DNA of 38,716 bases from Defluviicoccus sp. Its GTDB lineage: Bacteria; Pseudomonadota; Alphaproteobacteria; MPNO01. Below, one piece after another: positions 1 to 38,716 of this stretch; positions within the stretch are counted from its first letter, which is position 1; the number at the start of each line of letters is the position of its first letter. The stretch covers positions 1-38,716 of the forward strand of contig JAPPIT010000177.1 of the NCBI GenBank assembly GCA_028820505.1, in the 5' to 3' direction. The notes beneath the pieces were generated by a model. The model had not been told where the DNA came from. It was given only the letters and a program-made list of their open reading frames with translations, and did not search any database. Position numbers and translations under genes: made by a program.

Positions 1-42
1 GCCTTCCTGGCCCGGATGAAGGCGCAGGCGGCCGATGAATAG
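1..42 (+). CDS. 3' end of an upstream gene (partial)
   Basis: Only the last 13 codons are inside the window. Frame 1 reads AFLARMKAQAADE and stops at the TAG at 40-42. The stop overlaps the start of the next gene by eight bases, because that gene's ATG is at 35. Such an overlap implies the two are co-transcribed and probably translationally coupled. The tail is too short to identify. GIY-YIG proteins of the downstream type are often found next to a helicase, so a helicase C-terminus is possible, but nothing here proves it. Confidence 0.6.
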   Translation, partial: AFLARMKAQAADE

Positions 43-1228
43 GAAGTTCACCGAAGAGGACGATGCGCTACTCACGGAGCTCGGCGTCGAGGTCGAGCCG
101 GAGAAGGCACCCGGCCGGACGCCGCGCGAGGAACGGATCGTGGCCGGGTTCGAGGAAATCCAGCGTTTCGTCGACGCGCACGGCCACGCCCCCTGCCATG
201 GCGAGGGGCGCGACATCTTCGAACGTCTCCATGCGGTGCGGCTGGACCGCATCCGGGAGCAGGAAGAGTGCCGCGCGCTTCTCGTCCCTCTCGACCGTCA
301 GGGTCTTCTGGACGAGAGGCCCGGAGGACCGTCACCGTCACCCGACGGCATGGACGACGACGCCCTGCTGGCCGAACTCGGCGTCGAGGCGACCGGGCCG
401 GACATTACCGAGCTTCGGCATGTGCGATCGGCGGCCGAGAAGCGCGCGGCGGAGGAAATTGCGAGCCGCCGCAAATGCGAGGATTTCGATGTCTTCCGGC
501 CGCTCTTCGAGCAGGTGCAAAACGAACTCGACGCGGGCACGCGCCAGACCAGGCCGTTCGAGCTCAAGGCGGACATCGAGCCCGGCCGGTTCTTCATCGT
601 CGGCGGCCAGAAGGCCTATGTCGCGGAAATGGGGGAGGAATTCACGCAGGACTACGGCGATAGAGACGCGCGGTTGCGGGTGATCTTCGACAACGGCACG
701 GAAAACAACATGCTCAGGCGCTCGCTTCAGCGCGCGCTCCACAAGGACGGGGCGGGCAGGCGGATCACCGACCCGACAGCCGGCCCGCTGTTCGCCGACC
801 AGACCGTGGAGGGGGACGAGGCGAGCGGCACGATCTATGTGCTGCGGAGCAAGGCGGATATCCCGTTCGTCGCAGAGAACCGGAACCTGGTCCATAAGAT
901 CGGCGTCACTAGCGGAAAGGTCGAGGCGCGCATCGCCCGTGCGCGGCTCGATCCGACGTACCTGATGGCGGATGTCGAGGTCGTCGCCACCTACAGGCTC
1001 TATAACATCGACCGGGGCAGGCTCGAGAAGCTGATTCACCGCATCTTCGCCTCGGCGCGCCTCGACATTGAGATCGAGGACCGCTTCGGCAATCCCGTCG
1101 TACCGCGCGAATGGTTCCTGGCGCCCCTCGACGTGATCGACGATGCGGTCGGGAAGATCAGAAAAGGCACGATCACCCGTTACGTCTACGATCCCGACAG
1201 CGCTACGCTCGTTCGAGGGTCGTGCTAG
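35..1228 (+). CDS. GIY-YIG nuclease family protein (T5orf172/Mug113-like)
   Basis: A 397-residue protein. The C-terminal part (about residues 265-385) is a GIY-YIG nuclease domain of the T5orf172/Mug113 type. It has the opening strand GTIYVLRSKAD, then VHKIGVTSGKVEARIARA, which carries the KIG-T...R signature. The helix RLEKLIHRIF and the PREWF motif near the end are also typical. The N-terminal part contains a short acidic motif twice: DDALLTELGVEVE near residue 9 and DDALLAELGVEAT near residue 108. This suggests a repeated docking or linker segment. Family members nick or cut DNA in mobile elements or restriction-like systems. The gene overlaps its upstream neighbour, so it probably acts with that product. 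The family call is good; the biological role is inferred from the island context. Confidence 0.85.
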   Translation: MNRKFTEEDDALLTELGVEVEPEKAPGRTPREERIVAGFEEIQRFVDAHGHAPCHGEGRDIFERLHAVRLDRIREQEECRALLVPLDRQGLLDERPGGPSPSPDGMDDDALLAELGVEATGPDITELRHVRSAAEKRAAEEIASRRKCEDFDVFRPLFEQVQNELDAGTRQTRPFELKADIEPGRFFIVGGQKAYVAEMGEEFTQDYGDRDARLRVIFDNGTENNMLRRSLQRALHKDGAGRRITDPTAGPLFADQTVEGDEASGTIYVLRSKADIPFVAENRNLVHKIGVTSGKVEARIARARLDPTYLMADVEVVATYRLYNIDRGRLEKLIHRIFASARLDIEIEDRFGNPVVPREWFLAPLDVIDDAVGKIRKGTITRYVYDPDSATLVRGSC

Positions 1229-1288
1229 GCACTACATTCCCGGTTTGCGGCATCGCGCCGAAAGCCCTCTGGGTACTGACGAGACGGC

Positions 1289-1494
1289 CCGGTTCGTGGC
1301 TTCGAAGCGCCCGCAGCAGATGCAGCTCGGATGTGCGTCCGGGAGCTACACGGTGCATCCCTTGCACACAAGCCGATTGACTTCGACACCGCCACCGGGA
1401 CGCCGACGGTGGCAGGGCGCCCGAACGCCAAGGTGCCGGCGTATCGTGGATTGTGAAGCGCCTTCAGTACTCGGTAGAGCCTGACCGAGGACAT
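1289..1494 (-). pseudogene. Remnant of a large serine recombinase (Recombinase domain)
   Basis: Two minus-strand segments in different frames match consecutive parts of the Recombinase domain of large serine recombinases. The first (about 1417-1479) reads RVLKALHNPRYAGTLAFGR, which fits the family signature 'L.NPxYAGxxxxGR'. The second (about 1289-1345) reads LPDAHPSCICCGRFEATN, which fits the following 'AHPgYIsWerfeaNq' segment. A frameshift and an in-frame TAG (1346-1348) separate them. The catalytic N-terminal resolvase domain is not visible. It is a dead fragment of an integrase or transposon recombinase, consistent with an old insertion in this island. Confidence 0.7.
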
Positions 1495-1804
1495 CCTGAC
1501 TCCCTAACGCCCGGCATTCGGGCGGACCGGCTCGCCGGCCAGATGGGCGCACATACCTCGCTCGCGAAGATCCTTTGAATGAGCTCGGGGCATCCGTGCT
1601 GGCCTCCTTCAGCAGTTGCCAAGTTGGATCACATCCCCAACCGAATCGAAAACCCTCAATCGATTCAATCTATCACGGATACGCTCTAGGCCGCCCGCGT
1701 TCCGGTGATCCACCCGCGATCCCGCCCCCATGGGGGAGGAGACGGTGCAACCGAAAAGGATACGCCCCGGGCGTCCCCGCACCGTCCGGAACGAGCGCGG
1801 ATAG
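1495..1804. other. Non-coding stretch, no recognisable feature
   Basis: No reading frame here resembles a protein I recognise, and no RNA gene is apparent. It lies between the recombinase remnant and the cold-shock gene and is probably decayed island DNA. A short palindrome, CCCCCATGGGGG, occurs near 1725-1736. Confidence 0.4.
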
Positions 1805-1841
1805 GTCGCGATCGACGCGCGCTTATTCAGTCGAGCGCGAC
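1805..1841 (-). terminator. Hairpin overlapping the end of the cold-shock gene
   Basis: GTCGCGATCGAC (1805-1816) and GTCGAGCGCGAC (1830-1841) form a 12-bp stem with one mismatch and a 13-base loop. On the minus strand one arm is the last four codons of the cold-shock gene and the TGA lies in the loop. It could stop transcription or protect the 3' end of the mRNA. No T-run follows, so a classical intrinsic terminator is not assured. Confidence 0.35.
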
Positions 1842-2036
1842 TAGGTTTTCCGCCGACGCCCGGCCGTCGCGGCCGGGAACGAGTTCGTATTCGATCTTCT
1901 GGCCTTCGCGGAGACCGTTGAGGCCCGCCCGCTCGACGGCAGAGATATGGACGAAGGCATCCTTCGAGCCGTCGCTCGGCTGGATGAAGCCGTAGCCCTT
2001 CGTCGCGTTGAACCACTTTACCGTACCTGTAGGCAT
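1827..2036 (-). CDS. Cold-shock domain protein (CspA family)
   Basis: A 69-residue protein, the usual length for single-domain CspA proteins. It binds single-stranded nucleic acid and acts as an RNA chaperone. RNP1 is seen in KGYGFIQP (residues 13-20) and RNP2 in DAFVHISA (26-33), preceded by the typical GTVKWFN start. The ATG at 2036 is chosen because MPTGTVKWFN is the normal N-terminus and AAAGGAG lies seven bases upstream. Longer upstream in-frame sequence does not look like protein. It is a single-gene unit with a possible hairpin at its stop codon. Cold-shock or stationary-phase induction is known for the family but not visible here. Confidence 0.95.
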   Translation of the reverse strand: MPTGTVKWFNATKGYGFIQPSDGSKDAFVHISAVERAGLNGLREGQKIEYELVPGRDGRASAENLVALD

Positions 2037-2142
2037 CGCTGCTCCTTTCGCAGTATCTCCCTCCCGGACCGGCGTCGATGCCGGCCGGGAGGGTGTCGGG
2101 ATGGTCAAGTCCAGGAGCAGCTTGATAAGACGCGGTTGCCGC

Positions 2143-2510
2143 CTAACAAGATACGTCTTGGTATTTTCCGCCATCCGGCGTCTTCTTGGCATCGGTCGGC
2201 GTGCGTTGCAAGCCCCACCGGAACTTGTCGACGTAGAAGGGATTGAAGGCCGAGGGGCATAGCGGGCCGCTTCTCCTCTGGCCGCGATGCAGCTTATTTC
2301 AGCGTCGTAGTTGGGATTGTGGAAGAACGCGAGCGAGATGCGGTCGGGGCCGTCGCCGCCGGGCAGACCGACCCTGTGCAGGGTCGAAACCTAGCGGTCG
2401 TTGGTCCAACGCATCGTCGCGTCGCCGATATTGCAGATGAACCTGTCCTCAAACCTGACCACGTCGATCCATCCGCCGTGGTGCATTTCGACTTGGAGCT
2501 CGCCCAGCGC
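2143..2510 (-). pseudogene. Broken 2-oxoglutarate/Fe(II) oxygenase (isopenicillin N synthase-like), C-terminal part
   Basis: The minus strand reads LGELQVEMHHGGWIDV, then CNIGDATMRWTNDR, then a TAG (2391-2393). It continues in the same frame as VSTLHRVGLPGGDG and RISLAFFHNPNYDAEIS. This is the C-terminal jelly-roll of the isopenicillin N synthase-like family: NIGD, the iron-ligand His in STLHRV, and the RxS motif that binds 2-oxoglutarate. Family members have Trp (TGG) where the TAG lies. After ARYAP a one-base shift (near 2260) restores a plausible tail, SAFNPFYVDKFRW, ending at the TAG at 2143-2145. The N-terminal half, including the HxD motif, is not found. The gene is inactive by nonsense mutation, frameshift and truncation. 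Confidence 0.75.
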
Positions 2511-2902
2511 TGACCATCCGCCACGCCGTCGACGCGCCCAGGGTACTCGCCCAAGGCGATATCGGGACGACTGCCCTCTACGCCTGTCCGCTGTGCGCTT
2601 CAATCTATGACCCAATCGAGCAGTTCACCGACAACATGAAGGTCGAGAGATAGCGGCCGGGCCCTCCATTCAGCGAGCTCGGGGAAGCGGATATATTGGC
2701 GTCGCGTCGGCGGACACCCGGTCGCCGGCCTCGGATCGGTGTCCGCAGCGGGCGGTCCGCGAGCTGGGCGTCGAGCCGGCCGGACGTCCTCAAGGGGCGC
2801 GCATCAGCCATGCTGCCGGCGCTGAACGAAGAACCCCTTGGCCCAGGCCCCCACCACTGGGTTCCGCTGGACCGGCTGATCCCGGTGGCCACGATGATCT
2901 CG
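2511..2902. other. Intergenic stretch without a recognisable gene
   Basis: Open frames occur on both strands, but none shows a recognisable motif. Upstream of the oxygenase remnant the expected HxD region is absent in all three minus frames. It is probably decayed or rearranged DNA between two island genes. Confidence 0.35.
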
Positions 2903-4903
2903 TCAGCAGGTTGGCGCGACTTCGGATACGGGATGCCAGTTTTGCGTGATGAGCCCCTCACGGTCGGCGAGTGCCACCTCGGTCCAAAAGTCGCGGGTGC
3001 CGAAGGTGAGATGTCGCATGGCGGACATGGCATGAGGGAGCGAACGTCCCCGGTGCAGGGCGTACAGCAACTGGCCGAGGTCAAGCCAGGAGACCTGCAT
3101 CAGGTAACGGACCATGTCTACCTTTCCATCCTGCCGGGGAGCGATCCCGTCGATGATGTCGACCGATCGCCGCACTGATTTGTTGAACGCTTCCAGAATC
3201 CGAACGCGATCCGGGTCTCCATCGACGGATTCGAGACGGGCCCCCGCGATGGCATGCATCAACGCGTTGGTCAGTACGTGGTCGCTCGCCGGACCGAAGG
3301 ACAGTGGAGAGACGGCGACCATCGCGACGCGGAGTGCGCCGGGATCGTCGCCGTCTTCGGTCAAAGGCGTGAGCCCACGCTTGATGTTCCGGTCGTGGCG
3401 GACGAGCTGACCGAGCAGAGCGAGAAAGCTCTTCGTGTAGTCGTCGACGAACGCCATCATGTCGCTGGATCGGGCTTTTGAGGTGAGCGATTTCGCCTTG
3501 CTCTCGAACAGAATGATTTCGTCGCCGTCGCGCACGGCCAAGTCGATCTCGAGATCCGCGCCGTCGGCGCGGTAATGCGCCCTCTCCCAGACACGGGCTG
3601 TGTGTGTCCGGCCTGCGATCGCGACCGATTTCTCGATGGTGTCGGCGACAATTTGGCTCGCGGAGGCGCGTTCCGCGGACGTCCAGATGAGCCGGAAAAT
3701 GGCCTCGCAGCCGGCGGCAACGGTCAACGAGGAAGGCAGGACCGCTATGCGCCGGTCACCGGCCTCAAAAAAGACATACGGATCATGGTCGCGCGGATGC
3801 TCGCCGAACGGATCCAGATACTTGGCGTTGACGCCGTCCCGGGGTGCGCCGCCATGAATCCAAAGGAGAGGGAAGTCGAAACGGGCGATCCCTCTTGGCA
3901 TCAGGGTGAGGCCGTCGTCACGCAAATTCGTCAGAAGGAGGTCGAGTTCACCGAATAGCTGGTCGACATCGCGACGGAGATCGTCCGTGCCGGTCGGCCA
4001 ATCGATCCGCGAAAAGGCGTTTCTAAGCGTCGGCAACACCGACGGCGGAATCTGCGGCAGGGTGAAGAGTTCTCGCCATGTCAGGGATTCCGTGAGCGCG
4101 GGAAGGAAATCCGGCGCATCGAGAGTGAACCCGTCGAACCGGTTGTAGCGCTGGCAATCGCTGCTGGCCGCGAAGTCGGTTGCGAGTCCGATCGCCGAAT
4201 TCCAGTCTGTTTCGGGTTCGACAGTGGTTGGACTTGCGTGAATGTTCCGCAAGGCAAGGGAGAGCAGCCAGCCGGTCGGGAGCGCGGGTTGCGGTAACTG
4301 GTCGACTGGGGTGGGAACATTCCCGAACAGCCACATGCCCGCGTGCCGCTTCCGGGTGTCGCGAAGGATTCGGAAGAGCTGTTCGGCGGCGTCGATGCCG
4401 CCTATTCGCGCGAATAGCGAATCGACTTTCCGGGCAATTCGAACACGTGTGGCGGCATCGATTCCGGGCCCGAGGGTACCGATGTCCACGCGATGCCCCC
4501 GGTTGCGTAGCGCACGGCACGCGTTGCCAACCGCCCACTGCCGGTCTCTCCCCGGATGCGGCGGGTAGTCGGAGGCCGAGGTTGCGGGGTGATGCAGCGC
4601 CCATGCGATGGCGCCGAGCCATTGCTTCGAACAGCTAAGGGGTAAGTAGATGAAACCTTCGGGGGAAAGATCCTGAACGATGGTGTAAAGAATCCGGTGA
4701 ACGGAATCCGGCGCGTCGCCTGCGACGGAAGCGATCTTGAGAGAGCAGCGGAGCCGCGATAGTTCATTGCGATGGAGAAGAACCGCCGCCGGTGCCTCGC
4801 CGCGAAGTACCTTGTCCGGGTTGATCGCGGGCGACGGCTTGGCTTCCCGCTCGGCAATACGGACGAGTTCTACGAATGTGTCGAGGTCGGAGTGCTTGAG
4901 CAT
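2903..4903 (-). CDS. Large protein with PD-(D/E)XK-like nuclease motif, unknown family
   Basis: A 666-residue soluble-looking protein with no signal peptide or membrane segment. I do not recognise the whole. Around residues 450-470 there is ADLEIDLAVRDGDEIILFESKAK. In it Asp454, Glu467 and Lys469 fit the D...(D/E)xK core of the PD-(D/E)XK fold, on two predicted strands as expected. Glu400, in a helix just before, could be the extra acidic residue. The first 440 residues have no recognised motif and would hold recognition or regulatory modules. It lies alone between gene remnants and two integrases, so a restriction or anti-phage role is plausible but inferred. The start at 4903 is the first ATG; no clear Shine-Dalgarno sequence precedes it. 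Confidence 0.75.
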   Translation of the reverse strand: MLKHSDLDTFVELVRIAEREAKPSPAINPDKVLRGEAPAAVLLHRNELSRLRCSLKIASVAGDAPDSVHRILYTIVQDLSPEGFIYLPLSCSKQWLGAIAWALHHPATSASDYPPHPGRDRQWAVGNACRALRNRGHRVDIGTLGPGIDAATRVRIARKVDSLFARIGGIDAAEQLFRILRDTRKRHAGMWLFGNVPTPVDQLPQPALPTGWLLSLALRNIHASPTTVEPETDWNSAIGLATDFAASSDCQRYNRFDGFTLDAPDFLPALTESLTWRELFTLPQIPPSVLPTLRNAFSRIDWPTGTDDLRRDVDQLFGELDLLLTNLRDDGLTLMPRGIARFDFPLLWIHGGAPRDGVNAKYLDPFGEHPRDHDPYVFFEAGDRRIAVLPSSLTVAAGCEAIFRLIWTSAERASASQIVADTIEKSVAIAGRTHTARVWERAHYRADGADLEIDLAVRDGDEIILFESKAKSLTSKARSSDMMAFVDDYTKSFLALLGQLVRHDRNIKRGLTPLTEDGDDPGALRVAMVAVSPLSFGPASDHVLTNALMHAIAGARLESVDGDPDRVRILEAFNKSVRRSVDIIDGIAPRQDGKVDMVRYLMQVSWLDLGQLLYALHRGRSLPHAMSAMRHLTFGTRDFWTEVALADREGLITQNWHPVSEVAPTC

Positions 4904-4993
4904 TCAGCAAACCAGGCGTTCCGGTGAGACCTTGTGCAGGGGCGAGGGAGACCGAACCGTGCATCAAGTCGCGGCGGCGGCGACATTTCAGCA

Positions 4994-5218
4994 TCAAGGC
5001 GACAGGACGATATCTAATGCGGTTTTGTCGTATGGAAAGGCGATTTGAGGCGTGCAGGGCTCCCTGAAACCTGTCTTGATCTCTTCCCTTCTTCCGTCCG
5101 CGATCATCTTGTTGTGCATCCGATCCGCGATCTTATCGACGCGGAGGATGATTCGCTCGAGGATAATGGCCACGTGTTTGGGCAAGAAAGCGATTCGGTC
5201 TTCGAAATCGTCGTACAC
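4994..5218 (-). CDS. Possible small hypothetical protein downstream of integrase
   Basis: A 74-residue frame with a GTG start, lying 19 bases after the stop of the first integrase and 90 bases before the nuclease-like gene. Its composition looks protein-like, with an amphipathic helical segment LPKHVAIILERIILRVDK, but no family is recognised. No convincing ribosome-binding site precedes the GTG. If real, it would be a third member of the recombinase operon, such as a small accessory factor. The rest of the 334-base gap between the nuclease-like gene and the integrases holds nothing recognisable. Confidence 0.3.
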   Translation of the reverse strand: MYDDFEDRIAFLPKHVAIILERIILRVDKIADRMHNKMIADGRREEIKTGFREPCTPQIAFPYDKTALDIVLSP

Positions 5219-5237
5219 CGGATCAGCCGCAGGTCGA

Positions 5238-6416
5238 TCAGTGGCCGCCGGGCGAATATTGGCCGGTCATTGCGGCCTCGATGACCTTTCCGATCCGCTC
5301 GGCGGCGGCTTCCACGTCCGAGTCTCTGACATGGGCGTAGCGCAGGGTCATCTTCGGGTCCGAGTGCCCCAGCATCCTCGCGACCGCCGACAGGGCGACG
5401 CCCCGAGCCACGGCCTGGCTCGCCACCGTGTGCCTGAGATCGTGCAGGCGCACGTCCTCTATTCCCGCCTCTGCCCTCGCCCGGTCCCACAGGCGCATGG
5501 GTTTGGCGGAAAGCGGTCTCGCCGGGTTTTTCTTGGACGGGAACACGAAAGCGCTGCCGGTGCGCGGCTGGCGGGCGAGAATGACCTGCGCCGCTTCGCT
5601 CAGCCAGACCGTTCGCGGGCCGGTCTTGCTGGTTTCCAGCCGGAGCATGTCGCCGTCGACCTCGGACCATTTCAGCTTCTGGATTTCTCCCTTGCGGCAG
5701 CCGGTCAGGAGGAGCAGCCGTATGATGTCGGACTGCGCCCGATACGAGGGCCGCTCCTCGACCAGCCGGTCCAGCGCGCGGTGAAGCCTCTCGATCTCCT
5801 CGCTCGACAGGAAGCGGGTGAACTTCGGCCGTGGGTTCTTCCTGATGCCCCGCGTCGGATCGGCGGCGATCAGGCCGGCGGCGACGGCGGCTCTCATAAT
5901 CTGACGAAGCTTGGAAAGGGCATGGTTCGCGCCGCCCGGGGCGGTCTTGCTGTAGTCATCGAACCAGCGTTCGATGTCGTGCCGCCGGATCCGGTCCAAC
6001 GGAAGGGAGCCGAAGGCGGGAAGAAAGTGTTTCTTCAGTGCCCAATCGACGAGCGTTCGCTGCGACTTTCCCCACCGGGCTTCCGATGCCGCCTTCCACT
6101 CACCCAAGGCGTAGTCCCGAAACAGGGGAGCGGCGGGACTGTCCGACGCGTCCGCCGTGGACCGTTCCACGCCGTTCTGAAGTGCAAGGCACTCGCGCCG
6201 GGCGTCCTCGACGGTCATCAACGCCGCCGATCCGACGGTCCGTCTGACCGCCCCGCCGTTCGAATGCCCGTGCCAGACAAAGCTCAGGTGGCCCGACGGC
6301 CGAACCCGCACGCCGAGCCCGGCAACCCGGCTGTCCCAGACAATGTATTCCGTCCTGCCGGGTTGCAGCTTCCCGACCGCGGTGTCCGTCAGACGCATTG
6401 TCTTGCGGCCCGTCAT
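5238..6416 (-). CDS. Tyrosine recombinase/integrase (first of tandem pair)
   Basis: A 392-residue phage-type integrase that would cut and rejoin DNA at attachment sites. The N-terminal part (about 1-80) resembles the arm-binding domain of island integrases, and a SAM-like core-binding domain spans about 95-190. The C-terminal catalytic domain is complete: Arg241 (TGCRKGEI), Lys264, His325 and Arg328 (LHDLRH), His351 (LGHSD) and the nucleophile Tyr360 (MTLRYAHV). The ATG (6414-6416) overlaps the TGA of the upstream integrase as ATGA, so the two are translationally coupled. Longer upstream frame is out of register with protein-like sequence and was not used. Nothing suggests inactivation. Confidence 0.93.
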   Translation of the reverse strand: MTGRKTMRLTDTAVGKLQPGRTEYIVWDSRVAGLGVRVRPSGHLSFVWHGHSNGGAVRRTVGSAALMTVEDARRECLALQNGVERSTADASDSPAAPLFRDYALGEWKAASEARWGKSQRTLVDWALKKHFLPAFGSLPLDRIRRHDIERWFDDYSKTAPGGANHALSKLRQIMRAAVAAGLIAADPTRGIRKNPRPKFTRFLSSEEIERLHRALDRLVEERPSYRAQSDIIRLLLLTGCRKGEIQKLKWSEVDGDMLRLETSKTGPRTVWLSEAAQVILARQPRTGSAFVFPSKKNPARPLSAKPMRLWDRARAEAGIEDVRLHDLRHTVASQAVARGVALSAVARMLGHSDPKMTLRYAHVRDSDVEAAAERIGKVIEAAMTGQYSPGGH

Positions 6417-7540
6417 GACCGGTCTCCCGCGAGAACCGGCGCCAGGGCTTCGACCGCGTCGCGGACCGACGCATCGGAGAGATGGGCGTATTTCAGGGTG
6501 GTGGTAGGCTTCTCGTGACCCAGCAAACGCCCGAGCGCGCGGACGGACTCTCCGCTCAGAAGAGCCATGCTGGCGTACGAATGTCGCAAATCGTGAAGCC
6601 TCACGTCCTCCAGTCCAGCTTCCGAACGGACCTCCATCCAGAAGCGATCGAGCCACATCCAAGGCGCGCGGTAACCCTTCACGGGAAACACGGACCGTCC
6701 GGACCGCGGCAGGCGGTCGAGGACATCCCGCGCCGCCTCGCAAAGCCAGATCGTGCGCGGCCCGGTCTTGCCGTCCTCCAGGTACAGCCTGCCCTCTCGG
6801 TAGAAGCGCCATTCCAGGGTCAGGATCTCCGACTTGCGGCACCCGGTCAGAAGTAGCAGCCGCACCGCCGCGACGTGAAGCGGGCGGTCCGCCTCATGCC
6901 GGTCGATGACTTCGCCGAGGCGGCGGTACTCTTCCGGCGACAGGAACCGCTCGGAGCGCGCCTGCCGGTAGCGGCGGATGCCCTCGCAGGGGTTGCTGTC
7001 CTCCGGGCGGTAGCTCCACGCCTCGGCCTGCTGCATGATGACCGACAGGATCGGCGCCGCGCGGTTTGCCGCCGCCGGGGTCGCGTGGAGCGAACGAAAC
7101 CACGCCTGAACGTCCTGGCGGGTGATTTCGCCGATCGTGCGCCCCTCGAACCAGGGGAATATCTGGCGGCGGAGGTAGATGCGGTTGACCCGCAGCGTCC
7201 GGGGCTTCCAGCGGCGGCCGTAGCGTTCGAAGACTTCCTCCGCGACCGTCTCGAAGGGAATGGCGCCCGGGTCCGTCGCGTCGGGGTCCCTGCCGTCGCG
7301 GAGTGTCGCCAGCAGCGATCTTGCCCGGGCCCGGGCCTCGGCCTCGGTGATGGTCGCCGCGTCGCCGACGGTCTTCCAGACCCTCCGGCCCCGGTGCTGG
7401 CTATGGATGAAATAGCGCTTGGCGCCCGACGGCATGACCCGGACGCCGTACCCCTTCAGTTCGGCGTCGCGGAGGTCCTGCAGCTTGTGGCGGGGCCGGA
7501 GGGCGTCGACCCGGCGCTGGGTGAGGCGGATTCGTGACAT
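6413..7540 (-). CDS. Tyrosine recombinase/integrase (second of tandem pair)
   Basis: A 375-residue integrase, clearly related to its neighbour but diverged. It has an arm-binding-like N-terminus (1-85), a core-binding domain (about 95-195) and a full catalytic set: Arg235 (TGCRKSEI), Lys258, His317 and Arg320 (LHDLRH), His342 (LGHEK) and Tyr351 (TTLKYAHL). The ATG at 7540 is preferred because GGGAGA lies about nine bases upstream and MSRIRLTQRRV fits the family N-terminus. An in-frame ATG at 7606 would add 22 unlikely residues. It is the first gene of the integrase operon and lies just beyond the SDR gene, where the island may end. Confidence 0.93.
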   Translation of the reverse strand: MSRIRLTQRRVDALRPRHKLQDLRDAELKGYGVRVMPSGAKRYFIHSQHRGRRVWKTVGDAATITEAEARARARSLLATLRDGRDPDATDPGAIPFETVAEEVFERYGRRWKPRTLRVNRIYLRRQIFPWFEGRTIGEITRQDVQAWFRSLHATPAAANRAAPILSVIMQQAEAWSYRPEDSNPCEGIRRYRQARSERFLSPEEYRRLGEVIDRHEADRPLHVAAVRLLLLTGCRKSEILTLEWRFYREGRLYLEDGKTGPRTIWLCEAARDVLDRLPRSGRSVFPVKGYRAPWMWLDRFWMEVRSEAGLEDVRLHDLRHSYASMALLSGESVRALGRLLGHEKPTTTLKYAHLSDASVRDAVEALAPVLAGDRS

Positions 7541-7567
7541 GAATTCGGTCTCCCGATCTGTTGCATC

Positions 7568-7599
7568 GGGGTGCGAAAACCGCTTGATTTTCGCGCCCC
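7568..7599. promoter_or_regulatory. Inverted repeat upstream of the integrase pair
   Basis: GGGGTGCGAAAA (7568-7579) and TTTTCGCGCCCC (7588-7599) form a 12-bp stem with one G-T pair and an eight-base loop. It lies 28 bases before the integrase start and 68 bases after the SDR stop. It could end SDR-operon transcripts, bind a regulator or recombinase, or mark an attachment site. The sequence alone does not decide. No T-run follows. Confidence 0.35.
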
Positions 7600-7666
7600 A
7601 CAGCACTTCAATCGGAAAACTATCTCAATCATGTCAGACACTTAGCACCGTCAGGTGCGGACGGGC

Positions 7667-8452
7667 TCAGCCCGCCGTGTAGCCGCCGTCCGCGTAGAGG
7701 ATATGGCCGGTATAAAAGTCCGAGGCCCGCGATGCGAGGAACAGCAGCGGGCCCGCCAGGTCCTCCGGTTCCCCGAGGCGCCCCTTGGGAAGGCGGGTCA
7801 GGAAGCCTTCCCTCACCCTGGTCGATTCCGGCGTATCCTCGAACATCCATTCGGTCAGCGGCGAGCGGAAGACGGTGGGTGCGATCGCGTTGACGGTGAT
7901 TCCCGTCGCGCCGAGTTCGCAGCCCAGCGCCTTCGTGATGCCGTCGACCGCTGCCTTGGACGCGCAATAGGCGGTATAGCCGGCGGGGTGTCCGAGCAGT
8001 CCGCGCGCGGAGGAAACGAGGACGATCTTGCCGCCGTCTCCCTGCGCCTTCATCTGCCGCGTCGCCGCGCGGGCCAGCAGCCAGGACTGGGTGACGTTGG
8101 CGTCCAGGACCTCGGCGAAGGTGCCCGGCGCCATCTCCTCGATCTTCGCCACCCTGTTCACGCCGGACGCGACGACCAGGATGTCGAGACGGCCGTGGGC
8201 TTCGACGGCGCTTTCGACGAAGCTCTCCGCTGCCTCCTCCGAGTCGGGGCGCGCGTTCACCGTGGCGACCGTCGCGCCGAGGTCGCGGCATTCTCCCGCG
8301 ATCGAGTCCAGCGATTCAGAATTGCCGCCGGTCAGCGTCAGCCGGCACCCGGCTTCGGCGAGGGTGCGCGCGGCGACGGAGCCGAACGCGCCCGTGGCGC
8401 CCGCGATCAGCGCGGACCGTCCGCTCACGTCGAAGATTTCCGATGGTTTCAT
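7667..8452 (-). CDS. SDR family NAD(P)-dependent oxidoreductase
   Basis: A 261-residue classical short-chain dehydrogenase/reductase. The cofactor-binding motif is GATGAFGSVAA (about residues 18-28). The NNAG-equivalent is the unusual VVASGVN. The catalytic Ser is in VSSARG, and Tyr and Lys are in YTAYCASKAA. The C-terminal YADGGYTAG is typical. It interconverts an alcohol and a ketone; the substrate is not evident. The ATG (8450-8452) overlaps the TGA of the cupin gene as ATGA, so it is the last gene of the cyclase-cupin-SDR operon. The operon is probably under the divergent IclR regulator. Confidence 0.92.
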   Translation of the reverse strand: MKPSEIFDVSGRSALIAGATGAFGSVAARTLAEAGCRLTLTGGNSESLDSIAGECRDLGATVATVNARPDSEEAAESFVESAVEAHGRLDILVVASGVNRVAKIEEMAPGTFAEVLDANVTQSWLLARAATRQMKAQGDGGKIVLVSSARGLLGHPAGYTAYCASKAAVDGITKALGCELGATGITVNAIAPTVFRSPLTEWMFEDTPESTRVREGFLTRLPKGRLGEPEDLAGPLLFLASRASDFYTGHILYADGGYTAG

Positions 8453-8796
8453 GTCGCGTCGTCCGGGTAGGGGATCACCACCAGCAGGGTGCAGATGTGG
8501 TTGGACCGGTTCTCGATCTTGCGCTCTTCGCCCGGCCAGATGGTGCAGGAGTCGTAGCGGCGCAGAACCGTCTCGCTTCCGCCCACGGTCAGGGTCGCCT
8601 CGCCGTCGAGCACCACATAGACCTTCTCGAACGGCGTCGAATCCGGTCCGGCGCCGCCGCCGGGCAGGTAGTGGGAGAGGCCGACCCACTGGTTTGCCGG
8701 GCCGCCCTCCTCGAAACCCTGAAGCCGCAGCCCGATCACGTCCCAATGATTGGGTGCCTCATAGGGTTCGGCGTCCTCGAACCGCTTGACCAGCAT
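8449..8796 (-). CDS. Small cupin-domain protein
   Basis: A 115-residue single-domain cupin. The region GGGAGPDSTPFEKVYVVLDG followed by TLTVGG and SCTIWPGEERKIEN corresponds to the two cupin motifs. The usual His ligands of motif 1 are largely replaced (no HxH; P-x-E-K-x-Y is seen), so metal binding is uncertain. It could be a lactone or keto-acid isomerase, or a binding protein. The start ATG (8794-8796) shares one base with the TGA of the cyclase (TGATG), and its stop overlaps the SDR start. The middle gene of a tightly coupled three-gene operon therefore probably acts on the cyclase or SDR product. Confidence 0.85.
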   Translation of the reverse strand: MLVKRFEDAEPYEAPNHWDVIGLRLQGFEEGGPANQWVGLSHYLPGGGAGPDSTPFEKVYVVLDGEATLTVGGSETVLRRYDSCTIWPGEERKIENRSNHICTLLVVIPYPDDAT

Positions 8797-9641
8797 CACG
8801 AGGCCTCCCCGGTTTCGATCCGGTAGCTGCCGGACCGGTCCACCATGGCGACCAGCCGGACGATGCAGCCGTCGCCCTCCTTCCAGCGCCATGGGAAGGC
8901 GGCGAAGGTGACGCGCATGCCGGTGACCTTGTCGATGTCCCCGCCGACATTCTCGATGCCGCAGATGCCCTGCGAGAGGATGGCGCGGTGGCAGGGCTCC
9001 CACTCCGGGAAATCGTCGAGCACCGCGCGTCCGGTCTCCTCCTCGTACTGGCGGACCACGTGGGGCATCAGCCCGTGCGGCCAGCCCGGCCCGTGCGGCG
9101 CGATCGCGGTTCCCAGCGGATGGTCGAGCGCCTGGGTGTCGGTGCCCACCATCTTGACCTTCCTGGCCGCGAACCACTCGCCGGCCTCCTTGTAGAAGCC
9201 CGGGGAGTAGGCGTAGTAGGTCTGGTTGTCGCCGTAATGCCGGTGCCAGCCGGTATTGACGATCGCGATGTCGCCCTCGCGGATCTCCGGCCGCGCGTTC
9301 TCCAGGTCGTCCGCCGTAATCACCTCCCAGCGATCCTTCGGGATCGACACCACGACCCCGGTGCCGAAGAAGTGCGGCAGCGGCACCTCGTCCATGAAGG
9401 CCGTCCCCTCGACCACATGGCCGGGCGCGTCGATATGGGTTCCGGAATGCATCACGGTGGTGATGCGCTGGGTCAGCACGCCCGACTTGGCCATCGAGTG
9501 CAGGCGCTCGATCTTGACGTCCTCGAAATAGGGCCAGCAAGGCTGTCCCAGCCCCCAGCGATGGCTCAGGTCGTAAAACTCGAGCCCCATGTCGTTGTCG
9601 AGATTTTCCTGGTAGTCCGCCCCGCGCACGTTGATCGTCAT
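8796..9641 (-). CDS. Cyclase family protein (kynurenine formamidase-like metal hydrolase)
   Basis: A 281-residue protein of the putative cyclase family (PF04199), which includes kynurenine formamidase and isatin hydrolase. The hallmark HSGTHIDAPGH (about residues 65-75) provides His and Asp ligands for a divalent metal. The segment TGWHRHYGD and the IENVGG region are also family-typical. These enzymes hydrolyse amides, lactams or lactones. It is the first gene of the operon with the cupin and SDR. It is divergent from an IclR regulator, with a palindrome between them. The start at 9641 is the first ATG of the conserved region. The substrate is unknown. Confidence 0.9.
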   Translation of the reverse strand: MTINVRGADYQENLDNDMGLEFYDLSHRWGLGQPCWPYFEDVKIERLHSMAKSGVLTQRITTVMHSGTHIDAPGHVVEGTAFMDEVPLPHFFGTGVVVSIPKDRWEVITADDLENARPEIREGDIAIVNTGWHRHYGDNQTYYAYSPGFYKEAGEWFAARKVKMVGTDTQALDHPLGTAIAPHGPGWPHGLMPHVVRQYEEETGRAVLDDFPEWEPCHRAILSQGICGIENVGGDIDKVTGMRVTFAAFPWRWKEGDGCIVRLVAMVDRSGSYRIETGEAS

Positions 9642-9673
9642 GCCGCGATCTCCCCATCGGTATTCATTTGTAC

Positions 9674-9687
9674 TGTATCATGATACA
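9674..9687. promoter_or_regulatory. Palindromic operator between cyclase operon and IclR gene
   Basis: TGTATCATGATACA is a perfect 14-bp palindrome. It is flanked by partial repeats of the same half-site (TTTGTACTG on the left, TTTGTATCG on the right), in an AT-rich patch of a 105-bp divergent intergenic region. IclR-family regulators usually bind such short palindromes next to their own gene. It is the likely operator for both the cyclase operon and the regulator gene. Function is inferred. Confidence 0.65.
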
Positions 9688-9746
9688 TTTGTATCGTAAT
9701 CCAATGCAATAATCAAAGGTCAGGCAGAGCGTCGACCGGGAAAGCG

Positions 9747-10499
9747 ATGGAAAATCGGGGAATTCAGGTTCTCTCCCGCGCCGCGGACATCCTCCGCGCG
9801 CTCAAGGCGGACAATGGAGGGTTGAGCCTCGGCAGGATCGCTCGCAGGGTCGGCCTCCCGCGCTCGACCGTCCAGCGCATCGTCAACGGGCTGGTTGCCG
9901 AAAAGCTCGTCATGCCGAATGCCGTCTCCGGCGGGTATCGGCTCGGACCGGAGATCATCTCCTTGGCCCAGGCTGCCCGGCGGGACGTCGCGGGAGCGCT
10001 CCGCCCCGCAATCCAGGCCCTTTCGCGCGACACCGGGGAAACCGTCGATGTGTCGGTATATCGGGGCGACGGCATGATCTTCGTCGATCAGGTCGTGGGC
10101 ACGCAGCGTTTGAGAACCGTTTCGGCGATCGGCGAAACCTTTCCCTTGACCGTCACCGCGAACGGCAAGGCGGCATTGGTCTGGCTGCGCGACGACGACG
10201 TGGCGCGCATCGCCGCGAACGAACGCCGCAGGCTGGGCACCGGAAAGACGCTGCGCGACCTGAGGTCTGAAATCGAGGACACGCTCGAAACCGGTTATGC
10301 GCTCGATCTGGACGAGCACACGGTCGGCATTTCGGCGGCGGGCATTGCCTTCAGGGTGCGCGGCGCGGTCTACGCCGTCTCCCTCCCGGCGCCCTCGCAA
10401 CGGTTTCGAATCGAAAGGCAGGCACTGGTGGAGAAGCTTCTCGCGCTCAGGACGGAAATCGCCGGCGCGCTGCCGGAAGCGGAATTTCGGGGCGAATAA
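9747..10499 (+). CDS. IclR family transcriptional regulator
   Basis: A 250-residue regulator. The N-terminal winged helix-turn-helix spans about residues 5-65, with the recognition region LGRIARRVGLPRSTVQRIV. The C-terminal IclR effector domain follows (about 80-245), with typical segments DVSVYRGDGMIFVDQV and DLDEHTVGISAAGIAFRV. Family members sense small aromatic or organic acids and control the adjacent catabolic operon. This gene is divergent from the cyclase-cupin-SDR operon and a palindrome lies in the gap, so it probably controls that operon and itself. A GC-rich 12-bp palindrome (10500-10511) follows its stop, facing the convergent NfeD gene. Confidence 0.93.
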   Translation: MENRGIQVLSRAADILRALKADNGGLSLGRIARRVGLPRSTVQRIVNGLVAEKLVMPNAVSGGYRLGPEIISLAQAARRDVAGALRPAIQALSRDTGETVDVSVYRGDGMIFVDQVVGTQRLRTVSAIGETFPLTVTANGKAALVWLRDDDVARIAANERRRLGTGKTLRDLRSEIEDTLETGYALDLDEHTVGISAAGIAFRVRGAVYAVSLPAPSQRFRIERQALVEKLLALRTEIAGALPEAEFRGE

Positions 10500-10517
10500 C
10501 CCGCCGGCGGGCGGCGG

Positions 10518-10985
10518 CTATCCCTCCGTCTCCGCCTCGACGACCAGGGTCGTGCCGTCGACGTCGACGACGGCGATCCGGGATCCCTCGGAGAGCTCCG
10601 TGCCTTCCGGCCTGACCGCGAATCGCCATACGGTGTCGCCGACGCGGACCCGTCCCCGCCCGCCCGAGGTCGCGGCGTCCAGAACGTGCCGGGTGCCGAC
10701 GAGCGTTTTCCCGCGCCGGTTGAGCGTCGGATGGTCGGTCGGGGCCTGGCGCGCCGAAACGACGCGGCGGCCGATGAAGATCGAAATCACCGACAGGACG
10801 GCGAACAGGATGACCTGGATTTCCCAGCCCATCGAGGGGATCGCGAGGAAGAGCAGCCCGGTGACGACCGCGGCGATGCCGAGCCAGAGAAATATGACGC
10901 CGGGCACCAGCACCTCGATCAGCATCACGACGACGCCGAAGGCGAGCCAGTGCCAGAAGGAGATGCTGTCCGGGAATTCGATCAT
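10518..10985 (-). CDS. NfeD family membrane protein
   Basis: A 155-residue short NfeD-type protein. Three or so hydrophobic segments cover about residues 10-75. A soluble OB-fold-like domain (about 85-155) follows, with the conserved pattern GRVRVGDTVWRF and AVDGTTLVVE-like ending. Short NfeD proteins pair with SPFH proteins (the E. coli QmcA-YbbK/YbbL type) in membrane microdomain or quality-control functions. The SPFH gene lies 24 bases upstream on the same strand, so the two form the standard operon. They are housekeeping in character and unlikely to belong to the catabolic genes around them. Confidence 0.92.
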   Translation of the reverse strand: MIEFPDSISFWHWLAFGVVVMLIEVLVPGVIFLWLGIAAVVTGLLFLAIPSMGWEIQVILFAVLSVISIFIGRRVVSARQAPTDHPTLNRRGKTLVGTRHVLDAATSGGRGRVRVGDTVWRFAVRPEGTELSEGSRIAVVDVDGTTLVVEAETEG

Positions 10986-11009
10986 CGGACGCCCCGTCCG
11001 GCCCGCGCT

Positions 11010-11978
11010 TCAGTTGCCGCCCGATTGCGGTACCGAACCGCTCCGGCCCGTCCCGCCGCCGTCCTCGCCGAAGGCCTCCCTGGCGATTTCGGTGAGCCCG
11101 GCGACGGCGCCGATCACGCCGGAGGCTTCGAGCGGCATCAGCACGAGCTTCTGGTTGCGCGCCTTGCCGATGGTCTCCAGCGCGTCGACATATTTCTGGG
11201 CGACGAAATAGTTGATCGCCTGGACGTTCCCGTCGCCGATTGCCCTGGAGACCATTTCCGTCGCCTTGGCTTCGGCCTCCGCCTCGCGCTCGCGTGCCTC
11301 GGCGTCGCGGAACGCCGCCTCGCGGCGGCCCTCGGCGTTGAGGATCTGCGCCTGTTTCTCGCCCTCGGCCTTCAAAATCTCCGATTGCCGGATGCCCTCC
11401 GCCTCGAGGATCGCCGCCCGCCTGTCCCGTTCCGCCTTCATCTGGCGCGCCATGGCGTCGACCAGTTCGGTCGGCGGCGTGATGTCCTTGATCTCGATGC
11501 GGGTGATCTTGACGCCCCAGGGCGAGGTGGCCTCGTCCACGACCCTGAGCAGATCGGCATTGATCTTGTCGCGCTGGGACAACAGCTCGTCGAGGTCCAT
11601 GGAACCCATGACGGTCCGGATATTGGTCATGGTGAGGTTGAGGATGGAAAGCTCCAGACGCTGCACTTCGTAGGATGCCTTGACCGGGTCCAGCACCTGA
11701 TAGAACACGACGCCGTCGACCCGGACCATGGCGTTGTCCTTGGTGATGATCTCCTGCGATGGGACGTCGGTGACCTGCTCCATCACGTTCTGGCGCTGTC
11801 CGATCCGGTCGACCAGCGGCACGATCAGATGCAGCCCCGGGGGCAGCGTCCGCGTATAGCGGCCGAACCGCTCCACGGTGTACTCGAAGCCCTGCGGCAC
11901 CGTCTTCACGCCCATGAAGACGAGCGCGACCGCGAGAACGAGAACGACCACGACGAAGATCGAGAATGGGTCGATCAT
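11010..11978 (-). CDS. SPFH/Band 7 family membrane protein (QmcA-like)
   Basis: A 322-residue protein with one N-terminal membrane anchor (about residues 3-25). A Band 7/SPFH domain follows (about 25-190: VPQGFEYTVERFGRYT, VFYQVLDPVKASYEV, LSQRDKINADLL). A long charged coiled coil (about 190-255) is rich in Glu/Ala/Arg repeats such as AEGEKQAQILNAEGRREAAF. These proteins oligomerise into membrane scaffolds. The ATG at 11978 is chosen because it places the anchor at the N-terminus; upstream in-frame codons are arginine-rich and not protein-like. It is the first gene of the SPFH-NfeD operon. Confidence 0.93.
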   Translation of the reverse strand: MIDPFSIFVVVVLVLAVALVFMGVKTVPQGFEYTVERFGRYTRTLPPGLHLIVPLVDRIGQRQNVMEQVTDVPSQEIITKDNAMVRVDGVVFYQVLDPVKASYEVQRLELSILNLTMTNIRTVMGSMDLDELLSQRDKINADLLRVVDEATSPWGVKITRIEIKDITPPTELVDAMARQMKAERDRRAAILEAEGIRQSEILKAEGEKQAQILNAEGRREAAFRDAEAREREAEAEAKATEMVSRAIGDGNVQAINYFVAQKYVDALETIGKARNQKLVLMPLEASGVIGAVAGLTEIAREAFGEDGGGTGRSGSVPQSGGN

Positions 11979-12101
11979 CTGAAAACACCCCGGTTGGCGG
12001 CGCGTTTCCGGTTCGGTCGCGCGCCTCTGGTTACGAAGGATATTGGGTCGAACCCGCGCCCGAACAATAGAGCGCGCAGGACCGTCGCGCACCCGGTCGG
12101 G

Positions 12102-13601
12102 TCAGCCCGGGCCCCATTCGGCGCGGAGCGCGGCCCGGTCGATCTTCCCGCTCACGTTCTTGGGGAGGCTGTCGCGAACGAAGATCTCGCGCGGCCGCTT
12201 GAACTCCGGCAGCAACGTTCCGCAGTGGCGTTCCAGGTCCCGGGAAGAGAGGGAGACGCCCGCCCGGGGGGCGACATAGGCCACCACCGCTTCGCCGTAG
12301 ATCGGATCGGGCACGCCGATCGTCGCCGCCTCGGAGACGTCCGCGTGCCGGGTGAGCGCGTTGTCGATCTCGAGCGGGGCGATGTTGACCCCGCCCCGGA
12401 TGATCACGTCCTTGGCGCGCCCGGCGATGTGCAGGAACCCGTCGCCGTCGAGATAGCCGAGATCGCCGGTCTTGAACCGGGTCCCGCGGATCGGCACGAC
12501 CTCGCCGCCTTCCAGCAGATAGGCGGACGCGTTCTGAGCGCCGCCGATCTCGATCTCGCCGACCTCTCCCGGGGCGGCGGACCTGCCGTCCCCGTCGACG
12601 ATCCGGAGGTTCTGGTAGAGCCCCGGCGGGCCGACGCTGCCGATGCGGCGTTCGCCGACATGGTTGCCGGCGACCACGCCGCCCTCGCTCATCCCGTAGA
12701 GCTGCATGAGCTCGATGCCGTAGGTCCGCTCGAACCGCTCGTGCTGCGAGACCATCAGCGGCGCCGTCGAGGAGCTCATGAAGCGGACGCCCGCAAAGGC
12801 CTCGGCGGGCGCCGAATCCGTCCCGTCGAGCAGCATGTTCACCACCGTCGGCACCCCGATCGCCATGCTGGGCCGATACTCGGCGATCCAGTCGAAGAAC
12901 CGGCTGTGCGAGAAACGGCGGGCGAAGAGGATCGTGCCGCCGGTCGCCAGCATCGGCATCGCGGTCAGCATGTGGGTCGAGGGCCAGCTGAAGGAGCGGT
13001 ATTCGAGCACGCGGTCCGCCGGCCCGAGCTTCCACATGTCGATCGTCTGGTCGGCGATCCAGAAATAGTTGCCGTGGTTGTGGATCATCCCTTTCGGCGC
13101 CGCTGCGGTGCCGGAGGTGAAGCCGATGACCGCGACCCCGTCCTCCCCGATTTCGGGCAGGCCCGCCGGGGCGTGGGCCGACGCCGCGTCGAACAACGCC
13201 CCGAGCGCGATGGCCTCGCGCCCGAGATCGATCGTGTCGTCGGGATTGCCCCACACGACCAGCCTGGGATCGAGGCGGCGGGCCATCTCCGGGATGTGCC
13301 TGGCGTTCACCTCGACGTTGATCGTGCAATAGGCGATCCCCGTGGCGAGGCAGGCGAAGAAGAGCGCCAGCTGCTCCAGCCCGTTCTCGCTCAGCACCAG
13401 GATGCGGTCGCCCGGCGTCAGCCCGCGGTCGGCGAAATAGCCCGCGAAACGCTCGCACAGCGCGAGAGTCTCCGCATGGGTCAGGGATCGTCCGTCGTCG
13501 ACCGACTGCAGGAAGACCTTGTCCGGATCGGCCTCCGCGTGGCCGCGTAGAAGCGCGGAGACGGCGCGGAACCTGGCCGGATCGGGGACGTGATCCATCA
13601 T
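12102..13601 (-). CDS. AMP-dependent acyl-CoA synthetase/ligase
   Basis: A 499-residue ANL-superfamily enzyme that activates a carboxylic acid with ATP and transfers it to CoA. The phosphate-binding loop is FTSGTAAAPKG (residues 161-171), with Ala where Thr-Gly is usual. The adenine-binding region is QLYGMSEGG. The hinge motif is GDLGYLDGDGFLHIAGRAKD, and the catalytic Lys is in NVSGKIDR near the C-terminus. Its start lies 24 bases after the stop of the UbiD gene on the same strand, so the pair form an operon. This suggests that the carboxylic acid made or used by UbiD is thioesterified. The substrate is not evident. Confidence 0.92.
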   Translation of the reverse strand: MMDHVPDPARFRAVSALLRGHAEADPDKVFLQSVDDGRSLTHAETLALCERFAGYFADRGLTPGDRILVLSENGLEQLALFFACLATGIAYCTINVEVNARHIPEMARRLDPRLVVWGNPDDTIDLGREAIALGALFDAASAHAPAGLPEIGEDGVAVIGFTSGTAAAPKGMIHNHGNYFWIADQTIDMWKLGPADRVLEYRSFSWPSTHMLTAMPMLATGGTILFARRFSHSRFFDWIAEYRPSMAIGVPTVVNMLLDGTDSAPAEAFAGVRFMSSSTAPLMVSQHERFERTYGIELMQLYGMSEGGVVAGNHVGERRIGSVGPPGLYQNLRIVDGDGRSAAPGEVGEIEIGGAQNASAYLLEGGEVVPIRGTRFKTGDLGYLDGDGFLHIAGRAKDVIIRGGVNIAPLEIDNALTRHADVSEAATIGVPDPIYGEAVVAYVAPRAGVSLSSRDLERHCGTLLPEFKRPREIFVRDSLPKNVSGKIDRAALRAEWGPG

Positions 13602-13625
13602 TGCCGACGGAAGCGCAGCCGGTCC

Positions 13626-15107
13626 CTATTCGGCGGGGTCCCCGCCGTCCAGGAGATGGCCGAAGCGCCGCCGCGCGGCTTCGGCTTGCGCGAGGCTCGG
13701 CGCGTTGACCTTGGGGAAGTCGTCCTTCCAGTGGAACGGGCGGCAGGCGTCGATCACCGCGCGGCTCATGGAGAGGTCGCCCGACGCGCGCCGGTCGGGA
13801 TGGAGGAGGGGATCGGCGGGCGACGTCCTCGCGCCGCCGATGATGTCGATGGAGTTTGCCGGATCGCTCCGCGTCAGGAGCGCCCACCAGAGCTCTTCCA
13901 GATCGGTCACGTCGATGTCGTCGTCGACCACCACGACATAGCGGTTGGCGTAGTTCGCCGCATGGCAGGTCGCGGCGACGTGGCCGGCCTGCTTGGCGTG
14001 GCCGGGATAGCGCTGCTTGATCGAGACTCCGTTCATGAGCCGCGACGAGCCGATCTCGTAGCACCAGACGCCGGTGACGTCCGGCACTCCGGCGGAGGCC
14101 AATGCCTCCTTGACCATCGCCGAGCGCAGCACCGCGCGGTAGCGGCCCATCTCGTCCGACCCGCCTCCCATCGGCGGCACGCCGAGGATGATCGGGTCGT
14201 TGCGGTGGTAGAGGCGCTCGATCTCCAGCACCGGCTCGGGGTGCTCGCCGCTCGCGTAATAGCCGGTCCACTCTCCGAACGGACCCTCCATCTTGTCGTG
14301 GCCCGCGGTGAGATAGCCCTCGACCGCGATCTCGCAATTGGCCGGGAAGGGGAGGCCGGTGATCTCGCCCCGCACGCATTGCACGGGCTCGCCCCTTATG
14401 CCGCCCACCAGGTCGAACTCGCAGGTGCCGGACGGCGCCTCGGTGCAGGCCGCGTAGAACGCCATCGGGTCCGAGCCCAGCACCATCACGATCGGGCATT
14501 TCTCGCCGCGGGCGAAGTATTTCTCGCGGTGCACGTGGCCGTGCTTGCCGGGCACCATGAGGACGCCGATGGACGACTTGTCGTGCACCATGGCGCGATA
14601 GGTGCCGACATTGAGCCACCCGTTATCGGGATCGCGGGTGACGGTGAGGCAGCCGGTGCCGATATAGCGCCCGCCGTCCTCGACGTGCCAGACCGGGGTG
14701 GGGAACTTCATCAGGTCGATGTCGCCGCCCGCCAGCACGTTCTCCAGCACCGGGCCGTCGGCGACGATCTCGTGCGGGATCGTCTTGCGGTCCTTGACGA
14801 AACCCTCGTAGCAGGCGTCCGAGAGCTCGGACTTGGAGAGGTCGTCGGGGAAGCCGAGCGTCATGTTGCGCCGCTTGCCGGCGAACACGTTCATGATCAC
14901 CCGGTAGCCCGAGGGGCAGCCCGGCACGTCGTCGAACAGCACCACGGGCCCGTCGTCCTGCTTGATCACCGCTTCGGCGGCGAGGCCGATATCCTCTTCC
15001 CAGGACGCGCCGCGGATGACGCGGAGCTCGCCCAGGCGGTCGGCTTCGGCGATCCACTCCCTGAGATCGCCGTAGGGCAGCACGCAGCGCAGGTTGCTTC
15101 GGTCCAT
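13626..15107 (-). CDS. UbiD family decarboxylase (first copy)
   Basis: A 493-residue protein of the UbiD family, enzymes that use prenylated FMN for reversible (de)carboxylation of aromatic or unsaturated acids. The signature EGPFGEWTGYY carries the catalytic Glu motif. Other family segments are PVWHVEDGGRYIGTGCLTV, the GTYR/MVHDK cofactor region and HEIVADGPVLE. The ATG at 15107 follows the strong ribosome-binding sequence GGAGGGG. It is the first gene of an operon with an acyl-CoA ligase. It is divergent from a Rieske oxygenase, with about 95 bp between starts. No ubiX-like flavin prenyltransferase is in the window, so the cofactor must be made elsewhere. Confidence 0.92.
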   Translation of the reverse strand: MDRSNLRCVLPYGDLREWIAEADRLGELRVIRGASWEEDIGLAAEAVIKQDDGPVVLFDDVPGCPSGYRVIMNVFAGKRRNMTLGFPDDLSKSELSDACYEGFVKDRKTIPHEIVADGPVLENVLAGGDIDLMKFPTPVWHVEDGGRYIGTGCLTVTRDPDNGWLNVGTYRAMVHDKSSIGVLMVPGKHGHVHREKYFARGEKCPIVMVLGSDPMAFYAACTEAPSGTCEFDLVGGIRGEPVQCVRGEITGLPFPANCEIAVEGYLTAGHDKMEGPFGEWTGYYASGEHPEPVLEIERLYHRNDPIILGVPPMGGGSDEMGRYRAVLRSAMVKEALASAGVPDVTGVWCYEIGSSRLMNGVSIKQRYPGHAKQAGHVAATCHAANYANRYVVVVDDDIDVTDLEELWWALLTRSDPANSIDIIGGARTSPADPLLHPDRRASGDLSMSRAVIDACRPFHWKDDFPKVNAPSLAQAEAARRRFGHLLDGGDPAE

Positions 15108-15202
15108 CGTCCCCTCCGTCGCGCCCGTTATAGCCGCTCGCGCCCGATGTGGACATCGCCCGGCCGCTGCGACACACTCGAAAGGTCCGGACGGAGGTTG
15201 CC

Positions 15203-16531
15203 ATGCCCCAATCCGCCTTCGACGCATCGCCCTTCGTCGACGACCGCCCCGAGGAGCGCGTTTTCCGCATCGACCGGCGCGCGTTCCACGACGCCGCGCT
15301 CTACGAAGCGGAAATGGAGCTGATCTTCGAGCGGCAGTGGAACTATATCTGCCACGAGAGCCAGATCCCGAACCACGGCGACTATTTCGCGACCCATATC
15401 GGGCGCCAGCCGGTCTATGCGATCCGCCGCAAGGACGGGTCGATCGGCTGCTACGTCAACGCCTGTGCCCATCGCGGCGCGCTGCTCACCCCCTTCCAGA
15501 AGGGCAACGCGCGGGTGATCACCTGCCGGTTCCACGGCTGGGCCTACGATTCCGACGGTCGCTGCATCAAGATCAAGAACCAGGAGGCGGGCTTTCCGGC
15601 GCCCGATTTCGACCGCTCGCGCTTCAACCTCAAGGCTGTACCGCAGGCGGAAAGCTATCGCGGCTTCGTGTTCGGCTGTCTCGACCGCTCCGCGCCGCCG
15701 CTTGAAGAGCATCTTGGCGAGGCGCGCTACTTTATCGACATGTTCGCCGACCAGGCGCCCGACGGGCTCGAGATCCTGCCCGGCTCGCAGACCTATGTCT
15801 GCGACCACAACTGGAAATACCAGGCCGAGAACGTGACCGACGGCTACCATGTCGGCACGGTCCACCGGAACTTCGCCAACACCATGCTGGCGCGCGAGGC
15901 GCGCGACGGCACCGAGGGGCTGCTCAAGACCGAGACCGGGCGGATGAAGGGGAACGTCGCCAACGGCGCGTTCTATCTCGGCGGCGGGCATATCGCGCTC
16001 TGGGCCGACCGGGCGAGCCCGGAAGCCGCGCCGCTCGCGCCCGCCACCGAGCGGATCGAGCGCGACTACCCCGACGCGCGGGCGGACTGGATGCTGAGGC
16101 GCGGCCGGAACGTGCTGGTATTCCCCAACATGGTGCTGAACGACCTCGCCTCGACCCATCTCCGGACCCATCGGCCGCTGGGCCCGGAGCGGACCGAGGT
16201 GACGATCTGGTGCATCGCGCCGAGGAACGAGCCGAAGGACGCCCGCTTCGCGCGGCTCAGGAAATTCGAGGATTTCTTCCTCGTGACCGGGCTCGCCACC
16301 TCCGACGACGTGATCTCGCTGGATACCGCCCAGGCCGGATGCCATGGGAGCGAAGCCGGCTGGAACGACTATGCGCGCGGGCTGGAACAGGCGGTGGACG
16401 GACCCGATTCGATGGCCGACGGGCTCGGCATGAAGCCCGTCACCTCGTCGCCGAGCTGGGACCACGAGGCCGAATATGTCGGCTTCTACCGCCACTGGCG
16501 GGACCTGCTCGCCGGTCAGGGCGCGTCGTAG
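15203..16531 (+). CDS. Rieske aromatic ring-hydroxylating oxygenase, large (alpha) subunit
   Basis: A 442-residue oxygenase. The Rieske [2Fe-2S] ligands are Cys88 and His90 (CAHRG) and Cys108 and His111 (CRFHGW). The mononuclear iron site is in ENVTDGYHVGTVH, with Asp213 bridging and His216 and His221 as ligands. It hydroxylates or demethylates an aromatic or related substrate using electrons from a reductase. No reductase, ferredoxin or small beta subunit lies in the window, so it is an alpha-only type or is served in trans. The ATG at 15203 follows GGAGG. It diverges from the UbiD-ligase operon, and its 3' end overlaps that of the HpaB-like gene by 16 bases. Confidence 0.94.
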   Translation: MPQSAFDASPFVDDRPEERVFRIDRRAFHDAALYEAEMELIFERQWNYICHESQIPNHGDYFATHIGRQPVYAIRRKDGSIGCYVNACAHRGALLTPFQKGNARVITCRFHGWAYDSDGRCIKIKNQEAGFPAPDFDRSRFNLKAVPQAESYRGFVFGCLDRSAPPLEEHLGEARYFIDMFADQAPDGLEILPGSQTYVCDHNWKYQAENVTDGYHVGTVHRNFANTMLAREARDGTEGLLKTETGRMKGNVANGAFYLGGGHIALWADRASPEAAPLAPATERIERDYPDARADWMLRRGRNVLVFPNMVLNDLASTHLRTHRPLGPERTEVTIWCIAPRNEPKDARFARLRKFEDFFLVTGLATSDDVISLDTAQAGCHGSEAGWNDYARGLEQAVDGPDSMADGLGMKPVTSSPSWDHEAEYVGFYRHWRDLLAGQGAS

Positions 16532-17955
16532 CCTTCCATCAGCCGGTCGACGATGCCGGCCAGCGAATCCCAGTCGCAGGCGCCGTAGCTGTAGCCGCTC
16601 ATCACGAATCCCGGGCCGGCGTAGAACTTCTCGTACTGGGCGTGGCGGCCGGCGAATTCCGAGCTCAGGAGGTCCCAGGCGAGGCGGAGCAGCTTCATGC
16701 GCTCCTTGGCGGTCTCGTCCGGGGTCGACCAGTAGGTCTCGAACTTCTCGGCGAGCGCGGGATCTTGTAGCACCGACGAATCGGCCGGCATCTGGATCGG
16801 CCCGCCGCCCAGGAGTTCGCGCACCGTCTCGCAGATCGCGCCGTGGTTGTTGGAGCACCAGTGGAGCGCGGCGTACATGTAACGCCGGTTCACGGTCACG
16901 AACCCCGGCACCATCTCCTCGCAGGAATGGAGCTGGCCCATCAGCATCCCTTCGAGCGCCGCGAGCTTCGCCGCGAGGTCGCCGAGAGTCGCCGCGACCG
17001 CCGGGATCCCGATCGTCCGGTTGGAGACGCAGACCCGGTGCGCCACGGCGACGATCAGCTTCAGCTTCTCCAGGAAGCGGATATTGGCCTGGTGGTTGGC
17101 GAGCGAGTGTCCCGGCGTCCGCACGTAGATTTCCCGCGTCATCCCGACATTGTCGTGCAGGAACACGTCCTCCCACGGCACATGCACGTCCTCGAAGAGG
17201 ACCGCCGCGTCGGTCTCGTCGAAGCGCCAGGTAAGCGGCATGTCGAACTCGCTCGTCGCGAACTTCTCGTAGGGCTTGCGCGACCAGATCGACACGCCGG
17301 GCGCGTTCAGCGGCACCGCGCAGGTGATCGTCTCGGCCTCGTTGCCGGGCGGCACCGGCTGCAGATTGCCTACCCATGTGTCGTGGCAGAAGACCGCCGA
17401 CGTTCCGATCATCTTGAGCCCGTTGAGGGTGATGCCCCTGTCGTCTTCCGCCGTCACCCTGAGCGTCGGCGACGTCGCCCCCGGCTCGCCGCGCCGCGTG
17501 CCCTGCGGGTTGGTGACGGTATGGGTGGTGAACAAATCGTCGCGCCGCGCGCGCCGGTAATAGCGCATCAGGTTGTCGCCGGTTCCCGGGCGCAATTCCT
17601 CGAACAGCTCCGGCCGGGTGGCGAGCCCCGACAGGTAGCTCGGGAAATTGTCGGGCGAGCGGCCGAGCAGGCCGTAGCTCCAGGACGCGATCTGGCGGTG
17701 GGTCTCGTAGCGGCGCTCCAGATCCTCCCGGCTGCGCGGGCGGAGGAAATAGGTCGAGAACGCCTCCCCGTCCTCCTCGCACACCATCAGCGAGCGGTTC
17801 TCCGCCGCGCGCTTGCGGTCGTAGATCGAGGCGAACGAGCGCGCCGCGTTGCGGAACGCCGGATGGGCGGTCACGTCGTCGACGCGTTCCTTGCCGATAT
17901 AGACCGTCCGCCCGTCGCGCAGGCTCTCCAGATATTCCTCGCCCGTCAGCAGCAA
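16516..17955 (-). CDS. 4-hydroxyphenylacetate 3-hydroxylase family (HpaB-like) flavin monooxygenase
   Basis: About 479 residues, matching the HpaB large-component family throughout. The N-terminus has TGEEYLESLRDGRTVYI, KERVDDVTAHPAFRNAA and LYD-like ASIYDRKRA. The middle domain has the flavin-site segment IGTSAVFCHD, and FEDVHVPWEDVFL follows. These enzymes ortho-hydroxylate phenols with reduced FAD. The HpaC-type flavin reductase is not in the window. I prefer a TTG start at 17955, with AGAGGAG six bases upstream, giving the usual family N-terminus. An ATG at 18072 would add 39 atypical residues and overlap the divergent MmgE/PrpD gene. The start is the least certain point. Confidence 0.9.
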   Translation of the reverse strand: MLLTGEEYLESLRDGRTVYIGKERVDDVTAHPAFRNAARSFASIYDRKRAAENRSLMVCEEDGEAFSTYFLRPRSREDLERRYETHRQIASWSYGLLGRSPDNFPSYLSGLATRPELFEELRPGTGDNLMRYYRRARRDDLFTTHTVTNPQGTRRGEPGATSPTLRVTAEDDRGITLNGLKMIGTSAVFCHDTWVGNLQPVPPGNEAETITCAVPLNAPGVSIWSRKPYEKFATSEFDMPLTWRFDETDAAVLFEDVHVPWEDVFLHDNVGMTREIYVRTPGHSLANHQANIRFLEKLKLIVAVAHRVCVSNRTIGIPAVAATLGDLAAKLAALEGMLMGQLHSCEEMVPGFVTVNRRYMYAALHWCSNNHGAICETVRELLGGGPIQMPADSSVLQDPALAEKFETYWSTPDETAKERMKLLRLAWDLLSSEFAGRHAQYEKFYAGPGFVMSGYSYGACDWDSLAGIVDRLMEGYDAP

Positions 17956-18055
17956 ACGCCCGCTCCTCTGCCATGACGAAGCGGGAGGGTCGAAGATCGG
18001 AATTCTAGTCTCCGCCCGCCGTCGCCGCACCGGGTCATGTACGCTAAGCTCGGGT

Positions 18056-19444
18056 ATGAGTCGAGAAACCACCCGGGAACTGGCCGAATTCGCCGCCGCG
18101 CTGCGGCTGGAGGACGTGCCCGTCGACGTGCGCGACTCCGCGAAGGCCTTGCTGCTCGATGCGCTCGCCTGCGCGTTCGCCGGGCACGAAGGCGAGGAGA
18201 CCGGCCAGATTGGCGCGCTCGCGTCCGCGCTCGGCTCCTCCCCGGAGAGCGTCGTCGTCGGCGGGGAGCCGATGTCGCTGGCGGGCGCCGTGCTGATGAA
18301 CGGCTACCTGATCACCGCCGTCACCATGTGCGACGTCCACCGCGCCACGCTGACCCATGTGACGCCCGAGATCGTCCCGCCGGCGCTTGCCATCGCCGCG
18401 CGCGACGACGCGTCGGGCGCCGACCTCCTCGCCGCGCTGATCGCCGGGCTGGAGGTGACGACGCGGATCGGCCTCGGGCTCGACTACCCAGCGTTCCGGA
18501 AGAGGGGATGGCACGGGCCGGGCGTCGTCGGGCCGTTCGGCGCCGCGGCCGCGGTGGGGCGCCTGCGCGGCTTCGATGCCGATACCATGGCGCGCGCCTT
18601 CGGCCTCGCCGGCAGCCAGTCCGCCGGCACCTTCGCCGCCTGGGGGACGCCGACCGTCAAGTGGCATCAGTGCCGCGCGGCGCTGTCCGGGCTGATGGCG
18701 GCGCTGCTGGCGGAGCAGGATTTCGCCGCCGCGCGGAATTTCCTGACCGCGCCCGACGGCGGGTTGTTCTCGACCTACGCGGAGGGCGGGCTTCCGGAGC
18801 TTGCCACGCGGAACCTCGGGCGGCACTGGGAGCTGCAGCGGATCTCGCTTCGCCTGTGGCCGGCCGCGACCGCCTTGCAGGACGTTCTGACTGCGCTCGC
18901 CGGGCTGGAGGAGAACATCGCCTTCGGGGACATCGCGCGGGTCCGGCTCGCGCTGCCGAAGACGGCGTTCGACATGCATGGCGGATTCTCGACATACCGC
19001 GCGAAGTTCGAGGCGCTGCTCTCGGCGCATTACGTGGCGGCGGTCTATCTGCGGGACCGGACGCTGACCCTCGATCGGTTCGAGCCGGCCTGCTACGACG
19101 ACCCGGCGCTCCGCCGCTTCGCCGCCGAACGGGTCGAGGCGGTCCACGACCCGGGGCTCGGGGGCGGCCAGGCCGTCGTCGAAATAGAGACCGCGGACGG
19201 CGCGCGTCATATCGCGCGCTGCGACCGCACGCTGGGGAGCCCGGAAAACCCGCTGTCGCGCGCGCAGGTGCGGGAAAAGTTCAGGACCTATGCCGCGCCC
19301 GCGTTGGGAGAGGCGGGGGTCGACCGGATCGTCGCCGCTATCGACGGCCTGGAATCGTTCGGATCGTCGCGCGAACCGGTGTCGTGGCTGGGTGCAGGGG
19401 AATACGCGCCCTTCGATACGCCGCTTCGCGGCTACTCAGGGTGA
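18056..19444 (+). CDS. MmgE/PrpD family protein
   Basis: A 462-residue protein of the MmgE/PrpD family, which includes 2-methylcitrate dehydratase, cis-aconitate decarboxylase and related acid dehydratases. The family is seen in RDSAKALLLDALACAFAGHE, the TMCDVHRATLTHVTP catalytic region, LEVTTRIGLGL, WHGPGVVGPFGAAAAVGRL and the GLAGSQSAGTFAAWG motif. It probably dehydrates or decarboxylates a small organic acid. It stands alone between the HpaB-like gene and a convergent hypothetical gene. Its last codons (FDTPLRGYSG and stop) lie inside a repeat element (19411-19500), so the natural C-terminus may have been replaced or extended. Confidence 0.92.
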   Translation: MSRETTRELAEFAAALRLEDVPVDVRDSAKALLLDALACAFAGHEGEETGQIGALASALGSSPESVVVGGEPMSLAGAVLMNGYLITAVTMCDVHRATLTHVTPEIVPPALAIAARDDASGADLLAALIAGLEVTTRIGLGLDYPAFRKRGWHGPGVVGPFGAAAAVGRLRGFDADTMARAFGLAGSQSAGTFAAWGTPTVKWHQCRAALSGLMAALLAEQDFAAARNFLTAPDGGLFSTYAEGGLPELATRNLGRHWELQRISLRLWPAATALQDVLTALAGLEENIAFGDIARVRLALPKTAFDMHGGFSTYRAKFEALLSAHYVAAVYLRDRTLTLDRFEPACYDDPALRRFAAERVEAVHDPGLGGGQAVVEIETADGARHIARCDRTLGSPENPLSRAQVREKFRTYAAPALGEAGVDRIVAAIDGLESFGSSREPVSWLGAGEYAPFDTPLRGYSG

Positions 19445-19500
19445 GGAGAACGCCTGAGTATCCTCGTCCCGAGTAGGCGCGTCAGCGCCGTATCGAGGGA
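19411..19500. repeat. Inverted repeat pair overlapping the MmgE/PrpD stop codon
   Basis: Arm 1 (19411-19447) contains TTCGATACGCCGCTTCGCGG then CTACTCAGGGTGAGGA. Arm 2 (19461-19500) is an imperfect inverted copy: TCCTCGTCCCGAGTAGGCGC then GTCAGCGCCGTATCGAGGGA. Sequences of this type (TTCGATACG...CTACTCAGG) are known to me as dispersed intergenic repeats in alphaproteobacterial genomes. Arm 1 encodes the last ten residues and the stop of the upstream gene. The pair could form a long hairpin between two convergent genes. Confidence 0.7.
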
Positions 19501-19503
19501 CGG

Positions 19504-19947
19504 CTAACGCCGCACCTCGCATTCGATGGTCCAGCTCACCGCGCCCGCCTCTTCGCGCCGCGCCAGGTCGACCCGGGAATTCGCCTTGAGCGCCGCGGCG
19601 GCCGCCTGGCGCAGCTCGTCCCGGACCGTCTCCGGCAGATCGTCGAAGTCGAGGGCGAGCCTGACCGGTGACTTCGCGCGCGCCGGGCTCGAAGCGGGTC
19701 TCTTTCGCCGCGCCCCGTTGGTCTCCTTGCCGCCCCAGATATTGTCCCAGCCGGAGCGGTATTCCGGCGTCTTTACGTTGCTGAAATAGCCGTAATGGAC
19801 CTCGCTCTTGCCGCCCACCGAGTCGCGGGCCGATTTCCCCGTCGTCGAGGTCGACGGCTCGCTCGAAGTCGATGTTTTGGCGGTATCGGCGGCGCTCTTG
19901 GTCTCTTTCTTTTCCGCGGCCGGTTTCGCGGTCGAGGCTTCGCTCAT
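19504..19947 (-). CDS. Hypothetical protein with disordered N-terminus
   Basis: A 147-residue protein of unknown function. The first 45 residues are Ser/Thr/Ala/Lys-rich and likely disordered (SAADTAKTSTSSEPSTSTTG). A short conserved-looking segment follows, EVHYGYFSNVKTPEYRSGWD. The C-terminal domain (about 95-147) reads PVRLALDFDDLPETVRDELR and ends in an acidic/hydrophobic beta strand. No enzyme motif, signal peptide or membrane segment is seen. I prefer the second ATG (19947) because MSEAS is a normal start; an ATG at 19959 would add four residues. It is monocistronic and convergent to MmgE/PrpD. Confidence 0.7.
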   Translation of the reverse strand: MSEASTAKPAAEKKETKSAADTAKTSTSSEPSTSTTGKSARDSVGGKSEVHYGYFSNVKTPEYRSGWDNIWGGKETNGARRKRPASSPARAKSPVRLALDFDDLPETVRDELRQAAAAALKANSRVDLARREEAGAVSWTIECEVRR

Positions 19948-20060
19948 CGTTCGCACCAATCTCCGGGTCGAAAAAAGCGAATTCTGTTACATCGACAAGC
20001 CGCCCGTTGCAATAGCGCGAAACGCGCTAGAATGAGCTGGAGCCAGGGGGAGAGAAGGGC

Positions 20061-21284
20061 ATGGACGGCACCGCGGCGCGGAAATTCAATGTCGGCGGGG
20101 TCCTGCTCGACCGGCCGTTCAAGCTCCGCAGGCTCGGCCATTTCGGCTTCAACGCCGTGAATTTCGACGCGTGCATGCGGTTCTATACCGACCTGCTCGG
20201 CTTCTCGCTCTCCGATCCGATCGATTTCGGGCCCCGGATCGAGGACGAGGCGGTGCGCGAGAGCTTCGAGACGACCGTCGGGTGGTTCATGCGCCACGGC
20301 GGCGACCATCACTCCTTCGTGCTCTTCCCCAAGCCGGTTCTCGATCATATGGGCGGGCGCTCGGCGAAGCCCGACATGACGATCAACCAGATCACCTGGC
20401 AGGTCGGCAGCCTGCGCGAGGTCACCGGGGCGGAAGACTGGCTGCGCGGGCTCGACAACCCGATCCGCCGGTCGGGCCGCGACACCCCGGGGTCGAACTG
20501 GCACGTCTATCCCTACGACCCCGACGAGCACCTGAACGAGCTCTATTACGGCATCGAGCAGATCGGATGGGACGGGCTTTCGAAGCCCGGGGCGCTGCAC
20601 GAGGAGAAGTTCGTCGAGCAGCCGGGCCTGCCGCAGATCTCCGAATACGCCGAAGTCGAGAGGGCGCGGACGCACGGTACCGACCTCGCGTCCGGCTACC
20701 GCCACGAGCAGACGCTGGAGGCGAAATACGATGTCGGCGGGGTGCTGCTGCCGCGGCCCTTCAAGGTGGTCCGGATCGGCCCGGTCAGGCTGTTCGTCGG
20801 GGACGTGGACGAGGCGCTCGCTTTCTATCGCGACCGGCTCGGCATGACCCCGACCGAGGAGATCGCCTGGAACGGGCACCGCTGCGTTTTCCTCCGGGTC
20901 AACACCGAGCACCATTCGCTGGCGCTCTACCCGATCGCGCTCAGGGCCGAGCTGGGGCTGAGCGCGCACACCTCCTGCATGTCCTTCGGCGCGCAGGTCG
21001 GCGACTACGCCCAGCTCAGGGCTTCCGTCCGGTTCCTCGAGGAAAACGGCGTCGAGGTCGTCCGCCTGCCGCCCGAGCTGTCGCCCGGGATCGACTATTC
21101 GGCGTTCGCCATCGACCCCGACGGCCACGCGATCCAGCTCTACTACTATATGGAGCAGATCGGCTGGGACGGACAGCCGCGCAAGGCCTCCGAGCGCCGC
21201 CAGGCGGGCGGCGACTGGCCCGAGGCGCTCGACCCGCTGCCCGACACCTTCGCCGGCGAGCCGTTCCTGGGGCCGTTGGGGTAG
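20061..21284 (+). CDS. Two-domain VOC (glyoxalase/extradiol dioxygenase-like) protein
   Basis: A 407-residue protein made of two related halves. Each begins with a VGGVLL-x-RPFK segment (residues 11 and about 228) and ends with EQIGWDG. Each half has the paired beta-alpha-beta modules of the VOC superfamily and resembles the catalytic half of type I extradiol dioxygenases (LGHFGF, HHSFVLF, NELYYG). In the first half His27 and Glu160 fit metal ligands, but Gln110 stands where the second His is usual. In the second half the first ligand is replaced (IGPVRL) and Glu becomes Gln (IQLYYY). The chemistry is therefore unclear. It starts after GGGGGAGAG and is followed 31 bases later by a SnoaL-like gene. 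Confidence 0.88.
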   Translation: MDGTAARKFNVGGVLLDRPFKLRRLGHFGFNAVNFDACMRFYTDLLGFSLSDPIDFGPRIEDEAVRESFETTVGWFMRHGGDHHSFVLFPKPVLDHMGGRSAKPDMTINQITWQVGSLREVTGAEDWLRGLDNPIRRSGRDTPGSNWHVYPYDPDEHLNELYYGIEQIGWDGLSKPGALHEEKFVEQPGLPQISEYAEVERARTHGTDLASGYRHEQTLEAKYDVGGVLLPRPFKVVRIGPVRLFVGDVDEALAFYRDRLGMTPTEEIAWNGHRCVFLRVNTEHHSLALYPIALRAELGLSAHTSCMSFGAQVGDYAQLRASVRFLEENGVEVVRLPPELSPGIDYSAFAIDPDGHAIQLYYYMEQIGWDGQPRKASERRQAGGDWPEALDPLPDTFAGEPFLGPLG

Positions 21285-21315
21285 GCGGGTTGCGCCCGAA
21301 CGAGGGGAGACTTCG

Positions 21316-21732
21316 ATGAGCGATTCGAAGGAAGCGGCACTGAGCTTCTATCACGCCTGCGAAAGCGGCGCGGGCTGGGCGGGATGCGTCGAATACTGTC
21401 ATCCCGACGCGGGGTTTTCCGCACAGGCGGGAGCCATCGCGGAGATGAAGACCCTGGAAGCCTATTGCGACTGGATGAAGGGCGTCGTGACGATCCTGCC
21501 GGATGCCGGCTACGACCTCAAAGCGGTCGGGGCGGACGAAGAGAACGACAGGGTCACGATCTTCGGCGTTTTCTCCGGAACGCATGCCGGCGAAGGCGGG
21601 CCGGTTCCGCCCACCGGGAAGAAGACCGAATCCGACTATGTCTACGTGGCGGACATGCGCGACGGAAAGATCGCGCACGTCACCAAGATCTGGAACGACG
21701 GCTGGGCCTTCAACCAGCTCGGCTGGGGGTAG
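21316..21732 (+). CDS. SnoaL-like/NTF2-fold protein
   Basis: A 138-residue small protein of the NTF2-like superfamily. The N-terminal helices are EAALSFYHACESG, followed by the cone-shaped beta-sheet pattern VEYCHPDAGFSAQ, DRVTIFGVFSGTH and ending in YVADMRDGKIAHVTKIWND, which is typical of SnoaL-type proteins. The fold serves isomerases, dehydratases, cyclases and simple binding proteins. It lies 31 bases after the VOC gene, with a good GAGGGGAG ribosome site, so the two are one operon. It may isomerise or bind the VOC product. Confidence 0.85.
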   Translation: MSDSKEAALSFYHACESGAGWAGCVEYCHPDAGFSAQAGAIAEMKTLEAYCDWMKGVVTILPDAGYDLKAVGADEENDRVTIFGVFSGTHAGEGGPVPPTGKKTESDYVYVADMRDGKIAHVTKIWNDGWAFNQLGWG

Positions 21733-21806
21733 CCCGCCTCGTAGGGATAGGTTGAGGGGCGGCCGGCGGGCGCGGTCCGGCGACGGAAGCGCCGCCACTG
21801 CCCCCT

Positions 21807-21841
21807 TCCGTCATGCCCGGACTTGTTCCGGGCATCCACGT
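21807..21841. repeat. REP-like palindrome, left member of an inverted pair
   Basis: A 35-bp unit containing the palindrome core TGCCCGGACTTGTTCCGGGC flanked by GTCA and ATCCACG. The exact reverse complement of the whole unit is found at 21888-21910 plus 22201-22212, where it is interrupted. The GGACTTGTTCC core is a REP-type element common in alphaproteobacteria. A further copy is at 26490-26520. Confidence 0.8.
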
Positions 21842-21910
21842 CTTGCGGCATCGCAGTGCAAGCGGGCGCCGGCGAGGTGGAGGAGGGACGTGGATGCCCG
21901 GAACAAGTCC

Positions 21911-22189
21911 ATTGCTGTCCGGTTTAACTTTGGTGGATGGGGTGTATGGCCAGGTTACCCGCGGGTTTCCGGCGCACCGGTCCGGTCGAGGCTCGGATTG
22001 CGGGACGCTCGCACCTCCCTCCCGTGTCCCCTGCTGTCACCCCGGACTTGTTCCGGGGTCCAGACTGTCAGGCGCCGCTCTCGCCCGGCTTCCCTGGACC
22101 CCGGAACAAGTCCGGGGTGACAGCGGAGGGGCGGAGACGGTCCCGTTTGTCGGCACAGAGCCCGTTCCGAAGTTAAACCAGACAGCAGT
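21911..22189. mobile_element. MITE-like non-autonomous insertion with inverted ends and 11-bp target duplication
   Basis: The ends are inverted repeats matching at 19 of 22 positions: ATTGCTGTCCGGTTTAACTT on the left, and the reverse complement of the right end, ACTGCTGTCTGGTTTAACTT. Both sides carry GGAACAAGTCC (21900-21910 and 22190-22200), a direct duplication of the REP target. No transposase frame fits inside 279 bp. A duplication of this length fits IS4-like transposases acting in trans, which is inference. The element carries its own REP pair (22033-22124). Confidence 0.8.
22033..22124. repeat. Perfect 31-bp inverted repeat (REP pair) inside the MITE
   Basis: Bases 22033-22063 (GCTGTCACCCCGG, then ACTTGTTCCGGGGTCCAG) are the exact reverse complement of 22094-22124, with 30 bp between. 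Each arm has the same ACTTGTTCC core as the outer REPs but with CCCCGG/GGGGTCC flanks. On RNA it would make a very stable cruciform-like hairpin. Confidence 0.85.
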
Positions 22190-22273
22190 GGAACAAGTCC
22201 GGGCATGACGGACGAGGTGTCGTTGGCTTCCGACTCGTCGACTTAGCCCTATAAGCCCCCTTCGGGACGCCTC

Positions 22274-23995
22274 TTACGCCGCCGCTTCCGCCAGCAGCGC
22301 GTCGGAGATCTTCTCGGCGCACATGATGGTGGGGATGTTGGTGTTGGCGCGCGGGACGCAGGGGAAGATCGAGGCGTCGCACACGGTCAGCCCCTCGACG
22401 CCGTAGACCGCGCCCGACGGGTCGGCGACCGCCATCGGGTCGTCCGCCGCGCCCATCCGGCAGGTCCCAGACGGGTGCCAGCAGCCGGTGACGTTCCCGC
22501 GCACGTATTCCTCCATCCGCTTCTCGTCGCCCAGCAGGTCCCGGAGCGTGTCCCCCATGGTGATCAGGTTCCTGATCGCGGAGCGCCGGACCGGCCCGGG
22601 CAGATCGAGGATGGCGGCGAGGATCGTGGTCAGGACGCGGTTCTTCGTCGTCACCGCGCCGATCCTCTTCACGCGCTCCGAATAGGCGCTGGGGAAGGGG
22701 TCGCGGGCGATCCTTCGCAGCGTGGGGTGATCGAAATAACCCGCCATGCGCCGGAGACCCTGGGTCAGGCGGTCGTAGTCGCGCCGGTCGGACAGCATGT
22801 TGAAATCGACGTCGGGCTCGGCTGCCGGATCGGCGCTCGCCAGCCGCAGCCTGCCGCGCGAATAGGGCTTGTTGCACCACATCAGGAACGATCCCAGACG
22901 GATGCCCACCGGATGCCAGCCCGACTTGGCCGTCACCGAGACATACATGTCGCCCGGCCCGCAATCGGCCACCCCCGAGGAGTAGCGGAAGGCGATATGG
23001 GCGTGTCTCCGGTCCGGCGTGCGGAGCCGCGCGCCGTTGGAGAGATAGGCGGAGACGGCAAGCGTCGGATGCTCGTTCAGATTGGCGCCGACGCCCGGGC
23101 GGTCGGCGACCACGTCGATGCCGAGATCGCGCAAGTCGCCCGCGGGCCCGACGCCCGAGCGCATCAGGAGAGGGGGCGTGTGGAGCGCGCCGGAAGACAC
23201 GACGATTCGATTGCCGCGGACCTCATGCGTTTTCCCCCGCTGTCTGACGTGCGCGCCCGTAACCCGCTTGCCTTCGGAGATCAGGCGTTCGACCGTCGTT
23301 TCCGAAACGATGTGGAGATTGGGCCGCTTGCGCGCCTCGGCGTCGAGGAACCCCATCGCCGCCGACGCCCGTTGCTCGTCCTTGTTGGAGATCGCGCAGG
23401 CGAACCAGCCGTCCTCGAAGAACCCGTTCTGGTCGGGCAGGGGCTTGAGACCGTCATCGGTCAAGGCTTGGGAGACGGCACGCGAGAAATCCGTCCATTC
23501 CGGCTCGGGCACGCGGCGCACCGGGATCGGGCCGTCCTTGCCGTGATAGTCGTCGTCGATGTCCTGGTCGGTCTCCAGCTTCCTGAAATAGGGCAGAACG
23601 TCGTCCCAGCCCCAGCCGCGCGCGCCGAGCGACTCCCACTCGTCGTAATCGAGCGGCGCGCCGCGATTGGCCATCTGGGCGTTGATCGACGAGCCGCCCC
23701 CGACCACGCGGGCCTGCTCCATGAAGCGCGGGGTGCGCCGGTCCGGCTCGTTGGTCGGGTTGTGCGACAGGCGGACCTTGAGATCGCTCCAGTGATAGGC
23801 GGGATTGAAGGCGGCGCCCAGCGCGTAGGAGCTGCGGATGTCCGCGGGCTCGCTGCCGGGCGGATAATCCTTGCCCGCCTCGATCAGCGCGACCTCGCCG
23901 CGGCCGTCCGCCGACAGCCGGTTGGCAAGCGTGCAGCCGGCCGACCCGCCGCCGAGGATCACGTAGTCGAAACGCTTCGAAAAAATCTCCGACAC
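22274..23995 (-). CDS. GMC family FAD-dependent oxidoreductase (choline dehydrogenase-like)
   Basis: A 573-residue glucose-methanol-choline oxidoreductase that oxidises an alcohol to an aldehyde or ketone. The N-terminal FAD-binding motif is ILGGGSAGCTLANRL (about residues 13-27). The GMC signature 1 region is RVVGGGSSINAQMANRG, and signature 2 is SSGALHTPPLLMRSGVGP. The catalytic His is in CWHPSGTCRMG, and the second active-site position is in ANTNIPTIMCAEK. No signal peptide is seen. Its start lies 19 bases after the stop of the second UbiD gene on the same strand, so the two form an operon. The natural alcohol substrate is unknown. Confidence 0.94.
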   Translation of the reverse strand: MSEIFSKRFDYVILGGGSAGCTLANRLSADGRGEVALIEAGKDYPPGSEPADIRSSYALGAAFNPAYHWSDLKVRLSHNPTNEPDRRTPRFMEQARVVGGGSSINAQMANRGAPLDYDEWESLGARGWGWDDVLPYFRKLETDQDIDDDYHGKDGPIPVRRVPEPEWTDFSRAVSQALTDDGLKPLPDQNGFFEDGWFACAISNKDEQRASAAMGFLDAEARKRPNLHIVSETTVERLISEGKRVTGAHVRQRGKTHEVRGNRIVVSSGALHTPPLLMRSGVGPAGDLRDLGIDVVADRPGVGANLNEHPTLAVSAYLSNGARLRTPDRRHAHIAFRYSSGVADCGPGDMYVSVTAKSGWHPVGIRLGSFLMWCNKPYSRGRLRLASADPAAEPDVDFNMLSDRRDYDRLTQGLRRMAGYFDHPTLRRIARDPFPSAYSERVKRIGAVTTKNRVLTTILAAILDLPGPVRRSAIRNLITMGDTLRDLLGDEKRMEEYVRGNVTGCWHPSGTCRMGAADDPMAVADPSGAVYGVEGLTVCDASIFPCVPRANTNIPTIMCAEKISDALLAEAAA

Positions 23996-24014
23996 CCGTC
24001 GAGCTCCTACCCGT

Positions 24015-25412
24015 TCAGTCGAGAAAATCCCGCGGATCGACGTCCGCGAGGTTGAGCGGCATCGCCGGCTCGAACCGGCCGCGCGCCGCCGCGTCCGCCG
24101 GCATCGTCGCGTCGATGACGGTCTTGGTGCCGATCCGGTACATCGCGCTCATCCCCGGCACGATGTCGGACACGTTGTCGAGCGACCAGATTCGGGTGTT
24201 GGGAATCCGGATCACGTCGCGCTCCGCATGCACCCGGGTGGTCAGCGACCAGAACACCTGCCGCAGGTCGCCCGCGTCGATGTCCTCGTCGACCGCGATC
24301 GCGAGCTTGGGGTGAAGATATGGGCTCGACAGCGCCGCCATCAGCGCCGTCTTGGCCTGGCCCTCGACGCGCGGCCGGAGCTTGAGGACGACCGCCATCA
24401 GCCCCGAGATGCCGAGAAGACGCACGTCGCGCAGGTCGAGCCCGCCTTCGACCGACTTCAGGTGGTCGGTCAGCACCGTCTCGATGCAGGTCCCGGTGAT
24501 CGACTGGGTATCGGTCATCGGGATGCCGCACTGCATCGAATAGAACATCGGCTCGCTGCGATGCGTGATCGCCTTGACCCGGAAGATCTCGGTCGAGCCT
24601 TCCATCGCATAGGTGCCGGTCGCCTCGCCGAAAGGGCCTTCCGGGGTCATGCCGGTCGGCGCGACCTCGCCTTCCAGCACGATCTCCGCCTCGGCCGGAA
24701 CCTCCATGTCGATGGTCTCGCACTTGACCATGCGGACCGGATCGCCCAGCAGCGCCCCCGCCACCGTCAGCTCGTCGAGCCCGTAGGACGAGGTGAAGCC
24801 GGCGGCGTAGTAGAGCGCCGGGTGGGCGCCGATCACCATCGCCACCGGCATCGGCTCGTCCCGCTCCTGGTACATCCGGTAGATGCGGAGCGCGTGGCGC
24901 GGGCAGATCAGGAACCCCGTCGTGTCGGGACCCAGGATCTGCATCCGGTGGATCGACATGTTGCGGATCCCGGTCTCGGGGTCCTTGAGGATCGCCATGC
25001 CGGACGCGATATAGGGCCCGGGGTCGCGCTCGGAATGCCAGACCGCCGGCAGCTTCGTGAGATCGACCTCGCCGCCCAGCTTCACCACCTCCTTCACCGG
25101 CGCCCCGGCGGCGTCGATCCCGACCGGCTCGACCGGCTTCCCGATCCGCTCGACCAGGGTCGGGATCAGCGCGTCGGTCTCGATGCCGAGCGCGATCGAC
25201 CATTTGCGGCGGTCGGCGATCACCTGGCTGCAGATCCGCCAGCCGGGGAATCCGTCGAGGTTGGAGAACAGCGCCGACTTGCCGAGCCGGTCGTAGGTCT
25301 TCCACGACAGCGCCGAGACGTTCTCGTGGGGCTGGACCGGCTTCGTGAAGTGGGTCAGCTCGCCCTGCTGCTCGAGGTTCCGGACATGGCCTCTGATCGA
25401 CTGGTCGCGCAT
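24015..25412 (-). CDS. UbiD family decarboxylase (second copy)
   Basis: A 465-residue UbiD-family enzyme, distinct from the copy at 13626-15107. It has the prenyl-FMN and catalytic signature EGPFGEATGTYA, the PAVWHSERDPGPYIASGMAI segment, and the NMSIHRMQILG region in the cofactor site. The C-terminal oligomerisation region is recognisable (DEDIDAGDLRQVFWSL). It is the first gene of an operon with the GMC oxidoreductase. Family members can decarboxylate or, in reverse, carboxylate aromatic and heteroaromatic rings. The two copies share the catalytic motif but differ widely, so they probably have different substrates. It needs prenylated FMN, for which no synthase is present here. Confidence 0.93.
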   Translation of the reverse strand: MRDQSIRGHVRNLEQQGELTHFTKPVQPHENVSALSWKTYDRLGKSALFSNLDGFPGWRICSQVIADRRKWSIALGIETDALIPTLVERIGKPVEPVGIDAAGAPVKEVVKLGGEVDLTKLPAVWHSERDPGPYIASGMAILKDPETGIRNMSIHRMQILGPDTTGFLICPRHALRIYRMYQERDEPMPVAMVIGAHPALYYAAGFTSSYGLDELTVAGALLGDPVRMVKCETIDMEVPAEAEIVLEGEVAPTGMTPEGPFGEATGTYAMEGSTEIFRVKAITHRSEPMFYSMQCGIPMTDTQSITGTCIETVLTDHLKSVEGGLDLRDVRLLGISGLMAVVLKLRPRVEGQAKTALMAALSSPYLHPKLAIAVDEDIDAGDLRQVFWSLTTRVHAERDVIRIPNTRIWSLDNVSDIVPGMSAMYRIGTKTVIDATMPADAAARGRFEPAMPLNLADVDPRDFLD

Positions 25413-25473
25413 GGGGGCTCCCGCTGGACGCCCGATCCTAGATCATTTGCCGGGCGAGGCGAACGGCCCCCTC

Positions 25474-25508
25474 GTCATTTCGACCGAGCGCAGCGAGCGG
25501 AGAAATCT
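25474..25508. repeat. Dispersed repeat of the TCATTTCGACC...GGAGAAAT type
   Basis: GTCATTTCGACCGAGCGCAG followed by CGAGCGGAGAAATCT. The ends (ATTTC/GAAAT) and the centre (CGAGCGCAGCGAGCG) are self-complementary, so it can fold. I know sequences of this type as intergenic repeats in many bacterial genomes. Only one copy is seen in this window, just upstream of the UbiD-GMC operon. Confidence 0.5.
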
Positions 25509-25542
25509 GGGGCCTATGCGGAATTTTACCCAATGCGGACGC

Positions 25543-26367
25543 TTACTTAGGTAGCCTCTTGCCGCGCCTCCATTCCCACGGCGGGATGTACTCGCCGGCA
25601 TGTATGCCTTTCTTCTCGTCCCGCGCCTTTTCCTCATCGGCAATGTACTTCTTGGAATATTTGCGGTGCGCCAGCCCGTGGCCCTGCTGCACCATCCATC
25701 TGTTCAGGTCCGTGCCGTCAGGCAGATAGCAGTAGCCTATGGCTCGCCCGTACTTGCCCAGTTCGGGTTCCAGCACGCATCGCACCCTTTTCTTGCCGAT
25801 CAGCTTCTTCAGAGCTTCGGTGGCTTCCTTACCGCAGGCGTAGGGCTTGCCCTCGGCATTTCTGCATTTCTGGTGCGTTTCCGGCGTATCCACGCCCTGA
25901 AAGCGGACGTCCAGCCGTATGGTGTCGCCGTCCACCACATGAGCCTTGCTGGTGACCGCTATCCTGTTGGGCTTATCCTTTCCTGCCTTCGCCGGCGACT
26001 GCGGAACGGCCGCCTGTCCTTGGGCCTTCGGCCTTTCCGGATCGCCTGGAGCGGCCCCGGTGCAATCGCCCTGGCCGCGCCTGGGGTGCCGGCCGCCGCT
26101 GTCCAGACATTCCGCGATGCTCCGGTAGGGCGTGAAATTCTTCGTCCGGTCGTAGTACCGGCCGCCCGGGCAGTGGCAGATCCCGGACGACGATTTCTTC
26201 GTCAGGGCAAGCGCCTCGGAGAAGACGGCATCGATGCCGAGGAATTGGGACGCGACGATGAGCGCGGCGAGGATGTACGCAACGGGACGGACGAGCGACT
26301 TCGTCGGGCGCCCGGCGTGTCGCCGCGAAGTCCGGTTGCAAGAAAGCAACTGAAACGAGAAAAACAT
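25543..26367 (-). CDS. Thermonuclease (SNase-like) domain protein with N-terminal membrane anchor
   Basis: A 274-residue protein. A hydrophobic segment (about residues 29-45) could be a signal anchor. A Cys-containing linker follows (GICHCPGGRYYD, about 60-105), then the SNase domain (about 138-262). Expected catalytic residues are present: Arg155 and Asp160 (RFQGVDTPE), Glu163 and Arg208 (YGRAIGYCY), with VVDGDTIRL as the entry strand. It probably degrades nucleic acid outside the cytoplasm. The start and upstream region are AT-rich compared with neighbours, and codon use is less GC-biased, suggesting transfer. The gene stands alone. Confidence 0.88.
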   Translation of the reverse strand: MFFSFQLLSCNRTSRRHAGRPTKSLVRPVAYILAALIVASQFLGIDAVFSEALALTKKSSSGICHCPGGRYYDRTKNFTPYRSIAECLDSGGRHPRRGQGDCTGAAPGDPERPKAQGQAAVPQSPAKAGKDKPNRIAVTSKAHVVDGDTIRLDVRFQGVDTPETHQKCRNAEGKPYACGKEATEALKKLIGKKRVRCVLEPELGKYGRAIGYCYLPDGTDLNRWMVQQGHGLAHRKYSKKYIADEEKARDEKKGIHAGEYIPPWEWRRGKRLPK

Positions 26368-26489
26368 TCTTTTATTCTCTATCGAGATTAGAATACATTT
26401 ACGAATTCCAAAGTAATGGAAATCGAATATTTGAGAATTACTATATTTCCAAAGGCGTGGCTACAGGGTTTCGGTGCCCGCCCCCATCG

Positions 26490-26520
26490 CGTCATGCCCG
26501 GACTTGTTCCGGGCATGACG
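26490..26520. repeat. REP-like perfect palindrome
   Basis: A 31-bp element whose two arms (CGTCATGCCCGGA and its reverse complement) flank a five-base centre, CTTGT. It is the same family as the units at 21807 and 21888, here as a single symmetric unit. It may act as a bidirectional transcript-end hairpin. Confidence 0.8.
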
Positions 26521-26735
26521 AGGGAGAGGCGGACGGGGAACCGGAAACGGCTAAAAAATGATCTAAAAGAGAAAAATACTCTTGACGCGGGACGCGTTCG
26601 AGGACATATTTCGCACAGTGGGGGAGTGGGGGCGCCGGAGAGTTCGACGCTCCTTACCGTTTCCGGGACCGATAACGCGGGATCGCCCGATGCGCCGTCA
26701 CCCGGCGCGCGGACGCTCGGCATTTCGGGGCGCGT

Positions 26736-26811
26736 GTTTGCCGACGGAAATGTCGACACGCGGGCCGAGTCGGCAAATGTCGACAGACCGGTCGAGTCGG
26801 CAAATGTCGAC
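26736..26811. repeat. Short tandem repeats with 27-bp period
   Basis: GAGTCGGCAAATGTCGAC occurs exactly at 26767-26784 and 26794-26811. A diverged copy, TTTGCCGACGGAAATGTCGAC-like, ends at 26757, so the period is 27 bp. Each unit contains the SalI-like palindrome GTCGAC. It lies about 110-180 bp upstream of the MetE-like gene. Function is unknown; repeated regulator sites or a decayed coding repeat are possible. Confidence 0.6.
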
Positions 26812-26918
26812 CCGGTCGCGATTTGCCTGGAGGAATCGTCACCCGCCGGTCGTCATTTCATGGCCGCCCGTGCCGTGCGTGTCGTATAGTCGCGGGCGTT
26901 GGAGAGAGGGGAGGCGTC

Positions 26919-27968
26919 GTGGAGCCGAGGATTTTGCCGACGACCGTGGTGGGCAGCTATGTCCAGCCGGACTGGCTGGTCGACCGCAACAACCTCAAGG
27001 GCAGACTGCCGCCCCGGGTGCGCGCGCGCGAGATCTGGAAGGTGCCCGAGGAGTCCCTGGAGGAGGCGCAGGACACCGCGACGCTGGCGGCGATCCACGA
27101 TTTCGAGCGCGCCGGGGTCGACATCGTCACCGACGGCGAGATCCGCCGCGAGAGCTATTCAAACCGGATCGCGACCGCGCTCGGCGGGATCGACATCGAC
27201 AATCCGGGCACCGCGATCGACCGCACCGGCCATCCCAACCCGGTGCCAAGGATCGCGGGCCCGATCCGCCGGACCCGGCCCATCGAGGTGCGCGACGCCG
27301 AGTTCCTGGTCGCCAACACCGACCGGATGACCAAGATCACCGTGCCGGGGCCGTTCACCATGACCCAGCAGGCGCAGAACGACCATTACGACAGCGCCGA
27401 GGCGGCGGCGATGGACTATGCGGCCGCGATGAACGAGGAGATCAAGGCGCTGTTCGCGGCCGGCGTCGACGTGGTGCAGCTCGACGAGCCCTACATGCAG
27501 GCGCGGCCCGAGATCGCCAAGTCCTATGCGGTGAAGGCGATAAACCGCGCGCTCGAAGGCGTCGAGGGGACGACGGCGGTTCATCTCTGCTTCGGCTACG
27601 CGCATATCGTGCACGAGCGGCCGAGCGCGTACTCGTTCCTGCCGGAGCTTGAGAACGCGGCGGTCGACCAGGTCTCGATCGAGGCGGCGCAATCCGGTCT
27701 CGATCTCGCGATCCTGGAGCGGCTTCCTTCGAAAACGGTTATCCTCGGCGTCCTGAGCCTGGGCGATCCGGAGGTGGAGACCGCCGAAACGGTCGCGGAG
27801 CGGATTCGCCGGGGGCTCGAAGTGCTGCCGCCGGAGCGTATCGTGGTCGCGCCCGATTGCGGGATGAAGTATCTCGACCGCGACACCGCGCTCGGCAAGC
27901 TGAAGGCGATGGTTGCCGGGACGGATATCGTGCGTAAGGAAATCGAAGGCCGGACGGCGGGAGAGTAA
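26919..27968 (+). CDS. Cobalamin-independent methionine synthase C-terminal (MetE-C)-like protein
   Basis: A 349-residue single-domain protein of the MetE-C/UROD-like barrel family. The start TTVVGSYVQPDWL and DGEIRRESYSNR are typical. Zinc ligands are visible as His222 and Cys224 (VHLCFGY) and Cys314 (APDCGMKYL), with Glu255 as a candidate fourth. It is about half the length of full MetE and lacks the folate-binding N-terminal half. It probably moves methyl or similar groups to or from a thiol, not necessarily homocysteine. The GTG start at 26919 follows GAGAGAGGGGAGG. It leads a four-gene operon with nitrile hydratase-type subunits five bases downstream, an unusual pairing. Confidence 0.88.
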   Translation: MEPRILPTTVVGSYVQPDWLVDRNNLKGRLPPRVRAREIWKVPEESLEEAQDTATLAAIHDFERAGVDIVTDGEIRRESYSNRIATALGGIDIDNPGTAIDRTGHPNPVPRIAGPIRRTRPIEVRDAEFLVANTDRMTKITVPGPFTMTQQAQNDHYDSAEAAAMDYAAAMNEEIKALFAAGVDVVQLDEPYMQARPEIAKSYAVKAINRALEGVEGTTAVHLCFGYAHIVHERPSAYSFLPELENAAVDQVSIEAAQSGLDLAILERLPSKTVILGVLSLGDPEVETAETVAERIRRGLEVLPPERIVVAPDCGMKYLDRDTALGKLKAMVAGTDIVRKEIEGRTAGE

Positions 27969-27973
27969 GGACG

Positions 27974-28279
27974 ATGCAGAGACAACACGACATGGGAGGC
28001 ATGCCGTCGGGTCCGGTCGACCCCGACAGCCCGCCGACCGCGCCCTGGGCCAAGCTGATCACGGCGACGGTCGGCGCGCTGCGCGAGAAGAAGCTGATGA
28101 CGGTCGACGAGATGCGCCGCGCGCTCGAGGACCTGCCGTCCGAACAGTACGACCGCGACTATTTCGAACGCTGGGCCGAGGCGCTGACCGACCTTCTGGA
28201 GGAGAAGGGTCTCGCGACGCATGACGAGATCGCGGGCCGGATGGACGAGATCCGCCGCCGGCTGGAGGGCGGGACATGA
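27974..28279 (+). CDS. Nitrile hydratase / thiocyanate hydrolase-type beta subunit, N-terminal half
   Basis: A 101-residue protein matching the helical N-terminal half of nitrile hydratase beta subunits. The pattern is REKKLMTVDEMRRALEDLP, then YDRDYFERWAEALTDLLEEK and LATHDEIAGRM. In normal nitrile hydratase this part is fused to the SH3-like half; here that half is the next gene (ATGA overlap at 28276-28279). This three-subunit layout is known from thiocyanate hydrolase and toyocamycin nitrile hydratase. Cobalt-type enzymes also have a small activator related to this region, so an activator role is an alternative. The start has AAGGA just upstream. Confidence 0.85.
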   Translation: MQRQHDMGGMPSGPVDPDSPPTAPWAKLITATVGALREKKLMTVDEMRRALEDLPSEQYDRDYFERWAEALTDLLEEKGLATHDEIAGRMDEIRRRLEGGT

Positions 28280-28578
28280 CCGCGGCAACCCCGGAAGAGC
28301 GCCGCTTCGAGGTCGGCGACGAGGTGCGGGTCGCGCTCAGCCACCCGCCCGGCCACCGGCGGACGCCGTTCTACATCCGCGGCAAGACCGGCGTCGTGGA
28401 GCGCTATTGCGGCGCCTTCCGCAACCCCGAAGAGCTCGCCTACGGGTTCGACGGCGAGCCCCGGCGGCATCTCTACCGCGTGCGGTTCCGGCAGCACGAC
28501 ATCTGGGACGGCTATGACGGCCCTGAACGGGACACGCTCGATCTGGAAATCTACCAGCACTGGCTGGAAAAGGCTTAG
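28276..28578 (+). CDS. Nitrile hydratase / thiocyanate hydrolase-type beta subunit, C-terminal (SH3-like) half
   Basis: A 100-residue protein corresponding to the C-terminal barrel of nitrile hydratase beta subunits: FEVGDEVRVALSHPPGHRRT, then PFYIRGKTGVVERYCGAF, then LYRVRFRQHDIWDGY and DTLDLEIYQHWLEKA. The Arg residues after GH and in FYIRG are in the part that contacts the metal-site loop in known enzymes. The gene starts inside the end of its partner (ATGA), so equal expression of the two beta halves is expected. The alpha-type subunit follows ten bases downstream. Confidence 0.9.
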   Translation: MTAATPEERRFEVGDEVRVALSHPPGHRRTPFYIRGKTGVVERYCGAFRNPEELAYGFDGEPRRHLYRVRFRQHDIWDGYDGPERDTLDLEIYQHWLEKA

Positions 28579-28588
28579 GAGACAGAGG

Positions 28589-29239
28589 ATGGCGGAAGAA
28601 GAACGCGGGCACGTCGAAGCCCACCACCACGACCACGAGGTCGCGCCGGAGAACCGGGACGTCGAGGAGACCGGCCATTACGAGCTGATGGCGACCGCGA
28701 TCCGCGAGCTCCTGGTCGAGAAGGGCGTCGTCACGCCCGAGCAGATCCGCGAGCAGCTCGAATTCATGGACTCGCGCGGGCCCGCGCTCGGCGCGGAGAT
28801 CGTCGCCCGGGCCTGGACCGACGAGGCGTTCAAGGAGCGGCTACTTGAAGACGGGACCGCGGCGGTGGACGAGCTCGGTATCCCGATGGCGGGCCTGGAG
28901 CTGGTCGTGGTCGAGAACACCCCGGATACGCACAACATGATCGTCTGCACGCTGTGCTCGTGCTATCCGCGCACTATCCTCGGCCTGCCGCCCGACTGGT
29001 ACAAGTCGAAGTCCTACCGCTCGCGCGCGGTGATCGAGCCGCGCGCGGTACTGGAGGAGTTCGGCACCAGCATTCCGGAGAACACCACCGTCCGGGTGCA
29101 CGACAGCAACGCCGACATGCGCTACCTCGTGCTGCCGATGCGGCCCGAGGGAACCGGGGGCTGGGACGCCGAACGGCTCGCCGGGATCGTCACCCGCGAC
29201 TGCATGGTGGGCGTGGCGCTGCCCGACGCGTCGGGCTGA
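28589..29239 (+). CDS. Nitrile hydratase alpha / thiocyanate hydrolase gamma-type catalytic subunit
   Basis: A 216-residue subunit carrying the metal-claw motif CTLCSC (Cys120, Cys123, Cys125) in VCTLCSCYPRTILGLPPDWY. Thr between the first Cys and Leu is the pattern of cobalt-type enzymes. Two of the Cys are normally oxidised to sulfenic/sulfinic acid. The conserved KSKSYRSRAVIEPRAVLEEF and DSNADMRYLVLPMRP segments are present. The N-terminus has a His-rich stretch (AHHHDHE, residues 11-17) that could bind metal. The enzyme hydrates a nitrile to an amide or hydrolyses thiocyanate to carbonyl sulfide and ammonia; sequence alone does not choose. It ends the operon begun by the MetE-like gene. 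No activator or cobalt transporter gene is adjacent. Confidence 0.9.
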   Translation: MAEEERGHVEAHHHDHEVAPENRDVEETGHYELMATAIRELLVEKGVVTPEQIREQLEFMDSRGPALGAEIVARAWTDEAFKERLLEDGTAAVDELGIPMAGLELVVVENTPDTHNMIVCTLCSCYPRTILGLPPDWYKSKSYRSRAVIEPRAVLEEFGTSIPENTTVRVHDSNADMRYLVLPMRPEGTGGWDAERLAGIVTRDCMVGVALPDASG

Positions 29240-30157
29240 TCAGGCGGCGGAGCGGCGCCGGAGCGCGCCGGGCGGGACCGTGGCGAGGTAGATGCCGCCC
29301 AGCACCAGCACGCCGCCGGTCGCGTGGTACCAGGCGATCGCCTCGCCGAGAAAGACCACCGCGAGCAGCGCGCTGAACACCGGGAAGAGGTTGCCCAGAT
29401 AGCCGGCGCTCGCCGAGCCGACGCGCACCACGCCGGCGTTGTAGAGGCTGAACGCGATGACGCTCGCGAACAGCCCGAGATAGCCCACCATCAGCAGGGT
29501 GTCCCGGTCGAAGCGCATGGCGTCGCCGAGCGCGGTCTCGACGGCGTAGGCCGGCAGGAGGGCGAGCCAGCCGAGCCCCACCGAGGCGACGACCAGCGCC
29601 ATGACGTCCATCTCCGGCGGCTTGTAGCGCAGCATGAAGGTCTGCACCGCCCAGCACAGGACGGCGGCGAGGCACCAGAAATCGCCCGGGTTGAGCGTCA
29701 GCGTCCGCAGCACCGCGAGGTCGCCGCGGACGACGACCAGCACCGCCCCGCCGATGGAGAGCACGAGCCCGCCGATCTGCCGCCCGGTAATGCCTGTGCC
29801 CGCATATACGGCGCCGAGGACGAGGATCATCAGGGGGAGGAGCGCCGCGATCAGCGACCCCTGGACGGCGGTCGTGCTCTGCAAGCCGACATAGTAGAAG
29901 GAGTTGAAGCAGGTGACGCCGACCAGACCGATGCAGACGCAATAGACCCAATGCCGCCGGAGGAGCGCGCGCTGGCGCCACAGCGTCGGGGCGTAGAGCG
30001 GCAGGAGGATCGCGAGAGCGATCGTCCAACGCCAGAAATTGACCCCGATCGGCGGCAGGTCGGTCGTCATCGCGAAACGGCCGATCGTCGTGTTGCCGCC
30101 CCAGAACAGCATGGCCACCGCGATGAAGGCTGCCCCGAGGAGGGCGTGGCGGGTCAT
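29240..30157 (-). CDS. EamA/DMT family transporter
   Basis: A 305-residue integral membrane protein with about ten hydrophobic helices in two EamA repeats (about residues 8-140 and 155-290). Typical features are GGNTTIGRFAM near the first helix, IAALLPLMILVLGAVYAGTG at the end of the first repeat, and the second-repeat ending LGEAIAWYHATGGVLVLGGI. Members export or import metabolites such as amino acids. It abuts the convergent nitrile hydratase gene (stop codons touching), so the operons end back to back. The substrate is unknown. Confidence 0.92.
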   Translation of the reverse strand: MTRHALLGAAFIAVAMLFWGGNTTIGRFAMTTDLPPIGVNFWRWTIALAILLPLYAPTLWRQRALLRRHWVYCVCIGLVGVTCFNSFYYVGLQSTTAVQGSLIAALLPLMILVLGAVYAGTGITGRQIGGLVLSIGGAVLVVVRGDLAVLRTLTLNPGDFWCLAAVLCWAVQTFMLRYKPPEMDVMALVVASVGLGWLALLPAYAVETALGDAMRFDRDTLLMVGYLGLFASVIAFSLYNAGVVRVGSASAGYLGNLFPVFSALLAVVFLGEAIAWYHATGGVLVLGGIYLATVPPGALRRRSAA

Positions 30158-30207
30158 GTAACGGACGGTAGGTTGGACTTGGTCGGCAAGCGTCCAGTTC
30201 CTTCTTC

Positions 30208-30297
30208 GTCATGGTCGGCGGAGGCCGACCGTCCACGTTTTGTTTTTTCGGGCGGCAAGGAAAAACTCGCGGATGGTCGGCCTCCGCCGACCATGAC
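30208..30297. repeat. REPIN-like inverted repeat pair
   Basis: GTCATGGTCGGCGG AGGCCGACC (30208-30230) is exactly inverted at 30275-30297, with 44 bp between. Each arm is itself a small hairpin (GGTCGGC...GCCGACC). This is the two-REP layout of a REPIN, from a family different from the ACTTGTTCC repeats. It fills the gap between the LLM gene stop and the transporter start and may end LLM transcripts. Confidence 0.8.
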
Positions 30298-30321
30298 GGC
30301 AGGGGTGCGCAGCCTGCGCGT

Positions 30322-31509
30322 TCAGCCGGCGACCGAAGCGGCGGCGCGTGGCGCCGGGGTGGCCTCCCCCAGGTGGCGGAGCTTCGGCATCACCTGGTCG
30401 GCGAACAGCGTCATGCTCTTCTCGGTCAGCTCGCGGGGCAGGGTGCCGAACTGGAGCATGCAGACCAGGTTGCCGTAGCTCATCTCGTCGAAGCGCCGGG
30501 CGAGTATCTCCGTCACGGTTTCCGGGCTGCCGCAGACGAACATGCCGTTCCCGGTCAGCGTCTCATGGGTCAGGAACTGCTCGCGCACCTTGAACTTGGT
30601 TTCCATGACGTACTTGTAGGACGCCATCGAGGAATAGCCGGGCGGCAGCTTGTACTCGGCCGGCGAGTTTATGAACTTGTTGAAGAACACCTCGATGTGG
30701 TTCGCCGCCTCGCGGTTGGCGATCTCGTCGGTCTCGGCGACATAGATCGGCAGCGCCCAGCCGAGCTGTCCGGGGCTGCATTGGTAGCCGTAGGTCTCGC
30801 ACTGGCGGGCATAGGCGTCGAGGTTGCGCTTGACCGCCTCGGCCGGGTTGAAGGTGATCAGGTAGGTGTATTTCCGGTCCGGATGGGCCGCCCACTCGTA
30901 GGTCTCTCGCGAGCCCTGCGAAGGGATCCAGATCGGCGGGTGCGGCGTCTGGTAGGGCCGGGGCCAGAGATTGACGTACTGGTAGCGGTAATGCCTGCCG
31001 TCGAAGGCGAAGGGGCCGGTCTCGGTCCAGGCGCGGACGATCAGGTCGTGCGCCTCGTGGAACCGCGCGTGGCTGAAGGACGGGTTGGCCATCGAGGCGT
31101 GGTACTCGGTGCCGAGGCCGCGCACGAAGCCGGCGATGAAGCGGCCCTCGGCGAGATTGTCGAGCATCGCGAATTCCTCCGCGATGGAGATCGGGTTGTC
31201 GGTGATCGGCAGCGCCCGACCGAGGACGCATATCGTCGCGTTCTTCACGCTCCGGGTCAGCGCGCCGGCCAGCAGGTTGGGCGCGGGCATCATCCCGTAG
31301 GCGGTCTGGTGGTGCTCGTTGACGCAGACCCCGTCGAAGCCCAGCCGGTCCGCCAGTTCCAGCTCGTCGAGATAGCGGTGGTAGAGCGGCGCCCCCTTCT
31401 TCGGGTCGTAATAGCTGTTGGGAAGGGTGAGATAGGCGCCCGGATAGGTCTTGTCGTAATCGAGGTCGAGATGCGCGTAGGGCATCAGGTGGAAGAAGAA
31501 GAACTTCAT
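30322..31509 (-). CDS. LLM class flavin-dependent oxidoreductase
   Basis: A 395-residue bacterial luciferase-like monooxygenase (TIM-barrel, FMN or F420). The N-terminus MKFFFFHLMPYAHLD is typical of the long LLM subgroup. Other family parts are GFDGVCVNEHHQTAYGMMPAP, ISIAEEFAMLDNLAEGRFI, RFHEAHDLIVRAWTETGPF and PPIWIPSQGS. It probably oxygenates an organic compound, with a flavin reductase in trans. The ATG (31507-31509) overlaps the stop of the alpha/beta hydrolase (ATGA), so they are translationally coupled and likely consecutive pathway steps. Confidence 0.92.
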   Translation of the reverse strand: MKFFFFHLMPYAHLDLDYDKTYPGAYLTLPNSYYDPKKGAPLYHRYLDELELADRLGFDGVCVNEHHQTAYGMMPAPNLLAGALTRSVKNATICVLGRALPITDNPISIAEEFAMLDNLAEGRFIAGFVRGLGTEYHASMANPSFSHARFHEAHDLIVRAWTETGPFAFDGRHYRYQYVNLWPRPYQTPHPPIWIPSQGSRETYEWAAHPDRKYTYLITFNPAEAVKRNLDAYARQCETYGYQCSPGQLGWALPIYVAETDEIANREAANHIEVFFNKFINSPAEYKLPPGYSSMASYKYVMETKFKVREQFLTHETLTGNGMFVCGSPETVTEILARRFDEMSYGNLVCMLQFGTLPRELTEKSMTLFADQVMPKLRHLGEATPAPRAAASVAG

Positions 31510-32315
31510 GGGGCGGCTTCCTCCGCGATGGCCGCGACGGCGTCGATGAACGCCTCGGTCTTTTCCTGGTGGGGCAGGTGGCCGCATTCCGGCACGATCC
31601 GGAGATGCGAGCCCGGGATCGACGCGGCATAGGCCTCGCCGTAGGCCGGCGGGAACACCCTGTCCTCGGCGCCCCAGAGAATCATCGTCGGGATCCGGAT
31701 CCGGTGCAGCCACTTCGGCAGATCCGGGTTGCAGAAGCGCGGGCTCCAGGCGAGCCGCGAGGTGGTGAAGTAGTTCTTGAGCGCGATGTCGGCCTCTTCC
31801 TCGCTCGGGTTCCGGGCGAGGCGGGCCTCGGCGAGCGACCGGTCATGGTAGACGTTGCGCACCCGGTCTTCCGGGCTCCACAGGAAGATGTCGCCCATCG
31901 GCACGCCGTCGACCGGGATTCCCGCCGCGCCCACCAGGGTGAGCGACCGCATCCTCCCGGTGGAGCGCACCGCGATCTCGCAGGCGAGCCAGCCGCCGAG
32001 CGAATTGCCGACGACATGCACGCCGTCGAGCCCGAGGGCCTCGAAGGCGTCGAGGTAGAAGTAGGCGAGGTCGGACATCGAATCGAGCCAGCCCGGGGTG
32101 TCGGACCGGCCGAAACCGGGGTGGCTCGGGACCGCGATCTCGAAGCGCTCGGCGAGGCGGTCCATATAGGGCGCCCAGTCGCTCGCCCCGCCCGCGCCGT
32201 GCAGGAAGAGGAGCCCCGGCCCCGACCCGCCGCGCAGGACCTCGATGGCGCAGCCGTCGACCTGGATCGTTTCGCGCGTGTGCTCGACCATGGCCGGATT
32301 GTTCGCAGGCGCCAT
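31506..32315 (-). CDS. Alpha/beta hydrolase
   Basis: A 269-residue alpha/beta-hydrolase-fold enzyme. The oxyanion-hole region is LLFLHGAGG (about 35-43). The nucleophile elbow is GNSLGG with Ser105. The acid is Asp218 (WGAEDRVFPP), and the base is His246 (PECGHLPHQEK). The sequence is close in style to meta-cleavage-product hydrolases, but ester or lactone hydrolysis is equally possible. It is first in a two-gene operon with the LLM oxidoreductase. It diverges from the toxin-antitoxin pair across about 100 bp. Confidence 0.9.
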   Translation of the reverse strand: MAPANNPAMVEHTRETIQVDGCAIEVLRGGSGPGLLFLHGAGGASDWAPYMDRLAERFEIAVPSHPGFGRSDTPGWLDSMSDLAYFYLDAFEALGLDGVHVVGNSLGGWLACEIAVRSTGRMRSLTLVGAAGIPVDGVPMGDIFLWSPEDRVRNVYHDRSLAEARLARNPSEEEADIALKNYFTTSRLAWSPRFCNPDLPKWLHRIRIPTMILWGAEDRVFPPAYGEAYAASIPGSHLRIVPECGHLPHQEKTEAFIDAVAAIAEEAAP

Positions 32316-32364
32316 GGGCGCGTCAACTCGGTCCGGTGACGTGCGGCAATCCGGACTGCAAACC

Positions 32365-32392
32365 TTGCGTTTTCTCCAAATACGATTATATA
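32365..32392 (+). promoter_or_regulatory. Candidate promoter of the toxin-antitoxin operon
   Basis: TTGCGT (32365-32370) and TTATAT (32387-32392) are separated by 16 bases and resemble -35 and -10 boxes. They lie in a markedly AT-rich patch just before the antitoxin start. TCTCCA (32373-32378) and TGGAGA (32405-32410) form an inverted repeat around the -10 region that could be an autoregulatory operator. Assigned by eye only. Confidence 0.35.
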
Positions 32393-32415
32393 TTTCTCTA
32401 AAGATGGAGAAACGA

Positions 32416-32853
32416 ATGGCTCTCAGTCCCGTCTACCCGGCGACGCGGTACGAAGTCCCGCCGCCGGTGGATCTATCCGACCGGGCCGAACGGGAGCGCC
32501 TCGGGGGCGCCGCCGCGCGCGCCTTCGTCAACATGATGGCGCGGTGGAAGATCCGCGACGCGGATGCGCGAGGGCTGCTGGGCGGCATGTCGAACGGCGC
32601 CTATTACGCCTTGAAGAAACAACCCGGCCGCATGCTCGACGAGGACAGGATTCGCCGGGTTTCCTATCTCGTCGGCATCTTCGGGGCACTGAACGCGCTC
32701 TACGGCGAGGAGCTCGCCGACCGATGGATGACGCTGCCGAACAGGAACCGGATATTCGGCGGGTTGACACCGGTCGCGTATCTGGTAGGCGGCGGCATGC
32801 CGGCTTTCGCGACGGTGCGGCGGCTCCTGGATGCGCGCCGGGGCGGGTATTGA
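32416..32853 (+). CDS. Xre/MbcA/ParS-type antitoxin (DUF2384)
   Basis: A 145-residue antitoxin. A helical N-terminal DNA-binding region (Xre-like, about 25-75: RAFVNMMARWKIRDADARGLL, SNGAYYALKK) precedes the C-terminal MbcA/ParS toxin-binding domain (about 95-143). In the latter, PNRNRIFGGLTPVAYLVGGG and FATVRRLLDARRG are characteristic. It neutralises the RES toxin encoded next and represses the operon. The ATG at 32416 is preferred because GGAG lies six bases upstream; an ATG at 32404 lacks a ribosome site. The stop overlaps the toxin start (TTGA). Confidence 0.9.
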   Translation: MALSPVYPATRYEVPPPVDLSDRAERERLGGAAARAFVNMMARWKIRDADARGLLGGMSNGAYYALKKQPGRMLDEDRIRRVSYLVGIFGALNALYGEELADRWMTLPNRNRIFGGLTPVAYLVGGGMPAFATVRRLLDARRGGY

Positions 32854-33539
32854 ACGTTCCCCCGGTTTCCCGTATTCGCAGGCTCGACACCCACCGCCTC
32901 ATCCCTTCCGCGTATGGCGAGGGTCCGGATGCCGCCTTCGCCGGGATCGCCGAGGACGACCGACACCTGTCCGCAATCGTCGAGCTCGACCGCGCGACCG
33001 ACGAACGCGCGTCGGCCGAACAGGACCGGCTGCCCGGGATCGGCATCGACGAGCTGGTCTTCGGGGTCCCCTGCGCCCGGATCGTGAACGCGGCGTTCTG
33101 CCACGCCCACCCGCTCGGCAGCCGATTCAACGGGCCGGAGCGCGGCGCCTGGTACGCCGGTTTCGAGCTGGAGACCGCGCAAGCCGAAATCGCCTGGCAC
33201 AAGACGATCGAGCTTCTGGAGGTCGACTGGCTGGAAGAGAGCCTCCTCCACGACGACTACCTCGCCGACTTCGGCGGCGCCTATCACGACATCCGGGGAG
33301 ACCCGGCATACGGATCGTGCCTCGATCCCGGCAGCTATGTGGACTCGCAGGCGCTTGCCGAGGCACTCCTCGAACGGGGCTCGTCCGGGATCGTCTATCC
33401 GAGCGTGCGGCGAGAAGGCGGCACCTGCCTCGCCTGTTTCCGGCCGGCGTTGGTCGGCAACGTGCGCCGGGGTGCGCGTTACCGATTCACTTGGGCGGGC
33501 TCGCCCCGGCCCGAAATCGCGCTGGAAGACCGCTCCTGA
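32850..33539 (+). CDS. RES domain toxin (NAD+-targeting family)
   Basis: A 229-residue RES-domain protein. The family is named for conserved Arg, Glu and Ser. Here the candidates are the Arg-rich N-terminus RIRRLDTHRLIPSAYG, the Glu in WYAGFELETAQAEIAWHK and the Ser in SSGIVYPSVRREGG. Characterised RES toxins deplete NAD+ or ADP-ribosylate phosphoribosyl pyrophosphate synthetase. I choose the TTG start at 32850, which overlaps the antitoxin TGA, because it gives the normal family length. No ATG precedes the conserved RIRRL region closely. The poor start codon fits low toxin output relative to antitoxin. Confidence 0.88.
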   Translation: MNVPPVSRIRRLDTHRLIPSAYGEGPDAAFAGIAEDDRHLSAIVELDRATDERASAEQDRLPGIGIDELVFGVPCARIVNAAFCHAHPLGSRFNGPERGAWYAGFELETAQAEIAWHKTIELLEVDWLEESLLHDDYLADFGGAYHDIRGDPAYGSCLDPGSYVDSQALAEALLERGSSGIVYPSVRREGGTCLACFRPALVGNVRRGARYRFTWAGSPRPEIALEDRS

Positions 33540-33643
33540 CCGGTGAGTTCATGTCGCGCGGTCGCCGCACCGGCGATTCCAATCGCGGGCCGATCGCCCT
33601 ACTATTCCGGGTGCGGCGCGTGCGAAGCGCCAGGGAGGATGCG

Positions 33644-34225
33644 ATGAAGACGATCGAGATCACACCGGACGAGATGGAGAGCCGGATTTCGCGTTACGGC
33701 GCGCTGAAGCCGCTGCCGATCCAGCAGGACCCGGAGATTCCGCAGGAGGCGGCCGACGTCGTCTACGCGCGCAAGCTGCTCTCCGTCATCGGCCTCGGCG
33801 GCGACGTGGATACGCCGATCAACACCGGCGCGCCCATCGTGGACGCCGCCGGGATGACCATGACCATCGCCGTTTGCCCGCCGGGGCAGGGACCCTCGCT
33901 CCATGCCCACCTCCAGACCTACGAGACCTTCACCGTGCTCAAGGGCCGTTTCGAGGTGACCTGGAACGACGACGGCGGCGGGCGGGTCGAGCTGGAGGCG
34001 TTCGACACCATCTCGGTTCCGCCCCGGGTCAACCGCGCGTTCCGCAATATCGGGGAGGATGAGGGCGTCCTGCAGGTGCTGATCACCGGCGGCGTGCACG
34101 ACATGACCGACATCGACCTGGCGCCGTCCAGCGCGGTCAAGCTCGACGCCATCAAGCCGGGCGTGAGGGAGAAGTTCGAGGCGAAGGGCCTGACCTTCAC
34201 CGCAAGCAGGGAAGAGGCCGCCTAA
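33644..34225 (+). CDS. Cupin-domain protein
   Basis: A 193-residue protein with one cupin barrel (about residues 65-150). Motif 1 is GQGPSLHAHLQTYETFTVLKG, with His, His and Glu in the metal-ligand positions. Motif 2 is DTISVPPRVNRAFRNIGEDE, lacking the usual final His (Asn in VNRAF). The N-terminal 60 residues are extended and the C-terminal tail is charged. Function could be a dioxygenase, isomerase or binding protein. The start follows AGGGAGGA. It is a single gene between the toxin-antitoxin pair and a convergent membrane protein (stops overlap by four bases). Confidence 0.85.
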   Translation: MKTIEITPDEMESRISRYGALKPLPIQQDPEIPQEAADVVYARKLLSVIGLGGDVDTPINTGAPIVDAAGMTMTIAVCPPGQGPSLHAHLQTYETFTVLKGRFEVTWNDDGGGRVELEAFDTISVPPRVNRAFRNIGEDEGVLQVLITGGVHDMTDIDLAPSSAVKLDAIKPGVREKFEAKGLTFTASREEAA

Positions 34226-35127
34226 GCCGCGCCGGACGTTGCCGCCTCGGCGAAGAACAGCCAACGCTCGATGACGACGCCGGCCGAGCCCGACAACGCC
34301 GCGGCGACGGCGGCGAGCGCGGCGGGCCACTGCGATCCTTCCGTCGCCGCCATGGTCAGCACCAGCGGCAGGACGAACAGGAGGACGAAGGCGTAGCGCC
34401 GGAGCCTGACCGCGCTCTCCCGGGCGATGGGATCGCCCGTCTCCGCGATCCCGGTTTCGAGTGTCGGGACCGCCCGGACGGCGTCGATGAACCGCCAGTA
34501 CCGGCGCTTCAGGTAAAACGAGAGAAACAGCGCAACCACGACGATCAGAGAGCTGTCCGGGCTGGCGTGGCCGAACAGCGTGAGCAGCGCATGAAGCCAC
34601 AGCGCGCCCGTATATAGGGCAAGCGCGAGAAGAAGCGGCACCACCCAGCGGTTGGACCACGCGTGCACCGTCTCCAGCGTGGCGTAGATCATGGCCGTGG
34701 CGTAGACCGCGAACCCCGCCAGGAGCGCGGCGGCGAGGGCGAACGCGCGCCAGATGCCGCCGACCTCCCCGTAGCCCGCCCAGCCAATGGCGAACAGCCC
34801 CGCCGGGACGCAGGCCCCGGTCGCCAGAACGGCCGCGCGAGAATGCCAACTCGACCGCCAGCGGGAAAGCGTGTGCAGGAAGCGTTGGGGGCGGTCAGGG
34901 TCGCAGGCCGAGGATACGAGCCCGACGCCCATCGCGCCCAACGCGGTCCCCAATGCCGCCAGCCCGAACCAGCGGTCGGAGGGGATCGTCTCCCCGCTCG
35001 CGAAGACGCCGACGAGAGCCAGCAGGCCGCAGCCCATGCCGGACGCGGCGGTGAACAGGATCGCCGGCCAGGCAGGGCGCACGGGGCCGGCCTGACCCGG
35101 GAGCGCCGCGTCCGCGCGGCCCGGCAC
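34222..35127 (-). CDS. DmsC/YnfH-like molybdoenzyme membrane anchor (orphan)
   Basis: A 301-residue integral membrane protein with seven or eight hydrophobic helices. The pattern matches the DMSO-reductase anchor family (PF04976): an N-terminal helix with GMGCGLLALVGVF, then SSACDPDRPQRFLHTLSRWR, then SWHSRAAVL, and later RYWRFIDAV. DmsC anchors the DmsAB catalytic dimer and passes quinol electrons. No DmsA or DmsB homologue is in the window. It starts with GTG (35125-35127), one base after the stop of the dienelactone hydrolase, so they are co-transcribed. An orphan role or assembly with a distant molybdoenzyme is possible. Confidence 0.82.
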   Translation of the reverse strand: MPGRADAALPGQAGPVRPAWPAILFTAASGMGCGLLALVGVFASGETIPSDRWFGLAALGTALGAMGVGLVSSACDPDRPQRFLHTLSRWRSSWHSRAAVLATGACVPAGLFAIGWAGYGEVGGIWRAFALAAALLAGFAVYATAMIYATLETVHAWSNRWVVPLLLALALYTGALWLHALLTLFGHASPDSSLIVVVALFLSFYLKRRYWRFIDAVRAVPTLETGIAETGDPIARESAVRLRRYAFVLLFVLPLVLTMAATEGSQWPAALAAVAAALSGSAGVVIERWLFFAEAATSGAA

Positions 35128-35128
35128 C

Positions 35129-36007
35129 TCAGGCGAGGGCGGTCTTGAACAGCGCCAGCATCCGGCTCCAGGCCCGCTCCGCCTGCGCCTCGTGGTAGAC
35201 GGCGGAATCCGGCGGGCACCAGCCGTGCAGGGTCCCGGCGTAGACCTCGATCTCGGCGGGCAGCTTGGCGGTGTCGAAAGCCTGCCGCAGCGCGGTCTTG
35301 GCGTTCGGCTCCTTCTTGTCGTCGTTCTCCGCGATCGCGAACAGGTAATGCGCGCGGATCTTCGGGACCAGAAGGTGGGGGCTGCTGGGCCGGTCGGTTA
35401 CCAGCCTGCCGCCGTGGAACGACGCGCCGGCGCCGATCCGGTCGGGGAACGCCGCCGCCGTCCGCATGGTCATCGACCCGCCCATGCAATAGCCCGTGGT
35501 CCCCATCTTGCGGTCCTTGGCCACCGATTTCTGGGCGTCGAGGAAGCCGACGAAGGCCCTGGCGTCGGTCACGGTGACCTCGGGGGTCAGCGAGCGCATG
35601 AGGGGGAAGACCTTCTTGCGCGTCGCCTCGTCCCGGAACGTGGCGCCCGCCGGCAGGATCGGCGCCTTCTCCTTGCGGTAATAGGGGTTGACGACCAGCA
35701 CCGAATAGCCCGATTCGGCCAGGCGCCGGCCCATCGCCTCGAAGGCGGGCCTGAGGCCGAGCGCGTCGGGCCAGATCAGCACGCCCGGATGGGCGCCGCT
35801 CGCGGGATGGACGAAATGGCAGTCCGCGGTCCCGTCGGGTGTCGCTATCCCGACGTTGCGGGCCGTCACATCGACGGCGGACGCGCTGCGCGGCAACAGC
35901 ATCGCCACGCCCGTCCCGACGGACAGCGCTCCGAACCCGCGCCGGGTGAGGTTTCCGGATTCGCGCAGGGATTTCTCCTCGTCGCGAGCGGTGGTTTCGT
36001 CGCACAT
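35129..36007 (-). CDS. Tat-exported dienelactone hydrolase family protein
   Basis: A 292-residue protein. A twin-arginine signal is present: LTRRGFGALSVGTGVAMLL (about residues 20-38) with a likely cleavage after SASA. The mature part is a dienelactone-hydrolase-type alpha/beta hydrolase. Its nucleophile is Cys174 in TGYCMGG, with an Asp near 229-230 (AENDD) and His261 (GTLHGW). DLH enzymes open lactones in chloro-aromatic pathways; periplasmic members often have broader esterase roles. The start ATG at 36007 follows GGAGG. The gene shares its operon with the DmsC-like anchor and diverges from the metallophosphoesterase. Confidence 0.9.
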   Translation of the reverse strand: MCDETTARDEEKSLRESGNLTRRGFGALSVGTGVAMLLPRSASAVDVTARNVGIATPDGTADCHFVHPASGAHPGVLIWPDALGLRPAFEAMGRRLAESGYSVLVVNPYYRKEKAPILPAGATFRDEATRKKVFPLMRSLTPEVTVTDARAFVGFLDAQKSVAKDRKMGTTGYCMGGSMTMRTAAAFPDRIGAGASFHGGRLVTDRPSSPHLLVPKIRAHYLFAIAENDDKKEPNAKTALRQAFDTAKLPAEIEVYAGTLHGWCPPDSAVYHEAQAERAWSRMLALFKTALA

Positions 36008-36070
36008 GTCTGCCTCCGATGTCTCTCCGGTTTGGGGTGGAGCATAGCACCGTGGTAGTTTCCCGCGCCC

Positions 36071-36892
36071 ATGATCTTCGCCCAAATCTCCGACATTCAC
36101 CTGCGGCCCGAGGGCGATCTCGCCCACGACGTGGCCGATACCGCGGGCGGCCTCGACAGCGCCGTCAGACGCCTGGAGGCGCTCGACCCTCCGGCCGACG
36201 CGGTGTGCATCACCGGGGACCTCGTCGACGTCCCGGACGCCGGCGCCTATTCCCAACTCCGGAGCCTGCTCGATCCTCTGCGGTCGCCCGTCTACCTGAT
36301 CCCCGGCAACCGCGACGACCGCACAAATTTGCGCGCCGCTTTCGCAGACGCGGGCTACTTCCCGGAGAACGGCTCGTTCCTCCACTACGCCGTCGAGGAT
36401 TTTCCCGTGCGCTTCCTGGCGCTCGATACGCTGAAGGAGGGCGCCAAGACCGGCGAGCTGTGCGAGGAACGCCTGTCGTGGCTCGCGGACCGGCTGGCGG
36501 AGGCGCCGGACCGCCCGACCGCGATCCTCATGCACCACCCGCCCTTCAAGACCGGCGTCCCCTTCATGGACGGACAGGAATTCGAGGGTGCGGACGCCTT
36601 CGCCCGGATCGTGGGCGCATACCGGAACGTCGAACGGGTGTTGTGCGGGCATTTGCACCGGTCGATCCAGCGCCGGTTCGCCGGCACTCTGGCCTGCGTG
36701 GCGCCGTCGACGGCCTTCCACATGCCGCTCGACCTGCGCGCCGCCGCCGATCTCAACCTCGTGCTCGAACCCGCCGCGGGTTTTCTGCACGTCTGGAGCC
36801 CCGGCGTCGGCATGGTGACGCACACCCTGCCCCTGGTCGAGCACCCGGGACCCTACCCGTTCCGCCGCCGCCCGGCGCCGGCCCGGCCTTGA
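36071..36892 (+). CDS. Metallophosphoesterase (CpdA/class III phosphodiesterase-like)
   Basis: A 273-residue calcineurin-like phosphodiesterase. The two-metal motifs are Asp8 and His10 (SDIH), Asp50 (ITGDLVD), Asn80 (PGNRDD), His155/156 (LMHHPPF) and His194 with His196 (CGHLHRS). The class normally has GNHD; here Arg81 replaces the His that assists catalysis. Rate or substrate may therefore differ, or this may be a subfamily trait. Homologues cleave cyclic nucleotides or phosphodiesters. It is monocistronic, about 63 bp from the divergent DLH gene. The ATG is directly at the conserved first strand. Confidence 0.9.
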   Translation: MIFAQISDIHLRPEGDLAHDVADTAGGLDSAVRRLEALDPPADAVCITGDLVDVPDAGAYSQLRSLLDPLRSPVYLIPGNRDDRTNLRAAFADAGYFPENGSFLHYAVEDFPVRFLALDTLKEGAKTGELCEERLSWLADRLAEAPDRPTAILMHHPPFKTGVPFMDGQEFEGADAFARIVGAYRNVERVLCGHLHRSIQRRFAGTLACVAPSTAFHMPLDLRAAADLNLVLEPAAGFLHVWSPGVGMVTHTLPLVEHPGPYPFRRRPAPARP

Positions 36893-36989
36893 CAACCCAT
36901 GCTGAGGGAAGATGGTAGCCCTGCCGGGGACCGGGCGTTACCGTCGCTCCCGGCGCTGACCGCAACGGGCTGACATCGGGGGCAATCGC

Positions 36990-37775
36990 GTGTTGACCAG
37001 CAATCCCTTCGCCGCGCTCTCGGCGTCCGTATCGCCCGCCCTCATGCAGACCTATGTCGTCGTAATGATCGTGCTGGTCGTGGCCGGCACTCTGTTCGAC
37101 GTCTGGCACAAGGGGAGCGCCACCTATTTCTTCGCCGCCTGGCGGAAGTCGAGGGACAAGGGCGCGCGGCAGGTCGGCGGCGGGACAATGACCGGGATCG
37201 CGATCCAGACCGCGCTGTCGGAGGGGCTGACGTCGGCCGAATTCGGTCCCGGGCGCCGCCGGATCGCCCACCTGCTGACGATGTACGGATTCCTGGCCTA
37301 CGTCGTCACCACCGTCATCATGGTGTTCTGGTACCCGACGCCGGCAACGGCGACCCCCGCGATCCTGCCGCTCCTGTGGGTCATCGGCGCCTTGCTGGTC
37401 TGTGCCGGCGGCTACTGGTTCTGGTTTTTCATCCGGGTCGACGTGTCGGCGGAGGGTCATACGCCGTTCCGGGTGATACGCGCCGACCTGTTCGTCCTCT
37501 CTCTTCTCGCCAGCACGACGCTGGCACTGATCTGGGCGGGCCTGCAGGCGGCGGAGAGCTCGTGGACGACCGTGTTCCTGGGGCTTTACGTAATCGCGAC
37601 GACGGTGCTGTTCGGATCGGTCCCGTGGTCCAAGTTCTCACACATGTTCTTCAAGCCGGCGGCCGCGTTCGAGAAGCGGGTATCCGAGGCGACCGGTTCG
37701 CGGAGCAACCTGCCGGCTCCCGCGGACAAGCCCGAGACGTTCGGCACCGCCCGCGAACGTCCGAGCCACTACTGA
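36990..37775 (+). CDS. aprM: AprM, membrane anchor of adenylylsulfate reductase
   Basis: A 261-residue protein with about five or six hydrophobic helices. The first (about 17-40) reads LMQTYVVVMIVLVVAGTLFD. Others lie at about 92-115, 122-152 and 165-215. The C-terminal 45 residues are soluble. It resembles nitrate-reductase-gamma-like anchors, and the aprM-aprB-aprA order identifies it. AprM links APS reductase to the quinone pool in organisms that run the enzyme oxidatively, turning sulfite into adenylylsulfate. The GTG start at 36990 follows a GGGGG sequence; a TTG three bases on is possible. Followed 43 bases later by aprB. Confidence 0.85.
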   Translation: MLTSNPFAALSASVSPALMQTYVVVMIVLVVAGTLFDVWHKGSATYFFAAWRKSRDKGARQVGGGTMTGIAIQTALSEGLTSAEFGPGRRRIAHLLTMYGFLAYVVTTVIMVFWYPTPATATPAILPLLWVIGALLVCAGGYWFWFFIRVDVSAEGHTPFRVIRADLFVLSLLASTTLALIWAGLQAAESSWTTVFLGLYVIATTVLFGSVPWSKFSHMFFKPAAAFEKRVSEATGSRSNLPAPADKPETFGTARERPSHY

Positions 37776-37818
37776 TCGGCCCGTCGTCGGTCTTCGCCAG
37801 AGGAGTCAACCGAACCCC

Positions 37819-38280
37819 ATGCCGACATTCGTCTACATGACCCGGTGCGACGGCTGCGGATACTGCGTCGACATCTGCCCGTCCGACATCATGCACATCG
37901 ATAGCACCTACCGGCGGGCCTACAACATCGAGCCCAACATGTGCTGGGAGTGCTATTCCTGCGTGAAGGCGTGCCCGCAGAACGCGATCGATGCCCGCGG
38001 CTACGCCGACTTCGCTCCCCTGGGTCACAGCGTCCGGGCGCTGAGGGAGGAGGCGAAGGGTACCATTTCCTGGAAGATCAAGTTCCGGAACGGCGAGGAA
38101 AAGGACTTCGTTTCCCCGATCCGCACCACGCCCTGGGGGTCGATCAAGGCGCCCGCCGACTACGAGGCGCCCAGCGCGGAAGCGATGAAGTCCCAGGAGC
38201 TCGCGCACGAGCCGGACGCGCTCAATATCGAGGCGCTGCCCGGTCTGACGCCGGACCGGTTCAAGCAGGGAGTCGTCTAG
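37819..38280 (+). CDS. aprB: Adenylylsulfate reductase beta subunit (AprB)
   Basis: A 153-residue iron-sulfur subunit. It has two [4Fe-4S] clusters with ligands Cys10, 13, 16 and 20 (CDGCGYCVDIC) and Cys42, 45, 48 and 52 (CWECYSCVKAC). The Trp between Cys42 and Cys45 (Trp43) is the residue known to help electron transfer to the FAD in the alpha subunit. The long C-terminal extension wraps the alpha subunit in known structures. It moves electrons between AprA and the membrane partner. The ATG is preceded by AGGAG a little far upstream (37801). Its TAG overlaps the aprA start. Confidence 0.95.
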   Translation: MPTFVYMTRCDGCGYCVDICPSDIMHIDSTYRRAYNIEPNMCWECYSCVKACPQNAIDARGYADFAPLGHSVRALREEAKGTISWKIKFRNGEEKDFVSPIRTTPWGSIKAPADYEAPSAEAMKSQELAHEPDALNIEALPGLTPDRFKQGVV

Positions 38281-38716
38281 TGAACTTGTTCTCCCGCCGC
38301 AAAACGGTCTTCGTGGACGCGGACGTGCTGGTCGTCGGCGGCGGCATGGCCGGCTGCGGGGCGACCTACGAAGCCGGCTACTGGGGGCGCGACCTGAAGG
38401 TGGTCTGCGTCGAGAAGGCGAACATCGAGCGCAGCGGCGCGGTGGCCCAGGGCCTCTACGCGATCAACTGCTACATGGGCATGCAGTGGGACGAGAACCA
38501 GCCCGAGGACCATGTCCGTTATTGCCGCAACGACCTGATGGGGCTGGTGCGGGAGGATCTCGGCTACGACATCGCCCGCCACGTCGATTCGACGGTGCAC
38601 AAGTTCGAGGAGTGGGGCCTTCCGATCATGAAGGACCCCGAGACCGGGCGCTACCAGCGCGAAGGCAAGTGGCAGATCATGATCCACGGCGAGAGCTACA
38701 AGCCGATCGTCGCGGA
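38280..38716 (+). CDS. aprA: Adenylylsulfate reductase alpha subunit (AprA), 5' part
   Basis: The first 145 codons of the flavoprotein subunit; the gene runs off the window. The GTG start (38280-38282) overlaps the aprB stop as TAGTG and follows AGGGAG. The FAD-binding motif is VVGGGMAGCG (about residues 18-27), followed by VEKANIERSGAVAQGLYAIN, a conserved AprA segment around the isoalloxazine ring. The enzyme interconverts adenylylsulfate and sulfite plus AMP. With aprM present and no dsrAB in view, an oxidative sulfite-disposal role is likely but inferred. Confidence 0.95.
   Translation, partial: MNLFSRRKTVFVDADVLVVGGGMAGCGATYEAGYWGRDLKVVCVEKANIERSGAVAQGLYAINCYMGMQWDENQPEDHVRYCRNDLMGLVREDLGYDIARHVDSTVHKFEEWGLPIMKDPETGRYQREGKWQIMIHGESYKPIVA

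Follow-up and report, generated by a model that had tools for sequence, protein, structure and literature searches.

An inverted pair of 35-bp CGTC-tagged REPs lies in the window, by which we mean the whole 38,716-nucleotide stretch of the Defluviicoccus sp. contig that was analyzed. Its first unit is intact and its second is split by a short insert that carries another REP pair, which raises the question of what this insert is, what moves it and why REPs occur both around it and within it. Our analysis suggests, with a probability of roughly 0.85, that it is a non-autonomous cut-and-paste MITE, moved by an IS4Sa-like transposase, that targets the REP apex and carries REPs as cargo. The features of the locus are as follows; the REP units and terminal inverted repeats were read directly, and the boundaries of the duplication were taken from L301 and Rhizobium relatives.

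21733–22277, no strand: whole intergenic block (545 bp), missing at the orthologous places in G001 and G003
21808–21842, + strand: REP unit 1, CGTC-tagged and intact, CCGTCATGCCCGGACTTGTTCCGGGCATCCACGTC
21887–21910, − strand: REP unit 2, left part, through the duplicated apex (apex included)
21901–21909, no strand: target-site duplication, left copy, GAACAAGTC
21910–22190, no strand: MITE of an IS4Sa-like family, 281 bp with CA...TG ends
21910–21933, + strand: left terminal inverted repeat, CATTGCTGTCCGGTTTAACTTTGG
22033–22063, + strand: cargo REP unit of the CACCCCGG type, left arm of the internal pair
22094–22124, − strand: cargo REP unit, right arm of the internal pair
22167–22190, − strand: right terminal inverted repeat, CACTGCTGTCTGGTTTAACTTCGG, read inward from 22190 to 22167
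22191–22199, no strand: target-site duplication, right copy, GAACAAGTC
22201–22211, − strand: REP unit 2, right remainder, GGGCATGACGG

The split REP and the inserted element

REP unit 1 is of an asymmetric type, CGTCATGCCC-GGACTTGTTCC-GGGCATCCACGTC, and its 31-bp core has 244 exact copies in the genome. Once one copy of the flanking repeat is removed, unit 2 (21887–21910 joined to 22201–22211) matches the reverse complement of unit 1 exactly over all 35 bp, which bears out the claim of the first-pass annotation that the pair was perfect before insertion. That annotation placed the element at 21911–22189 (279 bp) with 22-bp inverted ends and 19 matches; counted over 24 bp, 21 positions match. 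Its description of a gene-less element also holds, since 281 bp is too short for a transposase and carries mechanical ORFs only, as does that of a perfect 31-bp internal REP pair, which is of a different REP type from the host pair. Terminal inverted repeats, a target-site duplication, short length, the lack of a transposase gene, and ends and target common to two autonomous elements (L246 and L188) identify the element as a MITE. A search of Rfam gave no match.

The sequence GGAACAAGTCC flanks the insert at 21900–21910 and 22190–22200 and had been taken as an 11-bp duplication. Its outermost C and G are ambiguous. In canonical REPs a C always stands outside the element's A and is compatible with REP sequence as well, which leaves a range of 9 to 11 bp for the duplication. 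L301, a relative in a different REP, has junctions in which CGTCAAGCG and CGCTTGATG are each followed by CACTAC; these junctions in another REP type assign the C to the element and give a duplication of 9 bp. Rhizobium copies likewise show 9-bp duplications (GGGCCTGCG and GCACCATGT) adjoining CA ends. Insertion into a REP thus stands, with a window duplication that is probably 9 bp plus one ambiguous C/G per side, and an element that probably starts with 5'-CA.

At the orthologous sites in G001 and G003, the whole 545-bp block is missing, REP pair included, so the block dates to the window's lineage. These sites do not show the REP pair minus the MITE, as an empty site had been expected to do, whereas a paralogous comparison at contig C119 does so for an identical event. 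The left arm of the block (21733–21806) is a diverged dispersed repeat that flanks REPs elsewhere too. A diverged repeat family with GGGGCTTATATGGA..CTTGAC ends borders REP/MITE blocks at several loci (L051:1039–1600 and window 21733–21806) and is possibly an outer MITE. We do not claim an enclosing MITE in the window, as the outer inverted arms around the REP pair score 20, below the 95% level of shuffled sequence (26), and the left arm alone is a dispersed repeat. Elsewhere in the window, an intact, perfectly symmetric REP palindrome, GTCATGCCCGGACTTGTTCCGGGCATGAC, lies at 26491–26519 and is one of only 20 in the genome.

REPs as target and cargo across the genome

The ends of the element recur dozens of times in the genome. 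An 18-bp end pattern has 19 exact copies and, within 3 mismatches, 74 matches versus 1 for the reversed control pattern, and exact TGCTGTCCGGTT ends number 88, a few of which are chance coding matches. The end search took in no flanking sequence; a standard half-REP (arm plus apex) adjoins 69 of the 77 unique ends, at least a REP arm or apex is found at 75, and only two have no REP. The flanks comprise 44 CGTCATG-side ends with apex GGACTTGTTCC, 19 CGTCATG-side ends with the reversed apex and 6 GTGGATG-side ends. Nearly all ends therefore sit in REP apexes, in line with the earlier suggestion that other copies might occupy REP cores. The same end-plus-apex junction appears in contigs labelled Defluviicoccus, Tepidamorphus, Caenispirillum, Pelagibius and other Alphaproteobacteria, labels that are provisional, many of the contigs being metagenome bins.

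Intact REPs (244 asymmetric and 20 symmetric) account for about 0.15% of the 5.49-Mb genome. The draft consists of 228 contigs with many breaks at these MITE ends, and breaks such as those of C3, C5, C27, C40, C80, C200 and C203 of this draft (G000) fall inside REPs or MITE ends, so repeat counts are lower bounds. REPs are concentrated at contig breaks, and a count in 837 kb sampled at random from large contigs accordingly comes out too low.

In many family members, a complete copy of the host REP pair occupies a fixed position. Complete elements have as cargo a pair of CACCCCGG-type REPs, at about 70 or 127 bp from one end, a host-type pair, at about 95 to 140 bp from one end, or both. Host-type REP units lie inside such an element in at least 15 of the 69 listed, a lower bound with many REP units at contig ends, and they do so at recurring distances, mainly 87–95 and 113–145 bp. 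The C119 locus is a stack composed of a REP, an element, a host REP pair, a second element in REP 2 and a second REP pair. Its host element aligns with the sibling L051 across the restored REP, and the junction is matched by siblings with an intact pair; on this sequence evidence, the REP cargo of some elements is itself occupied by others and a paralogous empty site exists. Together with the placement of the ends and the fixed-position cargo, this nesting upholds the earlier proposal of nested mobility with REPs as both target and cargo.

The family also contains chimaeric copies and mixed flanks. Two elements of about 500–540 bp (L110:784–1287 and L115:924–1461) combine two distinct REP pairs with ends that belong to different subfamilies and look like recombinants between these. 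In a Defluviicoccus bin129 contig, a MITE-like element with the same ends (L180:3851–5584) includes an ORF for an IS110-like transposase, which seems to belong to a second REP-targeting IS, unrelated to the MITE and inserted in its cargo region.

The sites fall into three classes according to their arms and apexes. Class A, with one CGTCATG arm, one CATCC arm and direct apexes (10 copies, the window's included), reads as plain insertion into a REP. Class B has CGTCATG arms on both sides and direct apexes (15 copies). Direct apex repeats occur in 27 complete copies, among them the autonomous L246 and the window copy. Class C also has CGTCATG arms on both sides, with inverted apexes always in the order GGACTTGTTCC...GGAACAAGTCC (18 copies versus one exception with a different arm type). 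In the full set of complete copies, these 18 have apex copies that are inverted, not direct, an outcome that simple insertion does not yield and a point against our main reading. For this F..R order in 18 of 19 cases, the chance is about 4e-5 (one-sided, calculated by hand).

The two further classes mark the loss of the REP-pair interior. In class C, precisely the outer half of each REP in a pair is retained and what lay between has been replaced; as its likely origin we favor occupation of both REPs by elements, with a later deletion from one element end to another. Flank shuffling by recombination as the sole cause of the inverted-apex class was rejected, given the 18 of 19 cases in F..R order and the uniformly direct apexes of class A. 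Class B is explained by one direct case, C224, in which the host element is nearly identical to its sibling L051 minus 77 bp of REP pair between two TCCGGGCAT repeats, and a second element occupies the remaining REP. This class has more members than the 20 empty symmetric palindromes would lead one to expect. Perfect palindromes, with a predicted DNA hairpin of −16.7 versus −11.4 kcal/mol, may be the better targets, or insertion may be followed by collapse.

A probable IS4-family partner and competing explanations

Complete autonomous relatives with the same ends, ISs of ~1.26 kb in REP apexes, occur in the same genus and in other Alphaproteobacteria. L246 (G001:C100, from the window's genus) is a 1257-bp IS in the 11-bp convention that lies in a REP between direct GGAACAAGTCC repeats and has ends of the window type, and L188, from another genome, is a 1269-bp IS; both answer the earlier call for a transposase with matching ends. 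Each has one transposase ORF with the Pfam domains DUF4372 and DDE_Tnp_1, and the L246 protein scores 245.7 bits against NCBIfam transpos_IS4_1 (cut-off 115). The motifs D(62-66)D(105)E and Y(2)R(3)E(6)K in this single ORF assign both transposases to the DDE/YREK type of the IS4 family. The IS4Sa subgroup is marked in the literature by CA------T ends, duplications of 8–10 bp and a size of 1150–1750 bp (PMC2266710), and the ends CA(C/T)TGCTGT, the 9-bp duplication and the size of about 1.26–1.27 kb agree with it. The window element is most fittingly classed as the MITE of an IS4Sa-like IS that targets REPs, for which ISRm22 is a precedent. Distant relatives (L300, L301 and copies on Rhizobium and S. 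meliloti plasmids) also lie in palindromes or REP-like sites.

The window's own draft genome yielded no transposase of the L246 kind at E ≤ 1e-60, which speaks against the main reading as regards present-day mobility there. A search of the own and genus genomes gave a strong match in G001 only, and among 385 genomes of the class two had such a match. None of these ends lies near the PF01609 matches of the own genome, and a contig-end tail in C157 does not continue into an IS. An IS with these ends could be unassembled, because the draft is broken at so many of them.

In sequence, MITEs and complete ISs have matching ends, and placement in REP apexes, duplications, REP cargo and nesting are evident. 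We infer that the IS4 transposase moves the MITE in trans and that the apex is recognized as a palindrome or hairpin. The transposase would recognize ends of the form 5'-CA(C/T)TGCTGTCCGGTTTA and insert them at positions about 9 bp apart on either side of the apex in a CGTC-tagged REP hairpin, which would split the REP and duplicate its apex. Since many members carry REP pairs, each transposition could lay down new preferred targets, with elements stacking inside elements.

An improbable alternative, though the strongest of the rivals, is that the element is an old immobile relic, distributed by recombination among repeats and not by transposition. Divergence of 10–30% between copies, the chimaeric copies with mixed flanks and the lack of an assembled transposase in the window's genome are consistent with it. 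However, exact apex duplications occur at many unrelated loci, a full-length IS with an intact transposase is present in a same-genus genome, and shuffling would scramble class A too, yet 10 of its 10 copies keep direct apexes.

It is less probable still that the REP pair moved as a RAYT-driven REPIN with the inner element as a passenger. The CGTC tag and inverted pairing fit REPIN anatomy, and the outer REPIN halves are kept in all class C copies, but no Y1_Tnp/RAYT (PF01797) match was found in the window's genome, whereas control genomes, E. coli and Caulobacter among them, respond. The ends, duplications and IS relatives also account for the element's movement without a RAYT. The REPIN label given to the pair is thus apt for two inverted REPs forming a dispersed unit, and not for the cognate RAYT that its strict sense implies; with no PF01797 match, these REP pairs are without the feature that ties REPINs to RAYTs.

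We consider it very unlikely that the half-REPs were never a target and instead belong to long terminal inverted repeats of the element itself. In the 18 F..R cases of class C, both flanks do read CGTCATGCCC-GGACTTGTTCC inward as inverted repeats, but the 27 copies with direct apexes, the intact REP 2 restored at C119 and the other REP sequences at the ends of relatives in other genera all argue against it. Bridge-RNA-type (IS110/IS1111) insertion, for which one could cite the known IS110 REP inserters (PMC1525189) and the ORF inside L180, has a negligible chance of being correct, as the element is bounded by genuine terminal inverted repeats and by a duplication of about 9 bp, the autonomous copies encode an IS4 DDE transposase and not the DEDD type without long duplications, and the L180 ORF is an additional insert between MITE ends.

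REP spread in a genome without a detected RAYT

Insertion of ISs into REPs is established, IS4-family ISRm22 included (PMC1525189). All copies of ISRm22, an IS4Sa-subgroup element of Sinorhizobium meliloti, lie at the REP symmetry axis like the window family (PMC1525189; IS4Sa placement, PMC2266710), but it is an autonomous IS with reported 6-bp duplications and no reported MITE form with REP cargo; L344 from pSymB is only a candidate ISRm22. The nearest named plasmid relatives, the ISRel1/ISRm16-like IS4 elements of Rhizobiaceae, encode transposases 42–50% identical to the L246 protein. Those copies examined from Rhizobium and S. meliloti have ends of the form CA..GCTGTCCGG, three of them with 9-bp duplications in palindromic sites, although these are full-length ISs and the S. 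meliloti type of end diverges past GCTGTCCGG. The end test found no ends for an ISRel1 copy (L343). Fixed-point insertion in REPs is likewise known for IS1397/ISKpn1 and ISPsy8 (IS3) and for ISPpu9/10, ISPa11 and IS621 (IS110) (PMC1525189), which differ in transposase family and have short or no duplications.

REP dimers regularly embedded in a longer inverted repeat, as here, are represented by GTAG-15 of Anabaena and CGTC-1 of Halothiobacillus, but no IS has been assigned to them and their enclosing repeat is not reported to insert into REPs (PMC3733652). In Pseudomonas REPINs, two inverted REPs also form one dispersed unit (PMC3116915), which differs in being tied to a RAYT. In the open-access literature, we found no report of a MITE that both carries REP pairs and targets REPs.

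REP movement is usually credited to RAYTs. This genome holds more than 260 intact REPs, no detected RAYT and a MITE family that targets and carries REPs, and REP cargo may accordingly represent a candidate RAYT-independent route for REP spread, an alternative that can be tested. The elements also bring together naturally occurring IS4 transposases that are very highly specific for one kind of target, the palindrome apex. Because dozens of relatives in the same genome sit in and carry REPs, and sometimes nest, our findings suggest that each of two kinds of repeat can promote the spread of the other. Targeting of REPs by ISs is known; what is new, and still unproven, is the reciprocal cycle of cargo and target. 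We put forward only tentatively that REPs and IS4Sa-type MITEs form a mutual amplification cycle without a RAYT, in which cargo spreads REPs, apexes serve as landing sites and the pair interior often collapses or is replaced. If such a cycle operates, an ordinary DDE transposase would be what drives the abundance of REPs in this lineage.
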